A stretch of 64,000 nucleotides of DNA from Terrabacter sp. Root181 (lineage in GTDB: Bacteria; Actinomycetota; Actinomycetes; Actinomycetales; Dermatophilaceae), in NCBI RefSeq assembly GCF_001428505.1, contig NZ_LMHU01000011.1, positions 95,403 through 159,402 on the forward strand, read 5' to 3'. A program made the translations under genes and the position numbers. The notes beneath the pieces are model-generated. The model had not been told where the DNA came from and did no database searches. It saw only the letters and a list, made by a program, of their open reading frames with translations. Below, piece after piece: positions 1 through 64,000 of this stretch; the stretch's first letter is position 1, and each line of letters begins with the position of its first letter.

Positions 1-377
1 CGTCCCGCCTTGCGGGCGGGGCCCGTGGTGCGCACGAAGACGTCGATCGCCGCTGCGGCGACCAGGAGCGCGAGTGCCAGGGTGAGCGCGGCAGCGGGCA
101 CGAACGCCTCGACAACGCCCAGGACGTATGCCGCCCCGATGACGACCGTGACGTAGCGGCGCCTCGCGTGCCCGGTGGGATAGGTGAGGTGCAGCTGCAC
201 CAGCGGACCGCGGTGAAGGAAGACGGCTGCGGAGAAGACGCTGCCGACCAGCCACGTCGCCCCGACGAGCAGCATCAGCCGGGCGACCCTGCCGGACCGC
301 ATCGACGCCAGGCCGGCGGAGATCACGACCACACCGACCAGCAGGTCGACGACTTGGAGGAACCGACTCCCGACCAT
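1..377 (-). CDS. sensor histidine kinase, N-terminal membrane part (cut by window edge)
   Basis: About 125 residues from an ATG at 377 remain open to the window edge. They hold about four hydrophobic segments (near residues 8-26, 30-50, 75-95 and 97-115) and the phrase LVQLHLTYPTGH, which is typical of the membrane sensor part of actinobacterial NarL-type histidine kinases. No kinase core is visible because the gene runs off the window, so the kinase call is inference. It starts 11 bp after the stop of the receiver-only regulator and is probably the third gene of a solute-binding protein/regulator/kinase operon. Confidence 0.6.
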   Translation of the reverse strand, partial: MVGSRFLQVVDLLVGVVVISAGLASMRSGRVARLMLLVGATWLVGSVFSAAVFLHRGPLVQLHLTYPTGHARRRYVTVVIGAAYVLGVVEAFVPAAALTLALALLVAAAAIDVFVRTTGPARKAG

Positions 378-388
378 GGGTCACCCGG

Positions 389-742
389 TCACCCGGTCAG
401 CAGGTCCAGCGCAGAGCCGCTGAGCTCGCTCTTGCCGACGAAGCCGCGAGCGGGGCTGGCGGCAACGCGCGCTCCGTAGGATCTGCGCCCGCGAGTTGAC
501 GTCAGCACGACCGCACAGTGAGGCGCCGTGTCCGCAATGCGCTCGGACACCGCGAACCCGTCGACGTCCGGCAGAACGACGTCGAGCAGCACGACATCGG
601 GTTGCAGGCGGCCGACCAGCTCAGCACCCGAGGAACCGTCGGCGGCTTCTCCGACGACGTCGTAGCCCTCCGTCTCGAGCAGCGCTCTGGCGAAAGCCCG
701 GAAGCCGGCGTGGTCGTCGATGATCACGAGCGTCGGTGTCAT
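389..742 (-). CDS. receiver-only response regulator
   Basis: A 117-residue protein that is only a CheY-like receiver domain. The acidic pair D9-D10, phosphoacceptor D54 (VVLLDVVLP), T81 and K104 (FVGKSEL) are all present, so it should be phosphorylatable. There is no DNA-binding domain, so output must go through another protein or a phosphorelay. The ATG at 742 overlaps the stop of the upstream lipoprotein gene (ATGA), which indicates translational coupling. The downstream gene encodes a membrane sensor that may be its kinase. Confidence 0.85.
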   Translation of the reverse strand: MTPTLVIIDDHAGFRAFARALLETEGYDVVGEAADGSSGAELVGRLQPDVVLLDVVLPDVDGFAVSERIADTAPHCAVVLTSTRGRRSYGARVAASPARGFVGKSELSGSALDLLTG

Positions 743-2658
743 GGCGCCCTCTTCGTCAGGGTCCACGGGTGGCGGGTCCACAGGACCCGGCTCTCACACC
801 GCCAGGACCCCACGGGTGTGAGCGTCAGAGTCCTGCCGACGAACGTGAAGGTAGCGGTCATGGGGCCGCGGCGGTCAGTGCCGGCCGGATAGTTCGCTGT
901 GCTCCTGAGACCGGTCAGCTCGAAAGTGTTGCCGTAGACGCGGTAGCTGCCCACCCATCCCATGCGGGCGATCGCCGTAGGGCTGACTTCGCTCTCGTGC
1001 TCCGTCACCACTCCGCCATCGAGAGTGAAGCTCAGGTACCAGGTGCGGGGGTGGTCCTGCGGGACGAAGAGTTCCCTGTTGAGAAGGTATTCACCCAGCT
1101 GGCCGTCGCAGAGGTGGCGGTCGGCTGGAGACAGAACCGTCTCGTACGTGCCCTCCGGAACCACCGGCGCGCCCGCCGCAGGGGGTGTCCGGAGGACCCA
1201 GGGTTTGGTCGTCCAGATGACGGTCTCGCCGCACGAGCCACCGGTCATGTCGCTGAACCGTAGGGCATTCCCGTCGAAGGACCACCTCGCGTTGAGGCTG
1301 TCTATCCGGATCCGGTCGCGCAGGGTGGAGTACGCCCCGTTGTATGCGGACTCCTTGGGCGCAGTCTGGCTGTCGACGCGTTGGCGAATGGTGACCTTGT
1401 CGCCCCTCACCTCGAGCGAGAACCAGGACCTTCGACCTGGAGTGCCCTGCCGCGGGCCGCCCGGGCACTGCCATCTGGCATCGTTGTCGAGCGCCATCTC
1501 GTAGGTTCCCTCGGGGAACGACCCGCGCGCTGAAACGGCTCCCGGCATAGGACAGACCGAGAGGTCCGGCGGCGCGGCGACGGTGGCCCTGAGAGCAGCG
1601 AGCCGGTCGAGCATGCGGGCGTTGTCCGGGTCGACGGCGGCGATCTGGTTGTAGACCGGTTGGACGGCCTGGCGCAGGGCGGCGAGCTGGAGGTCCGACG
1701 AGGCCGGGAACGCGACATCCTGACCACACAGCTTGGCGACCGCGGAGACGTCCTCCGTCCGAGCTGCCTCGAGAGCCGCCGGGACCGCAGTCGTTGCGGC
1801 CGTGCGCAAGACTTCCCGCTGGGCGTCGGTCAGCCCGCGGTAGGCCGCCTCGTTGAGGACCACGGTCATGGCCGCCGGCCAGAGGTTGAGGTTCGCGGTG
1901 ACGTATCTCGCCTCGAGTCCGTAGAAGCTGCCGAAGATGCTGTCGACCTGTTGCTCGTAGGCGTCGAGCCCGCTGAGGCTTGCTCCGGACGACATTCGGG
2001 TGAGGGTCGCCCCGAGCGCCTTCGCCGTGGCCTCCGGTATGTCGCCGCCCTGGACTCCGAGTTCGGCGCCCCAGAAGTCCACGGGCTCCCGGAACGGCCT
2101 GCGCACCCCGAGCACCTTGCGCATCGGACCCGGCAGGACGGCGACCGCCATCAAGCCGTGCCCCTCGAAGCTGCGCGCCATCTCGAGCGGGATGCCCTCC
2201 GAGAAGATGCGATCCTGCATGTCGTGGCTGTCGACGAGCAGCGGGGCAACCAGCGGCTGGAACGAGGTCACCCCGATCAGGTCGAGCGACCGCACGCCGA
2301 CCCAGGCACCCGGCACGCGACCGCTCGTCACGTCTTCGAGGGTGTTCTTCTCGAACAAGATCTCGCCCTGACGCCAGTCGTCGTTGAAGTGAAGGCGCAG
2401 GGCCCCGTGCGACTGCTTCTCCACCTCCGACGCATACGCCTGCACCTGCGCGGGCGCAGCGTTGTCAGGCTGGGCGATCTCCAGCACGGTCACCTCGTGG
2501 AGGCCACGGCCGCCGGCCCGGTCCGGTTCCGTGGTGGTGCACCCGGCGGCGACCACGGCCACGGCGGCCAGGAGCGCCCAGGTCGATCTCTTCACCAAGC
2601 AGCCGGCCGTCATGACAGTCGGCATGACTCCTGCGGTCGATGTCGTGCTTCGGATCAT
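739..2658 (-). CDS. TRAP-type (DctP-like) solute-binding lipoprotein with two C-terminal repeats
   Basis: The N-terminal part resembles DctP-family TRAP substrate-binding proteins. A lipoprotein signal ends in the lipobox VVAAGC. A tandem pair of domains follows at about residues 381-499 and 500-639 of the 639-residue form. Each starts with PEGTYE.(A/V)L, has a Cys within about 20 residues and ends in a V(I/L)WT.(K/R).PW(V/T)L phrase, so they look like a duplication. No DctQ/DctM permease genes are adjacent. The gene is instead coupled to a receiver protein and a sensor, so a sensory rather than transport role is likely. The start is uncertain: ATG 2658 follows a GGGA-like site, while ATG 2625 gives a more usual signal peptide. 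Confidence 0.75.
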   Translation of the reverse strand: MIRSTTSTAGVMPTVMTAGCLVKRSTWALLAAVAVVAAGCTTTEPDRAGGRGLHEVTVLEIAQPDNAAPAQVQAYASEVEKQSHGALRLHFNDDWRQGEILFEKNTLEDVTSGRVPGAWVGVRSLDLIGVTSFQPLVAPLLVDSHDMQDRIFSEGIPLEMARSFEGHGLMAVAVLPGPMRKVLGVRRPFREPVDFWGAELGVQGGDIPEATAKALGATLTRMSSGASLSGLDAYEQQVDSIFGSFYGLEARYVTANLNLWPAAMTVVLNEAAYRGLTDAQREVLRTAATTAVPAALEAARTEDVSAVAKLCGQDVAFPASSDLQLAALRQAVQPVYNQIAAVDPDNARMLDRLAALRATVAAPPDLSVCPMPGAVSARGSFPEGTYEMALDNDARWQCPGGPRQGTPGRRSWFSLEVRGDKVTIRQRVDSQTAPKESAYNGAYSTLRDRIRIDSLNARWSFDGNALRFSDMTGGSCGETVIWTTKPWVLRTPPAAGAPVVPEGTYETVLSPADRHLCDGQLGEYLLNRELFVPQDHPRTWYLSFTLDGGVVTEHESEVSPTAIARMGWVGSYRVYGNTFELTGLRSTANYPAGTDRRGPMTATFTFVGRTLTLTPVGSWRCESRVLWTRHPWTLTKRAP

Positions 2659-2790
2659 GGCCGGCACGTCCCTTCGGTGCCACAACGGTCCATTGTCTCG
2701 CTCCCAGGCCAGTGTCGTCCGGTCAATCGATCGAGCGAATCAGTGCCAACCCTGAGTCGCGAGGCTCGTCCTGGGTGGACGCTGGGTGAC

Positions 2791-4656
2791 ATGAGGGGTC
2801 CGCAGAGGGCGCGACGTGCGTTCGTCCCGGCGGCCGGGGGCGTCGCAGGCGGGCACGCGCCACGACGGGCGATGTCCGTCGATGCCGCACAGATCTTTCG
2901 GTCGGCCGTGACGCTGGGCATCACCGCTGGTCTCGCGTGGCTCACGGCACGCGTCGTGGCCGCGTCGCCGGGCTTCTCCGACAGCGGTGAGTCAGTTCGC
3001 TCCGAACTCGCCTTCTTCTGCACTGTGTCCTGGCTCGTGACCGTCGGAATCGTCCATCGGCTTGCCAGACCGGTGAATCCGTTCGGCTGGCTGCTGATCC
3101 TCGTCGCGAGCCTCATGCTTACGACCGAGTGGGACATCCCTGGTGCCGCAACGGCTGGATTCCTGTCTGCGGCAGTGTTTTCGGTGGGGCTGCTTCTCGC
3201 TGTCGCCGTTCCTGTCGCCGCGACCTGGACGGTGTTTGCCTTCCCATCCGGACACATCGACTCGCGTGCGGAGCGTTACCTGCTCGCGGCGGGAGCCCTC
3301 GTGCTCGTCGGTGCACTGGGACTCGTGCCCATGCTGTTCTTCGACCCGCAGGCCCTGGGCTGCTCGGACTGCCCGAGGAATCTTCTTCTGGTGCTTGACG
3401 ACCCGGACGTGGCAGCAACATCCGCGCGACTGGCGATGATCGCCGCGCTCGCGTGGGCGATCGTCACAATGGTCGTCCTGGCCGTCGGCCTCGTGCGTAT
3501 GAGTCCCGCGTCGCGACGGGCGCGTGGCGCGGTGTGGACGATCGGCTTCCTGTACCTGGCGGCGGTCGTGGCGCACCTCGTCATGAGCCTGGATCGCGGC
3601 TTCGTGGGAGGTTCGGCGGCGGAACAGGCTCTCTGGTGGGCGCAGCTCGTGGGTCTGGCCGCACTGGCAGCCGCGGTGGCGTTCAGCCTGCTGCGATCTC
3701 GTGTCATGCGCCGGGGCGTCACGGGCCTCGTCGTCGACCTGCACCGGGAGGCGGCGGCCGGCGGCATGCGTGAGGCGCTGGCCGCGTGGCTGCACGACCC
3801 ATCGCTCCTCGTGGCCTATCCCGTCGACGGCACCTACCGCGACGTCCACCTCGAGACGGTGGACGTGACGCCCCGGCCGGGACGAGCAACCAGCCGACTC
3901 GTGAACGACGGCGACGAGATCGCCGTGCTGGTGCACCGGCCGGGCCTGCTCGACAACCCGGATGAGCTCCGTGAGGTCGTGACCGCAGCCCGGTTGGGGC
4001 TCGAGAACGAGCGGTTGCGCGCCGAGGGGCTCGCCCAGGTGCGCGCCCTCGCGGGGTCGCGTCTCCGCATCATCGAGGCAGGCGACCGCGAACGGCGTCG
4101 GCTGGAGCGCGACCTTCACGACGGTGCGCAACAACGTCTCGTCGGTCTTCTGCTGGGCCTACGCCTGCTGCGGGCGAGCATCGGGAAGGACCAGCCCGAG
4201 GTGGCAAGGACGGTGGATGTGGCGGAGGCCGAGGTTCAGGGTGCCGTGCGCGACCTCCGGGAGCTGGCCGCGGGGTTGTTCCCGAACGTCTTGGTGACCG
4301 AAGGGCTCGCAGGCGCGTGGGAGGCGCTGAGCGAAACACTGTCTCTGCAGGTCGTGGCCGCCCCGGAGGGGCGGCTTCCGACGGCGGTCGAGGCGACGGC
4401 ATACGTCGTCGTCGCAACCGCTGCGGCACATGGGCCCACGACGGTTCGCGCGACATGCGACGGGGGCTGGCTCCGTGTCTGCGCGGACGTCGCGGATGCC
4501 AGCCTGGGCTTCTCAGCTCTCGAGGACCGGGTGGCCGCCATCGGCGGGCGCATCGAGTTGACGCACGTGGACGGCGGCAGCCGCGTCGACCTGGCGCTGC
4601 CGCTCAGGCTGGACGTGTCCCCTGACGCGGAACCCGCCGATGGCGTGCGGACGTGA
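2791..4656 (+). CDS. NarL-family membrane histidine kinase with degenerate ATP-binding domain
   Basis: A protein of about 621 residues with a multi-pass N-terminal half (roughly residues 30-310), a linker, and a HisKA_3 dimerisation box ERDLHDGAQQRLVG whose phosphoacceptor is H443. The C-terminal HATPase region is short and atypical. The N-box asparagine is not visible (VVVATAAAHGPTT where ALTNVAKHA is usual), and the DxGxG loop is reduced to ADASLGFSALEDRVAAIGG. Kinase activity may therefore be lost. ATG 2791 was chosen; ATG 2872 is also possible. A LuxR-type regulator follows on the same strand 160 bp downstream. Confidence 0.85.
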   Translation: MRGPQRARRAFVPAAGGVAGGHAPRRAMSVDAAQIFRSAVTLGITAGLAWLTARVVAASPGFSDSGESVRSELAFFCTVSWLVTVGIVHRLARPVNPFGWLLILVASLMLTTEWDIPGAATAGFLSAAVFSVGLLLAVAVPVAATWTVFAFPSGHIDSRAERYLLAAGALVLVGALGLVPMLFFDPQALGCSDCPRNLLLVLDDPDVAATSARLAMIAALAWAIVTMVVLAVGLVRMSPASRRARGAVWTIGFLYLAAVVAHLVMSLDRGFVGGSAAEQALWWAQLVGLAALAAAVAFSLLRSRVMRRGVTGLVVDLHREAAAGGMREALAAWLHDPSLLVAYPVDGTYRDVHLETVDVTPRPGRATSRLVNDGDEIAVLVHRPGLLDNPDELREVVTAARLGLENERLRAEGLAQVRALAGSRLRIIEAGDRERRRLERDLHDGAQQRLVGLLLGLRLLRASIGKDQPEVARTVDVAEAEVQGAVRDLRELAAGLFPNVLVTEGLAGAWEALSETLSLQVVAAPEGRLPTAVEATAYVVVATAAAHGPTTVRATCDGGWLRVCADVADASLGFSALEDRVAAIGGRIELTHVDGGSRVDLALPLRLDVSPDAEPADGVRT

Positions 4657-4818
4657 GTCGACGATGCCCCTTGACCGTCGCAGAGGGATGATCCACTCCT
4701 CGGGGGCAAGCCTGCTCGGACTCAACCCCAAGTGCGCGGACGGCGGGGCTGACACACTGGCACGGGGACCAGGGCGACCGCCGAGATCGGTGTCGACTGG
4801 CCTCCGAGCGGAGGTGGC

Positions 4819-5466
4819 ATGCGAGCCGTTGTTGCGGACGACACACTCCTGACGCGCGAGGGCGTCGTCGCCCTGTTGCGGTCCGGCGGGGTCGATGTCG
4901 TGGGCCAGGCGGCCGACGCCTCGGCGCTCCTCCACCTGGTGCGAGCCCACCGTCCGGACGTCTGCGTCGTCGACATCCGCATGCCTCCGACGCATACCGA
5001 CGAGGGCCTGGTCGCGGCAGCCACGATCCGGTCCGAGTTCCCGGACACCGGCGTGCTGGTGCTGTCCCACTACGTCGAGTCGGCGTACGCGTTGCGTCTC
5101 ATCGAGGACCAGCCCGAGGGCATCGGCTACATCCTCAAGGAGAGGATCTACTCGGGCGACGTCCTCGTCGACAGCCTGCGGCGGGTGGCGGAGGCGGAGA
5201 CGGTGATCGACCCGACGATCGTCGCGCGCCTCCTGCACAAGCACCGCGACGCGGACCCGCTCGACGAGCTCAGCGTGCGTGAGCGCGAGGTGCTTGCTCT
5301 CGTCGCTGAGGGCCTGACCAACCAGGGCATCAGTAGGCGGCTGTTCATCACCGACCGCACGGTCGAGGCGCATGTCCGCCAGATCTTCACGAAGCTGGGG
5401 CTCGACGAGTCGCCGGAGAGCAACCGCCGGGTCCTGGCCGTCCTGACCTTCCTGCGCAGCGCCTGA
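4819..5466 (+). CDS. NarL/LuxR-type response regulator
   Basis: A 215-residue two-domain regulator. The receiver has D7-D8, phosphoacceptor D52 (VCVVDIRMP), S83 and K107 (GYILKERI). A GerE/LuxR helix-turn-helix follows at about residues 148-212 (LSVREREVLALVAEGLTNQ...). GGAGG lies 5 bp before the ATG. It is the natural partner of the kinase immediately upstream, although that kinase has a damaged ATP-binding domain. It is the only DNA-binding output protein among the signalling genes of the first 5.5 kb. Confidence 0.93.
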   Translation: MRAVVADDTLLTREGVVALLRSGGVDVVGQAADASALLHLVRAHRPDVCVVDIRMPPTHTDEGLVAAATIRSEFPDTGVLVLSHYVESAYALRLIEDQPEGIGYILKERIYSGDVLVDSLRRVAEAETVIDPTIVARLLHKHRDADPLDELSVREREVLALVAEGLTNQGISRRLFITDRTVEAHVRQIFTKLGLDESPESNRRVLAVLTFLRSA

Positions 5467-5479
5467 CGCCGGGACAGGT

Positions 5480-5496
5480 CAGGCCCCATGGGCCTG
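5480..5496 (+). terminator. hairpin after the LuxR-type regulator
   Basis: A perfect 7-bp inverted repeat CAGGCCC/GGGCCTG with a 3-nt loop begins 14 bp after the regulator stop. There is no T-tract, as is common in GC-rich actinobacteria. From here to 5714 I see no further gene. Confidence 0.45.
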
Positions 5497-5720
5497 GCCG
5501 ACGCCTGGTCGCGGACGCGCGGTTGATGCGCATTTCACAGCCTTTTGCGACGCCGCGATGCGGGGAAACCCCAAGACCGCGGTGCGCGGTCAAGTGCTAC
5601 TCCGCATGTGCGCCAGGCCTCCCTGAGACGACTCTGGACGTGGATCACCCGGCGCGAGCCGCGACATCGATCCCGAACCACATCGCTTGACCCACAAGCG
5701 AACTCATCCAGGAGATGATC

Positions 5721-5951
5721 ATGAACGTTCGCACCGCCACCGTCTCACTCGTCGCCTTCGGCCTGTTGGCACTGCCCGTCGCCGCTACCGCCTCGCCGGT
5801 TCCGGATCCACCGTCACGGCAGACGTCCGACATGGTCCAGGTGGCGATCGACGAGCTGACCGAGGCCTACGCGCAGGCGCGGCCCTCGGACAGACGCGGC
5901 ATCCACAACGAGATCGTCCTGCTGACCAACGTCGGTCACGCAGCGCTCTGA
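5721..5951 (+). CDS. small exported protein of unknown function
   Basis: A 76-residue protein with a clear signal peptide (MNVRTATVSLVAFGLLALPV, then a cleavage-like AATASP). The mature part is hydrophilic, about 50 residues, without cysteines. AGGAG lies 6 bp before ATG 5721, which decides between it and the overlapping ATG at 5715. I do not recognise a family. It stands alone and is followed by a strong hairpin. Confidence 0.65.
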   Translation: MNVRTATVSLVAFGLLALPVAATASPVPDPPSRQTSDMVQVAIDELTEAYAQARPSDRRGIHNEIVLLTNVGHAAL

Positions 5952-5970
5952 GAGATGCAAGGAGCGTGGT

Positions 5971-5999
5971 GGGTCGCCGGCACCCGGTGCCGGCGACCC
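5971..5999 (+). terminator. strong hairpin terminator
   Basis: A perfect 13-bp stem (GGGTCGCCGGCAC / GTGCCGGCGACCC) with a 3-nt loop lies 20 bp after the small exported protein gene. The stretch 6000-6250 that follows holds no gene I can support. It carries two inverted copies of the GTATGCC/GGCATAC motif at 6084 and 6148. Confidence 0.7.
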
Positions 6000-6250
6000 G
6001 CGGATGCATCCTCCGGCACGCTCCCTGTTCGCCCGGCCGGCCCTCCTCCTGCGTTCCACGCCTCCACCTGGACGAACCGCCCGGTATGCCGTTCGGTTGC
6101 ATCGGCAGGAAAGGTGGCTCGGGTGTGCCCGGTGACGGGGGACGAGCGGCATACGCGATCACTGTTGGCAGGGCCCTCCACCGCAAATTCCTTGACGAGC
6201 CGCGATCCCAGGACCCACGCTCGGAAACGGCAGAGTGGGAGGGAGGCGCC

Positions 6251-8887
6251 GTGCGCGAGCTGCCGTCCGGGACGGTGTCGATGCTGTTCTCCGACATCGA
6301 GGGGTCGACGCTGATGCTGAGCCGTCTGGGGCGCCGGTACACGGAGGCCCTGGACAAGCACCGGGACGTGCTGCGTTCGGCATGGGCCGCCCACGGGGGC
6401 ACGGAGATGGGCACCGAGGGGGACAGCTTCTTCGTCGTGTTCCCCACCGCCGAGGGCGCGGTGAGCGCCGCCGTCCAGGCCCAGCGCGGACTGGACACCC
6501 AGCCGTGGCCCGGGGACGAGCGCGTACGCGTACGCATGGGCATCCACACGGGGTCACCGCAGGTCCACCACGACGACTACGTCGGGATGGACGTGCACCG
6601 CGCGGCCCGCATCGCCTCCTCTGCCCACGGGGGGCAGGCCGTCCTGTCGTCGGTCTCGGCGGGGCTCGCTCGGGGCGCTCTTCCCGACGGCGTCGGACTG
6701 CGGGACCTCGGCAGCCACCGCCTCAAGGACATCCCGGAGCCGGAGCGGCTCTTCCAGCTCACGGTCGACGGCCTGCAGAACGACTTCCCGGCGCTCAGGA
6801 CCCTCGGCGCTGCGACCCGCCTGCCGATCCCGACGACCCACCTGGTCGGACGTGAAGAGGCGGTAGAGGAACTGGTCGACCTGGTGCGGTCGCCCGAGGT
6901 CCGACTGGTCACGCTCAGCGGACCCGGAGGATCGGGCAAGACGCGACTCGCGACGGAGGTGGCGACCAACCTCGTGACGGCCTTTCCCGACGGGGTCTAC
7001 TTCGTGCCCCTGGCGGCGGCCACCACCCCCGAGGTGACGTGGACGACGCTCGGCGACGTGCTCGAGGTGCCGCGGAGCAGCCGCCTGCCACCGCGACTGT
7101 TCGAGCAGGTGGCGAACCGGACGGCCCTCTTCGTCCTGGACAACCTCGAGCAGCTCAGCGACGCCGACGAGGTCGTCTCGGAGCTGCTGCAGGCGGCGCC
7201 CCGAGCAGCGGTCGTGGCCACCTCGCGTCGACCGCTGGCCGTGCCGGGGGAGCACCTCTACCCGGTCCTGCCCCTCGGCCTGCCGACCGGTTCGACGGTG
7301 GCTGCCGTCGAGAGGTCCCCGGCGGTGCAGCTGTTCCTGCAGCAGGCCCGTAGCGTGCGCCCGGACTTCCGGCTGACGCCGGAGAACGTCGACGCGGTCG
7401 TCGCCATCTGCCGGCGCCTGGACGGGCTACCGCTGGCCATCGAGCTGTCCGCCGCGCGGACCCGTCTGCTCGGTCCGCAGGCGCTCCTGCGTCGGATCGA
7501 CACGACGCTCGACCTCGCGTCGATGAGCAGGCACGGCCCGATGAGGCACCGGACGCTGCGCGAGACCATCGCCTGGTCCTACGACCTGCTCCCCGGGCGT
7601 CATCAGGCGTTCTTCCGGCGGCTGGGGGTGTTCGCAGGCGGGGCAGACCTCGAGGCGGTGAGGGCGGTCGCGCTCCCCGCCGGGTCGGGGGACCCGCCCA
7701 GCGAGCCCCTGGACCTCGTCGCCGACCTCGTCGACGCCAGTCTCGCGCTCGTGTCCGAGGCGCCCGACGGCGAGCCGCGCATCACCCTCCTGGAGACGAT
7801 CCGATCCTTCGCACTGGCGGAGCTGCGCGGCACGGGTCAGCTCGACGAGGCACGCTCCGCGCACGCCGACCACTACCTGGAGGTCGCCGAGAGCCTCAGG
7901 GTGACGCGCGACTCCGACCACCTCCTCGCCCTCGGCCAGGCGGAGGCCGAGCTCGACAACTTCCGTGAGGCCCTGGTGTGGGGGCTTCGCCATGGCGGGG
8001 CGACCGAGGGCCTGGATCTCGCCGCGACCTCGACCGCGCTCCGGTTGTCGACGTCGCTCGGATGGCTCTGGTACACGGGTGGATACGTCATCGAGGGATG
8101 CCGTTGGTTGGAGCTGGCTCTCGAGCGCGCCGGGAGCGCGCCGTCGGGGGAGCTCGCCGCATGCCTCGGGACCTACGCCAACCTCCTGATCGCGCGGGGT
8201 GAGGCCGATCGCAGCGCTGAGTACGCCATGCAGAGCCTGTCCATGGCGCGCGCGGTCGCCGACGAGGAGCGGGAGGCCTTCGCGATGGGGGTCCTCGGGA
8301 CGGCGCAGCTGCACCAGGGGGACATCCACTCCGCCCATCGGACGTTCGAGGAGTCCCTCTCGCTGCACCGGCGGATCGGCAACCAGTCGAGGCTCACCCG
8401 TGCCCTGGGCAACCTCGCCGGGGTCGAGGAGGAGCTGGGCCACTACGCACGCGCCGAGGAGCAGACCCACGAGGCGCTCGAGATCGTCCGGGAGGCCGGC
8501 GATGAGCACGAGTCAGCGGTCCAGGGCCAGAACCTCGCCAACCTCCTGGCGGCGAGCGGGCGGGCGGAGGAGGCCGGCCGGCTCGCACAGTCGCTCGTCG
8601 ACCAGGTCGTGCGGCTGCGCAGCCCGAACCTCACGATGGCCTTCGCCAACACCTACATGACCATCCTCATCGGGCTCGGGGACCCGGTGGGCGCCGCGCA
8701 CCTGATCGGAGCCGAGGAGGCCATGAGGGACCGTCTCTCGCTGCCGAACCCCTACCGGGACGAGGAGCGGGCCGAGGCCTGGACCGCGGTGGAGGGGCAC
8801 ATCTCCGCCGAGGACTGGGCGCGCGAGATCCGGACCGGGCGGGAGTCCTTGGTGGAGGACCTGCTCCTCGGACTCGACGACGGCTGA
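6251..8887 (+). CDS. class III cyclase-like / NB-ARC-type ATPase / TPR protein
   Basis: An 878-residue protein. Residues 1-165 form a class III nucleotide cyclase-type domain with metal-binding aspartates D15 (FSDIEGST) and D58 (GTEGDSFFVVF). The usual VN.AAR transition-state motif reads VHRAARI, so the Asn is His. A STAND/NB-ARC ATPase follows with Walker A GPGGSGKT near residue 224 and Walker B ALFVLDNLEQ near 293. The last third has TPR-like helical repeats. GTG 6251 has GGGAGG 4 bp upstream. Proteins of this layout are common actinobacterial regulators, but the ligand and target are unknown. It is a single gene. Confidence 0.85.
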   Translation: MRELPSGTVSMLFSDIEGSTLMLSRLGRRYTEALDKHRDVLRSAWAAHGGTEMGTEGDSFFVVFPTAEGAVSAAVQAQRGLDTQPWPGDERVRVRMGIHTGSPQVHHDDYVGMDVHRAARIASSAHGGQAVLSSVSAGLARGALPDGVGLRDLGSHRLKDIPEPERLFQLTVDGLQNDFPALRTLGAATRLPIPTTHLVGREEAVEELVDLVRSPEVRLVTLSGPGGSGKTRLATEVATNLVTAFPDGVYFVPLAAATTPEVTWTTLGDVLEVPRSSRLPPRLFEQVANRTALFVLDNLEQLSDADEVVSELLQAAPRAAVVATSRRPLAVPGEHLYPVLPLGLPTGSTVAAVERSPAVQLFLQQARSVRPDFRLTPENVDAVVAICRRLDGLPLAIELSAARTRLLGPQALLRRIDTTLDLASMSRHGPMRHRTLRETIAWSYDLLPGRHQAFFRRLGVFAGGADLEAVRAVALPAGSGDPPSEPLDLVADLVDASLALVSEAPDGEPRITLLETIRSFALAELRGTGQLDEARSAHADHYLEVAESLRVTRDSDHLLALGQAEAELDNFREALVWGLRHGGATEGLDLAATSTALRLSTSLGWLWYTGGYVIEGCRWLELALERAGSAPSGELAACLGTYANLLIARGEADRSAEYAMQSLSMARAVADEEREAFAMGVLGTAQLHQGDIHSAHRTFEESLSLHRRIGNQSRLTRALGNLAGVEEELGHYARAEEQTHEALEIVREAGDEHESAVQGQNLANLLAASGRAEEAGRLAQSLVDQVVRLRSPNLTMAFANTYMTILIGLGDPVGAAHLIGAEEAMRDRLSLPNPYRDEERAEAWTAVEGHISAEDWAREIRTGRESLVEDLLLGLDDG

Positions 8888-8981
8888 CCCCGCCGACCGG
8901 CGTCCACCGCCGGGTGCAGTCGCGACCGATCGACGCACAGGCAGGCACGTCGGAGACCCGAACCCGAGCTGCACGGTTCGG

Positions 8982-8997
8982 GACGCCACGTGGCGTC
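8982..8997. promoter_or_regulatory. 16-bp perfect palindrome, candidate operator of the XRE regulator
   Basis: GACGCCACGTGGCGTC is a perfect palindrome 20 bp upstream of a CAGGAT -10-like box (9018-9023), which itself sits 7 bp before the XRE regulator start. The position overlaps the expected -35 region, as for an autoregulatory operator. Confidence 0.5.
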
Positions 8998-9030
8998 TCG
9001 TGGTGGCGCACCACTGGCAGGATGTGCGGC

Positions 9031-9867
9031 ATGACCACGGACGTCCCCCTCAGCGTGCGCACCCCCTCACCCCTGGGCGAGTTCCTCCGCGCGCGCCGGC
9101 ACGAGCTGGCCCCCGAGGAGGTCGGCATCAAGCGGGCCAAGGGTCGGCGCCGGGTGGGCCTCAGCCGCACCGAGGTGGCCGAGCTCGCGAACGTCTCCGT
9201 GGCGTACTACGACATCATCGAGCGCGGCCGCGACCTGCGTCCGAGCCAGAGCGTCATCGACGGCCTCGCCCGTGCCCTCAAGCTCAACGCCGACGGGCGC
9301 GCGCACCTGCACGCGCTCGCGACGGGCGCCCCGTCGCGGCGGCCGCAGGCGCACGAGGAGCTGACCGAGGAGCTCGAGGAGCTGCTCGACTCGATCGACC
9401 CGAACCCGGCCTACGTCGTCGGCGCTCGCTGGGACGTGCTCGGCGCCAACCACACCGCCTGCCAGCTGTTCACGGACTGGGAGAGCAAGCGGAGCAAGCG
9501 CGAGCGCAACCTGCTCTGGTTCTACTGCTGCGACCCGGCGGCCCGGAGCCTCTTCGTGGACTGGGAGCAGGAGGCGGCCGACCAGCTCGCGCTCTTCCGC
9601 GAGGCGTACGCGCGGCACCCGGACGACCCGTCGTTCAAGCGGATCCTCGATGAGATCTTCAAGACCAACCCGGACACCGTCGAGTGGTGGGAGCGGCACG
9701 ACTCCGACCCGACCCGCGGCCGCACCAAGCGGATCCGCCTCGACACCGGCCAGGTGATCCAGCTGCGCCAGCTCGTGCTCCAGGTGCTCGACGAGCCGGA
9801 CATCCGCATCATCAGCTACTTCGCCGACGTCGACGGGGACCTCGACGACGTCGAGCTCGACGCGTAG
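9031..9867 (+). CDS. XRE/MmyB-type transcriptional regulator
   Basis: A 278-residue regulator. Residues 15-95 form an XRE helix-turn-helix (LSRTEVAELANVSVAYYDI). The remainder matches the MmyB-like ligand-binding domain typical of this actinobacterial family, with the phrases NPAYVVGARWDVLGAN and CDPAARSLFVDWE. Family members often sit divergent to the short-chain dehydrogenase they regulate; no such gene is adjacent here. ATG 9031 is preceded by CAGGAT with a 7-bp gap, which suggests a leaderless transcript. A 16-bp palindrome lies upstream, and a strong terminator follows. Confidence 0.9.
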   Translation: MTTDVPLSVRTPSPLGEFLRARRHELAPEEVGIKRAKGRRRVGLSRTEVAELANVSVAYYDIIERGRDLRPSQSVIDGLARALKLNADGRAHLHALATGAPSRRPQAHEELTEELEELLDSIDPNPAYVVGARWDVLGANHTACQLFTDWESKRSKRERNLLWFYCCDPAARSLFVDWEQEAADQLALFREAYARHPDDPSFKRILDEIFKTNPDTVEWWERHDSDPTRGRTKRIRLDTGQVIQLRQLVLQVLDEPDIRIISYFADVDGDLDDVELDA

Positions 9868-9907
9868 CCGAGGGTCGCCGGTCGGGTTGTCCCGGTGAGC
9901 CGTCCGC

Positions 9908-9946
9908 GCCAGAGCGCCCCGACCCTCGAGGTCGGGGCGCTCTGGC
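9908..9946. terminator. bidirectional hairpin terminator
   Basis: A perfect 17-bp stem with a 5-nt loop (GCCAGAGCGCCCCGACC and its complement) lies between the convergent XRE regulator gene and the anti-sigma-like gene. Its arm shares AGAGCGCCCCGACC or nearly so with the hairpin at 11603. Confidence 0.8.
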
Positions 9947-9952
9947 GGCCCA

Positions 9953-11023
9953 CTAGCGAGCGATGACGGGCCACGCCCGCCAGTCGTCCGGCAGGACCGC
10001 CCGAACCACGAGGGGGTCCTGACTCGTCTCGTTGACCCAGTCGTAGGCGGCTTCGGCGTCCTTCGGTACGGACCTCAGCGTCCAGGTCCGTCCTCGGTCG
10101 CTGCTGAGCAACGCGGTGAGCGGCGTGCCAGCGACCACGTCCTCCTCGGTGCTCAGGTACCAGCCGATCGTGCCGTCCACGGCGTCCTCGACGAACGCCC
10201 GCGTCGGGCTCGCCACGAGCTCGTAGAGCTCGGGGCGCAGGAGGGTGCCGTCCGACTGCTCGACGACGGCCTGCCCGGTGTCCAGGATTCCCCACCAGCC
10301 GGCCTGATTGGTGATGGCCCAGGCCCCGGTCGGCAGATCGTCGACCGGGACCAGGACGTTCGCTGACAGGTCGACCACACAGATGCGCCAAGGCTGGTCC
10401 GGGCAGGTGACGTGCGGTCGCCCTATGGCCGACTGCATGTCCGTGGTGCGTACCGGGTCGACGGCAAGTGTCACGGGTGCGGCCAGGCGGGGGGACGCTG
10501 CGACGGTTCGCCACAGGGCCGGGTGCTGCGGCGAGGCCAGACGAAGGACCCAGACGCCACCGCCGGCGTACCTCAGGTCGTCACCGTCCCCGGGCGGTAG
10601 GAGCTGCTGACGTCCCGTGCCGTCCGTGACTTCCCAGGCGTCCACGAGCAGTGCCGGGTCGCACTTCGTCACCGTGAGGGTGTCACTGCTGCACTGTTGC
10701 CAGTCACGGATGACGAACTGTCCGGATCGTTCTGGGGCGATGCGCGTCCACCGAATGGTGGCGTTGCGACCGTTGACGATCTGCTCGGGGGGCCGGGCCG
10801 TGGCAGCCACAGAGGTCGGCGGATGCGTGGCGGGCAGCGCCCGAGGGCGACCTGACGTCGAGCTCAGCGCGATGACGGACACGACGGCGGCGAGACCGCC
10901 GGCCGTGACAGTGGTACCGACGCGACGCACGCGCCGGGTCCGCGCCCGGCGGGTGATCCCCTCGAACGCCGGCTCCTCGACCCGCTGGGCCACTTCGTCG
11001 ACGAGTGACGTGAGGTCAGACAT
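9953..11023 (-). CDS. putative membrane anti-sigma factor / ECF-linked protein
   Basis: A 356-residue protein with a short basic cytoplasmic N-terminus, one transmembrane segment near residues 37-55 and a large extracytoplasmic part. The distal region has a SSDRGRTWTLRSV phrase like those of BNR/beta-propeller repeats. Its start overlaps the sigma factor gene by 8 bp, so the two are co-translated. I see no ZAS-type HxxxCxxC motif. The anti-sigma call rests on context and topology rather than on a recognised domain. Confidence 0.65.
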   Translation of the reverse strand: MSDLTSLVDEVAQRVEEPAFEGITRRARTRRVRRVGTTVTAGGLAAVVSVIALSSTSGRPRALPATHPPTSVAATARPPEQIVNGRNATIRWTRIAPERSGQFVIRDWQQCSSDTLTVTKCDPALLVDAWEVTDGTGRQQLLPPGDGDDLRYAGGGVWVLRLASPQHPALWRTVAASPRLAAPVTLAVDPVRTTDMQSAIGRPHVTCPDQPWRICVVDLSANVLVPVDDLPTGAWAITNQAGWWGILDTGQAVVEQSDGTLLRPELYELVASPTRAFVEDAVDGTIGWYLSTEEDVVAGTPLTALLSSDRGRTWTLRSVPKDAEAAYDWVNETSQDPLVVRAVLPDDWRAWPVIAR

Positions 11024-11519
11024 GGTCGGCTCCTTCCCGGTCCGAGAGCAGGTCGGCCAGCGCGACCCGTCCGCGCGACAGACGCGCCTTGACGGTGCCC
11101 TCGGCCACGTTGAGCTCCGAGGCCACGGTCGCGACGGGCAGGTCGATGACGTAGTGCAGGACGAAGGTCTCGCGCAGGACCGGGGTCAGGCGTCCGAGGG
11201 CGGCGACCAGCGCCACGTGGTCGGGGTCGAGCCCGAAGCCGTCGTCCGGCGCGGCCGCGCTGGACTGCGACAGGACACGACGGGCGAGCGCGCGGCGCCG
11301 CCACCCCTTGCGGATCCGGTTGAGGGCCACGGTGCGCAGCCACGCCTCCGGCCTGTCCATCTCGAGGAAGCGGCGTCGGTGGTAGACCGCCTGAACGAAC
11401 GCCTCCTGCACGGCGTCCTCCGCGTCTCCGCGGTTGCCGCACACGGCATACATCTGCCCGACGAGTCTTCGGTACGACGCGTCGTAGATGACCCGGATCG
11501 GGTCCTCGTCCTCGGGCAT
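11016..11519 (-). CDS. ECF RNA polymerase sigma factor (SigE-like)
   Basis: A 167-residue group 4 sigma factor. Region 2 is at about residues 10-75 (GDAEDAVQEAFVQA, RPEAWLRTVALNRIRKGWRR). Region 4 is at about 105-158, with the helix-turn-helix VATVASELNVAEGTVKARLS. GAGGTGG lies 4 bp before the ATG. The gene overlaps the downstream membrane-protein gene, which is presumably its regulator. The inducing signal is not visible, and I found no clear autoregulatory promoter. Confidence 0.92.
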   Translation of the reverse strand: MPEDEDPIRVIYDASYRRLVGQMYAVCGNRGDAEDAVQEAFVQAVYHRRRFLEMDRPEAWLRTVALNRIRKGWRRRALARRVLSQSSAAAPDDGFGLDPDHVALVAALGRLTPVLRETFVLHYVIDLPVATVASELNVAEGTVKARLSRGRVALADLLSDREGADHV

Positions 11520-11602
11520 GGCCCACCTCGGTTCCCGCTGATCAATCCTGACAGCGGAACAGTCCCTGCCGAGGTCGTTTGGTTGCGTCCGAGCACGCGA
11601 GA

Positions 11603-11631
11603 GCGCCCCGACCCACGAACGGTCGAGGCGC
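11603..11631 (-). terminator. hairpin after the HerA-like gene
   Basis: An 11-bp stem with one mismatch (GCGCCCCGACC / GGTCGAGGCGC) and a 7-nt loop lies downstream of the minus-strand ATPase gene. It is related in sequence to the hairpin at 9908. Confidence 0.5.
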
Positions 11632-11653
11632 CCCGGTCAGGGAGTCGGTGGTG

Positions 11654-13243
11654 TCAGCGTTTGCGGGTGCCGAAGATGCTGCGGGTGATCTCGCGGCCGA
11701 TGACGGTGCCCGCCGAGCGGAGCATCGACTTGAACGCCGAGCTCCCGGCGACCTGCTCGATGATGCTGGGCTCCTCCTTGGGCGCGCGCTTCGACGCGGG
11801 CACGGGCGCAGGGGTCGGGGCGGCGGGGGTCGGCGCGGGCGCAGCCGGGGCGGCAGGAGCCGCCTGGAGCCGGGCCGCCAGCTTCTCGTACGCCGACTCG
11901 CGGTCGACGACGTCGGCGTACTTCGTCCTGAGCTGGGACGCGGCGGTCACCGCGTCCATCGTCGCGGGCGACGAGGGGTCCATGAGCGAGTTCGGGGCCT
12001 TCATCCGGGTCCACGCGACGGGCGTCGGCACGCCCTTGTCGGACAGGACGGTCACGACGGCCTCGCCGATGCCGAGGCTCGTGAGGAGCTTCTCCATGTC
12101 GTAGGCCGTGTGCGGGTAGGTGGCGATGGCCTGCTTGAGCGCCTTCGCGTCGTCGGGGGTGAACGCTCGCAGGGCGTGCTGGACGCGGTTGCCGAGCTGG
12201 GCGAGGACTCCGGACGGGACGTCCTTGGGCGACTGGGTGACGAAGAAGACGCCGACGCCCTTGGACCGGATGAGCCGGACGGTCTGCTCGATGGCCTGCA
12301 GGAACGCCTTGCTCGCGTCGTTGAAGAGCAGGTGCGCCTCGTCGAAGAAGAAGACGAGCTTCGGCTTGTCGACGTCGCCCTCCTCGGGCAGGTCGTGGAA
12401 GAGGTCGGCGAGCATCCACATGAGGAACGTCGAGAACAGCTGCGGGCGGTCCTGCACCTGCGGCAGCTCGAGGCAGGAGATGATCCCCTTGCCGTCGGCG
12501 GTGGTGCGCAGCAGGTCGCCGGTCTCGAACTCGGGCTCGCCGAAGAAGGCGCCGGCGCCCTGGTCCTCGAAGGTGATGAGGTTGCGCAGGATGACGCCGG
12601 CCGTCGCGCTCGAGAGCCCGCCGAGGTCCTTGAGGTCGGCCTTGCCCTCGTCGGACGTCAGGTGGCTGATGACGGCGCGGAGGTCCTTGAGGTCGAGGAG
12701 CGCGAGGCCGTTCTTGTCGGCGTAGTGGAAGATCAGCCCGAGGCTGCTCTCCTGCGTGTCGTTGAGGCCGAGGACCTTGCTGAGCAGCGTCGGGCCGAAG
12801 CTCGTGATCGTGGCGCGGACCGAGATGCCGTCACCCTTGCCGCCGAGCGAGTAGAACTCCGTGGGGTATGCCGTCCCCGTCCACGGCATGCCGACGTCGG
12901 CCGCGCGGCTGGTGATCTTGTCGCCGCCCTCGCCGGGACTCGCGAGGCCGGACAGGTCGCCCTTCATGTCGGCGAGGAAGACCGGGACACCCTGGTCGGC
13001 GAGCTGTTCGGCCATGAGCTGGAGCGTCTTCGTCTTGCCGGTGCCGGTCGCGCCCGCGACGAGCCCGTGGCGGTTGAGGACGCTGAGCGGGATCTGCACG
13101 GGGGCGTCGGCGTGGGCCTGACCGTCGACGACCGCGGCGCCGAGCTTGAGCACCCCGCCGTCGAATGCGTAGCCCGCCCGGATCTCGTCGATCTGGGTCG
13201 TGTCGCCGGCCCCCGGGGCTCCTGAGGCGTCAGTCTCGGTCAC
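11654..13243 (-). CDS. HerA-like helicase/ATPase (DUF853 family)
   Basis: A 529-residue protein with Walker A GATGTGKT at residues 64-71 and Walker B KLVFFFDEAHLLF near 291. The body is characteristic of the HerA/YjgR-like DUF853 ATPases, which are related to FtsK/HerA motors. The tail near residues 435-465 is a low-complexity Ala-Pro linker before a basic C-terminus. GTG 13243 has TAGAGT 7 bp upstream, so it is probably leaderless. The biological role is not settled for this family, and no NurA nuclease gene is adjacent. Confidence 0.88.
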   Translation of the reverse strand: MTETDASGAPGAGDTTQIDEIRAGYAFDGGVLKLGAAVVDGQAHADAPVQIPLSVLNRHGLVAGATGTGKTKTLQLMAEQLADQGVPVFLADMKGDLSGLASPGEGGDKITSRAADVGMPWTGTAYPTEFYSLGGKGDGISVRATITSFGPTLLSKVLGLNDTQESSLGLIFHYADKNGLALLDLKDLRAVISHLTSDEGKADLKDLGGLSSATAGVILRNLITFEDQGAGAFFGEPEFETGDLLRTTADGKGIISCLELPQVQDRPQLFSTFLMWMLADLFHDLPEEGDVDKPKLVFFFDEAHLLFNDASKAFLQAIEQTVRLIRSKGVGVFFVTQSPKDVPSGVLAQLGNRVQHALRAFTPDDAKALKQAIATYPHTAYDMEKLLTSLGIGEAVVTVLSDKGVPTPVAWTRMKAPNSLMDPSSPATMDAVTAASQLRTKYADVVDRESAYEKLAARLQAAPAAPAAPAPTPAAPTPAPVPASKRAPKEEPSIIEQVAGSSAFKSMLRSAGTVIGREITRSIFGTRKR

Positions 13244-13294
13244 GGTTCGAACTCTAGTGGCTGGTCGTCCACGTTCGACGCCTATGCTGACCCG

Positions 13295-13591
13295 GTGATT
13301 TTCAAGGCCGTCGGCGACTCGCGCCCGTACCCAGACCATGGACTCGAGACGACCAAGGACTGGTCGAACGTCCCGCCTCGGGTGGTGCAGCTCGGCGAGC
13401 TCATCACGACCAAGAGCACGCTCGACCTGCGCGGCCTGCTGGCCGACGACTCGACGTTCTACGGAGACCTCTTCCCGCACTGCGTCGAGTGGGAGGGCGA
13501 GCTCTACCTCGAGGACGGGCTGCACCGGGCACTTCGTGCCGCGCTGCAGCAGAGACCTGTCCTTCACGCCCGAGTCCTCGTACTCTCCTGA
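13295..13591 (+). CDS. conserved actinobacterial protein (often labelled VapB-type antitoxin)
   Basis: A 98-residue protein matching a conserved actinobacterial family that starts MIFK.VGD.RPYPDHG and contains DDSTFYGDLF and YLEDGLHRA. It is commonly annotated as a VapB-family antitoxin, but no toxin gene is next to it. It is followed directly by a LytR_C-domain gene, an arrangement I recall as conserved in actinobacteria. The fold looks ParB-like; that is inference. GTG 13295 is preceded by TATGCT with a 6-bp gap, so it is probably leaderless. Confidence 0.85.
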   Translation: MIFKAVGDSRPYPDHGLETTKDWSNVPPRVVQLGELITTKSTLDLRGLLADDSTFYGDLFPHCVEWEGELYLEDGLHRALRAALQQRPVLHARVLVLS

Positions 13592-13636
13592 CACAGGGCC
13601 GCTCGACCGCGGGGGCCGACGGACGAAGGAGCGTGG

Positions 13637-14173
13637 ATGTCGGAGGTCGTTGACGAGGACGACCGCACCTACCGGGTGCGACGTCAGCGCCGATCGACGA
13701 TCGTCATCGCGGTCGTCCTGCTGAGCCTGGCCGGGGCGTTCTACTACGCCTCGACGTACTTCCGTGACACGACCCCGACTCCGGGGCCGTGCACGACGGA
13801 GGTGCCCACCGCCGCCCTGCGGCCAGCCGACGTGAGCCTCAACGTCTACAACTCGACCGCGCGCAAGGGGCTGGCCGCGGCGGTCGCCAAGGCCGCAGGC
13901 GACCGGGGCTTCAAGGTCAAGGCGGTCGGCAACGACCCCAAGGACGCCAACGTCAAGCAGGTCGCGCAGATCCGCTTCGGCCCGGAGGGCGCCGCGTCGG
14001 CACGCCTCGTCAAGGCACACGTGCCGCAGGCGGTCTACGTCAACGACAAGCGCAAGGGCGACACCGTCGACCTCGTCGTGGGTGCGGCGTGGAAGAGCTT
14101 CGGCAAGGTGCCGGTCACCCCGACCCCGACCCAGACGCTGCGCCAGTGCCCGACGATCACCGTCCAGCAGTGA
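13637..14173 (+). CDS. LytR C-terminal-domain envelope protein
   Basis: A 178-residue protein with a basic cytoplasmic N-terminus, one transmembrane segment (about residues 22-41) and an extracytoplasmic LytR_C domain (about 62-155). The domain begins with the family-typical VSLNVYNSTARKGLA and ends GDTVDLVVGAAWKSF. A Thr/Pro-rich tail ends the protein. LytR_C domains are linked to cell-envelope functions. It lies 45 bp after the small conserved gene and is probably co-transcribed with it. Confidence 0.88.
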   Translation: MSEVVDEDDRTYRVRRQRRSTIVIAVVLLSLAGAFYYASTYFRDTTPTPGPCTTEVPTAALRPADVSLNVYNSTARKGLAAAVAKAAGDRGFKVKAVGNDPKDANVKQVAQIRFGPEGAASARLVKAHVPQAVYVNDKRKGDTVDLVVGAAWKSFGKVPVTPTPTQTLRQCPTITVQQ

Positions 14174-14185
14174 CCGCCGGACCCG

Positions 14186-14235
14186 CCGGTTCGAGGTAGA
14201 CGCGCGGGTAGAGCTGCGGCCCGTCCACCTCAGAC
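14186..14235. repeat. degenerate copy of the 24-nt-centre palindrome family
   Basis: The left arm CCGGTTCGAGGT at 14186 matches the arm of the elements at 59-60 kb. After a 23-nt centre, the right side (from 14224) matches the consensus right arm at about 8 of 12 positions. It lies in the gap between the LytR_C gene and the carbamoyltransferase gene. The match is suggestive only. Confidence 0.35.
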
Positions 14236-14249
14236 GACAGGACTCGGAC

Positions 14250-15263
14250 TCAGGCGTCGAGCGGCACCAGCGTGGCGACCATGAGCGCCTTGATCGTGTG
14301 CATGCGGTTCTCGGCCTGGTCGAAGACGACCGAGGCGTCGGACTCGAACACGTCGTCGGTGACCTCGAGCTCCTTGAGCCCGAACTGCTCGTGCACGTCC
14401 ACGCCGACCTGCGTCTCGAGGTCGTGGAAGGCGGGCAGGCAGTGCATGAACTTGACCTGCGGATTCCCTGTCAGGGCAAGGAGCTCCGCGTTGACCTGGT
14501 AGGGCGCGAGCAGCTCGATGCGCTCGGCCCACACCTCCTTGGCCTCGCCCATCGACACCCACACGTCGGTGTGGACGAAGTCGACGCCGCGCACCCCTTC
14601 GGCCACGTCCTCGGTGAGCGTGACGCGCGCACCGGTCTCGGCGGCATACCTCCTCGCGACGGCGACGACGGCGTCGGACGGCCACAGTGACTGCGGCGCC
14701 ACGATGCGCACGTCCATGCCGAGGAGGGCACCGGTCACGAGCAGCGAGTTGCCCATGTTGAAGCGGGCGTCGCCGACGTAGGCGTACGCGATCTGCTCGT
14801 CGGGCTTGCCGGCGTGCTCACGCATGGTCAGCGCGTCGCACAGCGACTGCGTCGGGTGCCAGTCGTCGGTCAGGCCGTTCCAGACGGGGACCCCGGCGAA
14901 GGCGCCGAGCGTCTCGATGACGTCGTGGCCGGCGCCGCGGTACTCGATGCCGTCGTAGAAGCGACCGAGCACGCGGGCGGTGTCCTTGGCCGACTCCTTG
15001 TGGCCCATCTGCGAGCCGATCGGGTCGAGGTAGGTCGTGCTCGCGCCCTGGTCGGCCGCGGCCACCTCGAACGCGCAGCGCGTGCGGGTCGAGGTCTTCG
15101 CGAAGAGCAGGGCGATGTTCTTGCCGGTGAGGTGTCGCACCTCGCGGCCCTCACGCTTGGCGGCCTTGAGCTCGGCGGCGAGGTCGAGCAGCGCCCGGAA
15201 CTCGTCGGGCGTCAGGTCGATCTCCTTGAGCAGGTTGCGGCGGTGGAGTGCGGCGAGCGACAT
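14250..15263 (-). CDS. argF: ornithine carbamoyltransferase
   Basis: A 337-residue enzyme that makes citrulline from ornithine and carbamoyl phosphate, or runs the reverse reaction in the deiminase pathway. The carbamoyl-phosphate loop STRTR is at 58-62, HPTQ at 136-139, and the ornithine-binding HCLP motif at 274-277. The sequence ([37 protein letters not shown]) is of the enterobacterial ArgF/ArcB type. No other arg or arc genes are nearby, so anabolic and catabolic roles cannot be separated. The start is the ATG at 15263; no strong ribosome binding site is visible. Confidence 0.93.
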
Positions 15264-15307
15264 GCACGTGATGGTTTCAGGCGTGGTCGCCGCCCGGCAA
15301 TCCGGTC

Positions 15308-16258
15308 TCAGGGGCCCGTCGGCCGCCGATGCAGGCCGAGGCGCCAGCGCACCTGCTCGAGCAGGGCCCGGGCCTGGAGCGGGACGATGACCCGCGGCCC
15401 CTCGCCGACGCAGAAGACGACGTCGTCGAAGTGGTGGATGCCGGGCCGCTGCGCGACGGTGCGGAAGGCGTCGCGGGCGGCGCGCAGCTGCGCCACCGTC
15501 ATGAAGGGGGACGGCTCGTCGGGCTGGTACCGCGAGCCGAGCGGGTAGTCACGCCCCGGTCGCCGCGTCATCTCGACGTGGCAGCCGAGGACGTGACGCA
15601 CGTCGCGGTCGTCGGCGAAGGTGACGAGCCGGTCGAAGGTGTCGAGCAGGGCCGGCGGGTCGTTGACGTAGATGCGGCCGGGGTAGACGGTGTCGCCGGT
15701 GTGGAGCAGCCCGGTGCGGGCGTCGTGCACGGCGATGGAGGCCGCATGGTGCCCGGGGATGCCGAAGATCTCGAGGGTGCGATCGCCGAGGTCGAGGGTG
15801 ACGACCTCGTCGGGCCAGTCGCCGATGCCGAAGAAGTCGCGCACCGCCTCGACGTCGCGGCCGACGACCGTCGTGTGCGGTCGGTCCGCGAAGGCGGCGT
15901 CGCCGGCGACGTGGTCGCCGTGGCCGTGCGTGTGGGCGACGACGAGGTCGTACGCGTCGACGGCGGAGGCGGTGACCGTGTCCTGCGTCGAGCGCCAGTC
16001 CGCGACGAGGTCGTCGACGATCCGGCGCAGGGTCGTGCCGTCGACCGCGCCGGTGTCGAGGAGCAGGGCGCGACGCTCGCCGAGGAGCAGCAGGATGAAC
16101 GGCGCCTCGAAGGTGAGGTCCTTGCTCTGCCGGATCAGGACCGTGCCGGGGGCGAGGTGGTGGACCTGGAGCGGTGGGTCGGTCAGGTGTCGTGGCGACG
16201 GGGAGCCGTGGATCCAGGCGACGTCGGTGTCGAGGGGGAGCGGCGCGAGCGGGGCCAT
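15308..16258 (-). CDS. MBL-fold metallo-hydrolase
   Basis: A 316-residue metallo-beta-lactamase-fold hydrolase. The metal site HTHGHGDH is at 109-116, with later ligand motifs GIPGHHAAS and [11 protein letters not shown]. The substrate is unknown. ATG 16258 was chosen because the longer reading frame would run into the tRNA-Ser gene and the spacer before it. It stands alone between argF and the tRNA. Confidence 0.9.
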
Positions 16259-16345
16259 GGGCTGATTGTGCTCCGGGGTGGTGTCGGGCGTCCTCCCGGG
16301 ATGCCGATTTCTTGTGCGGGGTCCGCCTCCGGTAGCCTGCGCGAC

Positions 16346-16433
16346 GGAGGATTCGCATAGTGGCCTAGTGCGCACGATTGGAAATCGTGTTGGGATAAAA
16401 CCCTCGGGGGTTCAAATCCCCCATCCTCCGCCA
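16346..16433 (+). tRNA. tRNA-Ser (anticodon GGA)
   Basis: A class II tRNA. The acceptor stem is GGAGGAT/ATCCTCC. The anticodon stem is CACGA/TCGTG with loop TTGGAAA (anticodon GGA at 16380-16382). A long variable arm typical of tRNA-Ser follows, then T-stem GGGGG/CCCCC with loop TTCAAAT. Discriminator G is followed by an encoded CCA at 16431-16433. A hairpin terminator begins 9 bp downstream. Confidence 0.97.
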
Positions 16434-16441
16434 ACAGCAAC

Positions 16442-16472
16442 GGCCCCCATCGCGCTCAGCGCGATGGGGGCC
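16442..16472 (+). terminator. terminator of tRNA-Ser
   Basis: An inverted repeat of about 13 bp (GGCCCCCATCGCG / CGCGATGGGGGCC) with a short loop lies directly behind the tRNA. Confidence 0.75.
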
Positions 16473-16830
16473 GACGCTTCCCCCATCCCCGCGCACGATG
16501 GTGTCCCCAGCCCGCGACAGGAGACCCAGCCCGGACGAGGGCCAGGGGGCCTGTCGGCGAGCTCCACGCATACGCAAGCTCTGTCGGCGGTCTCCACGCT
16601 CGTGGACGAGGCCGACGACGCCACGACGAGCGCGCCGAACAGGAGTGCGAAGCCGACCGTCCAGCGGATACCCGCGACATCGGGTCCGGGACGACGAACG
16701 TTGCGGCGGCAGTGAGGATTCCGGCGATCACGAGCCCGAGGGGCAGCGGGCCCGGGGCGTCGGTCGGCGCCAGAGGCGAAGGTCCCGAAAACCGTGCGAC
16801 GGCTGTCGGTGGGTCACGGCAGACTGCCCC
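16456..16830 (-). pseudogene. possible frameshifted remnant of a membrane protein (398-bp stretch without intact gene)
   Basis: The stretch 16434-16831 has no intact gene. Read on the minus strand, one frame gives LPLGLVIAGILTAAATFVVP. A neighbouring frame, starting where this one loses hydrophobicity, gives IRWTVGFALLFGALVVASSA. Two consecutive membrane-like segments split by a one-base shift would fit a decayed small membrane protein. Hydrophobic shadow frames are common in GC-rich DNA, so the call is weak. Confidence 0.2.
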
Positions 16831-16831
16831 G

Positions 16832-18154
16832 GTGAGCTCGACCAGTGCCGCCCGACCACCGCTGTCCTCGTTCTGGCACGACCTGCCGCGCGAGGGCAAG
16901 CTGCTCATCTCGACCGTCGTCTTCCAGTCGATCGGCACGGGCCTCGTCCTGCCGTTCATGGTCGTCTACCTCCACGAGGTGCGCGGCATCCCGTTCGAGG
17001 CCGTGGGGCTGCTGCTCGCCCTCCAGGCCGGGGTCGGCATCGTGCTCGTGGCGCCGGCGGGGGCGCTCATCGACCGCATCGGCCCGCGGCGGGTCTACGC
17101 GAGCAGCCTCGTCGCGCTGCTCCTCGCCGACGTCGTGCTGGCGCTCGCGACGACGACGGGGCAGGCGGCGTTCGCGCTCGTGCTCATGGGCTACGGCTTC
17201 GGCATCGTGTGGCCGGCGTCGAGTGCACTCATCGGCAACCTCATCCCCACCGAGCAGCGCCAGCGCTACTTCGGCATCAACTTCACGCTGCTCAACCTCG
17301 GGATCGGCCTCGGCGGCATCGTCGGTGGCCGCTTCGTCGACGTGACTCGGCCCGGCACGTTCGTCACGGTCTACCTGCTCGACGCCCTCAGCTACGTCCC
17401 GGCGCTGGTGATCCTGCTCGGCCCGCTGCGCCGGGCCCGTGACCGGGTCGAGCGGCCGGTCGACGCCGGGTCCGAGTCGGTCTCCTACCTCGCGCTGCTG
17501 CGCGATCCGCGGCTGCGCGCGCTGCTGCTCCTCGTGGGGGTGGCCGCGCTCGTCAGCTATCCCCAGCTCAATGCCGGCATGCCGGCCTTCGCCCGCGCGG
17601 TGGGGCAGGTGTCGACCGAGGGGCTCGGCTACGCGTTCGCCGCCAACACCGTCGTCATCGTCCTGCTGCAGCTCTTCGTGCTCCAGCGCATCGAGGGGCG
17701 GCGCCGCACCCGCGTCACCGTCGTCATGGCCTTCACGTGGATGGTGGCCTGGTCGCTGCTCGGCGCGACGTCGCTCGTGCCGGGCACCGTCACGGCCACG
17801 GTCCTGCTCTGCGCCTGCGCGGGCGTCTTCGGGCTCGGCGAGACGATGCTCCAGCCGACGAGCGCGGCCATGGTCAACGACCTCGCGCCCGACCACCTGC
17901 GCGGCCGCTACAACGCGCTCAGCTCGCTGATGTTCTCGGTCGCGTTCGTCGTCGGTCCGGTCGTCGCGAGCCTCCTCATCGGCCGCGACCTCGGCCTGGT
18001 CTACATCGCGTTCCTCGTCGGCGGGTGTGCCCTGCTCGCCGTCATCGCGCTCGTCGTCGAGCGGCGCCTGCCGCCGCACGTCAACGGCGTCCGTGAGGTC
18101 AAGGAGGTGCCGGCCGCGAGCCCGGCCACCGCGGGAGGGGCGATTTCCGGCTGA
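16832..18154 (+). CDS. MFS transporter
   Basis: A 440-residue protein with about 12 transmembrane segments. It has the MFS signature loop between TM2 and TM3 (GALIDRIGPRRVYA) and its second-half counterpart. It is probably a drug or small-molecule exporter, but the substrate cannot be read. GTG 16832 has CAGACT 6 bp upstream, consistent with a leaderless mRNA. No regulator gene is adjacent; the SRP RNA gene follows at once. Confidence 0.88.
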   Translation: MSSTSAARPPLSSFWHDLPREGKLLISTVVFQSIGTGLVLPFMVVYLHEVRGIPFEAVGLLLALQAGVGIVLVAPAGALIDRIGPRRVYASSLVALLLADVVLALATTTGQAAFALVLMGYGFGIVWPASSALIGNLIPTEQRQRYFGINFTLLNLGIGLGGIVGGRFVDVTRPGTFVTVYLLDALSYVPALVILLGPLRRARDRVERPVDAGSESVSYLALLRDPRLRALLLLVGVAALVSYPQLNAGMPAFARAVGQVSTEGLGYAFAANTVVIVLLQLFVLQRIEGRRRTRVTVVMAFTWMVAWSLLGATSLVPGTVTATVLLCACAGVFGLGETMLQPTSAAMVNDLAPDHLRGRYNALSSLMFSVAFVVGPVVASLLIGRDLGLVYIAFLVGGCALLAVIALVVERRLPPHVNGVREVKEVPAASPATAGGAISG

Positions 18155-18181
18155 CGTCGGCCGCGGCATACACTGGCCGTC

Positions 18182-18270
18182 GGCACCCCGCGTGGTGGTA
18201 CCTCTCCGAACTCCCCCAGGGCAGGAATGCAGCAAGGGTAGGAGAGCTCTTCCAGGTACGCGGGGTGTCC
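18182..18270 (+). ncRNA. ffs: signal recognition particle RNA (4.5S type)
   Basis: The invariant SRP domain IV core is present (AGGGCAGGAATGCAGCAAGG near 18217-18236). It is enclosed by a long stem: GGCACCCCGCG at the 5' end pairs with CGCGGGGTGTCC at the 3' end. A short T-run (CCCTTTTCCC) follows and may serve as terminator. The RNA binds Ffh for co-translational membrane targeting. Confidence 0.95.
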
Positions 18271-18317
18271 CTTTTCCCTCCGGGGTTCCTACCGGGCCGG
18301 GCGCTCGTGGGCCTCCG

Positions 18318-19391
18318 TCAGGGTGGGGGCGCCGTCGTGGTGCCGACCCGCAGCAGGACCGGCTGGGTGACGCTGCGCGGGCGTGTGCCGTCGAGCCGCC
18401 GTCGCACGAGGGTGCCGAGGAGGCGTCCCTTCTCGCGGCCCTGCTGGTCCATCGTCGTGATGCGGTGCGGCAGCCAGGGGAGGTCGACGCCGTCGAAGCC
18501 CGTGACGCTGAGGTCGTCGGGCACCCGGAGGCCGAGCTCCTCCGCCGCGACGATGACCCCGGCCGCGATGACGTCCGACTGGGTGACGATGGCCGTGGGC
18601 CGTTCCTGCTCGGGCACGTCGAGCAGGGCGCGGCCTGCGATCCGACCGCCCTCGAACGACGACCCGTCGCCGGTCTGGACCGCGGGGGCGTCGGGCCCGA
18701 AGACGTCGCGGAAGCCGAGGAGACGCCCCACGCTGGGCACGTTGGCCTCACCCGGCCGCACCTCGGCGTCCGGGACCGGGCCGGCGGTGCTCGTCGGCAG
18801 CAGCGGCATGGCGACGTGGGCGACCCGACGGTGCCCGAGCTCCCTGATGTGCTCCGCGACGGCGACACCGGCGGCGCGCTCGTCGATGCGGACCTGGGTG
18901 ATGCGCCGGTCGCCCGGCACGCCGGTGCTGAACATCGGGATGCCGCGGGCCGCGAGGTGCTCGACGGCCGGGTTGTCGCCGGGCCCGCAGAGCGAGAAGA
19001 CGACGGCGTCGAGCGCGAGCGGCGCGAGCTGGGGGATGACGGACTCGCTGGTGCCCGCGGGCTGCCCGATGAGGAGCATGCCGGTGGGCACTGCTTCGAG
19101 CACCTCGGCGAGGCCGTCGAGGACGGCGATGGCGAAGGGGTCGCGGAAGGCCATCCGCAGGCGTCCCTCGACGAGGACGCCGATCGCGCCCGAGCGGCCA
19201 TGGCGCAGCGACGAGGCGAGCGGGTTGGGCCCCGTGAAGCCGAGCTCGGACGCGGCTGCGCGGACGCGGTCGCCCGTGGCCTCCGCGACCGGTCCCTTGC
19301 CGCTGAAGACGAGGGAGGCCGTCGACACCGACACTCCTGCGCGCTCGGCGACATCGCGGAGCGTCGGGCGGGCTTGACCTCGGGCAACCAT
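18318..19391 (-). CDS. LacI-family transcriptional regulator
   Basis: A 357-residue regulator. The N-terminal helix-turn-helix (TLRDVAERAGVSVSTASLVF) is followed by a periplasmic-binding-protein-like sensor domain to the end (ITQVRIDERAAGVAVAEHI, LSVTGFDGVDLPW). The effector is unknown. ATG 19391 is favoured over ATG 19400 because TAGCAT lies exactly 7 bp before it, fitting a leaderless transcript. Two adjacent palindromic operators lie just upstream, between this gene and the divergent MFS transporter gene, its likely target. Confidence 0.92.
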   Translation of the reverse strand: MVARGQARPTLRDVAERAGVSVSTASLVFSGKGPVAEATGDRVRAAASELGFTGPNPLASSLRHGRSGAIGVLVEGRLRMAFRDPFAIAVLDGLAEVLEAVPTGMLLIGQPAGTSESVIPQLAPLALDAVVFSLCGPGDNPAVEHLAARGIPMFSTGVPGDRRITQVRIDERAAGVAVAEHIRELGHRRVAHVAMPLLPTSTAGPVPDAEVRPGEANVPSVGRLLGFRDVFGPDAPAVQTGDGSSFEGGRIAGRALLDVPEQERPTAIVTQSDVIAAGVIVAAEELGLRVPDDLSVTGFDGVDLPWLPHRITTMDQQGREKGRLLGTLVRRRLDGTRPRSVTQPVLLRVGTTTAPPP

Positions 19392-19404
19392 GGGAGGCAT
19401 GCTA

Positions 19405-19433
19405 TCGAAACGTTTCGAGTCGAATCGATTCGA
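19405..19433. promoter_or_regulatory. twin LacI-type operators
   Basis: Two perfect 14-bp palindromes with central CG or near-CG symmetry, TCGAAACGTTTCGA (19405-19418) and TCGAATCGATTCGA (19420-19433), are separated by 1 bp. They lie in the divergent region next to the lacI-type gene. The AAACGTTT core is typical of LacI-family sites. Confidence 0.75.
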
Positions 19434-19457
19434 AGACGTCCGGGGCTCGTCCCCACC

Positions 19458-19504
19458 GCTCGACCCACGCTCCGACCCACGCTCCGACCCACGCTCCGAC
19501 CCCG
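19458..19504. repeat. 12-bp tandem repeat
   Basis: About four copies of GCTCCGACCCAC (the first lacks one base, the last is partial) lie between the LacI operators and the MFS transporter start. The function is unknown. Confidence 0.8.
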
Positions 19505-19594
19505 TCGCCGGGCCGCGGTCGAGGTGGCCGGCCGTCCTGACGGCCCGCCTGCTCGTCTCGCCCCGACCGTCGCCGTCCCTGAGAGGCTCTTGTC

Positions 19595-20812
19595 ATGTCC
19601 GCCGTCAGCGCCCCGCCGGCCGCCGTCGTCCGCACGGCCCGCACCGCCGTCTTCACGGCCTTCGCGATCAACGGTGCCGCGTTCGCGGCCTTCGCCTCGC
19701 GGGTCCCGGACATCAAGCACGAGCTCGGGCTCTCGGCCGGCGAGCTCGGCCTGACCCTGCTCGCGGCCTCGCTCGGATCGGTGATCGGCCTGCCGCTGTC
19801 GGGCTGGATCGTGCACCGCCTCGGGGCCGCCCGCACCCTCATGGGCGCTGCCATCGTCCAGAGCGTCGGACTCATCGGTGTCGGTCTGGGTGTCGACGTC
19901 GCCGGCAACCGGGCAGTCGTCATGGCCGGCCTCGTGCTCGTCGGCATCGGCACCGGCGTCTTCGACGTCGCGATGAACCTCGAGGGTGCCGAGGTCGAGC
20001 GCTTCCTCGGCCGCGCGATCATGCCGCACTTCCATGCGGCCTTCAGCGGTGGCACGGTCGTCAGTGCCCTCATCGGCGCCGGGCTGTCGTTCCTCCACGT
20101 GCCGGTCGCGGTGCACCTCGCCGGCGTCGTCGTGCTGCTGCTCGCGGTGACCCCGTGGTTCCTCCGCGCGTTCCTGCCCCGGTCGGTCGAGACGGACGAG
20201 ACGGGTGCGGAGGTGCGGTCTGACGCCGGGATCGGTGCCGCCTGGCACGAGCCACGTACGCTGCTCATCGGTGTCGTCGTGCTGGCGGCCGCGTTCACCG
20301 AGGGCACGGCCAACGACTGGGTCGCGGTGGCTCTCTCCGACGGCTACGGCCTCGAGCGCTGGGTCGGCGTCGTCGGCTTCGCCGTGTTCCTCACCGCGAT
20401 GACCGCAGGCCGGCTGCTCGGCACCCGCGTGCTCGACCGGCGCGGCCGAGTGCCCGTGCTCCGCGTCCTCTTCGTGTCGGCCGTCGTCGGCTGCCTGCTC
20501 GTCGTCTACGGCGGTCCGGTGCTCGCGTTCGTCGGAGCCGCGGTCTGGGGTGTCGGCGCGAGCCTCGGCTTCCCCGTCGGCATGAGCGCCGCGGCCGACG
20601 ACCCGAGGCGCGCCGCCGCCCGGATGAGCGTCGTCTCGACGATCGGCTACACGGCCTTCCTCGCAGGCCCGCCCCTGCTCGGCTTCCTCGGCGACCACGT
20701 CGGGGTGCTGCACTCGCTGCTCGTCGTCGGCGCCATGGCGGTCGTCGCCCTGCTCGCGCTCCCCGCCGTCCGCGAGCCCGACGCGAGGGAGTGCCCGGCC
20801 CCACTCGAGTGA
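19595..20812 (+). CDS. MFS transporter (FucP/YbjJ-like), probable LacI target
   Basis: A 405-residue, 12-segment MFS protein of the group annotated as FucP- or YbjJ-like (FAINGAAFAAFASRVPDIK near the start, GTANDWVAVAL in the middle). Such proteins are often predicted sugar or drug transporters. GAGAGG lies 8 bp before the ATG. It is divergent from the LacI-type gene with twin operators between them. The last codons and stop lie inside a copy of the CTCGAGTGGG repeat family. Confidence 0.88.
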   Translation: MSAVSAPPAAVVRTARTAVFTAFAINGAAFAAFASRVPDIKHELGLSAGELGLTLLAASLGSVIGLPLSGWIVHRLGAARTLMGAAIVQSVGLIGVGLGVDVAGNRAVVMAGLVLVGIGTGVFDVAMNLEGAEVERFLGRAIMPHFHAAFSGGTVVSALIGAGLSFLHVPVAVHLAGVVVLLLAVTPWFLRAFLPRSVETDETGAEVRSDAGIGAAWHEPRTLLIGVVVLAAAFTEGTANDWVAVALSDGYGLERWVGVVGFAVFLTAMTAGRLLGTRVLDRRGRVPVLRVLFVSAVVGCLLVVYGGPVLAFVGAAVWGVGASLGFPVGMSAAADDPRRAAARMSVVSTIGYTAFLAGPPLLGFLGDHVGVLHSLLVVGAMAVVALLALPAVREPDARECPAPLE

Positions 20813-20835
20813 GCGCCCAGCCCCACGCGAGTGGC
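20799..20835 (-). repeat. CTCGAGTGGG-family intergenic repeat, copy A
   Basis: Read on the minus strand this is CCACTCGCGTGGGG...GCGCTCACTCGAGTGGGG. It aligns over about 37 bp with copies at 32301 and 47138. It overlaps the 3' end of the MFS gene in a convergent gap. Confidence 0.6.
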
Positions 20836-20915
20836 CTCGGCGCCCCACCTGTCACACGCGCCTGGGACGCCGCGCTCGCTCGACCGGTGCGACGCACTGA
20901 CCCGGGGTGCGGGGG

Positions 20916-22142
20916 TCAGAAGTACTCGGTGATGAAGGGCTGGCAGGCGAAGACGGCGTCGAGGGCGGCGTCACCCTCGGAGGTGCCGCCGCTCGCGAGC
21001 CCGGCCAGGCGCAGGCGCGAGACCGACCAACCGCACCACAGCGCCGACAGGCCGCGGGCGTCGACGTGCAGCGCGTCCGAGGCGATCGCGTCGGCCACGT
21101 GGGTCTCGGCATCACCTCGAACCGGGGCGTCGCCGGTGCGGGTCGCAGTCCCGCGGCCGTCGGCGACCGACAGCGTCCAGCGGCCGGCGTTGGCCGGCGC
21201 ATCGGAGTCCTCGACGAGGAGGTCGACCTCGACCGAGGTGTGCCGACCGAAGCCGCGGCCGGTGAACGCCGCGCCGAGGTCGATGACCCGGGCCATCCAC
21301 GGGACCTGCCGCGCGTCCGCCACCGGCAGCCCGCCGAGCACGAGTGTCACCGGGTCGCGGGGGTCGAGGAAGGTGTGCACCGTCGGAGCGGCGGACGACC
21401 CCGATCCGACGACCCCCCAGAGCGTCGCCGCCGCCTCGGGCGTCGTCGCGACGAGCTCCTCTACCGTGACCGCCTGCTCGGACAGGTCGTAGACGACGAA
21501 GCCGCCGTCGACGACGTACGCGATGAGCTCGTCGCGCTCGAGCATCCCCGTCAGGGCTGCCACCGACCGCACCATCGGTCCGCTCACCCCGGCCCGGGCG
21601 CTCGCCTCGCGGGCGAGGTCGTGCAGGTGCTGCGCGTCGTCCGGCACGGCGGGGCGCAGGCCGTTCGACGCCGCCCGCCCGGAGCGCGAGGGTCCGAGGT
21701 CGCGGACGTGGTGGGCGGCATACGTCATCCGCGTCTGCACGCCGCCGATCTCGTAGCCGGAGCGGCGGTAGAGGGTGGCGGTGGTCGGGAAGAGGCACGA
21801 CACGACGTCACCGAGCTCGCCCATCCGCGCGATGAGCGCGCGGGTGAGGGCCGTGGCGACGCCTCGGCCCCGCGCGCTCGGCTCGACGTAGACCCCGGCG
21901 ACACCACCCATCTGCAGGTGCCGCCCGCCCCAGGCCTGCTCGAACGGTCGGATGCGGCCGGCGCCGACGACGGTGTCCGACTCGTCGACGACCGCGATCA
22001 TCCGGCCGCCGAGGGTCTCGGCCGAGACGCGGTGCCACCACGCGTCGCCGCCGATGCCGAGCGGCCCGAACGACCGGCTGCGGATGGCCAGGACGGCGGG
22101 GAGGTCGGCGTCGACGACGTCACGGGTGCGCAGCTCGCTCAT
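20916..22142 (-). CDS. Eis-like GNAT N-acetyltransferase
   Basis: A 408-residue protein of the Eis family: two GNAT-like regions followed by an SCP2-like C-terminal domain. The acetyl-CoA loop RGRGVA is at 91-96. The likely catalytic tyrosine is in LYRRSGY (Y125). The chain ends in Phe, whose free carboxylate acts in Eis enzymes. Mycobacterial Eis acetylates aminoglycosides and protein lysines; the substrate here is unknown. TAGGTT sits 6 bp before the ATG (leaderless). An element of the 24-nt-centre palindrome family lies in the C-terminal coding part. Confidence 0.9.
   Translation of the reverse strand: MSELRTRDVVDADLPAVLAIRSRSFGPLGIGGDAWWHRVSAETLGGRMIAVVDESDTVVGAGRIRPFEQAWGGRHLQMGGVAGVYVEPSARGRGVATALTRALIARMGELGDVVSCLFPTTATLYRRSGYEIGGVQTRMTYAAHHVRDLGPSRSGRAASNGLRPAVPDDAQHLHDLAREASARAGVSGPMVRSVAALTGMLERDELIAYVVDGGFVVYDLSEQAVTVEELVATTPEAAATLWGVVGSGSSAAPTVHTFLDPRDPVTLVLGGLPVADARQVPWMARVIDLGAAFTGRGFGRHTSVEVDLLVEDSDAPANAGRWTLSVADGRGTATRTGDAPVRGDAETHVADAIASDALHVDARGLSALWCGWSVSRLRLAGLASGGTSEGDAALDAVFACQPFITEYF
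21075..21125. repeat. 24-nt-centre palindrome element inside the eis-like gene
   Basis: The right arm ATCACCTCGAACCGG (21111-21125) is identical over 15 bp to arms at 59 kb. The left arm GTCCGAGGCGAT (21075-21086) matches at 10 of 12 positions. The centre is exactly 24 nt, as in the four complete copies. Confidence 0.6.
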
Positions 22143-22190
22143 GGCCCGAACCTAACGAGTCGCCGCCCGCGACGGCGAGCGGGTTGTCCC

Positions 22191-23759
22191 TCAGGCCCGG
22201 TGCAGGTAGGTGAGCCGGCGGACCTTCGAGACCGCCCACGCGAGCACGGCGTAGACGAGCCAGCTCACGACGGAGAGCCACGTGTAGCTGCCGGCCTTGG
22301 TCAGCACCGCCACGAGCGAGCCGAGCAGGACGACGGTGAAGGCCGGGACGGCATACCAGGCGATCACCATCTGGGGCCGCAGCATGAACGTGGGCGAGCC
22401 GCGGAACGCCGCGAGCACGTTGCCCGCGACGACGAGCACGAGGACCAGCCACAGCGACAGCGGCGCGCTGGCCGGCAGCGAGCCGATCGCCGCCGCGACG
22501 CCCACCCAGCCGCCGAGGACGAGGACCGTCAGGGCCGTCGGCACCGTCACGTGGGCCCCTGCCTCGGTCAGCTCGCTGGTGCCGAGCAGCGACGGGGTGC
22601 CGACGTTGTCGGCCTGCAGGCGCAGACCCTCCGCCCAGGCCCCGAACCCGAGGTAGAGCGGCAGCAGGCCGATCGTCGCCGCGATGCTGGGTGCCGCCGG
22701 CTGCGTGAACGCCCACGTGACGATGGCACCGCCGAGGGCGGTGAGCCCCAGGCCCGAGAGGAACGCGCCCGGCGTACGCCGCAGGCCGAGGACGTCGCGG
22801 CGCACCAGCACGCCGAACGGGCGGCCGGGTCGCAGGCGGGCCGAGCGGCCGTGACGGATCGGCCGGGTCAGGGCCAGGCGCGCCGTGCGGAGGTTGCCGG
22901 TCAGGGCCGAGCCGGCCATCGTCGAGGTGTTGGCCGAGTGCGCGCGCAGGGACTCCGCGTGCAGCTCGCGCAGCGCGTCCGGCACGCGCCAGAGCAGGCT
23001 GAGGCCGCGGTCGGGCCCGGGCCAGGAGCGCACCTGCGACCAGAGCCAGAGGCGCGTGGCGAGGACACCGAGAGCGGTGCCGACGGCCGTGGTCACGATG
23101 ATCGTCACCGGGCCGGCCAGGTGCGCGAAGGCCAGGCCGGCGCCGATGGTCAGCCCGCTGAGCGCCCCGATGAACAGACCCCCGACGGCGGCGTAGCGCC
23201 ACCACCGACGCAGGGCCAGGGCGCGGTCGAGCGGCACGGGTAGCACGAGGTCGATCCAGGGCATGGGCGGCACGACCGGGCCCCGGAAGCGGCCGGCGAA
23301 GACCACCGCTCCGAGGAGCGCCGCGACGGACGCGACGAGCAGCGCGATCGCCTCGGGCGAGCTGAGCTGGTCACCGAGCGAGGAGGCATCGGACGTGCGG
23401 AACACGGCCTGGACGATCGGCAGGCCGTAGACGAGCGCACCGAGGAAGAGGACGTAGCCGGCATACAACCCCTGCTGCCGCGCCTTGCGGGCCGCCTCAC
23501 CGCCGATGACCCAGTCGGCCTGGCCGAGCAGGTCGTGGTCGTCGTAGTCGACCTCCGCCGGAGTCGTCGGCTCGTCCGTCATCGGGTCGGGCGTCGTCGG
23601 GTCGGGCGTCGTCGGGTCGTATGCCGTCCGGTCGGGTGCCGTGGACTGCGGCCGTTCCGCCGGCGCCGGTTCCGCCGGCATCGGCTGGGGTGTCCTCGGC
23701 TGGGCTGTCGTCGGCTCGGGCGCGGGCTTGGCGCGGGCCGGTTGCTTGCGCTTGCTCAT
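22191..23759 (-). CDS. large membrane protein, probable ABC permease partner
   Basis: A 522-residue protein. The first 70 residues are a low-complexity Pro/Thr-rich cytoplasmic region containing repeated TTPDP units. The rest has about 12 hydrophobic segments. I do not recognise the family with certainty. Its start lies 13 bp downstream of an ABC ATP-binding gene on the same strand, so it is most likely the membrane half of an ABC exporter. The substrate is unknown. Confidence 0.75.
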   Translation of the reverse strand: MSKRKQPARAKPAPEPTTAQPRTPQPMPAEPAPAERPQSTAPDRTAYDPTTPDPTTPDPMTDEPTTPAEVDYDDHDLLGQADWVIGGEAARKARQQGLYAGYVLFLGALVYGLPIVQAVFRTSDASSLGDQLSSPEAIALLVASVAALLGAVVFAGRFRGPVVPPMPWIDLVLPVPLDRALALRRWWRYAAVGGLFIGALSGLTIGAGLAFAHLAGPVTIIVTTAVGTALGVLATRLWLWSQVRSWPGPDRGLSLLWRVPDALRELHAESLRAHSANTSTMAGSALTGNLRTARLALTRPIRHGRSARLRPGRPFGVLVRRDVLGLRRTPGAFLSGLGLTALGGAIVTWAFTQPAAPSIAATIGLLPLYLGFGAWAEGLRLQADNVGTPSLLGTSELTEAGAHVTVPTALTVLVLGGWVGVAAAIGSLPASAPLSLWLVLVLVVAGNVLAAFRGSPTFMLRPQMVIAWYAVPAFTVVLLGSLVAVLTKAGSYTWLSVVSWLVYAVLAWAVSKVRRLTYLHRA

Positions 23760-23772
23760 CGCGGGTCCACGG

Positions 23773-24435
23773 TCAGCGTGCCGGGACGATGTCGACGACG
23801 CGGGTCGCGAGGGTGGCCGTCAGCTCGGGGTCGTGGCAGGCCATGACCACGGTGCCGCCGGACTCGGTGCGCTCGCGGATCAGCTCGGCGACCACCTGGC
23901 GCTTGCCGGTGTCGAGCCGCTGCTCGGGCTCGTCGAGGAGCACGACGCTGGCGGGCCGCGAGAACGTCAGCGCGAGCCGGAAGAGCTGCTCCTGCCCCGA
24001 CGACAGCTCGTGCGGGAAACGGTCGTCGAGGTGGGCGATGCCGAGGCGGTCGAGCAGGGCGAGGCTGCGGTCGTCGGACGTGGCCGGGTCACCACCCCAC
24101 GTCGAGTCGATGAGGACCAGGTGGTCGACGAGGGTGAGGTCGCGGTAGGTCGTCGGGGCGCCGAGCAGGGCCGCGACGGCGGCGCGGACCGTCCGGTCGC
24201 GCTCGTCGGCCTCGCGGCCGCCGATGGTCGCGGTGCCGGTGCTGGGCACGAGCAGCCCGCCGATGATCCGGAGCAGGGTCGTCTTGCCGGAGCCGTTGGG
24301 ACCCCGGAGCACGATGCACTCGCCGGGGTCGGCGCTGACGTCGGTCGGCAGCAGCAGGGTCGTCTCGTCGATCGTCTTGCCGACGCCCTCCGCACGGACC
24401 TCACCGGTCAGCACTGCGACCGCACCCATCTGCAT
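23773..24435 (-). CDS. ABC transporter ATP-binding protein
   Basis: A 220-residue ATPase subunit with Walker A GPNGSGKTT, signature ELSSGQEQ (the usual LSGGQ reads LSSGQ), Walker B SVVLLDEPEQRLD and the switch His in VMACHDPEL. GAAGGG lies 5 bp before ATG 24435; ATG 24429 is an alternative. It forms a two-gene unit with the membrane protein downstream. Confidence 0.9.
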   Translation of the reverse strand: MQMGAVAVLTGEVRAEGVGKTIDETTLLLPTDVSADPGECIVLRGPNGSGKTTLLRIIGGLLVPSTGTATIGGREADERDRTVRAAVAALLGAPTTYRDLTLVDHLVLIDSTWGGDPATSDDRSLALLDRLGIAHLDDRFPHELSSGQEQLFRLALTFSRPASVVLLDEPEQRLDTGKRQVVAELIRERTESGGTVVMACHDPELTATLATRVVDIVPAR

Positions 24436-24555
24436 CCATCCCTTCGTCGACCCTGTCGATCTGTCGGAAGCCACCGTATGCCGCCCGGCTCAGAATGCCC
24501 TGACCGGGAGAAGGTGCCCCATCGAGCTGAGGGGACGGCGAGGTCGGAGCGGGGG

Positions 24556-25017
24556 TCAGCCCTGTGCGCCCACGGGCGGGCCCACGAGCAGCGCGACACC
24601 GGTCAGGGTGAGCACCGCGACGACGCCGACGCCGACGGCGACCATCGGACGGGCGAGCAGGGCGGCGACGACGCGCTCGGCCGGGGTGGTCGGGGCCTCG
24701 CCGTCGCGGCCGAGGCGCCAGCCACCGTCGAGTCGGCCGCGACGCCCGAGGCGCCGCTCCCACCACACGGTGAGGAACGGCGGGACCGCGCTGAGCAGGC
24801 CGAGCAGGCCCTCACGGACCGTCCAGCGCTGGTTGACCCAGAGCAGGACGGTGACGAGGCAGAACGCGATGAAGACGACGCCGTGCACGAGTCCGAAGAC
24901 CCGGACTCCGAGCTCGGTCGTGTGCGTGACGTACTTGAGGACCATGCCGAGCAGGAGCAGCGCCCAGGTGACCACCTCCGCGAGGGCGATCCGGCGGTAG
25001 AGGGTGCGAGGGGTCAT
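24556..25017 (-). CDS. DUF3817-type integral membrane protein
   Basis: A 153-residue protein with about four transmembrane segments. The family phrases LAEVVTWALLLLGMVLKY and VRVFGLVHGVVFIAFC match DUF3817 membrane proteins. AGGAG lies 8 bp before ATG 25017. No function is established for the family. Confidence 0.85.
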   Translation of the reverse strand: MTPRTLYRRIALAEVVTWALLLLGMVLKYVTHTTELGVRVFGLVHGVVFIAFCLVTVLLWVNQRWTVREGLLGLLSAVPPFLTVWWERRLGRRGRLDGGWRLGRDGEAPTTPAERVVAALLARPMVAVGVGVVAVLTLTGVALLVGPPVGAQG

Positions 25018-25176
25018 GCGGAGATCTCCTACGTCGTGTCGTACTCGAGTGGTCAGTGTGCCAAATGCCCGGCAGGCACCCACGAGCACCCCCGCGCCCC
25101 TCACGGCCGTGCCGGACAGGGGTGTGCCGTCGCGGCCCCGGTGCGACGGCATACCCGTGTCGACTCGTCCGTGGGC

Positions 25177-25914
25177 TCAGCGGCGGGCCACCTTCTCGGG
25201 GAGGGCGACGCGGACGCTCGTGCCGATGATCCACACGTCGATGAGGGTCTGCGCCGCGAAGAGGTTCGACACCTGCGGGTTGCCCGTGACCGCCAGCAGT
25301 GGAGCGGCGACCGCGAAAGCGATACCTCCGACGACACCGGCGACGGCGAGGAGTTGCGCGGGTCGTGTCGCTGCGGCCCGAGCGACCGCGACGGCGAGAA
25401 GGGCCGCCGACAGGCCGACGAGTGGGGTCGTGAACGTCGAGAGGGCCAGGTGTGTGTCGACCATCGGGGTCGCGCCGCCGACCTCCAGCGCGTCGTGCTC
25501 GGCGCCCGCGAGCAGGTGCGGCACGAACTCGGGCGTCGCGACCGTCCACGCGATGATCGTCCCGGTGAGCCACGGCCGGACCGGGGCAGGAAAGGCGTCG
25601 TGTCGCCGGAGCAGGACCAGGCCGACCACCGCCGTCAGCATGCCGGCGAGGAGTACGGCATGGGCGGGCAGCCAGGCCGGGGACCCGATGAGGGCGAGGA
25701 GACTCTCGTGCATCGACCCCGACGTCTCGTGCGGGTGCATCGTCCCGCCGATGGCGAGGAGTGCCCCACCGATGCCGAAGACAGCGGCCGCGCGTCGCAC
25801 GGCGTCGTGTCGGGCCGACACGCGATCCGACGCGCGATCCGACGCGGGGGCGATTGTGCCGGATGTGCGGCCCGCGAGTGCCTCGCCGACCGTCCCGCCC
25901 ACGAGGGCGCTCAT
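25177..25914 (-). CDS. membrane protein of unknown function, TetR-linked operon
   Basis: A 245-residue protein with about 6-7 hydrophobic segments after a 40-residue polar N-terminus. Histidines cluster in GGTMHPHETSGSMHE and PEFVPHLLAGAEHD at predicted membrane borders. I do not recognise a family. Its ATG overlaps the stop of the upstream SnoaL-like gene (ATGA), so the two are translationally coupled. The pair faces a divergent TetR regulator. Confidence 0.75.
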   Translation of the reverse strand: MSALVGGTVGEALAGRTSGTIAPASDRASDRVSARHDAVRRAAAVFGIGGALLAIGGTMHPHETSGSMHESLLALIGSPAWLPAHAVLLAGMLTAVVGLVLLRRHDAFPAPVRPWLTGTIIAWTVATPEFVPHLLAGAEHDALEVGGATPMVDTHLALSTFTTPLVGLSAALLAVAVARAAATRPAQLLAVAGVVGGIAFAVAAPLLAVTGNPQVSNLFAAQTLIDVWIIGTSVRVALPEKVARR

Positions 25915-26348
25915 CGCGTTGCCTCGAGGGTGTTGTGGGTGACGGCGACCTGCCAGGTGTCGCCGACGCGGACGAGGACCGAGGTCGACGTGGCGGCGTG
26001 GATGCCGGCAAGCGGACCGCTCGGGGCGTCAAGGGTGTTGCGGGACGTCGCGACGATGACGTCGTCGGCGACGTGGCGCGCGTCGACGAGCTCCATCCGG
26101 TTCGTGCTGCCGGCGTAGATCGTCGCGAGGATCGCCGCGTGTCCGCTGCCGACGGCGTCGCGGCCTCGGTGGTGCTCCCCGCGGATGGTCACGAAGGTCG
26201 CGTCCGAGGTGTAGGGCGCCGCGAAGGCCTTTCCGTCGCCGGCGTTCCATGCCGACTCGAGGCGGTTGAGGATCGCGGCGGCGGTCCCGGTGGCCGCGGT
26301 GTGCTGCGTGACTTCGGTGGCGGACGGGTCCGGCTGGGTCGTGCTCAT
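25911..26348 (-). CDS. SnoaL/DUF4440-like (SgcJ/EcaC family) protein
   Basis: A 145-residue cone-fold protein of the NTF2/SnoaL-like SgcJ/EcaC group (AILNRLESAWNAGDGKAFAAPYTSDATF, GRDAVGSGHAAIL). Such proteins may be enzymes or binding modules; the ligand is unknown. AAGGAG lies 6 bp before the ATG. It is the first gene of a coupled pair and is divergent from a TetR regulator across an inverted-repeat operator. Confidence 0.85.
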   Translation of the reverse strand: MSTTQPDPSATEVTQHTAATGTAAAILNRLESAWNAGDGKAFAAPYTSDATFVTIRGEHHRGRDAVGSGHAAILATIYAGSTNRMELVDARHVADDVIVATSRNTLDAPSGPLAGIHAATSTSVLVRVGDTWQVAVTHNTLEATR

Positions 26349-26360
26349 GGTGCTCTCCTT

Positions 26361-26396
26361 TGAGTGAGTTGCTCATGATTGATTGAGCAATACTCA
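26361..26396. promoter_or_regulatory. inverted-repeat operator between the SnoaL-like and TetR genes
   Basis: TTGCTCA and TGAGCAA are perfect arms separated by 8 bp (26369-26390), and the symmetry extends outward (TGAGT... / ...ACTCA). The segment is unusually AT-rich for the window. It is a likely TetR binding site; its position covers the 5' leader of the minus-strand pair. Confidence 0.6.
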
Positions 26397-26437
26397 GTTA
26401 ATATAGAACCACTCAACCGACCTGTACAGTGGTTTCC

Positions 26438-27067
26438 GTGAAGAGTTCCGAGCCCGCACCCCGCGCCTACCGCTCCGCCCTTCGTGAGGAGCAGGCCGAG
26501 CAGACGAAGCAGCGCATCGCCCGGGCTGCGCGACGGCGCTTCATCGAGTCGGGGTGGGCGGGCACGAGTGTGCGCTCGGTCGCGGCGGATGCCGGCGTCT
26601 CCGAGGCCACGGTCTATGCGGTCTACGGCACCAAGGCGGGGCTCGCGACCTCCCTCGTCGAGAGCGGCGAGATGGATGCCGGGGTCGAGCAGGTCGCCCG
26701 CGAGATCGAGTCGGCGCAGGGTGACCCGGCAGCACAGCTCGCTGCGTTCATCCGGTTCGACCGGCGGCTCTTCGAGCGCGGCGGGGATGGCCTGCGCCTC
26801 ACGGTCGAGGGCGGGCGCAACGAGCCCGCTCTCGCGACGGCGTACGAGCAAGGGCGGGCACGTGGCGACGCGAGCCGACGCAGGGTGTTCGCGGCCTGGC
26901 CGAGCGACGTGCTGCGTGACGGTGTCACGCTGGACCGAGCGCTCGACGTCTACGCGATGGTGTGCTCGATCCAGGCGTTCGACATCGCGACGCGTGAGCG
27001 TGGCTGGTCTGTGGACCAGGTCGAGCAGTGGTGGGTCGAGACCCTCACGGAGCTCCTCCTCGGCTGA
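26438..27067 (+). CDS. TetR-family transcriptional regulator
   Basis: A 209-residue regulator with an N-terminal helix-turn-helix at about residues 28-68 (TSVRSVAADAGVSEATVYAVYG) and a variable ligand-binding C-terminal half. GTG 26438 is chosen because TACAGT lies exactly 7 bp upstream, fitting a leaderless transcript. An in-frame GTG at 26429 falls inside that box. It probably represses the divergent SnoaL-like/membrane pair and itself. Confidence 0.9.
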   Translation: MKSSEPAPRAYRSALREEQAEQTKQRIARAARRRFIESGWAGTSVRSVAADAGVSEATVYAVYGTKAGLATSLVESGEMDAGVEQVAREIESAQGDPAAQLAAFIRFDRRLFERGGDGLRLTVEGGRNEPALATAYEQGRARGDASRRRVFAAWPSDVLRDGVTLDRALDVYAMVCSIQAFDIATRERGWSVDQVEQWWVETLTELLLG

Positions 27068-27097
27068 CCTGCGCGCCTGACGGTGCGACCGCCCCGG

Positions 27098-28078
27098 TCA
27101 GTCGTCGCGGCGGGCGAGGGTCAGGGCGAAGTCACCGTCGGCGTCGGTCCAGGTGCGCTCGACCGTGAAGCCGGCCGCGCCCAGCTCGTCGCGCAGGCTC
27201 TCACGGCGGAACTTCGTCGAGATCTCGACGCGAATCTCCTCACCGTGAGCGAGGTCGAACGTCAGGCCGGCGCCGGGGATGGTGACCCGCTGCGGCATGT
27301 CGGCGCGCAGCCGCAGGTCCATCCGCTCCTGGCGCGGGTCCCAGAAGGGGACGTAGGAGAAGGCGTCGATGTCGAAGTCGGCGCCGAGCTCCCGGTTGAG
27401 CACCCGGAGGCAGTTCGTGACGAAGCGAGCGGTGACGCCCCGGCTGTCGTCGTAGGCGGAGATCAGCCGGTCGGTGCTCTTGACGAGGTCGGTGCCGAGC
27501 AGGAACCAGTCGCCCGGGTCGAGGCTGTCGTGCAGGGCCCCGAGGAAGGCGGCGCGCTCCTCGACGTAGAAGTTGCCGATGGTGCCGCCGAGGAAGGCGA
27601 CGAGGCGTCGCCCGCCGCGCGGCAGGTGTCCGAGGTGCAGCGTGAAGTCGCCGACGAGCGCCTCGACGCGCAGCGACGGGTAGCGCTCCGAGAGCATCAC
27701 CGCTGCGTCGCGGAGGGTCTGCTCGGACACGTCGACCGGGACGAAGCGCTCGAGGCTCCCGACCTCGGAGAACGCGTCGAGCAGGGTGCGGGTCTTGTCG
27801 CTCGTGCCGCTGCCGAGCTCGACGACCGTGGTGGCGTCGCAGGCGGCCACGATGTCGACGGCGTGGTCGCGCAGGATGGCCCGCTCCCGCTCGGTGGGGT
27901 AGTACTCGGGCAGCCTCGTGATCTCGTCGAAGAGGTCGGAGCCGACGTCGTCGTAGAGCCACTTCGGTGGCAGGGTGCGCGGCTGCGAGCCGAGCCCACG
28001 GCGTACGTCGTCGACGAGCGCGCCCGAGGCCCAGTCGGGGTCGAGCGCGACGGTGACGACCGGCTCGCGCGCGCTCAT
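27098..28078 (-). CDS. egtD: L-histidine N-alpha-methyltransferase (ergothioneine)
   Basis: A 326-residue SAM-dependent enzyme that trimethylates histidine to hercynine, the first step of ergothioneine synthesis. The opening region LPPKWLYDDVGSDLFDEIT, the SAM motif VVELGSGTSDKT and the segment FLGGTIGNF match EgtD/DUF2260 enzymes. Its ATG overlaps the egtB stop (ATGA), so translation is coupled. egtA, egtC and egtE are not present next to it. Confidence 0.95.
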   Translation of the reverse strand: MSAREPVVTVALDPDWASGALVDDVRRGLGSQPRTLPPKWLYDDVGSDLFDEITRLPEYYPTERERAILRDHAVDIVAACDATTVVELGSGTSDKTRTLLDAFSEVGSLERFVPVDVSEQTLRDAAVMLSERYPSLRVEALVGDFTLHLGHLPRGGRRLVAFLGGTIGNFYVEERAAFLGALHDSLDPGDWFLLGTDLVKSTDRLISAYDDSRGVTARFVTNCLRVLNRELGADFDIDAFSYVPFWDPRQERMDLRLRADMPQRVTIPGAGLTFDLAHGEEIRVEISTKFRRESLRDELGAAGFTVERTWTDADGDFALTLARRDD

Positions 28079-29364
28079 CGGCGCTCACCCCCGTCGGCGA
28101 GGCGGACGCCCGACAGCGCCCAGCGCGACCCCGGTGGGAAGAAGTTGCGGTAGGTCGCGCGGGCGTGGCCGGGCGGGGTGAGGGCGCAGCCGCCACGCAG
28201 GACCATCTGGCCCGACATGAACTTGCCGTTGTACTCGCCGATGGCTCCGGCCGGTGCGTGGTAGCCGGGGTAGGCGAGGTAGGCCGAGCTCGTCCACTCC
28301 CAGCAGTCGCCGTAGAGCTGCCGCAGGTGACCGGTGGTCGGGCCCGCGGCGCGCGGGTGGAAGGTCTCGGTGTCGGCGAGGTTGCCACCCGCGGCGGACG
28401 CGTCGGCCTGGCCGTCGGCGACGACGGCGTGCTCCCACTCGACCTCGGTGGGCAGCCGTCTGCCCGCCCACGCGGCATAGGCATCGGCCTCGTAGTGGCT
28501 GACGTGGCTCACCGGCAGTCCGGGGTCGACGGGCCGTGTGCCGCTCAGCGTGTGCTCGAACCAGGCGCCGTCGACCTCGGTCCAGTAGAACGGCGCGCGC
28601 CAGCCCTCGGCGCGCACCTTCCCCCAGCCGTCGGAGAGCCACAGCTCGTGCCGCTCGTAGCCGCGGTCGGCCATGAACTCGAGCCACTCGCCGTTGGTGA
28701 CGAGGCGGTCGGCGAGCCGGTAGGGCTCGAGCCACTGCTGGTGGAGCGGCAGCTCGTTGTCGAAGCTGAACCCGCCGCCGCGGTGACCCACCTCGACGAG
28801 GCCGCCCTCGACGTCGACCCAGCCCAACGGGTCGGGAGCGGACGGCGCGAGGGGGCTTCCGGCATACGTCGGCTGGAGCGGGTTGACCGAGAGGACGTGC
28901 TTGATGTCCATGAGGAGCAGCTCCTGGTGCTGCTGCTCGTGGTGGAAGCCGAGCTCGATGGTGGACGTGAGCTTCTCGAGCGAGCCGCCGTCGAGGGTCG
29001 TGACGAGGTCACGCATGCGCGCGTCGACATCGGCGCGGTAGAGCCCGACGTCGTGGGCGCCCGGGCGGGTGATGAAGCCACGCTCGGCGCGGGCGTAGCG
29101 GGGCCCGACGCCCTCGTAGTAGCTGTTGAAGAGGAACCAGTACTGGTCCTGGTAGGGCTTGAACGACGGCTCGTGGTCGGCGAGCACGAACGTCTCGAAG
29201 AACCACGTGACGTGCGCGCGGTGCCACTTCGTCGGTGACACGTCCGGCATGGACTGGACGGTCTGGTCCTCGGGGGACAGCGGCCCGGCGAGCGTCTCGG
29301 TGTGGGCTCGCACCTCGTCATAGCGGGCGACGAGCGCGTCGGCGTCCCAGATCGGGTCGGGCAT
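28075..29364 (-). CDS. egtB: hercynine oxygenase / sulfoxide synthase (ergothioneine)
   Basis: A 429-residue non-haem iron enzyme that joins hercynine to a cysteine-type thiol. The DinB-like N-terminal domain carries the iron ligands: a His of WHRAH (residues 48-51) and the pair in HHEQQHQE (H142, H146). The C-terminal half is a formylglycine-generating-enzyme-type (FGE-sulfatase) domain. GGAGGAGG lies 6 bp before ATG 29364. Operon order is egtB-egtD. Whether it uses gamma-glutamylcysteine or free cysteine cannot be read here; absence of adjacent egtA and egtC makes cysteine possible. Confidence 0.95.
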   Translation of the reverse strand: MPDPIWDADALVARYDEVRAHTETLAGPLSPEDQTVQSMPDVSPTKWHRAHVTWFFETFVLADHEPSFKPYQDQYWFLFNSYYEGVGPRYARAERGFITRPGAHDVGLYRADVDARMRDLVTTLDGGSLEKLTSTIELGFHHEQQHQELLLMDIKHVLSVNPLQPTYAGSPLAPSAPDPLGWVDVEGGLVEVGHRGGGFSFDNELPLHQQWLEPYRLADRLVTNGEWLEFMADRGYERHELWLSDGWGKVRAEGWRAPFYWTEVDGAWFEHTLSGTRPVDPGLPVSHVSHYEADAYAAWAGRRLPTEVEWEHAVVADGQADASAAGGNLADTETFHPRAAGPTTGHLRQLYGDCWEWTSSAYLAYPGYHAPAGAIGEYNGKFMSGQMVLRGGCALTPPGHARATYRNFFPPGSRWALSGVRLADGGERR

Positions 29365-29565
29365 GGGTGACCTCCTCCGTCCGGCCGCTGGCGCCCCGTG
29401 CGCCGCTGACCGGTGCAACGACCCTAGGCACACCCGGTGACAGCCGCCCGTCGGAGCGGCCGTCCGTAAGGAGCTGTTCACCCTTTCGACCCCGATCGGC
29501 TCCCGCCGTAGGCGGCGGCTCGGTCGGCGTTCCCGGCGTCGGTCGTGGCGGTTAGGGTTTCGGAC

Positions 29566-32238
29566 ATGGCCACCGCCCTGTACCGCCGCTACCGGCCCGA
29601 GAGCTTCGCCGACGTCATCGGCCAGGAGCACGTGACGGAGCCGCTCATGCAGGCGCTGCGCACGGGCCGCGTCAACCACGCCTACCTCTTCAGCGGCCCC
29701 CGCGGCTGCGGCAAGACGACGAGCGCGCGCATCCTCGCGCGCTGCCTCAACTGCGAGCAGGGCCCGACGCCGATCCCGTGCGGCACGTGTGACTCGTGCG
29801 TGGCGCTCGCACGCGGCGGCTCGGGCTCCGTCGACGTCATCGAGATCGACGCCGCGAGCCACGGTGGCGTCGACGACGCCCGCGACCTGCGCGAGCGGGC
29901 CAGCTACGGCCCGGCCCAGAGTCGCTTCAAGATCTACATCATCGACGAGGCGCACATGGTGACGCCGCAGGGCTTCAACGCGCTGCTCAAGATCGTCGAG
30001 GAGCCGCCGGAGCACGTGAAGTTCGTCTTCGCGACGACCGAGCCCGAGAAGGTCATCGGCACGATCCGCTCCCGCACGCACCACTACCCGTTCCGCCTCG
30101 TCCCGCCGGCCAAGCTCTCGGCCTACATGGAGCGCTTGCTCGAGTCCGAGCACGTGGCGGTCCAGCCGGGCGTGCTCAGCTTCGTGACGCGCGCGGGTGG
30201 CGGCTCGGTGCGTGACTCGCTGTCGGTGCTCGACCAGCTCATCGCCGGCTCGGGTCCCGAGGGGCTCACCTACGACGGGGCCGTGTCCCTCCTCGGCTTC
30301 ACCGACGGCGAGCTGCTCGACAGCACCGTCGACGCGATGGCCGCCGGTGACGGCGCCGCCACCTTCCGACAGATCGACCGGGTCATCGAGTCGGGCCACG
30401 ACCCGCGGCGCTTCGTCGAGGACCTCCTCGAGCGGCTGCGCGACCTCATCATCGTCGCCGCCATCCCCGAGGGCGTCTCGCAGGTGCTGCGCGGCGTCCC
30501 CGAGGACCAGCTCGAGCGCATGCGGGTCCAGCAGGCGGCGTTCGGGCCGGGGGCGCTGTCGCGCGCGGCCGACATCGTCAACACCGGCCTGACCGAGATG
30601 ACCGGCGCCACCGCGCCTCGCCTGCAGCTCGAGCTCATCTGTGCTCGGATCCTCCTGCCCGCCGCCTCCGGCGAGCAGGGGTATGCCGCCCGCCTCGACC
30701 GCCTCGAACGCCGCCTCGACGTCGGCGGGGTCCCCACCGCCGCCCGCGCCGACGGTCCGCCCACGGCCGCGCCGCACAGCGCGCCGCACAGCGCGCCGCC
30801 GGCCTCGCAGCCCTCCTCGCCGCCGAGCGGGGCCGCTGGTGCTGCGGTGTCGGCTCCGGCGCGCACCGTCTCCGACTACACGCCGCCGTCCAGCGGCGGT
30901 GGGTCGGCTGCATCGCACTCGGCGGGCGGCATGGGCGGAGGCGGTCGCAGCGCCGGCATCGAGACCGCAGGCGCAGGGGCGCACGGGTCCACCGGTTCGC
31001 CGTCGGGCCCGGGTGACCCGGGACGTGTCGACGCCGCCCGCGCCGAGGTCGGCGCGCCGCCGGTCATGACACCGGACGAGTCGGTCGGCGGCCCGTCGGC
31101 CGTCCAGTCGCACGGGGGTGGCCAGCACCTCGCGGGCGTCTCCGACGAGGCCCGGTCCGCGCCTGACTCGTCCTCCCCGACACCGGGGGCCGGGCCGGCC
31201 GGGGGAGCACCTTCAGGTGCCGACGACCACGGCGCCGGTGCGGCAGGTGGTGCGGCCGGCGGCATGGACACCGATGCCATCCGCCGGGCGTGGCCCAACG
31301 TGCTCGGACGCATCTTCACGATGCGGCGCATCACGTGGACGTTCGTGTCGCAGAACGCCCAGGTCACGGCCTTCGACGGCAAGAAGCTGACCCTGGGCAT
31401 CGCGACGGCGGGTCTCACCCAGACCTTCCGCGCAGGCAACCACGCCGACATCGTCCGCCAGGCCCTCATCGACGAGCTCGGTGTCGACGCCATCGTCGAC
31501 GGCATCCACGTCGACGCGGTCTCCCAGCAGGCTCCTGTCGCACCTCCGCCGGGCGTGGTTCCGCCCGGGCTCCCCGACCCGCCGAGCAAGGGTGCTCCTG
31601 GCGGCCCGGACGGCGGGCAGCCCACCGGACAGCCCGGAAGCCCGCAGGGTGACGGCGGAGCCGCCCGCCAGTCCTGGGGTGATGCCGGCGCGGGTCATGA
31701 GTCCGCCGGCCCCCGAGACAGCGGCTCGAGCGGGGCCGGCGGCTTCAGCGGGTCGTCGCAGTCCGGGGGCGCGGCCGGCCCGTCGACCTCCGGGTCACGG
31801 GGCGCGTCGGCTCTCGCCGACGCCGGGCTGAGCCCGGTGTCCGGTCGTTCTCTCGAGGACAACGCCGGATGGGGCTCGGCAACCGGGCCTGCTCCCGACT
31901 GGGCCACGGGTCCTGCCGGGGAGTCGACGGCCTCGGGTCCGTCGGGCACGGCGGCTGCTGCGGCACCCACGTCTGCAGTGGCAAGTGCGCCGGCCGGGGG
32001 AGACGTGCCTACGCACTCCGCCGTGCGCGGTGCGAGCGCCGTGCGGCAGTCCTTCGCCCAGGCCCGGTCCCGGGCCGGTGGCTCCCGTCCCACCGACGAC
32101 GACCAGCCGCGACAGCCGGTCACCGACGACTCGGCCGTGAGTGCCGACGACGAGGACATCGAGCAGTCCGGCGACGTCGGTCGCGCCGTCATCGAGAAGG
32201 TGCTCGGCGGTCGCGTCGTCCAGGAGCTCGAGAGCTGA
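29566..32238 (+). CDS. dnaX: DNA polymerase III subunit gamma/tau
   Basis: An 890-residue clamp-loader ATPase. Walker A GPRGCGKT is at 44-51, the zinc cysteines at about 63, 72, 75 and 78, and the IIDEAHM Walker B follows. Domain III lies to about residue 365. A 200-residue Gly/Ser/Pro/Ala-rich linker follows, then a folded tau-type segment (about 567-650), a second low-complexity linker and a conserved end. I see no A-rich slippery heptamer for a programmed frameshift. TAGGGT lies 7 bp before the ATG (leaderless). Confidence 0.96.
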   Translation: MATALYRRYRPESFADVIGQEHVTEPLMQALRTGRVNHAYLFSGPRGCGKTTSARILARCLNCEQGPTPIPCGTCDSCVALARGGSGSVDVIEIDAASHGGVDDARDLRERASYGPAQSRFKIYIIDEAHMVTPQGFNALLKIVEEPPEHVKFVFATTEPEKVIGTIRSRTHHYPFRLVPPAKLSAYMERLLESEHVAVQPGVLSFVTRAGGGSVRDSLSVLDQLIAGSGPEGLTYDGAVSLLGFTDGELLDSTVDAMAAGDGAATFRQIDRVIESGHDPRRFVEDLLERLRDLIIVAAIPEGVSQVLRGVPEDQLERMRVQQAAFGPGALSRAADIVNTGLTEMTGATAPRLQLELICARILLPAASGEQGYAARLDRLERRLDVGGVPTAARADGPPTAAPHSAPHSAPPASQPSSPPSGAAGAAVSAPARTVSDYTPPSSGGGSAASHSAGGMGGGGRSAGIETAGAGAHGSTGSPSGPGDPGRVDAARAEVGAPPVMTPDESVGGPSAVQSHGGGQHLAGVSDEARSAPDSSSPTPGAGPAGGAPSGADDHGAGAAGGAAGGMDTDAIRRAWPNVLGRIFTMRRITWTFVSQNAQVTAFDGKKLTLGIATAGLTQTFRAGNHADIVRQALIDELGVDAIVDGIHVDAVSQQAPVAPPPGVVPPGLPDPPSKGAPGGPDGGQPTGQPGSPQGDGGAARQSWGDAGAGHESAGPRDSGSSGAGGFSGSSQSGGAAGPSTSGSRGASALADAGLSPVSGRSLEDNAGWGSATGPAPDWATGPAGESTASGPSGTAAAAAPTSAVASAPAGGDVPTHSAVRGASAVRQSFAQARSRAGGSRPTDDDQPRQPVTDDSAVSADDEDIEQSGDVGRAVIEKVLGGRVVQELES

Positions 32239-32243
32239 CGTAG

Positions 32244-32259
32244 CCCGCGCTGGCGCGGG
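32244..32259 (+). terminator. hairpin after dnaX
   Basis: CCCGCGC/GCGCGGG form a 7-bp stem with a tight loop 5 bp after the dnaX stop. There is no T-tract. Confidence 0.5.
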
Positions 32260-32300
32260 TCCGGTCCCGGCGGGGCGGGCCCGACGGCATACCCACCAGA

Positions 32301-32336
32301 CCACTCGAGTGGGGTGGGGTGCTCGCTCGAGTGGGT
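32301..32336 (+). repeat. CTCGAGTGGG-family intergenic repeat, copy B
   Basis: CCACTCGAGTGGGG...GTGCTCGCTCGAGTGGG aligns with copies A and D. It lies in the convergent gap between dnaX and the LysR gene. Confidence 0.6.
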
Positions 32337-32343
32337 GGGGGGG

Positions 32344-33228
32344 TCAGGTGGTGCGGCGGCGGAGGCCGAGGGCCTTGGCCAGGGCGGGCAGGGCGGCGGC
32401 CAGCACCGGGTCGAGCTCACCCCTCGCGATCACCGACAGGCGCACCGGGAGGTCGACCCGCGAGGCCATGACCCGGTCGCCGGGCCTCCCGGACATCCGG
32501 GCAGCGCTGGACGGGACGATCGCGATGCCGTCGCGTCGGCGCGAGATCTCCAGGGCCACGGGGGCGGTCGCCGCGTGGCGCGGGGTGCCGCCCAGCGCCG
32601 CGATGCGTTCGGCGATGAGCGGACCCGAGTTGTCGTAGGGCGCGTACGTCACGACCCGATCGAGGAAGGGGAGGCTGCCCCGGCGCGGCGGCTGCACCCC
32701 CGACGCGACGAAGGCGACGAGCTCGTCGGTGCCGAGCCGGTGGGCGACGACATGGGGCGGCAGCTGCACCTGCTCGGCGATCCCGATGAGGGCCGCGTCC
32801 ATCGACCCCTCGGCGACGAGGTCGATCATCTCGTTGCCGTGGTGGACCACCGTCGACAGCCGCACGGCGTCGCCGACCAGCTCGTCGAGCGCCGGGAACG
32901 CGTAGCCGGAGATGCCGGCGAACGTGCCGACTCGCAGGGTGCGGGCTGATGCGGACGACCGGACCGCCGCGAAGACCCCGTGGAGGTGTCCGAGGATGTG
33001 CTCGGCCTGTCGGACCATCTCCGCGCCCGCTGGTGTGGCGGTCGTCCCGAGCGGGCTGCGAGCGAAGAGCACTGTGCCACAGCGTCGCTCGAGTCGTGAC
33101 AAGCGCTGTGAGGCGGCCGGCTGGCTGACGAGAAGCTCCCGCGCCGCCGCCCCGAGCGACTGGGTCCGGTGCAGCGTCAGCACGAGGCTGAGGTCCTCGA
33201 CATCGGGCACCTGCACCAATGTGTTCAT
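32344..33228 (-). CDS. LysR-family transcriptional regulator
   Basis: A 294-residue LysR-type regulator with an N-terminal winged helix-turn-helix at about residues 12-70 (LGAAARELLVSQPAASQRLSRLE) and a LysR substrate-binding domain at about 95-285. The start codon lies inside a palindrome that fits a T-N11-A box, which suggests autorepression. It is divergent from an MFS transporter gene 73 bp away, its probable target. Confidence 0.92.
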   Translation of the reverse strand: MNTLVQVPDVEDLSLVLTLHRTQSLGAAARELLVSQPAASQRLSRLERRCGTVLFARSPLGTTATPAGAEMVRQAEHILGHLHGVFAAVRSSASARTLRVGTFAGISGYAFPALDELVGDAVRLSTVVHHGNEMIDLVAEGSMDAALIGIAEQVQLPPHVVAHRLGTDELVAFVASGVQPPRRGSLPFLDRVVTYAPYDNSGPLIAERIAALGGTPRHAATAPVALEISRRRDGIAIVPSSAARMSGRPGDRVMASRVDLPVRLSVIARGELDPVLAAALPALAKALGLRRRTT

Positions 33229-33242
33229 AAGTCCACCTTATG
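33226..33242. promoter_or_regulatory. LysR-type operator overlapping the regulator start codon
   Basis: CATAAG-TCCAC-CTTATG (plus strand) is a perfect 6-bp inverted repeat with a 5-bp spacer and contains T-N11-A. The first three bases are the complement of the LysR gene ATG, so binding would cover the start. Confidence 0.65.
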
Positions 33243-33301
33243 ACCGCCACACAGGTCCTGCTCCCTACCGCAGGTGCAAGTCCCCGTCGAGGCTGGATGG
33301 C

Positions 33302-34648
33302 GTGACCGCGACAGTGACGACCGAGAATCCCGAGAACCCCGAGAACCCCGACCAGACCGACGATCCCGGGACGACGGCGATCCACCACGTGCGAGTCCTC
33401 TTGCTGTCCAACGCCATCGAGCACCTCGCCTACCGCTTCACCCAGATCGCCCTGCCCCTCGTCGTGCTGCGCGAGTTCGACTCCGCGGCGATGGCGGGTC
33501 TCGTGGGAGGCCTCGCCGGCCTGCCGGTCGTGACGTCCCCGTGGTGGGCCCGCCACCTGCGTCAGCGCCTCGGCGACGGCCGCGGACTCGCGCTCGTGTC
33601 CCTCTGGCAGGCCGGTGCCGTGCTCGTCGTCCCGGTCGCGCTGGCCCTCGGGGCGCTGCATCCCGTGATGCTTGCTCTGGCCGGGCTCGCGGTGGGCGTC
33701 TCGGACGCCCTTGCCTCGCCGGGCCGCACGGCGCTGCTCGGCGACCTCGGCGACCGGCTGGGCGCCGGCGCCGCCATCCGCGTCATCACGTGGGACGACG
33801 CCCTGCGCCGCGGCGCGATGGTCGTCGGGCCGGCGCTCGCCGGGCTCGGTGTGCAGCTGGGCCGGACCGACGCCCTGCTCTGGGTCGAGGGGCTCGCCCT
33901 CACCGTCTCGGCCCTGCTCGTGCGCCGCGTCGTCGTGCCGGCCGCCACCGGTTCGGTCGCCTCTGTCGCGGCATCGCCGGTGGTCCGGGCGTCGGCTCCC
34001 GTGGTCGCGGGCACTTCGGCTCCCGCCCCAGGCATCCTGGCCTCGGTCCGGGACCACCCCGACGTCCTGCGCGGCTGGGTCATGCGCGGGACGAGCTGCC
34101 TGCTGTGGTTCGCCTTCGCCCTCGGGCTCGCCGTCGAGGGGGAGCGGACCGGGCGCGCCGGCGCCCTCTACGCGACGGCCCTGACGGCATACGGCCTCGG
34201 ATCGCTCGTCGTGACGGTCGCCGTCGCGCGGCAGCCGCCGTCGGCGCGCCCGCTCCGTCTCGCGACGGTCGCCTGGGTCGGACAGGGCCTCGCCTTCGCG
34301 GCGATGGCCGTCTGGACCACGCCGGTGTCCGTCGCGGTGTGCGCGGCCGCGGCCGGCGCGGTGACCGTCGTCGGCATCCGCGCCATGATGCAGGTGCTGC
34401 TGGCCCGGACCCACGGCCCCGCCCGGCGCGCGGCGCTCGCGGGCCAGTCGATCCTCGTCGACGTCACGGTCTCGGTGGGGATGCTCGTCGGGGGCCTCGT
34501 GATCGACCACGTCGGACCGCGTCCGACACTCGCCGTCACCGGCCTCGTCACGGCAGCCGTCGCGCTCCTCGCCGGCCTGACGGTGCGAGGCGTGACGGCG
34601 ACGTCCGCCCCGTCGACGTCCGTCGCCCGTGGCCTCGACCGGGCGTGA
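33302..34648 (+). CDS. MFS transporter, probable LysR target
   Basis: A 448-residue MFS protein with about 12 transmembrane segments. The polar N-terminus contains short NPE repeats (TTENPENPENPDQT). The substrate cannot be inferred. GTG 33302 was chosen; it has GAGGCT 7 bp upstream, a weak -10-like box. Divergent from the LysR gene. Confidence 0.85.
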   Translation: MTATVTTENPENPENPDQTDDPGTTAIHHVRVLLLSNAIEHLAYRFTQIALPLVVLREFDSAAMAGLVGGLAGLPVVTSPWWARHLRQRLGDGRGLALVSLWQAGAVLVVPVALALGALHPVMLALAGLAVGVSDALASPGRTALLGDLGDRLGAGAAIRVITWDDALRRGAMVVGPALAGLGVQLGRTDALLWVEGLALTVSALLVRRVVVPAATGSVASVAASPVVRASAPVVAGTSAPAPGILASVRDHPDVLRGWVMRGTSCLLWFAFALGLAVEGERTGRAGALYATALTAYGLGSLVVTVAVARQPPSARPLRLATVAWVGQGLAFAAMAVWTTPVSVAVCAAAAGAVTVVGIRAMMQVLLARTHGPARRAALAGQSILVDVTVSVGMLVGGLVIDHVGPRPTLAVTGLVTAAVALLAGLTVRGVTATSAPSTSVARGLDRA

Positions 34649-34726
34649 GGAGGCCATCCCGATCGCGTCGCTGGGACAATCGCCATTCAGGCGTGGGGTG
34701 CCCGCGTCCGGGAGTAGCGTCGGGAC

Positions 34727-35485
34727 GTGACCTTCGAGGTTGCGGCGGACGCCTACAACCGCTTCATGGGGCGTTACTCGGGGCCGCTCGCTACGCGATT
34801 CGCCGACTGGTCCGGTGTGGCCGGGCCGGGTCGGGCGCTCGACGTGGGCTGCGGGACCGGGGCCCTGACCCGCGTCATCATCGACCGGCTCGGCGTCGAC
34901 GGCGTGTCGGCGGTGGACCCGTCGCAACAGCTGCTCGCGGCGCTGCGCCAGTCGTTCCCGACCCTCGACGTGCAGACGGGGACGGCCGAGCGGCTGCCTT
35001 ATCCCGACGACCTCTTCGACCACACGCTCGCCCAGCTCGTCGTCAGCTTCATGGCCGACCCGGTGCTCGGCCTCCACGAGATGGCCCGTGTGACCCGCCC
35101 GGGTGGGACGGTCTCGGCGTGCGTGTGGGACCTCGCCGGCGGTGGGGCCCCGTTGACCGCCTTCTGGCAGGCAGCTCGGGACCTCGACCCGGACGTCGAC
35201 GACGAGTCCGGGATGAGCGGGGTCCGCGAGGGCGAGCTCGCCAGCCTCTGCGACCAGGCCGGTCTCAACCAGATCGAGGACACCGCCCTCACGGTCACGG
35301 TGCGCCACCCGAGCTTCGAGGACTGGTGGGACCCGTACACGCTCGGCGTCGGCCCGGCCGGCGCGCACGTCCAGAGCCTCGACGAGGTCGGCCGCATCCG
35401 CCTGCGCGACCACTGCCGCGAGCTCCTGCCCGAGCCGCCGTTCTACATCATGGCCACCGCCTGGGCCGTGCGCGCCCGCGCCTGA
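34727..35485 (+). CDS. class I SAM-dependent methyltransferase
   Basis: A 252-residue Rossmann methyltransferase. Motif I is ALDVGCGTGAL near residues 39-48. Further motifs are AVDPSQQLL, TAERLPYPDDLFD and EMARVTRPGG. This is the UbiE/Methyltransf_11 type, and the substrate is unknown. GTG 34727 has TAGCGT 6 bp upstream (leaderless). Not obviously in an operon. Confidence 0.88.
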   Translation: MTFEVAADAYNRFMGRYSGPLATRFADWSGVAGPGRALDVGCGTGALTRVIIDRLGVDGVSAVDPSQQLLAALRQSFPTLDVQTGTAERLPYPDDLFDHTLAQLVVSFMADPVLGLHEMARVTRPGGTVSACVWDLAGGGAPLTAFWQAARDLDPDVDDESGMSGVREGELASLCDQAGLNQIEDTALTVTVRHPSFEDWWDPYTLGVGPAGAHVQSLDEVGRIRLRDHCRELLPEPPFYIMATAWAVRARA

Positions 35486-35587
35486 CACGCCCGAACCCAG
35501 CACCCGGCATACCAAGGGGTGAACACCAGTTGGGGGCGACGCACGCCCCGGCCCGGACGCAGCATCGTCGGCCCTAGGCTGTGGCCC

Positions 35588-36262
35588 ATGTACTACAGCC
35601 TCGGGCGCAACCTCCTGTACCCGCTGTCCCATGCGCTGTACCGGCCCACGATCGAGGGCAAGGAGAACATCCCGCGTGAGGGTGGCGTGGTCGTCGCGAG
35701 CAACCACCTGTCGTTCATCGACTCCTTCGCGATCCCGCTCGCCTCGCCGCGGCAGGTGCGCTTCCTGGCCAAGGAGGAGTACTGGACGGGCACGGGGGTC
35801 GGCGGCTTCGTGCGCAAGGGCTTCTTCACCGCCGTCGGGATGGTGCCCGTCAACCGGTCCTCGCCGACGGCCGCGCAGGAGAGCCTCGACGCCGCGCTCG
35901 AGGTGCTCAAGGCGGGCGACGCGTTCGGCATCTACCCGGAGGGCACGCGTTCCCGGGACGGTCGGCTCTACCGCGGGCGTACGGGCGTGGCGTGGCTCGC
36001 GCTGACCGCCCAGGTGCCCGTCGTGCCCGTCGGCCTCATCGGCACCGAGGACATCCAGCCGGTCGGGGCGCGCTTCCCGAGGCTCGCGAAGGTGACGGTG
36101 CGCTTCGGCGAGCCGATCGGCGTCGAGGAGTATGCCGGGGTGCCGGCGGGCAAGGCGCGGCGGCAGCTGACCGACCGCGTGATGGAGGCGATCGCCGCGC
36201 TGAGCGGCCAGGAGCGGGTCGAGACCTACAACGAGGTCCCGAGCGGCGAGGCCACCGTCTGA
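35588..36262 (+). CDS. 1-acyl-sn-glycerol-3-phosphate acyltransferase (PlsC-like)
   Basis: A 224-residue PlsC-domain acyltransferase for phospholipid synthesis. The catalytic NHx4D motif is NHLSFID (H40, D45) and the phosphate-binding EGTR is at 118-121. ATG 35588 has TAGGCT 7 bp upstream (leaderless), favouring it over the in-frame start at 35519. It acts at the inner face of the membrane. Confidence 0.92.
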   Translation: MYYSLGRNLLYPLSHALYRPTIEGKENIPREGGVVVASNHLSFIDSFAIPLASPRQVRFLAKEEYWTGTGVGGFVRKGFFTAVGMVPVNRSSPTAAQESLDAALEVLKAGDAFGIYPEGTRSRDGRLYRGRTGVAWLALTAQVPVVPVGLIGTEDIQPVGARFPRLAKVTVRFGEPIGVEEYAGVPAGKARRQLTDRVMEAIAALSGQERVETYNEVPSGEATV

Positions 36263-36271
36263 CGCGTTTCG

Positions 36272-36301
36272 TTGCAGATGCGACCCAGTCGCATCTAGCG
36301 T
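36272..36301 (+). promoter_or_regulatory. promoter with embedded operator for the Ni/Co transporter
   Basis: -35 TTGCAG (36272-36277), an 18-bp spacer and -10 TAGCGT (36296-36301) lie 6 bp before the GTG, fitting a leaderless promoter. A perfect 9-bp inverted repeat AGATGCGAC-CCA-GTCGCATCT (36276-36296) fills the space between the two boxes, the usual place for a metal-responsive repressor. The repressor is not identified. Confidence 0.6.
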
Positions 36302-36307
36302 GGGGTC

Positions 36308-37417
36308 GTGACCCTGACGTCCCCACGGCCGCCCTCGGCCCCGCGCTCGGCGCTCCGGCGGCTCTCACGGGACGACCGTCGCAGCCTCGCCGGCATGGGT
36401 GCCTTCGTCCTGCTCCTCCACGTCGTCGGCTGGGGCCTGCTCGTCGGCGTCGTCGCGCCCCAGGAGTACCGCGTCGCTGGCCAGCTGTTCGGCGTGGGAC
36501 TGGGCGTCACGGCCTACACGCTCGGGATGCGCCACGCGTTCGACGCCGACCACATCGCCGCCATCGACAACACGACCCGCAAGCTCATGGGCGAGGGGCA
36601 GCGGCCGCTCAGCGTCGGCTTCTGGTTCAGCCTCGGGCACTCGTCGGTCGTCTTCGCCATGGTCATGCTGCTCGCCCTCGGGATCCGCGCCCTCGCCGGC
36701 GCGCTCGAGGACGGCGACTCGACGCTGCAGCACGTCACGAGCCTGTGGGGCACGTCCGTCTCGGGCGTCTTCCTCGTGCTCATCGGCCTGCTCAACCTCG
36801 CTGCGCTCGTGGGCATCCTCCGCGTCGCCCGCCGCATGCGCGCCGGCCACCTCGACGAGGCCGAGCTGGAGCGCCAGCTCGACAAGCGGGGCTTCCTCAC
36901 GCGCATCCTGAGCCGCGTGACCCGCACCGTCACGAAGCCGTGGCACATGTATCCCGTCGGGGTCCTCTTCGGCTTCGGCTTCGACACCGTGACCGAGGTG
37001 GGCCTGCTCGTCGTCGCCGGTGGCGCCGCCGCCGCCGACCTGCCCTGGTATGCCGTGCTCACCCTTCCCGTGCTGTTCGCCGCGGGCATGTCGCTGCTCG
37101 ACACGGCGGACGGTGCGTTCATGAACATCGCGTACGGCTGGGCGTTCCAGCGGCCGGTGCGCAAGATCTACTACAACGCCACGGTCACGGCCCTGTCGGT
37201 CGCGGTCGCGCTGGGGATCGGCGGCGTCGAGCTCGTCTCGGTGCTCACCGACCGCCTCGGGGTCACGAGCGGGCCCCTCGCGTGGGTCGGCGGCATCGAC
37301 CTCGGCAACGTCGGCTTCTGGGTCGTCGGGCTCTTCGTCGTGACCTGGGCGGTGGCTTTCGCCGTGTGGCGCTTCGGGCGCATCGAGGAGCGGTGGTCGG
37401 CGGCGATCGTCGACTGA
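36308..37417 (+). CDS. NiCoT-family nickel/cobalt permease
   Basis: A 369-residue membrane permease of the HoxN/NixA/NhlF family. The TM2 signature RHAFDADHIAAIDN contains HX4DH (H76, D81, H82). Further family motifs are WFSLGHSSVVF and LFGFGFDTVTE. It has about eight transmembrane segments with a charged cytoplasmic loop near residues 180-210. It likely takes up Ni2+ or Co2+. The inverted repeat in its promoter suggests metal control. No nickel enzyme genes lie nearby. Confidence 0.94.
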   Translation: MTLTSPRPPSAPRSALRRLSRDDRRSLAGMGAFVLLLHVVGWGLLVGVVAPQEYRVAGQLFGVGLGVTAYTLGMRHAFDADHIAAIDNTTRKLMGEGQRPLSVGFWFSLGHSSVVFAMVMLLALGIRALAGALEDGDSTLQHVTSLWGTSVSGVFLVLIGLLNLAALVGILRVARRMRAGHLDEAELERQLDKRGFLTRILSRVTRTVTKPWHMYPVGVLFGFGFDTVTEVGLLVVAGGAAAADLPWYAVLTLPVLFAAGMSLLDTADGAFMNIAYGWAFQRPVRKIYYNATVTALSVAVALGIGGVELVSVLTDRLGVTSGPLAWVGGIDLGNVGFWVVGLFVVTWAVAFAVWRFGRIEERWSAAIVD

Positions 37418-37474
37418 GCGAGGGCAGCCGGCAGGGCAGGCACCACCGCGCAGCCCGGTGCGGGCGGGCAGGAC

Positions 37475-38668
37475 TCAGCGGCGGGCGGCCTCGAACGCGT
37501 CCCGGAAGTGCGGGATCGCCGCCTCGATCGACTCGGCCGTCGCCGTGAGGCAGATCCGGAACCAGCCCGGCGTCTCGAACAGGATGCCGGGCATGACGAG
37601 CACCCCCCGCCTCGAGAGGTCCTCGACGAAGGCCTCGTCGTCGGGGATCGGCGAGCGCGGCCAGAGGTAGAAGGTGCCGTCCGGCGGAGTCGTCTCGTAG
37701 CCGATCTCGCCCAGCGCGCCGACGAGCCGGTCGCGTTTCGCCTCGAGCCGCGCGACGTCGAGCGAGAGCTCCTCGAGCCGGGGTGTCGCGTGCTGCATGA
37801 CGGCGTTCGGGAAGAGCCACCCGGCCGCGATCTGCATCATCTCGATGGCCTCGAGCAACGCCGCACGGTCCGCGACCGCCGGTGGCACGGCGATGTAGCC
37901 GAGCCGTTGGCCGGGAGCGAGCAGCGTCTTGCCGTAGGAGTAGCAGACCAGCGTGTGCGGGTAGAACTCGGCCGGGCTGTGGAACTCGCTGCGGGAGAAC
38001 ACGATCCGGTTGTAGGGCTCGTCCGACACGATCCAGATGCGTCGACCGTGACGGGCTGACGCCTCGTCGAGGACGTCGGCGAGGCGACGCAGCAGGTCGG
38101 GTGGGTAGATGCGTCCCGACGGGTTGTTCGGGGTGTTGACGACGACGATGCGGGTGCGCGGCGTGATGGCTGCGGCGATCGCGTCGACGTCCAGGTCGAA
38201 GCTCGGCTGGAGGGCCGGGACCTTGACCGGCACGAGCCCGGCCTCGAGGGCGAGCGGCTCGTAGAGGAACCACGGCGGCAGCGTGTAGACGACCTCCTCG
38301 CCGGGATCGGCGAGCACCTTCATCGCCACCGTGATCGCGCCGAAGCCACCCGTCGTCATACGGACGTCGTCGGCACCCCAGCCGAGCGGGACGACCCGAT
38401 CGAGAGAGGCGGCTGCCGCTGCCTGCGCGGCTACCTCGCTCTGCTTGTAGGCGAACCACAGCTCGTCCCGGGGCAACGCCGCCTCGCGCAGCGCGTCGAC
38501 GTAGGTCGGCATCTGCAGCTCGTGCGGGTCGCCGAACGTGAAGTCGATGACACCCGGTTCGAGACGGCGCTCGGCGTAGCCCGAGTGCATCCGGAATCCG
38601 AACATCATCCGGAAAGGCGCCGCACCCTGGATCCGTTCGCTCCGCCGGGACACGGTCCGGTTGTGCAT
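37475..38668 (-). CDS. PLP-dependent class I/II aminotransferase
   Basis: A 397-residue fold-type I aminotransferase. The cofactor Asp is in IWIVSDEPYN, the Schiff-base lysine is K247 in CYSYGKTLLAPGQRLGY, and the carboxylate-binding Arg is in WFRICLT. The substrate is not clear; aspartate/aromatic-type specificity is plausible. ATG 38668 was taken. The segment immediately upstream is a 13-bp tandem repeat containing the GTGAC/GGAG bases that would have to serve as ribosome binding site. Confidence 0.9.
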   Translation of the reverse strand: MHNRTVSRRSERIQGAAPFRMMFGFRMHSGYAERRLEPGVIDFTFGDPHELQMPTYVDALREAALPRDELWFAYKQSEVAAQAAAAASLDRVVPLGWGADDVRMTTGGFGAITVAMKVLADPGEEVVYTLPPWFLYEPLALEAGLVPVKVPALQPSFDLDVDAIAAAITPRTRIVVVNTPNNPSGRIYPPDLLRRLADVLDEASARHGRRIWIVSDEPYNRIVFSRSEFHSPAEFYPHTLVCYSYGKTLLAPGQRLGYIAVPPAVADRAALLEAIEMMQIAAGWLFPNAVMQHATPRLEELSLDVARLEAKRDRLVGALGEIGYETTPPDGTFYLWPRSPIPDDEAFVEDLSRRGVLVMPGILFETPGWFRICLTATAESIEAAIPHFRDAFEAARR

Positions 38669-38671
38669 CCC

Positions 38672-38754
38672 GTCACCCACTCCGGTCACCCACTCCGGTC
38701 ACCCACTCCGGTCACCCACTCCGGTCACCCACTCCGGTCACCCACTCCGGCACC
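38672..38754. repeat. 13-bp tandem repeat at the 5' end of the aminotransferase gene
   Basis: Five perfect copies of CACTCCGGTCACC (38678-38742), with a partial copy before and an imperfect one after, end 4 bp before the aminotransferase start. Copy-number change would move promoter elements or alter spacing. Confidence 0.9.
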
Positions 38755-38845
38755 CCACTCGCCGCGTCGGACCCTGACGTCCTTCGTCACGCTAGACCGG
38801 TGCGGCGGTCCGCAGCCGGCGATTGCGGGGGCTTAGTGTTGCGGT

Positions 38846-39445
38846 GTGTACGAAGGCGCAGTGCAGGACCTGATCGACGAGCTCGGACGACTCCCCGGGA
38901 TCGGCCCCAAGAGCGCCCAGCGCATCGCCTTCCACCTCCTGCAGGCCGACTCCGACGACGTGACCCGGCTCGTCACGGCCCTCACCGAGGTCAAGGCGCG
39001 CGTCCGCTTCTGCGAGGAGTGCGGCAACGTCGCCGAGGCCGAGAAGTGCCGCATCTGCGCCGACCCGCGGCGCGACCACAGCGCCATCTGCGTCGTCGAG
39101 GAGCCCAAGGACGTCGTCGCCATCGAGCGCACGCGCGAGTTCCGCGGCACCTACCACGTGCTCGGCGGCGCGATCAGCCCCATCGACGGCATCGGCCCCG
39201 ACGACCTGCGCGTGCGTGAGCTGATGACGCGCCTCGCCTCCGGCGAGGTGCAGGAGGTCATCATCGCGACCGACCCCAACCTCGAGGGTGAGGCGACCGC
39301 GACCTACCTCAGCCGGCTGCTGCGCGACGTCGGCCTCATCGTGACGCGCCTCGCGTCGGGCCTGCCCGTCGGAGGCGACCTCGAGTACGCCGACGAGGTG
39401 ACGCTCGGGCGCGCCTTCGAGGGCCGCCGCCGCGTCGACGCCTGA
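38846..39445 (+). CDS. recR: recombination mediator protein RecR
   Basis: A 199-residue recombination protein that works with RecO/RecF. An N-terminal helix-hairpin-helix ([16 protein letters not shown]) is followed by a four-cysteine zinc finger (C56, C59, C68, C71), a Toprim domain ([13 protein letters not shown]) and the conserved [16 protein letters not shown] end. GTG 38846 has TAGTGT 6 bp upstream (leaderless). It is followed by the DUF5063-lysC block. Confidence 0.97.
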
Positions 39446-39481
39446 CCCCCTCGGGTCGGTTGGCTCACGCCCACCGACGAC

Positions 39482-39598
39482 GTATGCCGTCCCGCCCCTC
39501 GCTCACTCGAGGGGGATTTGGGAAGGGGCATGGGTCGACGGGTCGGGCGGGCACCCGGCAGACTGGGCGGCACCGCGCCAGCCAGCCCCACGGCATAC
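39482..39598. repeat. inverted pair GTATGCCGT ... ACGGCATAC upstream of the DUF5063 gene
   Basis: Two perfect 9-bp inverted arms (39482-39490 and 39590-39598) enclose 99 bp in the recR-DUF5063 gap. The second arm continues CATACGTCCTCGG, identical over 17 bp to the copy at 48859 upstream of the YbdK-type gene. A partial CTCGAG-family sequence lies inside. Confidence 0.6.
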
Positions 39599-39637
39599 GT
39601 CCTCGGGGCCCGAACGACCCGACCAGGGAGACCCGTG

Positions 39638-40207
39638 ATGTCCACCGAAGCGCACGACGTCGACGACCTCGGCGGGCTCGCCGACCTCACGGCCGCGGAG
39701 GCGAGCGCCTTCCTCACCTCGGTCACGGAGGTCGCCTCGGGCAGCTCGCCCGACACGGCGCTGCCGCTGCTGACCCTCGCGCTCTCGCAGGTGCTCGTCG
39801 CGGGCGCGCGGCTCGGTGCGATCCAGGACGTCGTGCCCGAGGAGCGCTTCGAGCCGGACGCGACCGACGACGACGCCGACCCGCTGCGCACGGGCCTGGC
39901 CAACGTCTTCGCCGGCATCGACGACTACGTCTACGTCCTCGACCCGATCACCTCGTCGGAGCGTGCCGACGGCTCGATCACCAACGACCTCGTCGACGTG
40001 GCGGTCGCCCTGAGCCACGGCCTCAAGCACTACGCGGCCGGACGCAAGCTCGAGGCGCTGTGGTGGTGGCAGTTCAGCTACCTGTCCGAGTGGGGCGACC
40101 GCGCCATGACGGCCCTGCGCGCGCTCCAGTCGATCCTGTCTCACCTGCGGCTCGACGCCGACGAGGAGGCCGTGGGCGAGGCGGAGTTCGACGCGCTGCA
40201 CCCGTAG
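39638..40207 (+). CDS. DUF5063-domain protein
   Basis: A 189-residue protein of unknown function with the DUF5063 pattern. The acidic C-terminal half has the segments DDYVYVLDP and ALWWWQFSYLSEWGDRA. The gene characteristically sits between recR and the aspartate kinase gene in actinobacteria, as here. GGGAG lies 7 bp before ATG 39638. Probably cytoplasmic. Confidence 0.88.
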   Translation: MSTEAHDVDDLGGLADLTAAEASAFLTSVTEVASGSSPDTALPLLTLALSQVLVAGARLGAIQDVVPEERFEPDATDDDADPLRTGLANVFAGIDDYVYVLDPITSSERADGSITNDLVDVAVALSHGLKHYAAGRKLEALWWWQFSYLSEWGDRAMTALRALQSILSHLRLDADEEAVGEAEFDALHP

Positions 40208-40292
40208 TCCGCGCAAGAACGTGCGGCGACGGGGCCCGATCGGCGCACGTCTCACGATCGCGACGTCCCGGTGGACGCCGCGCGCGCGAGCC

Positions 40293-40298
40293 TAGACT
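40293..40298 (+). promoter_or_regulatory. -10 box of lysC
   Basis: TAGACT with a weak GTGGAC at 40271 (16-bp spacer). The predicted leader is about 40 nt and contains a GATCCGGAG ribosome binding site ahead of GTG 40347. Confidence 0.4.
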
Positions 40299-40346
40299 CG
40301 GTCACACCGCAGACCTGCCGAGACCCCGAGAAGATCCGGAGCCAGT

Positions 40347-41618
40347 GTGAGCATCGTCGTCCAGAAGTACGGCGGTTCGTCCGTGTCCGACGCCGAGGCC
40401 ATCAAGCGCGTGGCCCGGCGCATCGTCGAGACGCAGCGGGCCGGTCACTCCGTGTGCGTCGTCGTCTCCGCGATGGGCGACACGACGGACGAGCTGATGG
40501 ACCTCGCCGAGCAGGTCACGCCGGCCCCTCCGGCCCGTGAGCTCGACATGCTGCTCACGTCGGGCGAGCGCATCTCGATGGCCCTCGTGGCCATGGCGAT
40601 CGCGCAGCTCGGCGCCGAGGCCCGCTCGTTCACCGGCAGCCAGGCCGGCGTCATCACCGACGACGCCCACGGCGCAGCCCGCATCATCGACGTGACGCCC
40701 GGCCGCATCCAGAGCGCGCTCGACGCCGGTCACATCGCGATCGTCGCCGGCTTCCAGGGCGTCAGCCAGACGACGAAGGACATCACGACCCTCGGTCGCG
40801 GCGGCTCCGACACGACGGCCGTGGCGCTCGCCGCGGCCCTCGGGGCCGAGGTCTGCGAGATCTACACCGACGTCGACGGCGTCTTCACGGCCGATCCGCG
40901 CGTGCTGCCCAACGCCCGCAAGCTCGACGTGCTCTCGATGGAGGAGATGCTCGACCTCGCCGCCAACGGCAGCAAGATCCTGCACCTGCGCTGCGTCGAG
41001 TACGCCCGCCGCTACGGCATCCCGATCCACGTCCGCTCGTCGTGGTCGCGGAAGCCCGGCACGTGGATCAAGGACAACCCCTACGAAGGAGAAGGCGCCG
41101 TGGAGGCACCGATCATCGCCGGCATCGCCCACGACCGCAGCGAGGCCAAGATCACGATCGTCGGGGTGCCCGACCGGGTCGGCATCGCGGCCAAGATCTT
41201 CGGCGCCATCGCCGAGGCCGGCCTCAACATCGACATGATCGTGCAGAACGTGTCGGCCGCCGAGACGGCCAAGACCGACATCTCCTTCACGCTGCCCAAG
41301 GCCGACGGCCCCAAGGCGATGTCGGTGCTCCAGGCGATCAAGCACGAGGTCGAGTACGGCGACCTGCGCTTCGACGACGGCGTCGGCAAGATCGCCCTCG
41401 TCGGCGCCGGCATGAAGAGCCACCCCGGCGTCTCGGCGAAGTTCTTCGGCGCGCTCGCCGAGGCCGGCATCAACATCGAGATGATCTCGACCTCCGAGAT
41501 CCGCGTCTCGGCGGTGACCCGCGCCGAAGACCTCGACGAGGCCGTCCGCGCCGTGCACACCGCCTTCGGCCTCGACTCGACCGAGGACGCCATCGTCTAC
41601 GGCGGCACCGGCCGCTGA
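40347..41618 (+). CDS. lysC: aspartate kinase (alpha subunit; beta start inside)
   Basis: A 423-residue enzyme that phosphorylates aspartate, the first step to lysine, threonine, methionine and diaminopimelate. The kinase domain carries KYGGSSV (7-13), TSGERIS and [12 protein letters not shown]. Two ACT regulatory domains occupy about residues 265-420. GTG 40347 follows a GGAG site. An internal ribosome site and GTG at 41100 probably give the separate beta subunit, as in corynebacteria. The aspartate-semialdehyde dehydrogenase gene that often follows is absent. Confidence 0.96.
41085..41102 (+). other. internal ribosome binding site and start of the LysC beta subunit
   Basis: GAAGGAG (41085-41091) lies 8 bp before an in-frame GTG at 41100. 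The start would yield a 172-residue chain beginning at the ACT region ([19 protein letters not shown]), the same position as the known beta subunit of Corynebacterium glutamicum aspartokinase. Confidence 0.7.
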
Positions 41619-41764
41619 GGCCCAGCCACCGCTCCCGTCGAGAGGTCACATCCGTCCGGGCGTGACCCCTTCGTCGTGTGAGCCACCGGTCGCGTGACCT
41701 TCATGACGATGCCGCGGTGACCACCTCGTCGGGCGAGAGACTGGTGTGGGAGGAGGTGACCGCC

Positions 41765-42952
41765 ATGCTCCTGAGGCGTGTCATCCGCTGGATGGTGATC
41801 GTCGTCATCGCCGTGCACGGGCTGCTCCACCTGCTGGGGGCGGTCAAAGGTTTCGGATGGGCGGACGTGCCCGCGCTGACCGCGGACATCGGGCCCTGGG
41901 CGGCCCTCGCGTGGCTCACGGTTGCGCTGCTCGTGCTCGCGGTGGCAGTCCGCCTCGCTCGGGGCACCTGCCCGTGGTGGCCCCCGCTCCTCGCCGCGAT
42001 CCTGTCTCAGGCGCTCATCGTCTCGGCCTGGCAGGACGCTGCGGCCGGCACCGCCGTCAACGTCCTCCTGCTCGCGGTCGCCGTTCATGCATGGGCGCGC
42101 ACCGGGCGGCGCAGCCTCCGTGCCGACTATGCCCGTCACGTGGAGGCGGCACTCTCGCCAGCCCGCGCCCAGCAGGTCGTCACCGAGGGCGACCTCGCGG
42201 ATCTCCCCGGGCCGGTGGCCCGATACCTCCGTCGCTCCGGAGTCGTCGGCCATCCCGCTGTCGTCGGCTTCCGCGCCTCCATCCGCGGCCGGATCCGGGG
42301 CGGCCCGGGCAAGCCGTGGATGCCGTTCGCCGGTGAGCAGGTCAACGTCTACGGCACCGATCCCTGCCGCCTGTTCTTCATGGACGCGACGATGATGGGC
42401 CTGCCCGTCGACGTCCTGCACGTCTTCGACCGTGGAACAGCCACGATGCGCGTGCGTCTCGCGTCCGTTGCGCCGATCGTCAAAGGTGCCGGACCCGAGA
42501 TGGACCGCGCCGAGACGGTCACCGTCCTCAACGACCTCTGCCTGCTCGTGCCGGCGGCTCTCGTCGGTGCCCCGATCAGCTGGGAGTCGCGCAGCGACGA
42601 GGTGGCGACGGCGTCCTTCACCCTGGGACAGCAGACCGTCGCGGCGGACCTCGGCTTCGCCGAGGACGGCCGGCTCGTCGACTTCGTCTCCGACGACCGC
42701 CTGCGGTCCTCCCCGGACGGCCGGACCTTCACGCAGCAACGCTGGTCGACCCCCGTACGCTCCGAGCGGGAGTGGGACGGCAGGCGCGTATGCGGTGTGG
42801 GCGAGGCGCGCTGGCACGCGCCCGACCCCGAGGGCACCTTCACGTACCTCGAGTTCGTCGTCGACGAGTGGTCGCCCATCGAGGGTGTGGCGTGGGCGTC
42901 GGCGGTCGCTTCGCCTTCGACGCGCGGGCTGGGGTCGTCCGCTCTAGGTTGA
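41765..42952 (+). CDS. membrane-anchored protein resembling the DUF6544 family
   Basis: A 395-residue protein. Four hydrophobic segments fill the first 120 residues, including WMVIVVIAVHGLLHLLGAVKGFGW. A soluble beta-rich domain follows (GPVARYLRRSGVVGHP, QVNVYGTDPCRLFFMDA). This layout fits DUF6544-type proteins of unknown function. GGAGGAGG lies 8 bp before ATG 41765. The last 20 residues do not look like a conserved end and lie next to a deletion pseudogene, so the terminus may be altered. Confidence 0.75.
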   Translation: MLLRRVIRWMVIVVIAVHGLLHLLGAVKGFGWADVPALTADIGPWAALAWLTVALLVLAVAVRLARGTCPWWPPLLAAILSQALIVSAWQDAAAGTAVNVLLLAVAVHAWARTGRRSLRADYARHVEAALSPARAQQVVTEGDLADLPGPVARYLRRSGVVGHPAVVGFRASIRGRIRGGPGKPWMPFAGEQVNVYGTDPCRLFFMDATMMGLPVDVLHVFDRGTATMRVRLASVAPIVKGAGPEMDRAETVTVLNDLCLLVPAALVGAPISWESRSDEVATASFTLGQQTVAADLGFAEDGRLVDFVSDDRLRSSPDGRTFTQQRWSTPVRSEREWDGRRVCGVGEARWHAPDPEGTFTYLEFVVDEWSPIEGVAWASAVASPSTRGLGSSALG

Positions 42953-42958
42953 GGAGGC

Positions 42959-43497
42959 ATGAAGACACCCACCCGCACGGTCCTCGTGGCTGCCACGGCC
43001 GTGGCCCTGGCACGTGCCTGTCGGCGGGGGTCGGCGGCCGCACCTACCTCGTGAGCGGCGGCGTCGACCCGGCCCGTGTCTTCAGCTCGACCGACCACGG
43101 GCGCACGTGGACCGTCGCCGACAGCCCGGTCGCGGGTGGTGGGTCGGCCGGCATCTTCTCGGTGAGCTTCCGGGACGCCCGGCGCGGCGTCGTCGTCGGC
43201 GGCGACTTCGCGGCACCGACCGGCGCGGTCGACAACGCGGCGTGGACGGCCGACGGCGGGCGCACCTGGACGACGTCGACGAGCAACCCGTCCGGCTACC
43301 GGTCCGGCTCGGCGTGGGTCCCGCGCACGGCCCGCACGGTGCTGGCGGTGGGTCCGTCGGGCTCCGACGTCTCGACCGACGGCGGCCGCACGTGGTCGAC
43401 GTTCGACACCGGCAGCTTCGACTCGGTCGAGTGCACGCACGACGGCGCCTGCTGGGCGTCCGGCGATCAGGGACGCGTCGCGGTCCTCACCCGCTGA
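42959..43497 (+). pseudogene. beta-propeller/YCF48-type exported protein, internal deletion and frameshift
   Basis: A start with a good ribosome site (GAGGAGG) opens a signal peptide (MKTPTRTVLVAATAVALA) that after about 20 residues passes out of frame. A different frame then runs to 43497 with BNR-type repeats (FSSTDHGRTWTVAD, NAAWTADGGRTWTT, DVSTDGGRTWSTF) and a FDSVECTHDGACWASGDQG end. Actinobacterial relatives of this exported propeller family are about twice as long. The join near 43008 therefore looks like loss of about 200 residues with a frameshift. Confidence 0.7.
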
Positions 43498-43521
43498 CCG
43501 ACCTGCCGACCGACCGGCGGG

Positions 43522-44853
43522 TCAGGCGGGGACGGCGGCGGCCACGACGTCGGCGAGCGCGTCGCGGGTCGGTCCGGGGTCGGGTTGCGGGCGCCAGCCC
43601 GTGCGGTAGACGGCCCGGGCCCGGTCCTCGACGGCGCCGAGCGACGACGGGAGCGCCTGCATCGAGAGGTAGGGCCCGACGGCCGCACCGATCGACGGGT
43701 CCTGCGCCGCGGCCATCATGATGACGTCGGACGGCAGCCGGGCCGACAGGTCGATGTCGTCGCCGGCCCAGCGTCGCGCGAGCGCGTGGTCCATCGTGAT
43801 GTGGTCCTCGACCCACGGGCGCATGCCGGCCTCGTCCCACGTGTCGAGCTCCCCTCCGATGGCCTCGACGTCGCTGCCGTGCACGTCAACGAGGCGCAGC
43901 AGCTCGCTGACCTGCGTCAGCGACGTGGTGAGGCCACGGCCGAAGTTCGGTGTCGTCGTGCACACCGAGTCGCCGACGAAGACGAGGCCGGGCAGGGCCA
44001 GCGCCCCTGACGGCCCGCGCTGCCCGCGGTAGACGTTGAGCAGCGGACCACCCGGCAGCACGTCGGTGACGGCTGCCGAGACGTCGGGGTCGGTCCAGGC
44101 CCGCAGGCCGGGGATGGCGGCGGCCGCAGCCTCGAAGGCCCGGGTGTGGCGCAGGGCTACGAGCTCACGGTCGCCGGTCGACCGGATGATGAGTGCGGAG
44201 AAGATGCCCCTCTCGTGGAGGAAGACGATGACGAGGTAGCCGACGTAGTTGCCTTGCCAGGCAATGGCATTCGTCATCGGTGGTGTGTCGACGCCGGGCC
44301 GCAGGCGGTAGACGCGGTCGACGTAGGCGATGCCGCACTCGCCACCGATCCCCGGGGCGCGCAGGTGCCGGTTGACCCGTCCGGAACGGCCGGAGGCGTC
44401 GATGACGAGGTCGGCCTCGAGGTCCGAGCCGTCGACGCGTACGCCCTGGGCACGGCCGGCCCTCGTCGTGACCCCGTCGACGTGCCCGAGGCGCACCTCG
44501 AGGCCAGGCTGCTCCAGTGCCGCGGCGCGGACGGCCCGCTCGAAGGTCTCCCGGCGCGAGCGGACGCCGCCCGGCACCGTGCGGCCGTCGCCGAGCGGCA
44601 TCTCAACCGGTTCGGCGCCCTGGGCCATCCAGGCGTCCCACGCCGCGGGGGCCTCCGCGCGGAGCACCGCCCCGACCTGTGGCCGGAAGGCGTGCGCGTG
44701 GTGGAACTGCATGACCCCGCGCCGGGCCCAGGGGCTGCCGTCGTCCGGCGGGCCGGGGTCCCGGTCGACCGCGACGACCGCGTGGCCACGGCGCGCGAGA
44801 CCCATCCCCGTGACGAGGCCCGTGGGGCCACCGCCGATGACCGCGACTCTCAC
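43522..44853 (-). CDS. FAD-dependent oxidoreductase (p-hydroxybenzoate hydroxylase/halogenase-like)
   Basis: A 443-residue flavoprotein. An N-terminal dinucleotide fold VAVIGGGPTGLVTGMGLARRG opens the chain. ADLVIDASGRSG and the second FAD motif LPGLVFVGDSVCTTTPNFGRG are as in group A flavin monooxygenases and geranylgeranyl-reductase-like proteins. The substrate is unknown. GTG 44853 has GAAGGGG about 9 bp upstream. It is convergent with the pseudogene and divergent from a small-gene cluster. Confidence 0.85.
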   Translation of the reverse strand: MRVAVIGGGPTGLVTGMGLARRGHAVVAVDRDPGPPDDGSPWARRGVMQFHHAHAFRPQVGAVLRAEAPAAWDAWMAQGAEPVEMPLGDGRTVPGGVRSRRETFERAVRAAALEQPGLEVRLGHVDGVTTRAGRAQGVRVDGSDLEADLVIDASGRSGRVNRHLRAPGIGGECGIAYVDRVYRLRPGVDTPPMTNAIAWQGNYVGYLVIVFLHERGIFSALIIRSTGDRELVALRHTRAFEAAAAAIPGLRAWTDPDVSAAVTDVLPGGPLLNVYRGQRGPSGALALPGLVFVGDSVCTTTPNFGRGLTTSLTQVSELLRLVDVHGSDVEAIGGELDTWDEAGMRPWVEDHITMDHALARRWAGDDIDLSARLPSDVIMMAAAQDPSIGAAVGPYLSMQALPSSLGAVEDRARAVYRTGWRPQPDPGPTRDALADVVAAAVPA

Positions 44854-44965
44854 GACCACCACCCCTTCCGCCCTCTCCACAGTGGGAGCGGGGTGAGCCG
44901 ACGTCAAGCGGTTTGACGTCGCCGGGCGGCTCCCGCGACGGTCTGCGGCATATGTCCACGGCGGC

Positions 44966-45013
44966 CTCCTCCGGGGCGGAGGAAGGGGAGACAGTCGGTT
45001 CCTTCCGGAGGAG
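44966..45013 (+). promoter_or_regulatory. possible leader switch sequestering a ribosome binding site
   Basis: CTCCTCCGG (44966-44974) is perfectly complementary to CCGGAGGAG (45005-45013), which contains the ribosome site of the next small ORF. The same bases can instead pair with GGAGGA at 44978-44983 (TCCTCC-GGGGC-GGAGGA). These two hairpins exclude each other, as in an on/off leader. Confidence 0.35.
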
Positions 45014-45020
45014 CATGGGT

Positions 45021-45065
45021 ATGGGCCAGACACAACACGACCACCTACTCGGGGCGGATAGGTAA
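45021..45065 (+). CDS. possible 14-residue leader peptide
   Basis: ATG 45021 (or ATG 45015) follows GGAGGAG and encodes MGQTQHDHLLGADR. The TAA stop shares its last base with the ATG of the next gene (TAATG), an arrangement typical of translational coupling. Coding status is uncertain. Confidence 0.3.
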   Translation: MGQTQHDHLLGADR

Positions 45066-45286
45066 TGAGCAACGTGACCCCTCACGAATCACACCTGCAG
45101 AGCGACGGGTCGGTCTTCCCGCCCGTCACGCCCGATCCTCCTCTGCCGCCCGGTCAGGCGGAGATCAAGGTGCCCGACATGGTCCCGGTCGCCTCTCCGG
45201 ACGGTCCCGACACCGAGGTGTCGACGCGCGAGACCACCGACGCGACGTCAGAGGTCGCGGGCGTCCGGCCCGATCCCGCTGACTGA
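45065..45286 (+). CDS. small acidic Pro-rich protein, unknown
   Basis: A 73-residue acidic, proline-rich protein without cysteines or hydrophobic segments (PPVTPDPPLPPGQAEIKVPD). I do not recognise it; it may be intrinsically disordered. Its start is coupled to the stop of a short upstream reading frame with a strong ribosome site. It precedes the topoisomerase IB gene by 75 bp. Confidence 0.45.
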   Translation: MSNVTPHESHLQSDGSVFPPVTPDPPLPPGQAEIKVPDMVPVASPDGPDTEVSTRETTDATSEVAGVRPDPAD

Positions 45287-45361
45287 GCCACCCTCGGCTC
45301 ACCGCATCGCGTTGCGGCGCGGTGCGGTTGGCCCGCGACCCGGTGCGGGTATCTCCTCGGT

Positions 45362-46396
45362 GTGAGACTTCGCCAGAGCACGATCGACAAGCCCGGGATC
45401 CGTCGCGTGCGACGTGGCAAGGGCTTCAGCTACGTCGATGCCGACGGGAAGGCCGTCGACGCCGAGACCCGCGAGCGGGTCACCGCGCTCGTCATCCCGC
45501 CGGCCTGGCAGGACGTCTGGATCAGCCCGCACCCCAACGGCCACATCCAGGCCGTCGGCACCGACGACGCGGGCCGGCGCCAGTATCTCTACCACGAGGC
45601 CTGGCACGAGGCTCGTGGCCGCGAGAAGCACGACCGCGTGCTCGTGCTCGCTCGCAAGCTCCCCGCGTCGCGCAAGCAGATCGCGGCCGACCTGCGCACC
45701 AACGGCCTGACGAAGAAGCGCGTCACGGCCGCCGGCCTGCGGATGCTCGACGCCGGGCTCTTCCGCAGTGGCGGTGAGGAGTACGAGGCCGAGCACGGCT
45801 CTCACGGTGTCGCGACGCTGCTGCGCTCGCACGTCACCGTCAGTGGCGAGGACGTCACCTTCGAGTTCCCGGCGAAGTCGGGGGTGACCCGCGAGGCCGT
45901 CATGACCGACCAGCTGTTGGCGCGGGTCGTGCTGTCCCTCAAGCGAAGTGGCTATCCCGGGGAGCGGCTGCTCGCCTACCGCGACACGGATGGCTGGCAC
46001 GAGCTGCGCTCGAGCGACCTCAACGTCGCCTTCAAGGAGCTCGTCGGCGAGGAGTACACCGTCAAGGACCTCCGCACGTGGGCGGCCACCGTGACGGCGG
46101 CCGTCGCACTCGCCCGGACCGGACCGGTCGACTCCGAGCGCGAGCTCAAGCGCGCCGAGAAGGACGCGATGAAGGTCGTCTCCGAGCACCTCGGCAACAC
46201 GCCCGCCGTCGCCCGCGGCTCGTACGTCGACCCGCGAGTCCTCGACGAGTACGCCGTCGGTCGCACCATCGCGCGCAGCCTCTCGCGCCTGACCAAGGCC
46301 GACCGCACCCGTCTCGAGCTCGGCGAGCTCGTGCGGGTCCGTGACCGTGACGCGCTGGAGCGAGCCGTGATGCGGCTCGTCAAGGGTGCCGCCTGA
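45362..46396 (+). CDS. type IB DNA topoisomerase
   Basis: A 344-residue poxvirus-type topoisomerase IB, which relaxes supercoils through a 3'-phosphotyrosine. The N-terminal domain starts IRRVRRGKGFSYVD and contains IPPAWQDVWISPHPNGHIQA. In the catalytic part I see R238 (KDLRTW), and the active-site tyrosine is probably Y288 in ARGSYVDPRVL. Bacterial homologues are scattered and often transferred. Its codon use looks like its neighbours. Confidence 0.93.
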   Translation: MRLRQSTIDKPGIRRVRRGKGFSYVDADGKAVDAETRERVTALVIPPAWQDVWISPHPNGHIQAVGTDDAGRRQYLYHEAWHEARGREKHDRVLVLARKLPASRKQIAADLRTNGLTKKRVTAAGLRMLDAGLFRSGGEEYEAEHGSHGVATLLRSHVTVSGEDVTFEFPAKSGVTREAVMTDQLLARVVLSLKRSGYPGERLLAYRDTDGWHELRSSDLNVAFKELVGEEYTVKDLRTWAATVTAAVALARTGPVDSERELKRAEKDAMKVVSEHLGNTPAVARGSYVDPRVLDEYAVGRTIARSLSRLTKADRTRLELGELVRVRDRDALERAVMRLVKGAA

Positions 46397-46416
46397 GGGT
46401 TGACTCAGACGCAGGT

Positions 46417-46459
46417 ATGCCGTTGGGTTCCTCTCGCGCAGAAGGGAACCCAACGGCAT
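46417..46459. terminator. bidirectional terminator
   Basis: A perfect 15-bp stem (ATGCCGTTGGGTTCC / GGAACCCAACGGCAT) with a 13-nt loop lies between the convergent topoisomerase and oxidase-family genes. The arm contains a copy of the GTATGCCG octamer. Confidence 0.8.
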
Positions 46460-46478
46460 TCGTGCAGTCTTCAGGCGG

Positions 46479-46967
46479 TCAGAGGTCGACGACGTCGTTG
46501 TCGCCCTCGAGGCGCTCGCCGGTGACCTTCGCCTTGACGAAGTTCGCGATCTGCGTGACCTTGGCCCCGGGGGAGTCCCAGTACTCCGCCGAGTCGGCGC
46601 TCACCTTGATGATGATGTTGTTCGGGTTCTCCGGGCCGCCCTCGAGCCAGGCACCGGTGAAGGTGTCCCACAGCTCGGCCAGCTTGGCGTTGTCGTCGAC
46701 GATGGTCGCCGTCCCGGACAACGACACCCATGAGCTCTTCGAGCTGTAGGCGACGTTGACCCGGGCGGGCGACTGGGTCGCGATGTCGCGGGCCTTGTGG
46801 CTGTCGCGCTCGGCGACGAAGAGCACGTCACCGTCGAACTCGACCTCCTGCGTCGCCATCGGGTGGCTCACGAGCACCCCGTTCGAGTCCGCGTGCGTCA
46901 GCATCGCGATCCGGATGTCCTTGATCAGGTCGGCGACCTTCGTGGTGCCGTCGTCGTGCTCGCTCAT
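46479..46967 (-). CDS. pyridoxamine 5'-phosphate oxidase-family (general stress 26-like) protein
   Basis: A 162-residue split-barrel flavin-binding protein of the general stress protein 26 type. It opens VADLIKDIRIAMLTHADSNG and contains FVAERDSHKARDIATQSPARVNVAYSS in overlapping pieces typical of the family. Members bind FMN, F420 or haem; the cofactor here is unknown. ATG 46967 has GGAGAAC upstream. It is a single gene. Confidence 0.88.
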   Translation of the reverse strand: MSEHDDGTTKVADLIKDIRIAMLTHADSNGVLVSHPMATQEVEFDGDVLFVAERDSHKARDIATQSPARVNVAYSSKSSWVSLSGTATIVDDNAKLAELWDTFTGAWLEGGPENPNNIIIKVSADSAEYWDSPGAKVTQIANFVKAKVTGERLEGDNDVVDL

Positions 46968-47085
46968 GGAGTTCTCCTCGTCGTCGGGGGTCGTGTCGCT
47001 GTCTCCCGCGACGTACCCGCTGCCCCGTGGAGTCGGTCGCCGCTGTCGAGGGTTACGACGAGGCGGCGACGGCCGGGACGTCCCA

Positions 47086-47121
47086 CCGCGCGGGATCATC
47101 CCGCCGCGCGGGATCACCCCG
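47086..47121. repeat. 18-bp direct tandem duplication
   Basis: CCGCGCGGGATCATCCCG is followed directly by the same sequence with one change (T to C at position 14). It lies upstream of the oxidase-family gene. Confidence 0.75.
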
Positions 47122-47137
47122 CCGCGGCTAGGTTGCT

Positions 47138-47174
47138 CACTTGCGTGGGACCGAGCGCTCGCTCGAGTGGGGTC
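47138..47174 (+). repeat. CTCGAGTGGG-family intergenic repeat, copy D
   Basis: CACTTGCGTGGGACCGAGCG, then CTCGCTCGAGTGGGGTC. It aligns with copy A (reverse strand) and copy B over about 35 bp. It lies just past the 3' end of the DHA2 transporter gene. Confidence 0.6.
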
Positions 47175-47191
47175 GGCTGACGAGGAGCGGC

Positions 47192-48661
47192 TCAGGCGGT
47201 GGACCGCTCGGCCTCGGTGACGTCGGCATCGTCGGCCGCGGCCGGGCCACCGTGGGCGACGTCCTCGGCCCGCGTGTGCGGCATGAGCAGCCCGGCCGCG
47301 ATGGTGGCGACGGCGGCGACGAGAACGGCGAGGAAGACGGCCGTCGAGCCGGCCTGCACGGCCTCGCTCGACGCGGCGCCGCCCTCGGCCGCGATGACGG
47401 CGTTGGCGATGGCGCCGAAGATCGCGACGCCGACGGCGCTGCCGACCGAGCGCATGAACATGTTGGTGCCCGTCACGACGGCGCGTTCGTTCCACGGCAC
47501 CGAGGCCTGTGCCGCGATGAGGGTCGGGGTGGCCACGAGCCCGAGTCCCAGGCCGACGACGAGGCACGATGCCGCCGTGGCCCAGACGTTCGGGGTGGAC
47601 GACGTGAGCCACAGGGCCAGGGCCCCGAGGGTCGCGACGACGAGGCCGATGAGCGCGGTGGGGCGGAAGCCGATGCGCATGTAGAGCCGGCCCGACTGCG
47701 ATGCCGAGATGGGCCAGCCGATGGTGAGGGCGGCGACGGCGAGGCCGGCCACGATGGGGGTGGCCCCCGTCGAGCGCTCGAGGAAGGTCGGCACGTAGGA
47801 CGTGAGGCCGACGAGGACGGCACCGACCCCGATGCCGATGAGGCACGTCGCGACGATGAGGCGGCGGGTCAGCACCTCGAGCGGCAGCACCGGCTCCGGT
47901 GCGCGGTGCTCGATGAGCCCGAAGACGACGAGGAGCACGCCACCGACGACGAAGGAGCCGACGCTCTGCCACGAGCTCCACGCCCAGGCCTGTCCACCCT
48001 CGAGGACGGCGAGGATGAGCAGCGTCAGCGCGACGGTGAGGACGCCGGCACCGGCGTAGTCGATGCGGTGGCGGCGGCGCTCGACGGACTCGTCGTAGTG
48101 GCGCCACAGCATCCCCGCCGCCAGCAGGCAGAAGGGGATGTTGACGAAGAAGATCCAGCGCCACGAGGCGAACTGGGAGAAGACGCCACCGAGGGTCGGC
48201 CCGACGACCGACGAGACGGCCCAGACGCTCGCGATGTAGCCCTGGGTCTTGGCGCGCTCGGCCACGGTGTAGATGTCGGCGGCGATGGTCGTCGTCATGG
48301 GCAGGACCGCGCCCGCGCCGAGCCCCTGCAGCGCCCGCATGATGATGAGCGATCCCATGTCCCAAGCGAACCCGCACAGGATGCTGCCGACGAGGAACAG
48401 GCCGATGCCGAAGAGGATGACGGGCTTGCGGCCCACCGTGTCGGCGACCTTCGCGTAGACCGGCACCGAGACCGCCTGCGCGAGAAGGTAGACGGAGAAG
48501 AGCCACGGGAACTGCGTCAGCCCGCCGAGGTCCTCGACGATCGAGGGAACCGCCGTGGCCAGGATGGTCGAGTCGAGCGCGATGAGCGACGTCGACAGCA
48601 TGAGCGCGATGAGGATCGGCCCGCGTTCGGAGCGGAATCCCAGGGTGGACGAGGTCGACAC
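47192..48661 (-). CDS. DHA2-type (14-TM) MFS drug transporter
   Basis: A 489-residue protein of the EmrB/QacA drug:H+ antiporter group with about 14 transmembrane segments. Motif A is AKVADTVGRKPVILFG and motif C-like text is SVVGPTLGGVFSQFASWRWIFFVNIP in overlapping pieces. It probably exports multiple drugs. GGAGG lies 4 bp before GTG 48661. No regulator gene is adjacent. Confidence 0.92.
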   Translation of the reverse strand: MSTSSTLGFRSERGPILIALMLSTSLIALDSTILATAVPSIVEDLGGLTQFPWLFSVYLLAQAVSVPVYAKVADTVGRKPVILFGIGLFLVGSILCGFAWDMGSLIIMRALQGLGAGAVLPMTTTIAADIYTVAERAKTQGYIASVWAVSSVVGPTLGGVFSQFASWRWIFFVNIPFCLLAAGMLWRHYDESVERRRHRIDYAGAGVLTVALTLLILAVLEGGQAWAWSSWQSVGSFVVGGVLLVVFGLIEHRAPEPVLPLEVLTRRLIVATCLIGIGVGAVLVGLTSYVPTFLERSTGATPIVAGLAVAALTIGWPISASQSGRLYMRIGFRPTALIGLVVATLGALALWLTSSTPNVWATAASCLVVGLGLGLVATPTLIAAQASVPWNERAVVTGTNMFMRSVGSAVGVAIFGAIANAVIAAEGGAASSEAVQAGSTAVFLAVLVAAVATIAAGLLMPHTRAEDVAHGGPAAADDADVTEAERSTA

Positions 48662-48802
48662 GATCCTCCTGCTGGTGTTGGGGCAACAAAGAGGGACAAC
48701 GCACGCGAGCGCGGTTCATTCCCACCGTCCCGACATCCGGGCCCCTCGTCCCTCCCCGCAGGCGCCGACCGCAGGCCAGACTGGTCACGCGGAGCAACGG
48801 GC

Positions 48803-48867
48803 GTATGCCGTCCGGCGCGCCGGGCGCCACGGGGCGCCCAGGAGCGCCACCGGGCCACACGGCATAC
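48803..48867. repeat. inverted pair GTATGCCGT ... ACGGCATAC upstream of the YbdK-type gene
   Basis: Perfect 9-bp inverted arms (48803-48811 and 48859-48867) enclose 47 bp. The right arm plus flank (ACGGCATACGTCCTCGG) equals that upstream of the DUF5063 gene. It ends 29 bp before the start codon. Confidence 0.6.
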
Positions 48868-48896
48868 GTCCTCGGTCGTGTTCCGGAAGGAGCGCC

Positions 48897-50018
48897 ATGG
48901 TGCGGACCCTCGGTGTCGAGGAGGAGATGCTGCTCGTCGACGTCCACGACGGCCGTCCGCGGTCGGTCCAGGGGCAGCTGCTCGTGCGCGCCGCACACCG
49001 TCAGCAGGAGGTCACGGGCGCCGGCGTGCACGGGGCCGTCGAGGGGGAGTTCCAGCAGCAGCAGATCGAGATGCACACCGCGCCGACCGCCGACCTCGCG
49101 ACGCTGCGCACCGAGGTCAGGCACTGGCGCTCCGAGGCCGTCGTGGCCGCCCGTGGGACCGGGTCGAGCGTCGCCGCGCTCGCCACCTCGCCGCTGCCCG
49201 TGCACCCGGTCGCGGTGAAGTCGGAGCGATATGCCTGGCTGGAGGACCGCTACCAGCTCACCGCCCGCGAGCACCTGATCTGCGGCTGCCACGTCCACGT
49301 CTCCGTCGAGAGCGACGAGGAGGGCGTCGCCGTTCTCGACCGGATCCGCGTCTGGCTGCCGACCCTGCTCGCCCTCAGCGCCAACTCGCCCTTCTGGAAC
49401 GGCGAGGACTCGGGCTACGCGAGCTACCGGAGCCAGGCGCTCGCGAGGTGGCCGTCGTGGGGGCCCACGGGTGTCTTCGGCTCGGCGGACGCGTACCACC
49501 GCCTCGTGCGCGACATGGTGCTGTCGTCGGTGATCCTCGACGAGGGGATGGTCTACTTCGTCGCCCGGCTCGCGGAGCACTACCCGACCGTCGAGGTCCG
49601 GGCCGCGGATGTGTGCTTCACCGTCGAGGAGGCCGTCGTCGTGGCCGCCCTGTGCCGTGGGCTCGTCGAGACGGCCGCGCAGGAGTGGGCCTCGGGGACG
49701 AGGCCGCCCGACGTGCGGACCCCGATGATCAGGCTCGCGACGTGGCAGGCCGGGCGTGACGGGCTCGACGGCCACCTGCTCGACTGGAGGACCGGTCTGC
49801 CCGCGCCGAGCTGGACGGTGCTCGACGCGCTCCTCGACCACGTGGGCCCGGCGCTGGAGGCAGCCGGCGACCTCGCGGCCGTGCAGGAGGGGCTCGCGCG
49901 GGTGCGCGCGGAGGGCAACGGCGCCGCGCGGCAGCGCGCCATGCTCGCGCGCACCGGACAGCTCGTCGACGTCGTCGCCGAGTCGGTGCGCGCGACGGCC
50001 CTGAACGAGGAGGACTAG
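48897..50018 (+). CDS. carboxylate-amine ligase, YbdK/GCS2 type
   Basis: A 373-residue GCS2-type ligase (YbdK family, related to glutamate-cysteine ligase). The opening LGVEEEMLLVD carries the metal-binding glutamates; GEFQQQQIEMHT, CGCHVHVSVES and the SPFWNGEDSGYASYRSQ segment follow. Some homologues have weak gamma-glutamylcysteine ligase activity, but the real substrate is unsettled. AAGGAG lies about 5 bp before ATG 48897. egtB-egtD lies 20 kb away and lacks egtA, so a thiol role is conceivable but speculative. Confidence 0.9.
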   Translation: MVRTLGVEEEMLLVDVHDGRPRSVQGQLLVRAAHRQQEVTGAGVHGAVEGEFQQQQIEMHTAPTADLATLRTEVRHWRSEAVVAARGTGSSVAALATSPLPVHPVAVKSERYAWLEDRYQLTAREHLICGCHVHVSVESDEEGVAVLDRIRVWLPTLLALSANSPFWNGEDSGYASYRSQALARWPSWGPTGVFGSADAYHRLVRDMVLSSVILDEGMVYFVARLAEHYPTVEVRAADVCFTVEEAVVVAALCRGLVETAAQEWASGTRPPDVRTPMIRLATWQAGRDGLDGHLLDWRTGLPAPSWTVLDALLDHVGPALEAAGDLAAVQEGLARVRAEGNGAARQRAMLARTGQLVDVVAESVRATALNEED

Positions 50019-50039
50019 CGCGAGCCCTGCCGCCCCGCG

Positions 50040-50747
50040 TCAGTCCGGGGCGGGGAAACGGACGTCGTCGATAGGGCCGGCGAAGACCCGACGCGCGATC
50101 TCCATGTGGCCGATGACGTAGCCGACACCGGAGGCGGCCCCCACGAGCGAGACGACCGCGGTGCCCGCTCCGGCGACGTCGGCGATGAGGGCACCGAGGG
50201 TGCCGGCCACGATCCCGTTGACGACCATGAGGAAGAACGCGGTGCTGCCCACGATGTGCAGCACGAGGTTGCGACGGTAGCCCAGCGAGTAGGTCTGCAT
50301 GAGCCCGCGGTCGTCGTCATGGACCGACGCCGTCAGGTAGGGCGCGATCTCCGGGGCGAGCTCGACGTAGGCGTGCCGCAGCCGGTTCATCGCCCGGATC
50401 AGGTCGGCATCCTCCCGGCTCGCGAGGTTGACCCTGATCGCCGTCAGCGAGCCCATGACCAGGGCGGCCGCCGCGAATCCGATGGCCATGACCCGGAACG
50501 GCGTGCCGAAGCCGGTGGCCTGCGCGGTCAGCGCCAGCACGACCAGGAAGGCGGACACGACGGTGAGGTAGATCGTGATCCGGCTCATGATCTCCGACCA
50601 CGTCATCGAGCGGGTGCCGAGCAGGCTCCAGTGCTCGGTCGAGAGATAGACCGGCAGGCCCGGCGTCGTCGAGTCGCGCAGGCGGGGAGGGGTGCCGGGC
50701 CCCTCGGGGTCGGCGGACTGGCGTGCCGAAGGCGGCTCGTCGCTCAT
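50040..50747 (-). CDS. membrane protein of unknown function
   Basis: A 235-residue protein with a polar Pro-rich 30-residue N-terminus and four transmembrane segments, two near residues 55-110 and two near 160-215. A cytoplasmic-looking charged loop lies between the pairs (RVNLASREDADLIRAMNRLRHA). I do not recognise a family. GGAGA lies about 6 bp before ATG 50747. Single gene, convergent with the ligase gene. Confidence 0.75.
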   Translation of the reverse strand: MSDEPPSARQSADPEGPGTPPRLRDSTTPGLPVYLSTEHWSLLGTRSMTWSEIMSRITIYLTVVSAFLVVLALTAQATGFGTPFRVMAIGFAAAALVMGSLTAIRVNLASREDADLIRAMNRLRHAYVELAPEIAPYLTASVHDDDRGLMQTYSLGYRRNLVLHIVGSTAFFLMVVNGIVAGTLGALIADVAGAGTAVVSLVGAASGVGYVIGHMEIARRVFAGPIDDVRFPAPD

Positions 50748-50894
50748 CGTGGTCTCCGTCCGTGCTCGGGGCCGGACGCCGAGCCGGCACCTCCGCACCA
50801 GTCTCGCGCCGGGTCGAGCTCGACACACGAGGTTTTCGGTCGGTGCCGGCAGGTCTCCATGGCAGGCGGCGGGGCTTGCTGTGAGGATGGCGGG

Positions 50895-51410
50895 ATGACG
50901 TGGACCGCGCCCGAGGTGTCGTTGCCGCAGTTCGAGCCCGTGGGGGACGAGCGGACACTCCTCGAGGCCAGGCTCGCCTGGCGACGGGCGGTGCTGCTCG
51001 ACAAGTGCGCCGGCCTGACCGGCGAGCAGCTCGCGGAGCGCTCCGTCCCGCCGTCCAACCTGTCGTTGCTCGGGCTGGTCAGGCACATGGCCAAGGTCGA
51101 GCGCGGGTGGTTCCGCGAGTTCATCGGCGGGGAGGAGCTCGAGCCCATGTACGACCCGGCGCTCGGGCCGGACGCCGACTTCGAGGACCTCGACCCCGCT
51201 CGCGCCCAGGCCGACTACGCGCGGCTGGTCGAGGAGTGCCGGCTGGCCGAGGCGGCGCTCGCGACGATCTCGCTGGACGAGGTCCTCGCGACCGGCAGCG
51301 GGCAGATGTCCGTGCGGGCCGTCGTGGGCCACATGATCTCGGAGTACGCCCAGCACATCGGGCACGCCGACCTGCTGCGGGAGTGCATCGACGGCCGGAC
51401 GGACCGGTAG
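50895..51410 (+). CDS. DinB/DUF664-family protein
   Basis: A 171-residue four-helix DinB-like protein of the DUF664 branch common in actinobacteria. Family phrases are NLSLLGLVRHMAKVERGWFRE and MISEYAQHIGHADLLRE. The His residues in HM(A)K and (Y)AQHIGHAD form the usual metal site. Relatives include mycothiol-dependent enzymes; no activity can be assigned. GAGGAT lies 6 bp before the ATG. Confidence 0.88.
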   Translation: MTWTAPEVSLPQFEPVGDERTLLEARLAWRRAVLLDKCAGLTGEQLAERSVPPSNLSLLGLVRHMAKVERGWFREFIGGEELEPMYDPALGPDADFEDLDPARAQADYARLVEECRLAEAALATISLDEVLATGSGQMSVRAVVGHMISEYAQHIGHADLLRECIDGRTDR

Positions 51411-51604
51411 GGCTCGACACCGCCGAGCCGGGCGATGGCGGCCGTGGTGCTGCGCTGCCTCGGCAGAGGTGGCAGGCCGCTCCCGATGCATGGCTGCCAC
51501 GCCGTGACTGAAGACACCAGCGAAACCGGTCGCGACTCACCCTTGACGCCCCCCCGGATGGCTGGAGGAGGATTCGGGTGAACCGTCTGATCCCTGGAGG
51601 AAAT

Positions 51605-51856
51605 ATGTCCGATCACACGATCGCGTCCGACCATGAGCACGTTCCTGACGACGGCTGCGAGACCGTCGAGCATGGCGACCACCTCGACCACGTCCATGGC
51701 TCCGAACGTCACGCCGAGCAGGCCGTGCACACCGACCACGGCCACGTGCACGCCGAGGGTGACGGTTGCGAGACGGTCCAGCATGGCAACCACGTGGATC
51801 ACCTGCACGATGGGCACCGCCACTACCAGCACGGCGACCACGTCGTCGAACACTGA
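51605..51856 (+). CDS. small histidine-rich, probably metal-binding protein
   Basis: An 83-residue protein in which about a quarter of the residues are His, mostly as H-x-H and DH units. It contains an internal duplication (DGCETVEHGDHLDHVHGS and DGCETVQHGNHVDHLHDGH), each with one Cys. Similar small proteins in actinobacteria are often labelled as zinc-transporter related. A zinc or nickel store or chaperone role is likely but inferred. GGAGGAAAT precedes the ATG. No transporter or Zur gene is adjacent, and I see nothing clear in 51857-52037 beyond possible coding debris. Confidence 0.75.
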   Translation: MSDHTIASDHEHVPDDGCETVEHGDHLDHVHGSERHAEQAVHTDHGHVHAEGDGCETVQHGNHVDHLHDGHRHYQHGDHVVEH

Positions 51857-52037
51857 GGCTCCACATCTGCCGCTGCCCTGGAACTCGACCAGGAGATGGC
51901 GACTGACCTGGACGAGCACATCTGGCGGCCAGCACGATCAATGACCCGGCCCGTGCGCTGACGGGGATGCTCGACCTGACGCGTGGTGAGCACGGCCACC
52001 TGCTCGCGAGGCTGCTCGACGTCGTCCCCGGCCATGA

Positions 52038-52086
52038 CGAAGGGCCTGGTGGAAGGCGACTCCGTCGCTCTCCACCAAGCCCTTCG
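52038..52086 (-). terminator. terminator of tRNA-Pro
   Basis: 16-bp arms CGAAGGGCCTGGTGGA and TCCACCAAGCCCTTCG (one G-U on the transcribed strand) with a 17-nt loop lie right after the tRNA on the minus strand. Confidence 0.75.
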
Positions 52087-52087
52087 G

Positions 52088-52165
<78 letters not shown>

Positions 52166-52277
52166 GTGCTGCATCTACCCCTGATCCGTGGACCGGAGGC
52201 AGCAAGGAGAGATGCTAGCGCAGCCCCCCGCCCATCTCCGAATCGGGCTCGTCGACCGCCACGACGACCGTGCGGGT

Positions 52278-53216
52278 CTAGCCGTGCGAGCGGGGGACGA
52301 GCGTCAGGAGGATTGCCTCGGGACGGCAGGCCAGGCGTACGGGAGCGGTGGGCGCGGTGCCCAGCCCGGCGGACACCTCGAGCCACGCGGCGCCCTCGGG
52401 AGCCTGCGACGACGGCCGGGACCCGGCGCCCGGCCACCAGCGCGACAGACCCTTGACGCGGCCCGTGTCGAGGTCGCAGTTCGTCACGAGAGCGCCGTAG
52501 CCGGGCACGCAGACCTGCCCGCCGTGGGTGTGGCCGGCGACGATGAGGGCGGCGCCGTCGGAGGCGTACGCGTCGAGCACCCGCTGGTAGGGCGCGTGCG
52601 TCACGCCGAGCGTCAGGTCCGCGTCGGGCGAGGCCGGACCGCGCACGAGGTCGAGGCGGTCGTAGCCGAGGTGGGGGTCGTCGACGCCGCGGACGTCGAT
52701 CCGCAGGCCGCGCACGGTGAGCGAGTCGCGACGGTTCGTCAGGTCGACCCAACCGCGAGAGCCGAGGCCGCGCACGAGGTCGGCGGTGGGGAGCCGCTGC
52801 GTCGTGCCGATGCCCTTCGCGAAGTTGCGGGTCAGGTAGCCGAGGGGGTTCTTCAGCTTCGGGGCGAAGTAGTCGTTGGACCCGAGGACGAAGACGCCGG
52901 GGATGCCGAGGAGCCGGTCGTACGCGTCGAGCAGGGCGGGCACCGCATCGGGCGCCGCGATGTTGTCGCCCGTCGTGATGACGAGGTCGGGGTCGAGCGA
53001 CGCGAGGCCGTGCACCCACGAGCGCTTCGCGCGCTGGCGCGGCAGCAGGTGCAGGTCGGACAGGTGCAGCACCCGCAGCGGCTCTGCGCCGTCGGGCAGC
53101 ACCGGCACGTCGAAACGACGCAGCACGAAGGCGTTGCGCTCGACGAGCGAGGCCCAGCCGAGCACCCCGGCGCCGGCGATCCCCAGGCCCAGGACGGTCT
53201 TGGTCACGGCACGCAT
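52278..53216 (-). CDS. membrane-anchored metallophosphoesterase
   Basis: A 312-residue calcineurin-like phosphoesterase. An N-terminal hydrophobic segment (about residues 5-25) precedes the motifs SDLHLL (D54, H56), TTGDN (D84, N85), GSND (114-115; GNH is usual, here N-D) and GHTHGGQ near 228. This is the YaeI-like subgroup, and the substrate is unknown. ATG 53216 was chosen because GAGGAT lies 6 bp upstream. It faces the yqeY-type gene divergently. Confidence 0.9.
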   Translation of the reverse strand: MRAVTKTVLGLGIAGAGVLGWASLVERNAFVLRRFDVPVLPDGAEPLRVLHLSDLHLLPRQRAKRSWVHGLASLDPDLVITTGDNIAAPDAVPALLDAYDRLLGIPGVFVLGSNDYFAPKLKNPLGYLTRNFAKGIGTTQRLPTADLVRGLGSRGWVDLTNRRDSLTVRGLRIDVRGVDDPHLGYDRLDLVRGPASPDADLTLGVTHAPYQRVLDAYASDGAALIVAGHTHGGQVCVPGYGALVTNCDLDTGRVKGLSRWWPGAGSRPSSQAPEGAAWLEVSAGLGTAPTAPVRLACRPEAILLTLVPRSHG

Positions 53217-53296
53217 GGGGCCCATCCTCGCACCCGGGGGCGCGACCCCTGACAAACCGGTCGGGCCCCGCGTGGCCGACCTGACAGACTGGCCCC

Positions 53297-53752
53297 ATGA
53301 GCACCCTCAAGGAGCAGCTGAAGTCCGACCTCACGTCCGCGATGCGCGAGCGGGACCAGGTCCGGGCCGGCTCGCTGCGGATGGCCCTCACCGCCGTCAC
53401 GAACGAGGAGGTCGCCGGCACCGAGCACCGCGAGCTCACCGACGACGACGTGCTCAAGGTCCTCACCAAGGAGGCCAAGAAGCGACGCGAGGCCGCCACG
53501 GCATACGTCGGCGCGGGACGCCCGGAGCTCGCGGCCAAGGAGGACGCCGAGCTCGCCGTCCTCGAGGCGTACCTCCCGAAGCAGCTGGGCGACGACGAGC
53601 TCGAGGCGATCGTCCGCGAGGCCGTCACGGCCTCCGGAGCCACGGGTATGCCGAAGATGGGACTCGCGATGAAGGCCGCCAACGCTGCCGTGGCCGGCCG
53701 CGCCGAGGGTGGACGCGTCGCTGCCATCGTGCGCCGCGTCCTGGCCGGCTGA
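53297..53752 (+). CDS. GatB/YqeY-domain protein
   Basis: A 151-residue YqeY protein, related to the tail domain of amidotransferase GatB. LKEQLKSDLTSAMRERDQVR opens the chain, and EAYLPKQLGDDEL and GMPKMGLAMKAANAAVAGRA follow. It may act in tRNA-linked metabolism, but the role is unproven. CAGACT lies 6 bp before the ATG (leaderless-type start). Confidence 0.92.
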   Translation: MSTLKEQLKSDLTSAMRERDQVRAGSLRMALTAVTNEEVAGTEHRELTDDDVLKVLTKEAKKRREAATAYVGAGRPELAAKEDAELAVLEAYLPKQLGDDELEAIVREAVTASGATGMPKMGLAMKAANAAVAGRAEGGRVAAIVRRVLAG

Positions 53753-53868
53753 CTCCGGCTGCCCGCGCTGTGCGGCACCGTGATGATCATCCTCGCGAGG
53801 CGGTGGCGCCGACGGGAGCGCTGCGACGCGCGTCACGCGTGGGCCGTGATGCCCGGTGCACCGAAGAC

Positions 53869-53905
53869 GACGAAGGCCCGACGCGGATCGCGTCGGGCCT
53901 TCGTC
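53869..53905. terminator. bidirectional terminator
   Basis: A perfect 17-bp stem (GACGAAGGCCCGACGCG and its complement) with a 3-nt loop lies between the convergent yqeY-type and ponA genes. Confidence 0.85.
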
Positions 53906-53914
53906 ATCGCTGGG

Positions 53915-56356
53915 TCAGCCGCGGCCTGGTGGCTTCGTCGGTTTGCCGCCCGGTTTGCCGGGCCCGGTGTTGCCGCCACCTCCGGTGCCGCCGGTGCCGC
54001 CCGTGCCGCCTGGTTTGATGATGGTCGTCTGGGGCTGGGGGAGCTGCTGCCGGTCAGCGCCGCGTGAGGTGTAGATCGTCACGAAGCTGCCGCTCGGCGC
54101 CTGGCCGTAGGGCGAGGTCCCGGCGACGAGGCCGTTCGGCACCGACGAGCTCATCGTGCCACCGACGCCCGCGGAGAAGCCGGCCGCCTGGAGCGTCGTG
54201 ATGGCATCGCCGACCGACATGCCCGTGACGCTCGGGATGTCGACCTGGTCGCCCTTCAGCAGCTTGTCGGACGGTTCGCCGAACTTGACGTCGGGCTGGC
54301 CGTCAAGGGCCCTGTTCATGATGGCCTTCCAGATCGGTGCAGCGATGGCTGCACCGTGCATGACCGGGTAGAACTCGCCGCCGACGCGGACGTTCTTCAT
54401 GACTCGCGTCACCGGGTCGTACGGCGTACCGACCCAGACCGCCGTCACGAGCTGCGGCGTGTAGCCCACGAACCACGACTCGTTGTTGTTGTTCGCCGTT
54501 CCGGTCTTGCCGGCCGACTGGCGGTTGCCGTCGTCGAGCTGGTTGCGGATGCCCGACCCGTTGGTCATGTTGTACTCGAGGAACTTGTCGGTGGCGCGGG
54601 CGACGTCGGGCTCGACGACCTGGTCGCACTTGGAGGCCGGCAGCGCGATGTTCTTGCCGCCTTGCGTGATCTTCGTGACGGCGACCATCGGGCACTTCTT
54701 GCCCTCGGCTGCGAGCACGCCGTAGGCGTGCGCGACGCCCTGCGGGGAGACGTCGTCGCCACCGAGGATGTACTGCGGGGCGTACTTGCCGATCGTCTGG
54801 CCGTCAGCGCGGTGCAGCCCGAGACGGATCATCGTGTCGCGGACCTTGCAGCCGCCGAGCTGCTCGACGAGGGCGACGAACGCGGTGTTGGTCGACAGCG
54901 CCGTCGCCTCCATGAGCGAGATCTTGCCGCCCTTGAACGGCGTGTCGTTGCGGACCTTCCAGGGCTCACCCGGGCCGCAGTTCTTGGTGCCGCCGGGCCA
55001 CTCCTTGGGCGTGTACGTCGCCTTGCTCTCGCCGCCGGCGGCCTTGGCGTCGACCGACGACTTCGTGTTCATGCCGGACTGCATGGCCGTCACCAGCGCG
55101 AACGCCTTGGCCGTCGAGCCGAACTGGAAGCCGCCGGACCCGCCGTACTTCTTGTCGAGCGCCCAGTTGATGCCCGTCTCACCGCCGGCGTCCTTGCTGA
55201 CGGAGTACGAGGTGTTCTGGGCGAAGGCGAGCACCTTGCCGGTGTTGGGGTCGGCGACGTAGGCCGCGGAACCGATGCGGGCCTTGTTGCCGATCGGCAC
55301 CTTCTTGGTGATCTCCTTCTGCGCGTAGTCCTGCAGCTTGGGATCGAGCGTCGTCGTGATGGTGACGCCGCCGCGGTAGAGGGTCCGCTTGCGCTCCTCG
55401 ACCGTCTTGCCGAGCTGCGGCATGGCCAGGGCGTAGTTGACGATGAAGTCACACCAGTACGGGTAGGGCGAGGCGAGGCACGTGCTCTTGGGCTGCGTCA
55501 CGCGCATGTCCTGCTTGAGCGTGCGCTTCTTGGCGGCCTGCCACTGCTTGTCGGTGATCTTGCCGAGCTCGTGCATGCGGTCGAGCACGACGTTGCGTCG
55601 GGCCACGGCCTTCTTCGGGAAGTTCACGGGGTCCGTCGTGCCGGGGTTCTGCGTCAGTCCGGCGAGGAGCGCCGCCTGGGACAGGCTCAGCCTGCTCGCC
55701 GGGACGCTGAAGTAGTGCTGGGCCGCGGCCTCGACGCCGTAGGCGCGGTCGCCGTAGTAGACGAGGTTGAGGTAGCCCTCGAGGATCTGGTCCTTCGACA
55801 GCTTCTTCTCCAGCGTGATGGCGTACTTCAGCTCCTTGAGCTTGCGCATGTAGTCCTTCTTGACGGCCTCGGCGGCCGCCTCCTCGTTGCCGGAGCTGAG
55901 GGCGGAGTACTGGAGCGAGATCTTGACGTACTGCTGGGTGAGCGACGAGGCGCCGACCGAGGAGCCGTTGCGCAGGTTGGAGATGACGGCGCGGGCGGTG
56001 CCCTGGATGTCGATGCCACCGTGGTCGTAGAAGCGGTGGTCCTCGATCGCGACCTGGGCCTCGCGCATGATCGGCGCGATCCTGGTCAGCGGCACGACCG
56101 TGCGGTTCTGCTCCTGCGGCGTGGCGATGACGGTGCCGTCGGCCGCGAGGATGCGCGAGGTCTGGGCCAGCGGGTCGGTCGTGAACTCGCTCGGGAGCTC
56201 GTTGAAGACGTCGACCCCGCTGCGGGCGAGGGCGCCCGTGGCGCCCACCGCGGGCATCACCAGGCCGGCGGCGAGCAGGCCGAGCACGAGCGCGGACGCG
56301 AGGAACGCGCCGAGCAGGCTGATGACGCCGCCGATCGAGGTAGTGCGTGAAGACAT
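53915..56356 (-). CDS. bifunctional class A penicillin-binding protein with PASTA domain (PonA2-like)
   Basis: An 813-residue peptidoglycan synthase. After a membrane anchor (about residues 8-35), the glycosyltransferase has catalytic E105 in VAIEDHRFYDHGG. The transpeptidase has STAK (S414), STN (488-490) and KTG (617-619). One PASTA domain (about 705-768) and a Gly/Pro-rich tail with GGT repeats end the chain. TACCCT lies 7 bp before the ATG (leaderless). Its divergent WhiB neighbour matches the mycobacterial ponA2-whiB4 arrangement. Confidence 0.95.
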   Translation of the reverse strand: MSSRTTSIGGVISLLGAFLASALVLGLLAAGLVMPAVGATGALARSGVDVFNELPSEFTTDPLAQTSRILAADGTVIATPQEQNRTVVPLTRIAPIMREAQVAIEDHRFYDHGGIDIQGTARAVISNLRNGSSVGASSLTQQYVKISLQYSALSSGNEEAAAEAVKKDYMRKLKELKYAITLEKKLSKDQILEGYLNLVYYGDRAYGVEAAAQHYFSVPASRLSLSQAALLAGLTQNPGTTDPVNFPKKAVARRNVVLDRMHELGKITDKQWQAAKKRTLKQDMRVTQPKSTCLASPYPYWCDFIVNYALAMPQLGKTVEERKRTLYRGGVTITTTLDPKLQDYAQKEITKKVPIGNKARIGSAAYVADPNTGKVLAFAQNTSYSVSKDAGGETGINWALDKKYGGSGGFQFGSTAKAFALVTAMQSGMNTKSSVDAKAAGGESKATYTPKEWPGGTKNCGPGEPWKVRNDTPFKGGKISLMEATALSTNTAFVALVEQLGGCKVRDTMIRLGLHRADGQTIGKYAPQYILGGDDVSPQGVAHAYGVLAAEGKKCPMVAVTKITQGGKNIALPASKCDQVVEPDVARATDKFLEYNMTNGSGIRNQLDDGNRQSAGKTGTANNNNESWFVGYTPQLVTAVWVGTPYDPVTRVMKNVRVGGEFYPVMHGAAIAAPIWKAIMNRALDGQPDVKFGEPSDKLLKGDQVDIPSVTGMSVGDAITTLQAAGFSAGVGGTMSSSVPNGLVAGTSPYGQAPSGSFVTIYTSRGADRQQLPQPQTTIIKPGGTGGTGGTGGGGNTGPGKPGGKPTKPPGRG

Positions 56357-56469
56357 GGGCCCAAGGGTAACCGCTCACCCTATGGCCACAGTTTCTCCGC
56401 AGCCACCCGGGTCTGCGGGTGTCTCAAACGGGCCGTTCGCGCCTCGGATGACCATGGCGCCGGCCCCGA

Positions 56470-56513
56470 GGTGACTAGTCACCGTCTCAACTAAATGGTC
56501 CATAGGTGCTATG
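56470..56513. promoter_or_regulatory. two palindromes in the ponA-whiB divergent region
   Basis: A perfect 14-bp palindrome GGTGACTAGTCACC (56470-56483) and an inverted repeat CATAG-GTG-CTATG (56501-56513) lie in the 284-bp gap, about 115-170 bp upstream of either gene. They are candidate binding sites for a shared regulator. Confidence 0.5.
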
Positions 56514-56640
56514 TCGGGCCGGGGCCAGCGCTCGTAATGTCTCGTTTGGGCCTTAGGGGGGTCCACTTGATCAGGATCGGTGGGACGGTCCGCGGTCAGT
56601 CCGGATGTCATGGGAGGCGCCGGGCGGGGAGGGGTAAACA

Positions 56641-56946
56641 ATGAGTGCTGTCGCAATCGTGGATCCGTGGGTGGACGAGTGGGCCAGTCAGGCCAGCTGT
56701 TCAGGCACGGACCCGGATGCTCTGTTCGTCCGAGGCAAGGCCCAGCACGACGCGAAGGCCGTCTGCAAGACGTGTCCGGTCCTCGCGCAGTGCCTGGCCG
56801 AGGCTCTCGACAACCGGACCGAGTTCGGCGTCTGGGGAGGCATGACCGAGCGCGAGCGTCGGGCCCTGCTGCGCAAGCGGCCGGACATCACCTCGTGGAA
56901 GTCGGCGCTCCGGGCGGGCATGGCCTCACAGGTCAAGCACGACTGA
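56641..56946 (+). CDS. WhiB-family iron-sulfur regulator (WhiB4/WblA-like by context)
   Basis: A 101-residue WhiB protein. The four [Fe-S] cysteines are C20, C42, C45 and C51, the GVWGG turn is at 63-67, and a basic DNA-contact segment follows (ERERRALLRKRPD). GGAGGGG lies about 6 bp before the ATG. Position next to ponA and the two GET3-like ATPase genes points to the WhiB4/WblA group, which senses oxidants. That assignment is by synteny. Confidence 0.93.
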   Translation: MSAVAIVDPWVDEWASQASCSGTDPDALFVRGKAQHDAKAVCKTCPVLAQCLAEALDNRTEFGVWGGMTERERRALLRKRPDITSWKSALRAGMASQVKHD

Positions 56947-57020
56947 GCCGCATCCACACCGACCGGTCTCCGGTCGCACGAGCCATACGTGAGCGGGGCC
57001 GTGGCCACCTGAGGGGTGGT

Positions 57021-58196
57021 TCACGACCCCCCTAGCGCGTGTCCGATCTCGCGCAGGCTGTCGAGGTCGTGGACGTCGCGTCCCAGCGCGGGCACGTTCA
57101 CCACGGGTATGCCGGGGTGTGACCGTGAGAAGCGGTCCGCGAGCTCCCGCTGTCGCTCGGCCGTGCGCACGAGCGATGCGTGGAGCCGCAGCAGGCCGGC
57201 GGCGTTCGACGCCGACTTCGGACCTCCGCCCTCCTCGAGCGACTCCGCGGCGGCGAGCGCCCGTGACGGGGTGACTCCGGTCGCCGAGACGCGGCCGATG
57301 CGGTTGACGACGAGCCCGGCGAGCGGCATACCGTCCGCCTCGAGGCGGTCGACGAAGTAGGACGCCTCGCGGAGCGCGTCGCGCTCGGGTGCGGCGACGA
57401 CGAGGAAGGCCGTGCCCTGCTCGGACAGCAGCCGGTACGTCTCGTCGGCGCGCTCGCGGAAGCCGCCGAACATCGTGTCGAGGGCGTTGACGAAGGTCTG
57501 GACGTCGCTGAGCATCTGGCCGCCGAGGATCTTCGTCATCGCGCCGGTCACGATCTGCACGCCGACGCCGAAGACCTTGAGGCCTGCGCGGCCGCCCGCC
57601 TTGGCCGGCGCCGTGAGCAGGCGGATGAACCGTCCGTCGAGGAAGCTGCCGAGCCGGTTGGGGGCGTCGAGGAAGTCCAGGGCCGACCGGGACGGCGGGG
57701 TGTCGACGACGATGAGGTCCCACGGGGCGTCCTCGGTGCCGGCGCTCGCCTTGAGCTGCCCGAGCTTCTCCATCGCCATGTACTCCTGCGTGCCGGCGAA
57801 GGAGCTGCTCACGGCCTGGTAGAAGGGGTTGGCGAGGATCTGCTCGGCCTTGCCCGGCTCGGAGTGGGCGATGACGACCTCGTCGAAGGTCCGCTTCATG
57901 TCGAGCATCATCGCGTGGAGGCTGCCGCCCGCGGAGGTGTCGATGTCGGTGACCGGCCGGGGTGTGTTGTCGAGCTCGGTGAGGCCGAGCGACTGGGCCA
58001 GACGACGAGCCGGGTCGATCGTCAGGACGACCACCTTGCGACCCGACTCGGCGGCGCGCAGGCCCAGGGCCGCGGCCGTCGTCGTCTTGCCGACGCCGCC
58101 CGAGCCGCAGCAGACGACGATCTGGGTCGCGGGGTCGTCGATGAGCGCGTCGACGTCGAGCGCCGGAGCCTTGCTCGAGACGGGGCCGGGGCTCAT
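57021..58196 (-). CDS. ArsA/GET3-like ATPase, second of a pair (Rv3680-like)
   Basis: A 391-residue deviant Walker ATPase. The P-loop is GSGGVGKTTT near residues 32-41, switch I DPARRLAQSLG, and a DTPPSR motif follows. It corresponds to mycobacterial Rv3680 by order. Its ATG overlaps the stop of the first ATPase (ATGA), so the two are made together and probably form a heterodimer. Homologues have been studied as bacterial GET3 homologues; client proteins are not known. Confidence 0.9.
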   Translation of the reverse strand: MSPGPVSSKAPALDVDALIDDPATQIVVCCGSGGVGKTTTAAALGLRAAESGRKVVVLTIDPARRLAQSLGLTELDNTPRPVTDIDTSAGGSLHAMMLDMKRTFDEVVIAHSEPGKAEQILANPFYQAVSSSFAGTQEYMAMEKLGQLKASAGTEDAPWDLIVVDTPPSRSALDFLDAPNRLGSFLDGRFIRLLTAPAKAGGRAGLKVFGVGVQIVTGAMTKILGGQMLSDVQTFVNALDTMFGGFRERADETYRLLSEQGTAFLVVAAPERDALREASYFVDRLEADGMPLAGLVVNRIGRVSATGVTPSRALAAAESLEEGGGPKSASNAAGLLRLHASLVRTAERQRELADRFSRSHPGIPVVNVPALGRDVHDLDSLREIGHALGGS

Positions 58197-59257
58197 GCGT
58201 CGACCGTGCCGGCACCAACGTGCGGGTCGACGTGCGAGAGCTGCGGGTCGACGTGGTGGACGAAGAGCGGCACGAGGAGGTCGGCGAGCTCGCGGACCGA
58301 GCCGGAGTCGACGCCGTCGGGCAGGGCAGGCAGCGAGGCGATCGGAAGCCCGGTGGCCTCCAGGAGCGCGAGCTGCTCGCGCTCGAGGTCGATGCGCTGG
58401 GCGTGGTCGCGGGCCTCCTCGAGCAGGCCGTCGACGAGCTCGGGCGTCGCCTTGACGCCGGCCTCGCCGAGCTGGGTACGGATCGAGGGCTTGTGCAGCC
58501 GACCCTCGCGGGCCTTCTCGAGCGCGGTGTCGTCGAGGAGTGGCTCGCGCACCATGTTGACGATGATCGCGCCCGGGTGCAGACCCTTGGCGCGCAGGTC
58601 CTCGATGGCCTCGAGCGTCTCCTGGACCGGCATCTCCTCGAGCAGGGTCACGACGTGCACGACGGTCTGCTCGGACTCGAGCAGGCGGGTGATCGAGCCG
58701 GCCTGCGAGGCGATCGGCCCGACGCGGGCGAGGTCGGCGACCTCGGAGTTGACCGAGAGGAAGCGGCCGATGCGTCCCGTCGGCGGGGCGTCCAGGACGA
58801 TGCCGTCGTAGACCGGGGCGGCGTCGCCCTTGTGCTTGCCGTCGCGGCGGCGCCGGTTGGCCTCGTAGATCTTGCCGATGAGCAGGACGTCCCGGACGCC
58901 GGGCGCGATGGTGGTCGCGAAGTCGATGGCGCCGAACTTCTCGAGGAGCTTGCCCGCGCGTCCGAGCTTGTAGAACAGGTGGAGGTACTCCAGCAGGGCG
59001 GCCTTGGGCTCGATCGACAGGCCGACGACCTCGCCGCCCCCCGGCAGCCGCACGATGCGGGTCTCGTCGGTGCCGAGCGGGGGCACGTCGAAGGTCTGGC
59101 TGATGCCCTGGCGGCCCTCGACCTCGGTCAGCAGCACGTGGGCCGGTGTCGACGCGAGGGCGAGTGCGATCGCCGAGGCGACCGTGGTCTTGCCCGTGCC
59201 GCCCTTGCCGGTGACGACGTGCAACCGCGCTCGCGCAAAGGTGGGGCCGGTCGTCAC
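58193..59257 (-). CDS. ArsA/GET3-like ATPase, first of a pair (Rv3679-like)
   Basis: A 354-residue ATPase with P-loop GKGGTGKTTVA near residues 17-27 and the LDAPPTGR motif. It lacks metalloid-binding cysteines typical of arsenite pumps, so an anion-pump label would be misleading. GTG 59257 has TAGAGT 6 bp upstream (leaderless). In mycobacteria the divergent neighbour is the DUF4177 gene. Here a DUF559 gene, repeats and a hydrolase lie in between. Confidence 0.9.
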   Translation of the reverse strand: MTTGPTFARARLHVVTGKGGTGKTTVASAIALALASTPAHVLLTEVEGRQGISQTFDVPPLGTDETRIVRLPGGGEVVGLSIEPKAALLEYLHLFYKLGRAGKLLEKFGAIDFATTIAPGVRDVLLIGKIYEANRRRRDGKHKGDAAPVYDGIVLDAPPTGRIGRFLSVNSEVADLARVGPIASQAGSITRLLESEQTVVHVVTLLEEMPVQETLEAIEDLRAKGLHPGAIIVNMVREPLLDDTALEKAREGRLHKPSIRTQLGEAGVKATPELVDGLLEEARDHAQRIDLEREQLALLEATGLPIASLPALPDGVDSGSVRELADLLVPLFVHHVDPQLSHVDPHVGAGTVDA

Positions 59258-59292
59258 GCGTCCACTCTAGGACCCGCCCCACACCCACCCCC

Positions 59293-59340
59293 GTTCGAGG
59301 TGATCCCGGTAGCACCGTGGGTGTCGGAATCACCTCGAAC
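59293..59340. repeat. 24-nt-centre palindrome, copy 1
   Basis: Perfect 12-bp arms GTTCGAGGTGAT / ATCACCTCGAAC around a 24-nt centre. It lies between the ATPase operon promoter and copy 2, on the 3' side of the DUF559 gene. Confidence 0.9.
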
Positions 59341-59355
59341 GAGGCCGACCCACCG

Positions 59356-59409
59356 CCGGTTCGAGGTGATCGCGGTAGCCGCACCGGTGGCGGGATCACC
59401 TCGAACCGG
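59356..59409. repeat. 24-nt-centre palindrome, copy 2
   Basis: Perfect 15-bp arms CCGGTTCGAGGTGAT / ATCACCTCGAACCGG around a 24-nt centre. It lies 16 bp from copy 1 and ends 18 bp before the 3' end of the DUF559 gene. Confidence 0.92.
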
Positions 59410-59426
59410 TGCGAGCGGGACGTGCG

Positions 59427-60347
59427 TCAGGCGGCGGGGTGCTCGAGCTGGGCGTGGCCCTGGGCCACCTGGCTCATGAACTCGTCGGTGAAGACACGCA
59501 GCCCGACGAGGTCGATGCGGAGCGCGCGGTCCCCCTTGAGGACGAGCGCGTTGGTGCGGAGGTTGTCCGCCGAGACGGCCAGAGCGCGCCCGTGCTGGAC
59601 GCCGTCGATCTCGACCACGAGCCCGTTGCGCCAGCGGACGTCGAGATAGACCCGACCTCGATCGGTGCGCACGACGACCTGCCGGTCCGGCTCCGGGAGC
59701 CCGCGCTCGCGGCACAGCCGGGCGAAGTCGAGCTCGCCCAGCGACTGCACACCGAGCGCGATGTCACGCACGACTTCCTTGACGAACGCCCTGCGACGTC
59801 TGCCCCGAAGCTGCCTGGTTGCCCGCAGCAGCTGCTCCGGGGAGGCCAGTCCCTGCTGCGCCGTCATGAGCAGGATGAGCGCCGCCTGCCGGTTGCTGAC
59901 GGCCCAGTGCGCCGCACGGACCGCTGCCACCGCCGGGCGTGTCCGGGGGATCCCGACCTCGATCACCTCGCCGTCGACGCGCCGGATCACCTTGTGCGGC
60001 GCCACACCGCGGGGCCAGGTCACACGGGCAGTGTGGACGACGGAGCAGTGGATCGCCGGGTCGTCGTAGTGCTCGAGTCCGGCGACCTGAAGCGCTGTCA
60101 CGCCATCGAGCGCGGCGACGTCCGGCCCGACCTCCCAGACGGCACGCCACAGGGTCTCCTCACGGCTCAGTGGACGGGTGTGCACGGCGACTGTGACGTC
60201 GCCGTGCACCACCCACCGCTCCGAGCGAACTTCGTAGGCCACGTGACGTCGCTCGATACCAGCTGACCGAAGCATCGCCCGCGACACGACCCCGCCGTGA
60301 CGCTCGGCGAGATCACGGGCGATCCGCCGTCGTTCCGAACCCTTCAT
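59427..60347 (-). CDS. DUF559 (Vsr-like nuclease fold) protein with AbiEi-like N-terminus
   Basis: A 306-residue protein of a type abundant in actinobacteria. The N-terminal part resembles the AbiEi-type winged helix (HGGVVSRAMLRSAGIERRHV). The C-terminal 110 residues fit DUF559, a Vsr/restriction-endonuclease-like fold (LPEPDRQVVVRTDRGRVYLD, VEIDGVQHG, DNLRTNALVLKG). The D...E-D-H residues expected of a nuclease site are visible. ATG 60347 was chosen over TTG 60356. The function is unproven. Pairs of identical palindromic elements lie on both sides. Confidence 0.85.
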   Translation of the reverse strand: MKGSERRRIARDLAERHGGVVSRAMLRSAGIERRHVAYEVRSERWVVHGDVTVAVHTRPLSREETLWRAVWEVGPDVAALDGVTALQVAGLEHYDDPAIHCSVVHTARVTWPRGVAPHKVIRRVDGEVIEVGIPRTRPAVAAVRAAHWAVSNRQAALILLMTAQQGLASPEQLLRATRQLRGRRRRAFVKEVVRDIALGVQSLGELDFARLCRERGLPEPDRQVVVRTDRGRVYLDVRWRNGLVVEIDGVQHGRALAVSADNLRTNALVLKGDRALRIDLVGLRVFTDEFMSQVAQGHAQLEHPAA

Positions 60348-60440
60348 GCGTCCCAAGGTCGCGGTGTCCCCGGTCCGGGGCGAGCGGCATACGCACGCCT
60401 GTGGACGGGGAGGCAGCGGCCGGGTGGGGCTGTGGATACC

Positions 60441-60492
60441 CGGTTCGAGGTGATGTCGGCACCGCCGTGGCCCCCGCGATCACCTCGAACCG
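60441..60492. repeat. 24-nt-centre palindrome, copy 3
   Basis: Perfect 14-bp arms CGGTTCGAGGTGAT / ATCACCTCGAACCG around a 24-nt centre, 94 bp upstream of the DUF559 start. Confidence 0.92.
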
Positions 60493-60509
60493 AGGGAGGC
60501 GACGCCGAG

Positions 60510-60553
60510 TCGAGGTGATGTCGAGACCGACGAGGCTGCCGCGATCACCTCGA
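60510..60553. repeat. 24-nt-centre palindrome, copy 4
   Basis: Perfect 10-bp arms TCGAGGTGAT / ATCACCTCGA around a 24-nt centre, 17 bp from copy 3. It lies 20 bp before the 3' end of the hydrolase gene. Confidence 0.88.
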
Positions 60554-60573
60554 ACCGGCGAGCGCGGGGGGAG

Positions 60574-61431
60574 TCAGGTGAGGGAGCGGACGGCGGCGAG
60601 GACGGATGCGAACGCCTTGGACTGCGGGTCGATGACGGCGAAGTGGTCGGCGCCCGGCACGACCTGCTCGGTCACGTCGCCGCCGGCGGCCTTCGCCTGC
60701 GCGACGTAGTCGTGGGCCACGGCCAGCGGCACGGTGTCGTCGTCGGTGCCGTTGACGAGCCGCACCGGCACCTTCGGCGGAAGGGTCGACATCGGGTCGG
60801 CCGAGGCCCACGCGGCCGTGCCCGGCCCGGACCCGACGAAGTCACGCGTCGCGTCGGACCCGAGGTGCAGCCGGTCCGCAGCCCCGAGGTCGACGACGCC
60901 GGCCAGCGACACGACTCCCGCGATCCCGCGCTCGCGGGCCCAGGTCTGGCCGGCGGCCCACGCGACGAGGTGACCCCCGGCCGAGTGACCGACGAGGACG
61001 AGCGGCTTGGGCAGGTCGGGCTGCGCGGCGACGGACGCGAGGAGGTCGCGCACGTCGTCGAGGGTCCCGGGGACGCCGCCACCCGGCATACCGACTCGGC
61101 GGTACTCCGCCAGCACCACGTGGTAGCCCGCCGACGCGAAGGCGTGGGCCTCGGGCAGCGCGTGCTCGCGGTCATACTCGGCGCGCCAGAAGCCGCCGTG
61201 GACGACGACGACCGTGGCCGTCACCGCCGGCGCGCCCGCGGCCGGCGGGAGGACGTCGTAGACCTGCGCGGCGTCGCTGCCGTAGGAGCGGGTCGAGGCG
61301 CTCGCGGGGGACGTCGTCGAAGGGCTGCCCGTCATGGGCGTCATGGTGTCACCCGCGCCGCCGACGCACCCCGAGAGAGCTGTGGTGACACTGAGTAGGG
61401 TGATGGCCATGACCCAGTGGGAATACCTCAC
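60574..61431 (-). CDS. alpha/beta-hydrolase lipoprotein (esterase/peptidase-like)
   Basis: A 285-residue alpha/beta-hydrolase with an oxyanion HGG motif (VVVVHGGFWRAEYD), nucleophile elbow LVGHSAGGH, acidic residue in LVNGTDDDTVP and catalytic His in GADHF. The N-terminus has a lipobox LSGC, so it is probably anchored outside the membrane. GTG 61431 gives a better signal peptide (MRYSHWVMAITLLSV) than ATG 61410. Either start lies head-to-head with the DUF4177 gene start. Confidence 0.82.
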   Translation of the reverse strand: MRYSHWVMAITLLSVTTALSGCVGGAGDTMTPMTGSPSTTSPASASTRSYGSDAAQVYDVLPPAAGAPAVTATVVVVHGGFWRAEYDREHALPEAHAFASAGYHVVLAEYRRVGMPGGGVPGTLDDVRDLLASVAAQPDLPKPLVLVGHSAGGHLVAWAAGQTWARERGIAGVVSLAGVVDLGAADRLHLGSDATRDFVGSGPGTAAWASADPMSTLPPKVPVRLVNGTDDDTVPLAVAHDYVAQAKAAGGDVTEQVVPGADHFAVIDPQSKAFASVLAAVRSLT

Positions 61432-61564
61432 CGCACCGCTTCTGATCCACAACACCAAGCAGATCCTCGACAACTTCGGGGCGGACGGGTGGGAGCTCGT
61501 CCAGATCGTCAACGGTCCCGACGGCACGAGCCTCGTCGCCTACTTTAAGCGCCCGAAGTCCTGA
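61409..61564 (+). CDS. DUF4177 protein (Rv3678A-like)
   Basis: A 51-residue protein (MTQWEYLTAPLLIHNTKQIL...) with the DUF4177 features W(E)Y and NFGADGWELVQIV. It is the small gene found next to the Rv3679-type ATPase and RidA genes in actinobacteria. TAGGGT lies exactly 7 bp before ATG 61409, so the mRNA is probably leaderless. First gene of a DUF4177-RidA-NUDIX-MBL operon. Confidence 0.9.
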   Translation: MTQWEYLTAPLLIHNTKQILDNFGADGWELVQIVNGPDGTSLVAYFKRPKS

Positions 61565-61578
61565 GGAGTCACCGCACC

Positions 61579-62043
61579 ATGTCTGCAGTCGAAGACCGCC
61601 TGTCCGAGCTCGGCCTCACCGTGCCCGAGGTCGTGCCGCCCGTCGCCGCCTACGTCCCCGTCGTCCGTGAGGGCGACCTCGTGTTCACCTCGGGTCAGCT
61701 GCCCATGGTCGACGGTTCCCTCGCCGCGACCGGCAAGGTCGGCGCCGAGGTCGACGCCGAGACCGCCAAGTCCCTCGCCGAGACGTGCGCCCTCAACGCG
61801 ATCGCGGCCATCAAGTCCGAGATCGGCGACCTCGACACGGTGACCCGTGTCGTCAAGGTCGTCGGTTTCGTCGCCTCCGACCCGGGCTTCACCGGCCAGC
61901 CCGGGGTCATCAACGGCGCGAGCGAGCTGCTCGTCAAAGCCTTTGGTGACAAGGGGATCCATGCCCGTTCGGCCGTCGGTGTCGCTGCGCTCCCGCTGGA
62001 CGCACCCGTCGAGGTCGAGGTCATCGTCTCCGTCGCCCGGTGA
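61579..62043 (+). CDS. RidA-family protein (Rv3678c-like)
   Basis: A 154-residue YjgF/YER057c/UK114-type protein. Family text FTSGQLPMVDGSLAATGKVG and VVGFVASDPGF is present; the Arg used by true RidA imine deaminases for carboxylate binding is not obvious. It may deaminate reactive imines. GAGGAG precedes the ATG. Its stop overlaps the NUDIX gene start (GTGA). Confidence 0.9.
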   Translation: MSAVEDRLSELGLTVPEVVPPVAAYVPVVREGDLVFTSGQLPMVDGSLAATGKVGAEVDAETAKSLAETCALNAIAAIKSEIGDLDTVTRVVKVVGFVASDPGFTGQPGVINGASELLVKAFGDKGIHARSAVGVAALPLDAPVEVEVIVSVAR

Positions 62044-62924
62044 GCGCAGGTGAGCGCCAGGTGACCAGCACCACGGGTCGTCGGTTTCCCCTGACCACGA
62101 CGCCCGGCATCTCCGACGCGGCCAGTCGCTGGCTCGCGGGGGAGCGCTGGGACGAGGCGGAGCCCCGACGGGCCAGCACCGTGATGCTCGTGCGCGACGG
62201 CGACGGCGACGGCATCGGCGGCGTCACCGGTCCCGAGGTCTTCATGCTCCGGCGCGTCTCCGGGATGGAGTTCGCGCCGAGCACGATGGTCTTCCCCGGT
62301 GGCTCCGTCGACGAGCGGGACGGCGAGATCGGTCTGCCCTGGGCCGGCCCGTCGCCGTCCGAGTGGGCCGACCGGCTCGGCTGCTCGCCCGCCGAGGCGC
62401 AGATGTACGTCGCGGCCGCGATCCGCGAGGTCTTCGAGGAGTGCGGCGTGCTCCTCGCGAGCCCGTCGGCGAGCGGACCGCTGGCGATGGTCGACGGGCC
62501 GGAGTGGCTCGACATCCGTCTCGCCCTCGTCGACCGACGGCTCTCGCTGGCCGACGCGCTCCGCGACAAGGGCCTCGTCCTGCGCTCCGACCTCATCGTC
62601 GCCAAGGCGCACTGGCTGACGCCCGTCTTCGAGCCGCGGCGCTACGACACGTGGTTCTTCGCCGCGCTCATGCCGCCCTTCCAGGTGGCCGACGGCGAGA
62701 CCACCGAGGCCGACCAGGCCACGTGGGTGGTCCCGGCCGAGCTGCTGAGGGCGTATGCCGCCGGGTCGGCTCTCATGCTGCCCCCGACGGTCGTGTGCGT
62801 GGAGGAGATCCGCGACGCCCCTTGCGCCGCAGACGTCGTCGTGCACAGCGACACCCTCCCGCTCATCATGCCGGAGGTCGTCGACGGTCCTGACGGGCCG
62901 GCCATGGAGATCGTCGAGCGATGA
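62040..62924 (+). CDS. NUDIX hydrolase
   Basis: A 294-residue NUDIX protein, much longer than the minimal 150-residue domain. The Nudix box is split: GGSVDERDGE is separated by a 40-residue insert from AAIREVFEECGVLLA, which carries the REx2EE metal ligands. This form is related to eukaryotic NUDT19-like hydrolases, some of which act on CoA esters. GTG 62040 overlaps the RidA stop. Confidence 0.88.
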   Translation: MSAGERQVTSTTGRRFPLTTTPGISDAASRWLAGERWDEAEPRRASTVMLVRDGDGDGIGGVTGPEVFMLRRVSGMEFAPSTMVFPGGSVDERDGEIGLPWAGPSPSEWADRLGCSPAEAQMYVAAAIREVFEECGVLLASPSASGPLAMVDGPEWLDIRLALVDRRLSLADALRDKGLVLRSDLIVAKAHWLTPVFEPRRYDTWFFAALMPPFQVADGETTEADQATWVVPAELLRAYAAGSALMLPPTVVCVEEIRDAPCAADVVVHSDTLPLIMPEVVDGPDGPAMEIVER

Positions 62925-62964
62925 GCCCGGTGACGCCGTCGGGTCGGCCTCGGGAGGTGGCGCA

Positions 62965-63762
62965 GTGATCGGGACCGCGGCCGACCCCGGCTGGCACGGC
63001 GGCGTCACGAGTGAGCGCGCCGAGTGCGTGCTGTGCCCCAACCCGTCGCCGATGACCCTCGACGGCACCAACACGTGGCTGCTCGCCGAGCCCGGGTCCG
63101 ACGAGGTCGTCGTCGTCGACCCGGGACCGCTCGACGAGGGCCACCTCCAGCACGTCCTGCGCCGCGTCGCCGACTCCGGTCGACGGGTCGCGCTCACGCT
63201 GCTCACCCACGGCCACGACGACCATGCCGAGAGCGCCGACCGCTTCCACGAGCTGACCGGCGCCCCGGTCCGGGCGTTCGGCCGCGGCCACGACGACCTG
63301 TGGGCCGGCGAGACCATCGCCGTCGGCGGCCTCGAGGTCCTCGCCGTCGAGACGCCGGGTCACACGAGCGACTCGTTCTCCTTCGTGCTGCCGGCCGACA
63401 ACACCCTCCTCACCGGCGACACGATCCTCGGGCGGGGCACCACCGTCGTCGCCTGGCCCGACGGCAGCCTCGAGTCCTACCTCGCCTCGCTCGACCGCAT
63501 CGAGGCCCTGACCCGGGCCGGCGACGTCACGAGCCTGCTCCCGGGCCACGGGCCGTTCGTCGCCGACGCGGCCGCGACCGTGGCCTTCTACCTGAAGCAC
63601 CGTGCCGAACGGCTGGACCAGGTGCGTGACGCGGTCGCCCGAGGTGCGCAGACGGCATACGCCGTCGTCCAGCAGGTCTACGCCGACGTGCCGCGGAGCG
63701 TCTGGCCGGCGGCCGAGCTGTCGGTGCAGGCGCAGCTGGAGTACCTCCGCACCCACCCGTGA
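62965..63762 (+). CDS. MBL-fold hydrolase (Rv3677c-like, LACTB2 type)
   Basis: A 265-residue metallo-beta-lactamase-fold enzyme. The start region CVLCPNPSPMTLDGTNTWLL and metal site LLTHGHDDHAESA are typical of the LACTB2-like group with a C-terminal winged-helix tail (AELSVQAQLEYL). Some relatives are RNases; the role here is unknown. GGAGGTGG lies 4 bp before GTG 62965. Last gene of the DUF4177-RidA-NUDIX-MBL series. Confidence 0.9.
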   Translation: MIGTAADPGWHGGVTSERAECVLCPNPSPMTLDGTNTWLLAEPGSDEVVVVDPGPLDEGHLQHVLRRVADSGRRVALTLLTHGHDDHAESADRFHELTGAPVRAFGRGHDDLWAGETIAVGGLEVLAVETPGHTSDSFSFVLPADNTLLTGDTILGRGTTVVAWPDGSLESYLASLDRIEALTRAGDVTSLLPGHGPFVADAAATVAFYLKHRAERLDQVRDAVARGAQTAYAVVQQVYADVPRSVWPAAELSVQAQLEYLRTHP

Positions 63763-63778
63763 GTGCGAGACTCCGGCC

Positions 63779-64000
63779 ATGGACGCGGGGACCGACGCAG
63801 GGATGGACGAGCTGGCGGCTGCGGCGGTGGCGCTCGTGGGCGACCGCCGCCGGGTGGTGCTCGGCATCGCCGGGGCGCCGGGTGCGGGCAAGTCGACCCT
63901 GGCCGAGGCGCTCGTCGAGGCGGTCGCCTCCCGAGAGGGAGACGGCTGGGTCGCGCAGGTGCCGATGGACGGCTTCCACCTCGCCGACGCCCAGCTCGAC
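63779..64000 (+). CDS. nucleoside/nucleotide kinase family protein (partial)
   Basis: The first 74 residues only; the gene continues past the window. The P-loop GAPGAGKST near residues 33-41 and the following VPMDGFHLAD match the nucleoside/nucleotide kinase (pantothenate kinase/uridine kinase-like) family. GAGACT lies 6 bp before ATG 63779. It starts 17 bp after the MBL gene stop. Confidence 0.85.
   Translation, partial: MDAGTDAGMDELAAAAVALVGDRRRVVLGIAGAPGAGKSTLAEALVEAVASREGDGWVAQVPMDGFHLADAQLD

Follow-up and report, generated by a model that had tools for sequence, protein, structure and literature searches.

REP repeats and RAYT enzymes are the best-known example of an enzyme that lives alongside palindromes of its own, and PD-(D/E)XK nucleases have precedents in transposition and homing, in TnsA of Tn7 and in homing endonucleases. 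The accessible text of two studies describes palindromes that flank the RAYT gene and have scattered cognate copies, often paired or arrayed; the palindrome type changes with the gene, and presence of the gene correlates with presence of cognate repeats (PMC2817692, PMC3733652). REP copy numbers are given there as usually over 100 per genome (PMC2817692). TIRtrons/TIRYT are described, in the accessible portion of PMC3733652, as different genes with different flanking repeats, some of which form repeat families. According to the available part of PMC7319586, the binding sites of AbiEi are two 23-bp inverted repeats separated by 3 bp, and inverted repeats are bound by Rv2827c as well.

We analyzed a stretch of 64,000 nucleotides from Terrabacter sp. 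Root181 (hereafter, the window) in which a gene encoding an AbiEi-like/nuclease-like protein lies between palindromes. To our knowledge, no repeat-associated enzyme family fits such a gene with palindromes, and among the listed matches in the openly licensed literature no title or opening of an abstract described the gene–palindrome association. The features are listed below by window position.

58193 to 59257, minus strand: left neighbor, an ArsA-type ATPase gene; left anchor of the orthologous site, outside the system.
59295 to 59338, no strand: palindrome 1, core TCGAGGTGAT-N24-ATCACCTCGA; perfect arms reach 59292 to 59341.
59361 to 59404, no strand: palindrome 2, starting 66 bp after palindrome 1; perfect arms reach 59356 to 59409.
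59427 to 60356, minus strand: gene for a 309-aa AbiEi-like/PD-(D/E)XK-like protein; TTG start as listed, with an in-frame ATG three codons on.
59787 to 60356, minus strand: N-terminal part of the protein, residues 1 to 190; AbiEi-like, with a winged helix followed by a middle domain, according to PADLOC AbiEi models and Foldseek.
59430 to 59774, minus strand: C-terminal part of the protein, residues 195 to 309; DUF559/PD-(D/E)XK-like.
60445 to 60488, no strand: palindrome 3; perfect arms reach 60441 to 60492.
60510 to 60553, no strand: palindrome 4, starting 65 bp after palindrome 3.
60574 to 61527, minus strand: right neighbor, an alpha/beta hydrolase gene; right anchor of the orthologous site, outside the system.
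21077 to 21120 (G000:C11:116479-116522), no strand: probable decayed scattered copy of the window class, with 2 arm mismatches.

The four 44-bp palindromes form two doublets, one on each side of the gene, with start-to-start distances of 66 and 65 bp. Palindrome 2 is separated from the stop codon by 22 bases and palindrome 3 from the listed start codon by 88 bases. Perfect arms of palindromes 1 to 4 measure 13, 16, 14, and 10 bp, and exactly 24 nt lie between the 10-bp cores in all four. The first-pass annotation had described four near-identical palindromes with 24-nt centers, arranged as two tight pairs bracketing a single gene, and both statements were confirmed, with arms of 10 to 16 bp. 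A search of the window's genome (G000; 4.94 Mb, 12 contigs) that allowed spacers of 20 to 30 nt returned 15 exact copies, all of them with N24, and no copy of the reversed control pattern. There were 20 copies at up to one mismatch and 22 at up to three, four of them beside the gene. This number is far beyond chance. The 24-nt center is not random either: over 52 listed copies from G000 and a second genome of the genus, G003, inner positions paired in 59% of cells versus 22 to 35% in slid controls. In the same 52 copies, the inner 24 nt of this Terrabacter class showed no covariation beyond column composition, and a hairpin was on that ground rejected as a conserved feature of the class. Known RNA families were also rejected as the identity of the palindromes, the two miRNA matches being far below cut-offs.

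The nearest named relatives of the encoded protein are from Terrabacter tumescens, an Intrasporangiaceae strain, Terrabacter sp. Ter38, and Humibacillus. PADLOC AbiEi models span residues 4 to 189, and one of these models was matched by 11 of 12 homologues; the N-terminus scored 22.7 bits against Pfam AbiEi_4, under the cut-off of 25. An AlphaFold2 model (pLDDT 89.2, pTM 0.85) had as its best Foldseek matches the AbiEi antitoxin 6y8q (E = 2.8e-5) and Rv2827c 1zel (E = 5e-4), and AbiEi-type proteins were the only matches at E ≤ 0.001. The gene had initially been called DUF559 nuclease-like. That label stood in part: the whole protein reached 12.9 bits against Pfam DUF559 (PF04480), below the cut-off of 20.6, and its C-terminus is weakly DUF559-like, the family being matched weakly by nine of 12 homologues at E ≤ 0.1 (best, 0.0013). 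Matches of the C-terminal part to nucleases were weak (PvuRts1I, E = 0.075; EndoMS, E = 0.33). Residues E208, D239, E249, D251, and H255 in this part are invariant across the 12 homologues and may be active-site residues. Pfam, NCBIfam, and PHROGs gave no match to an HUH/IS200-IS605-type tyrosine transposase or to any other transposase family. The two neighboring genes encode the ArsA ATPase and the alpha/beta hydrolase listed above, and no AbiEii nucleotidyltransferase toxin gene is adjacent.

The locus shares with REP/RAYT systems (REPtrons, BIMEs, and REPINs) the palindromes on both sides of a gene, the scattered cognate copies in pairs or arrays, and a palindrome type matched to the gene. 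It differs in its protein, which is AbiEi-like plus PD-(D/E)XK-like rather than an HUH tyrosine transposase, and in its palindromes, which are symmetric and were found within a search range of 36 to 56 bp. No GTAG or CGTC tag was seen at the arms of the listed elements (judged by eye, flanking bases being visible for part of the loci). Genomes counted here held 1 to 52 copies, in contrast to the figure of usually over 100 in the accessible text of PMC2817692, and divergent cassettes are found at fixed sites, facing either way. With an unrelated protein and without the tag, the system is in our view not a member of REP/RAYT. TIRtrons/TIRYT likewise have gene-specific flanking repeats, some forming families (PMC3733652, accessible portion), but their proteins are HUH tyrosine transposases, which the protein here does not match. 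The likeness to AbiE type IV toxin-antitoxin systems lies in the N-terminal architecture, by profile and by fold, and in the binding of inverted repeats by AbiEi proteins (PMC7319586, available part). Unlike in AbiE, the C-terminus carries an additional nuclease-like domain, the neighbors are an ArsA ATPase and a hydrolase instead of an AbiEii-type toxin, and palindromes occur on both sides of the gene and genome-wide.

Flanks were scored at 116 homologous loci, which remained from 129 tblastn-matched loci after removal of 10 duplicates and of three loci whose flanks were cut by contig ends. These loci include 23 plus 80 from one homologue list, the best entries taken roughly by E-value; one duplicate and about a dozen entries on short contigs or near contig ends were left out of that list. 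A matched palindrome on both sides (10-letter arms, at most three differences) was present at 72 of the 116 loci versus one of 578 control intervals, and at none of 65 control ORFs, 29 of which came from the window. Exact shared 8-letter arms occurred at 58 of 116 loci versus one of 1161 same-length control intervals from the same loci; the corresponding counts were 74 versus nine for 7-mers and 40 versus one for 9-mers. Left and right palindromes were equal in length in 68 of the 72 positive loci. By identity to the window protein, positives made up 3/4 at ≥70%, 15/18 at 58 to 70%, 14/24 at 54 to 58%, 23/29 at 50 to 54%, 12/29 at 46 to 50%, and 5/12 below 46%. By this test, 44 homologues had no matched palindrome. 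The 116 homologues are related and hence are not independent trials; the result is strong because the palindromes are diverse. The gene and the palindromes are associated. That common GC-rich palindromes happen to flank the gene is hardly credible: high GC does raise the number of inverted repeats, but the controls (1/578 intervals, 0/65 ORFs, reversed patterns 0) refute such a coincidence.

A profile search of 396 genomes sampled from the phylum found relatives at E ≤ 1e-15 in at least 34; scoring was limited to six candidates per genome, so the true number may be higher. More distant relatives were sampled at 28 loci beyond the two nearest genomes, one of which was cut by a contig end. Matched flanks were found at six of the remaining 27, all six outside the window's family, and exact 8-mers at four of 27; the other 21 had no matched palindrome. 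The same settings applied to family loci gave no positives among 453 control intervals. Three distant paralogues in the window's own genome had no matched flanks (0/3). The layout around the window gene had been likened in the first-pass annotation to REP doublets around RAYT genes, and the relatives support this comparison (72/116 loci vs 1/578 intervals and 0/65 ORFs). The proposed link to DUF559 genes holds for the subfamily that combines AbiEi-like and nuclease-like parts, in whose core most close homologues have palindromes, and does not extend to DUF559 at large, given the counts of 6/27 and 0/3.

One homologue, 45% identical, lies on MT837139.1, a phage-labelled contig from human feces (L274, 3643 to 4542), flanked left and right by 44-bp CGGTGATGCA palindromes; this contig is possibly bacterial DNA carrying a phage label. 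Carriage by phages or plasmids was rejected, with no plasmid match at E 1e-5 and a single, unannotated, phage-labelled contig.

The palindrome differs from gene to gene, the left and right copies of each gene match, and paralogues within one genome mostly differ. Examples of arms are TTCGATGTAT at a paralogue in the window's own genome, TTTGAGGTA in G005, CGTGTGTGAA in the genus g47, TTCGAAGAAG in G101, ACGTCATACG in a Nocardioides, and AGGTAAGACA in a Tetrasphaera. Across 13 pairs of positive paralogues from the same genome, the arms on the left and right of one gene agreed in 9.9 of 10 letters (minimum, 9), a figure biased by the fact that loci had been picked for agreement, whereas arms of different genes agreed in 4.9 of 10 letters, two pairs being alike (8 and 9). 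Protein identity correlated with arm similarity (Mantel r = 0.34, reached in 0 of 2000 permutations). By region, r was 0.41 for the middle domain (residues 63 to 190), 0.16 for the winged helix, and 0.15 for the nuclease-like domain. That the middle domain tracks the arm best would not be expected if, in the simplest view, the arm were read by the winged helix.

Scattered copies were counted in the nine genomes of the window's genus (G000 to G008). The window class occurred at up to one mismatch in six of them, with 20 copies in G000, 6 in G001 (all with a mismatch), 52 in G003, 18 in G004, 20 in G007, and 27 in G008; G002, G005, and G006 had none. A gene of the window's close clade is present in G000, G008 (88% identity), G003 (85%), and G007, where it consists of two overlapping pieces with an internal stop, and was not found in G002, G005, and G006. 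G004 has its 18 copies without a close-clade gene, G007 its 20 with only the broken gene, and G001 its six without an intact close-clade gene and with another intact homologue (59%) elsewhere. The copies in G004 and G001 speak against a strict rule and are compatible with past presence of the gene. In G003, five palindromes stand on each side of the gene. Near-identical tandem palindromes at G003:C2:7550-7865 and G003:C10:179953-180213, with steps of 68 and 72 to 73 bp, suggest recent local amplification of a palindrome plus its spacer.

Two further classes were followed. Among 186 genomes of the family, exact CGTGTGTGAA-N-TTCACACACG palindromes were confined to genus g47, where nine genomes had 2 to 30 copies each, and the reversed control was zero. 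Palindromes of this class stand on both sides of fetched genes in G162, G164, G167, G168, and G169; the fetched gene of G172 has the variant CGTGGGTGAA in their place. The fetched gene of G166 has CGAGGTGAAA, and G166 holds no CGTGTGTGAA-class copy. G170 and G171 carry 11 and seven copies with no gene of the class among the fetched genes, and G165 carries two copies and a gene of another class. Inner cells of the CGTGTGTGAA class paired in 84.5% of cases versus 22 to 30% in slid controls (69 distinct listed 42-mers), and the inner stem covaries, with seven of 11 inner pairs exceeding all 2000 shuffles, in which relatedness is still contained. The TCGATGTAT class has one to five copies in six of the nine genomes of the window's genus. 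Some of these copies adjoin genes of that class in G000, G003, and G006; G001, G005, and G008 have one, three, and one copies, respectively, and the searches turned up no gene of that class in these three.

Reversed-pattern controls were zero in every genome searched, and scattered cognate copies track the presence of the gene type, with exceptions in G001, G004, G005, G007, and G008 (one class each), G165, G170, and G171. The two findings named as refuting in the first-pass annotation, scatter with no tie to the genes and homologues generally devoid of the elements, are not seen in the core family: the copies are scattered, but their classes largely follow gene types. The initial proposal of a repeat-associated nuclease gene was largely borne out, with the qualification that many homologues have no visible palindromes and some genomes have copies but no matching gene.

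A palindrome doublet in G000 (L011, 1435 to 1544; G000:C9:76174-76283) lies inside an 808-codon open frame, counted from stop to stop; other frames are open there too. This doublet is absent from the orthologous place in G005 and G006.

Eight scattered G000 sites were compared across the genus, and the numbers are small. The comparison of empty sites, proposed in the first-pass annotation, showed scattered copies at some orthologous sites and none at others. The element was absent at 5/5 readable sites in G006, 2/7 in G002, 1/4 in G001, 1/2 in G003, and 1/1 in G005, and an extra copy was seen at one compared site in G008 and at another in G007. Arms were intact in 7/8 copies in G008 and 1/2 in G003, both with an intact gene, and in 0/5 in G002, with no close gene, and 0/4 in G001, with a gene remnant at the orthologous site. 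In these two species without an intact close gene, every one of the few readable copies has decayed. Identity of the left anchor to that of G000 is 91% for G004 and G002, 89% for G007, 88% for G003, and 87% for G008 and G001. Distance alone fails to explain the decay in G002 because its left anchor is 91% identical and that of G008 87%. The argument is blurred because G004 and G007 keep 6/9 and 5/9 copies intact.

These sites bear on the possibility that the palindromes are useful hairpins, such as terminators or chromosome landmarks, which the protein maintains or processes without spreading them. Several scattered copies seem to lie between the stop codons of converging genes (read by eye), the CGTGTGTGAA class folds into long hairpins with compensatory changes, and the arms have decayed in G001 and G002, all of which would suit a housekeeping role. 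Such a role is nonetheless unlikely: relatives have orthologous sites without copies, genes within one genome mostly have different sequence classes, and no T-run follows the window copies (read by eye).

The site between the ArsA ATPase and hydrolase genes was compared across the same nine genomes. It holds a close-clade gene in G000, G003, G007 (broken), and G008 (where the left anchor is on another contig). In G005 it holds a gene of 59% identity flanked left and right by TTTGAGGTA palindromes, and in G004 a 60%-identical gene with one TTTGAGGTA-type palindrome and a decayed one opposite (read by eye; negative in the flank test). G001 has a gene remnant, and G006 a spacer of about 90 to 120 bp without gene or element. 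At this site G002 (L165, about 2400 to 2690) has no gene and a different tandem palindromic array, GGAGCAGTGACGTAGCGC-like, of another repeat family.

Among the 72 positive loci, pairs sharing both flanks had the gene in the same orientation in 113 cases and inverted in 117, with no parity conflict. The largest context group comprises 20 loci, 11 in one orientation and nine in the other, and requires four orientation changes on the protein tree (which follows the genes and not the species), three of them forced by well-supported branches. The flanks of inverted pairs are up to 93.6% identical and the genes 63.9 to 74.9% (measurable in 114 of the 117 pairs); divergent cassettes, each with its own palindromes, therefore lie at the same sites whichever way they face, which we read as replacement. 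Flank homology ends close outside the outer palindromes in aligned examples, and no target-site duplication or exact insertion boundary was resolved at the compared presence/absence sites. Simple flip-flop inversion between palindromes was rejected as the main cause, as inverted pairs are never close relatives. Opposite orientations could also stem from differential loss of old inverted duplicates; this, or exchange of divergent cassettes, fits better than flip-flop.

The same observations weigh on a purely regulatory explanation, in which an AbiEi-like repressor would control its own gene and a scattered regulon through the palindromes, with no movement. AbiEi and Rv2827c autoregulate through 23-bp inverted repeats in promoters, a similar scale (PMC7319586, available part), and one doublet does lie upstream of the window gene. 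We consider an operator function distinctly unlikely, however, in view of the matched copies downstream as well at 72/116 loci, the five-palindrome arrays to the left and right of the G003 gene, the doublet inside the 808-codon open frame, the gain or loss of orthologous copies between relatives, and the occupation of the same sites by divergent cassettes facing either way.

The explanation that we favor, with moderate confidence, is a nuclease–repeat system resembling REP/RAYT and built on an unrelated protein that would bind the arms, cut, spread the palindromes, and home as a cassette. The AbiEi-like N-terminal part would bind its cognate palindrome at the inverted arms, probably with a monomer on each half (two in all), and the C-terminal PD-(D/E)XK-like domain would nick or cut at the bound palindrome. 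The break could lead to new palindrome copies elsewhere, as singles, doublets, or short arrays. It could also let the whole palindrome–gene–palindrome cassette insert, or be replaced, at favored chromosomal sites in either orientation. We infer binding, cutting, protein-driven copying, and mobilization, and so also the action on or movement of the palindromes suggested in the first-pass annotation. More tentatively, these loci may represent a class of selfish elements in Actinomycetota, in which a fusion of AbiEi-type and PD-(D/E)XK parts spreads its cognate palindromes along the chromosome, the cassette homes to fixed sites in either orientation and repeatedly displaces divergent residents, and repeat and protein co-evolve; such a class, if real, might well be previously undescribed. 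If this is true, it would be a second, unrelated solution, so that the lifestyle of an enzyme with its own palindromes evolved more than once, and a function could be assigned to the AbiEi/DUF559-like proteins, a large family that is so far unexplained. The many natural protein–palindrome pairs could be used to read out a DNA-recognition code.

A classical insertion sequence, that is, a transposon with palindromic ends whose scattered copies are miniature derivatives and whose transposase has an unusual catalytic domain, differs from the favored nuclease–repeat system mainly in emphasis. A single gene with like ends, the short spacer without gene or element at the ArsA/hydrolase site of G006, and cassettes in both orientations are all in keeping with it. 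We rate it as very unlikely on account of the protein, which matches no transposase family and has no transposase among its fold matches at E ≤ 0.001, and of the behavior of closely related genes (≥75% identity), which mostly keep their place, 13 of 18 pairs sharing both flanks. The one recent duplication concerns a segment of at least 9.3 kb rather than a cassette. It was found in G065 (L159, 1 to 9355, and L158, 1 to 9355), where the gene-holding segment is 99.9% identical between copies. Transposition was rejected for these gene copies, the match beginning at both fetched edges; because the whole segment of at least 9.3 kb is duplicated, they are uninformative on cassette movement. In one of them (L158, about 7900 to 8000), the downstream palindrome is seemingly interrupted after its left arm by insertion-sequence-like DNA.
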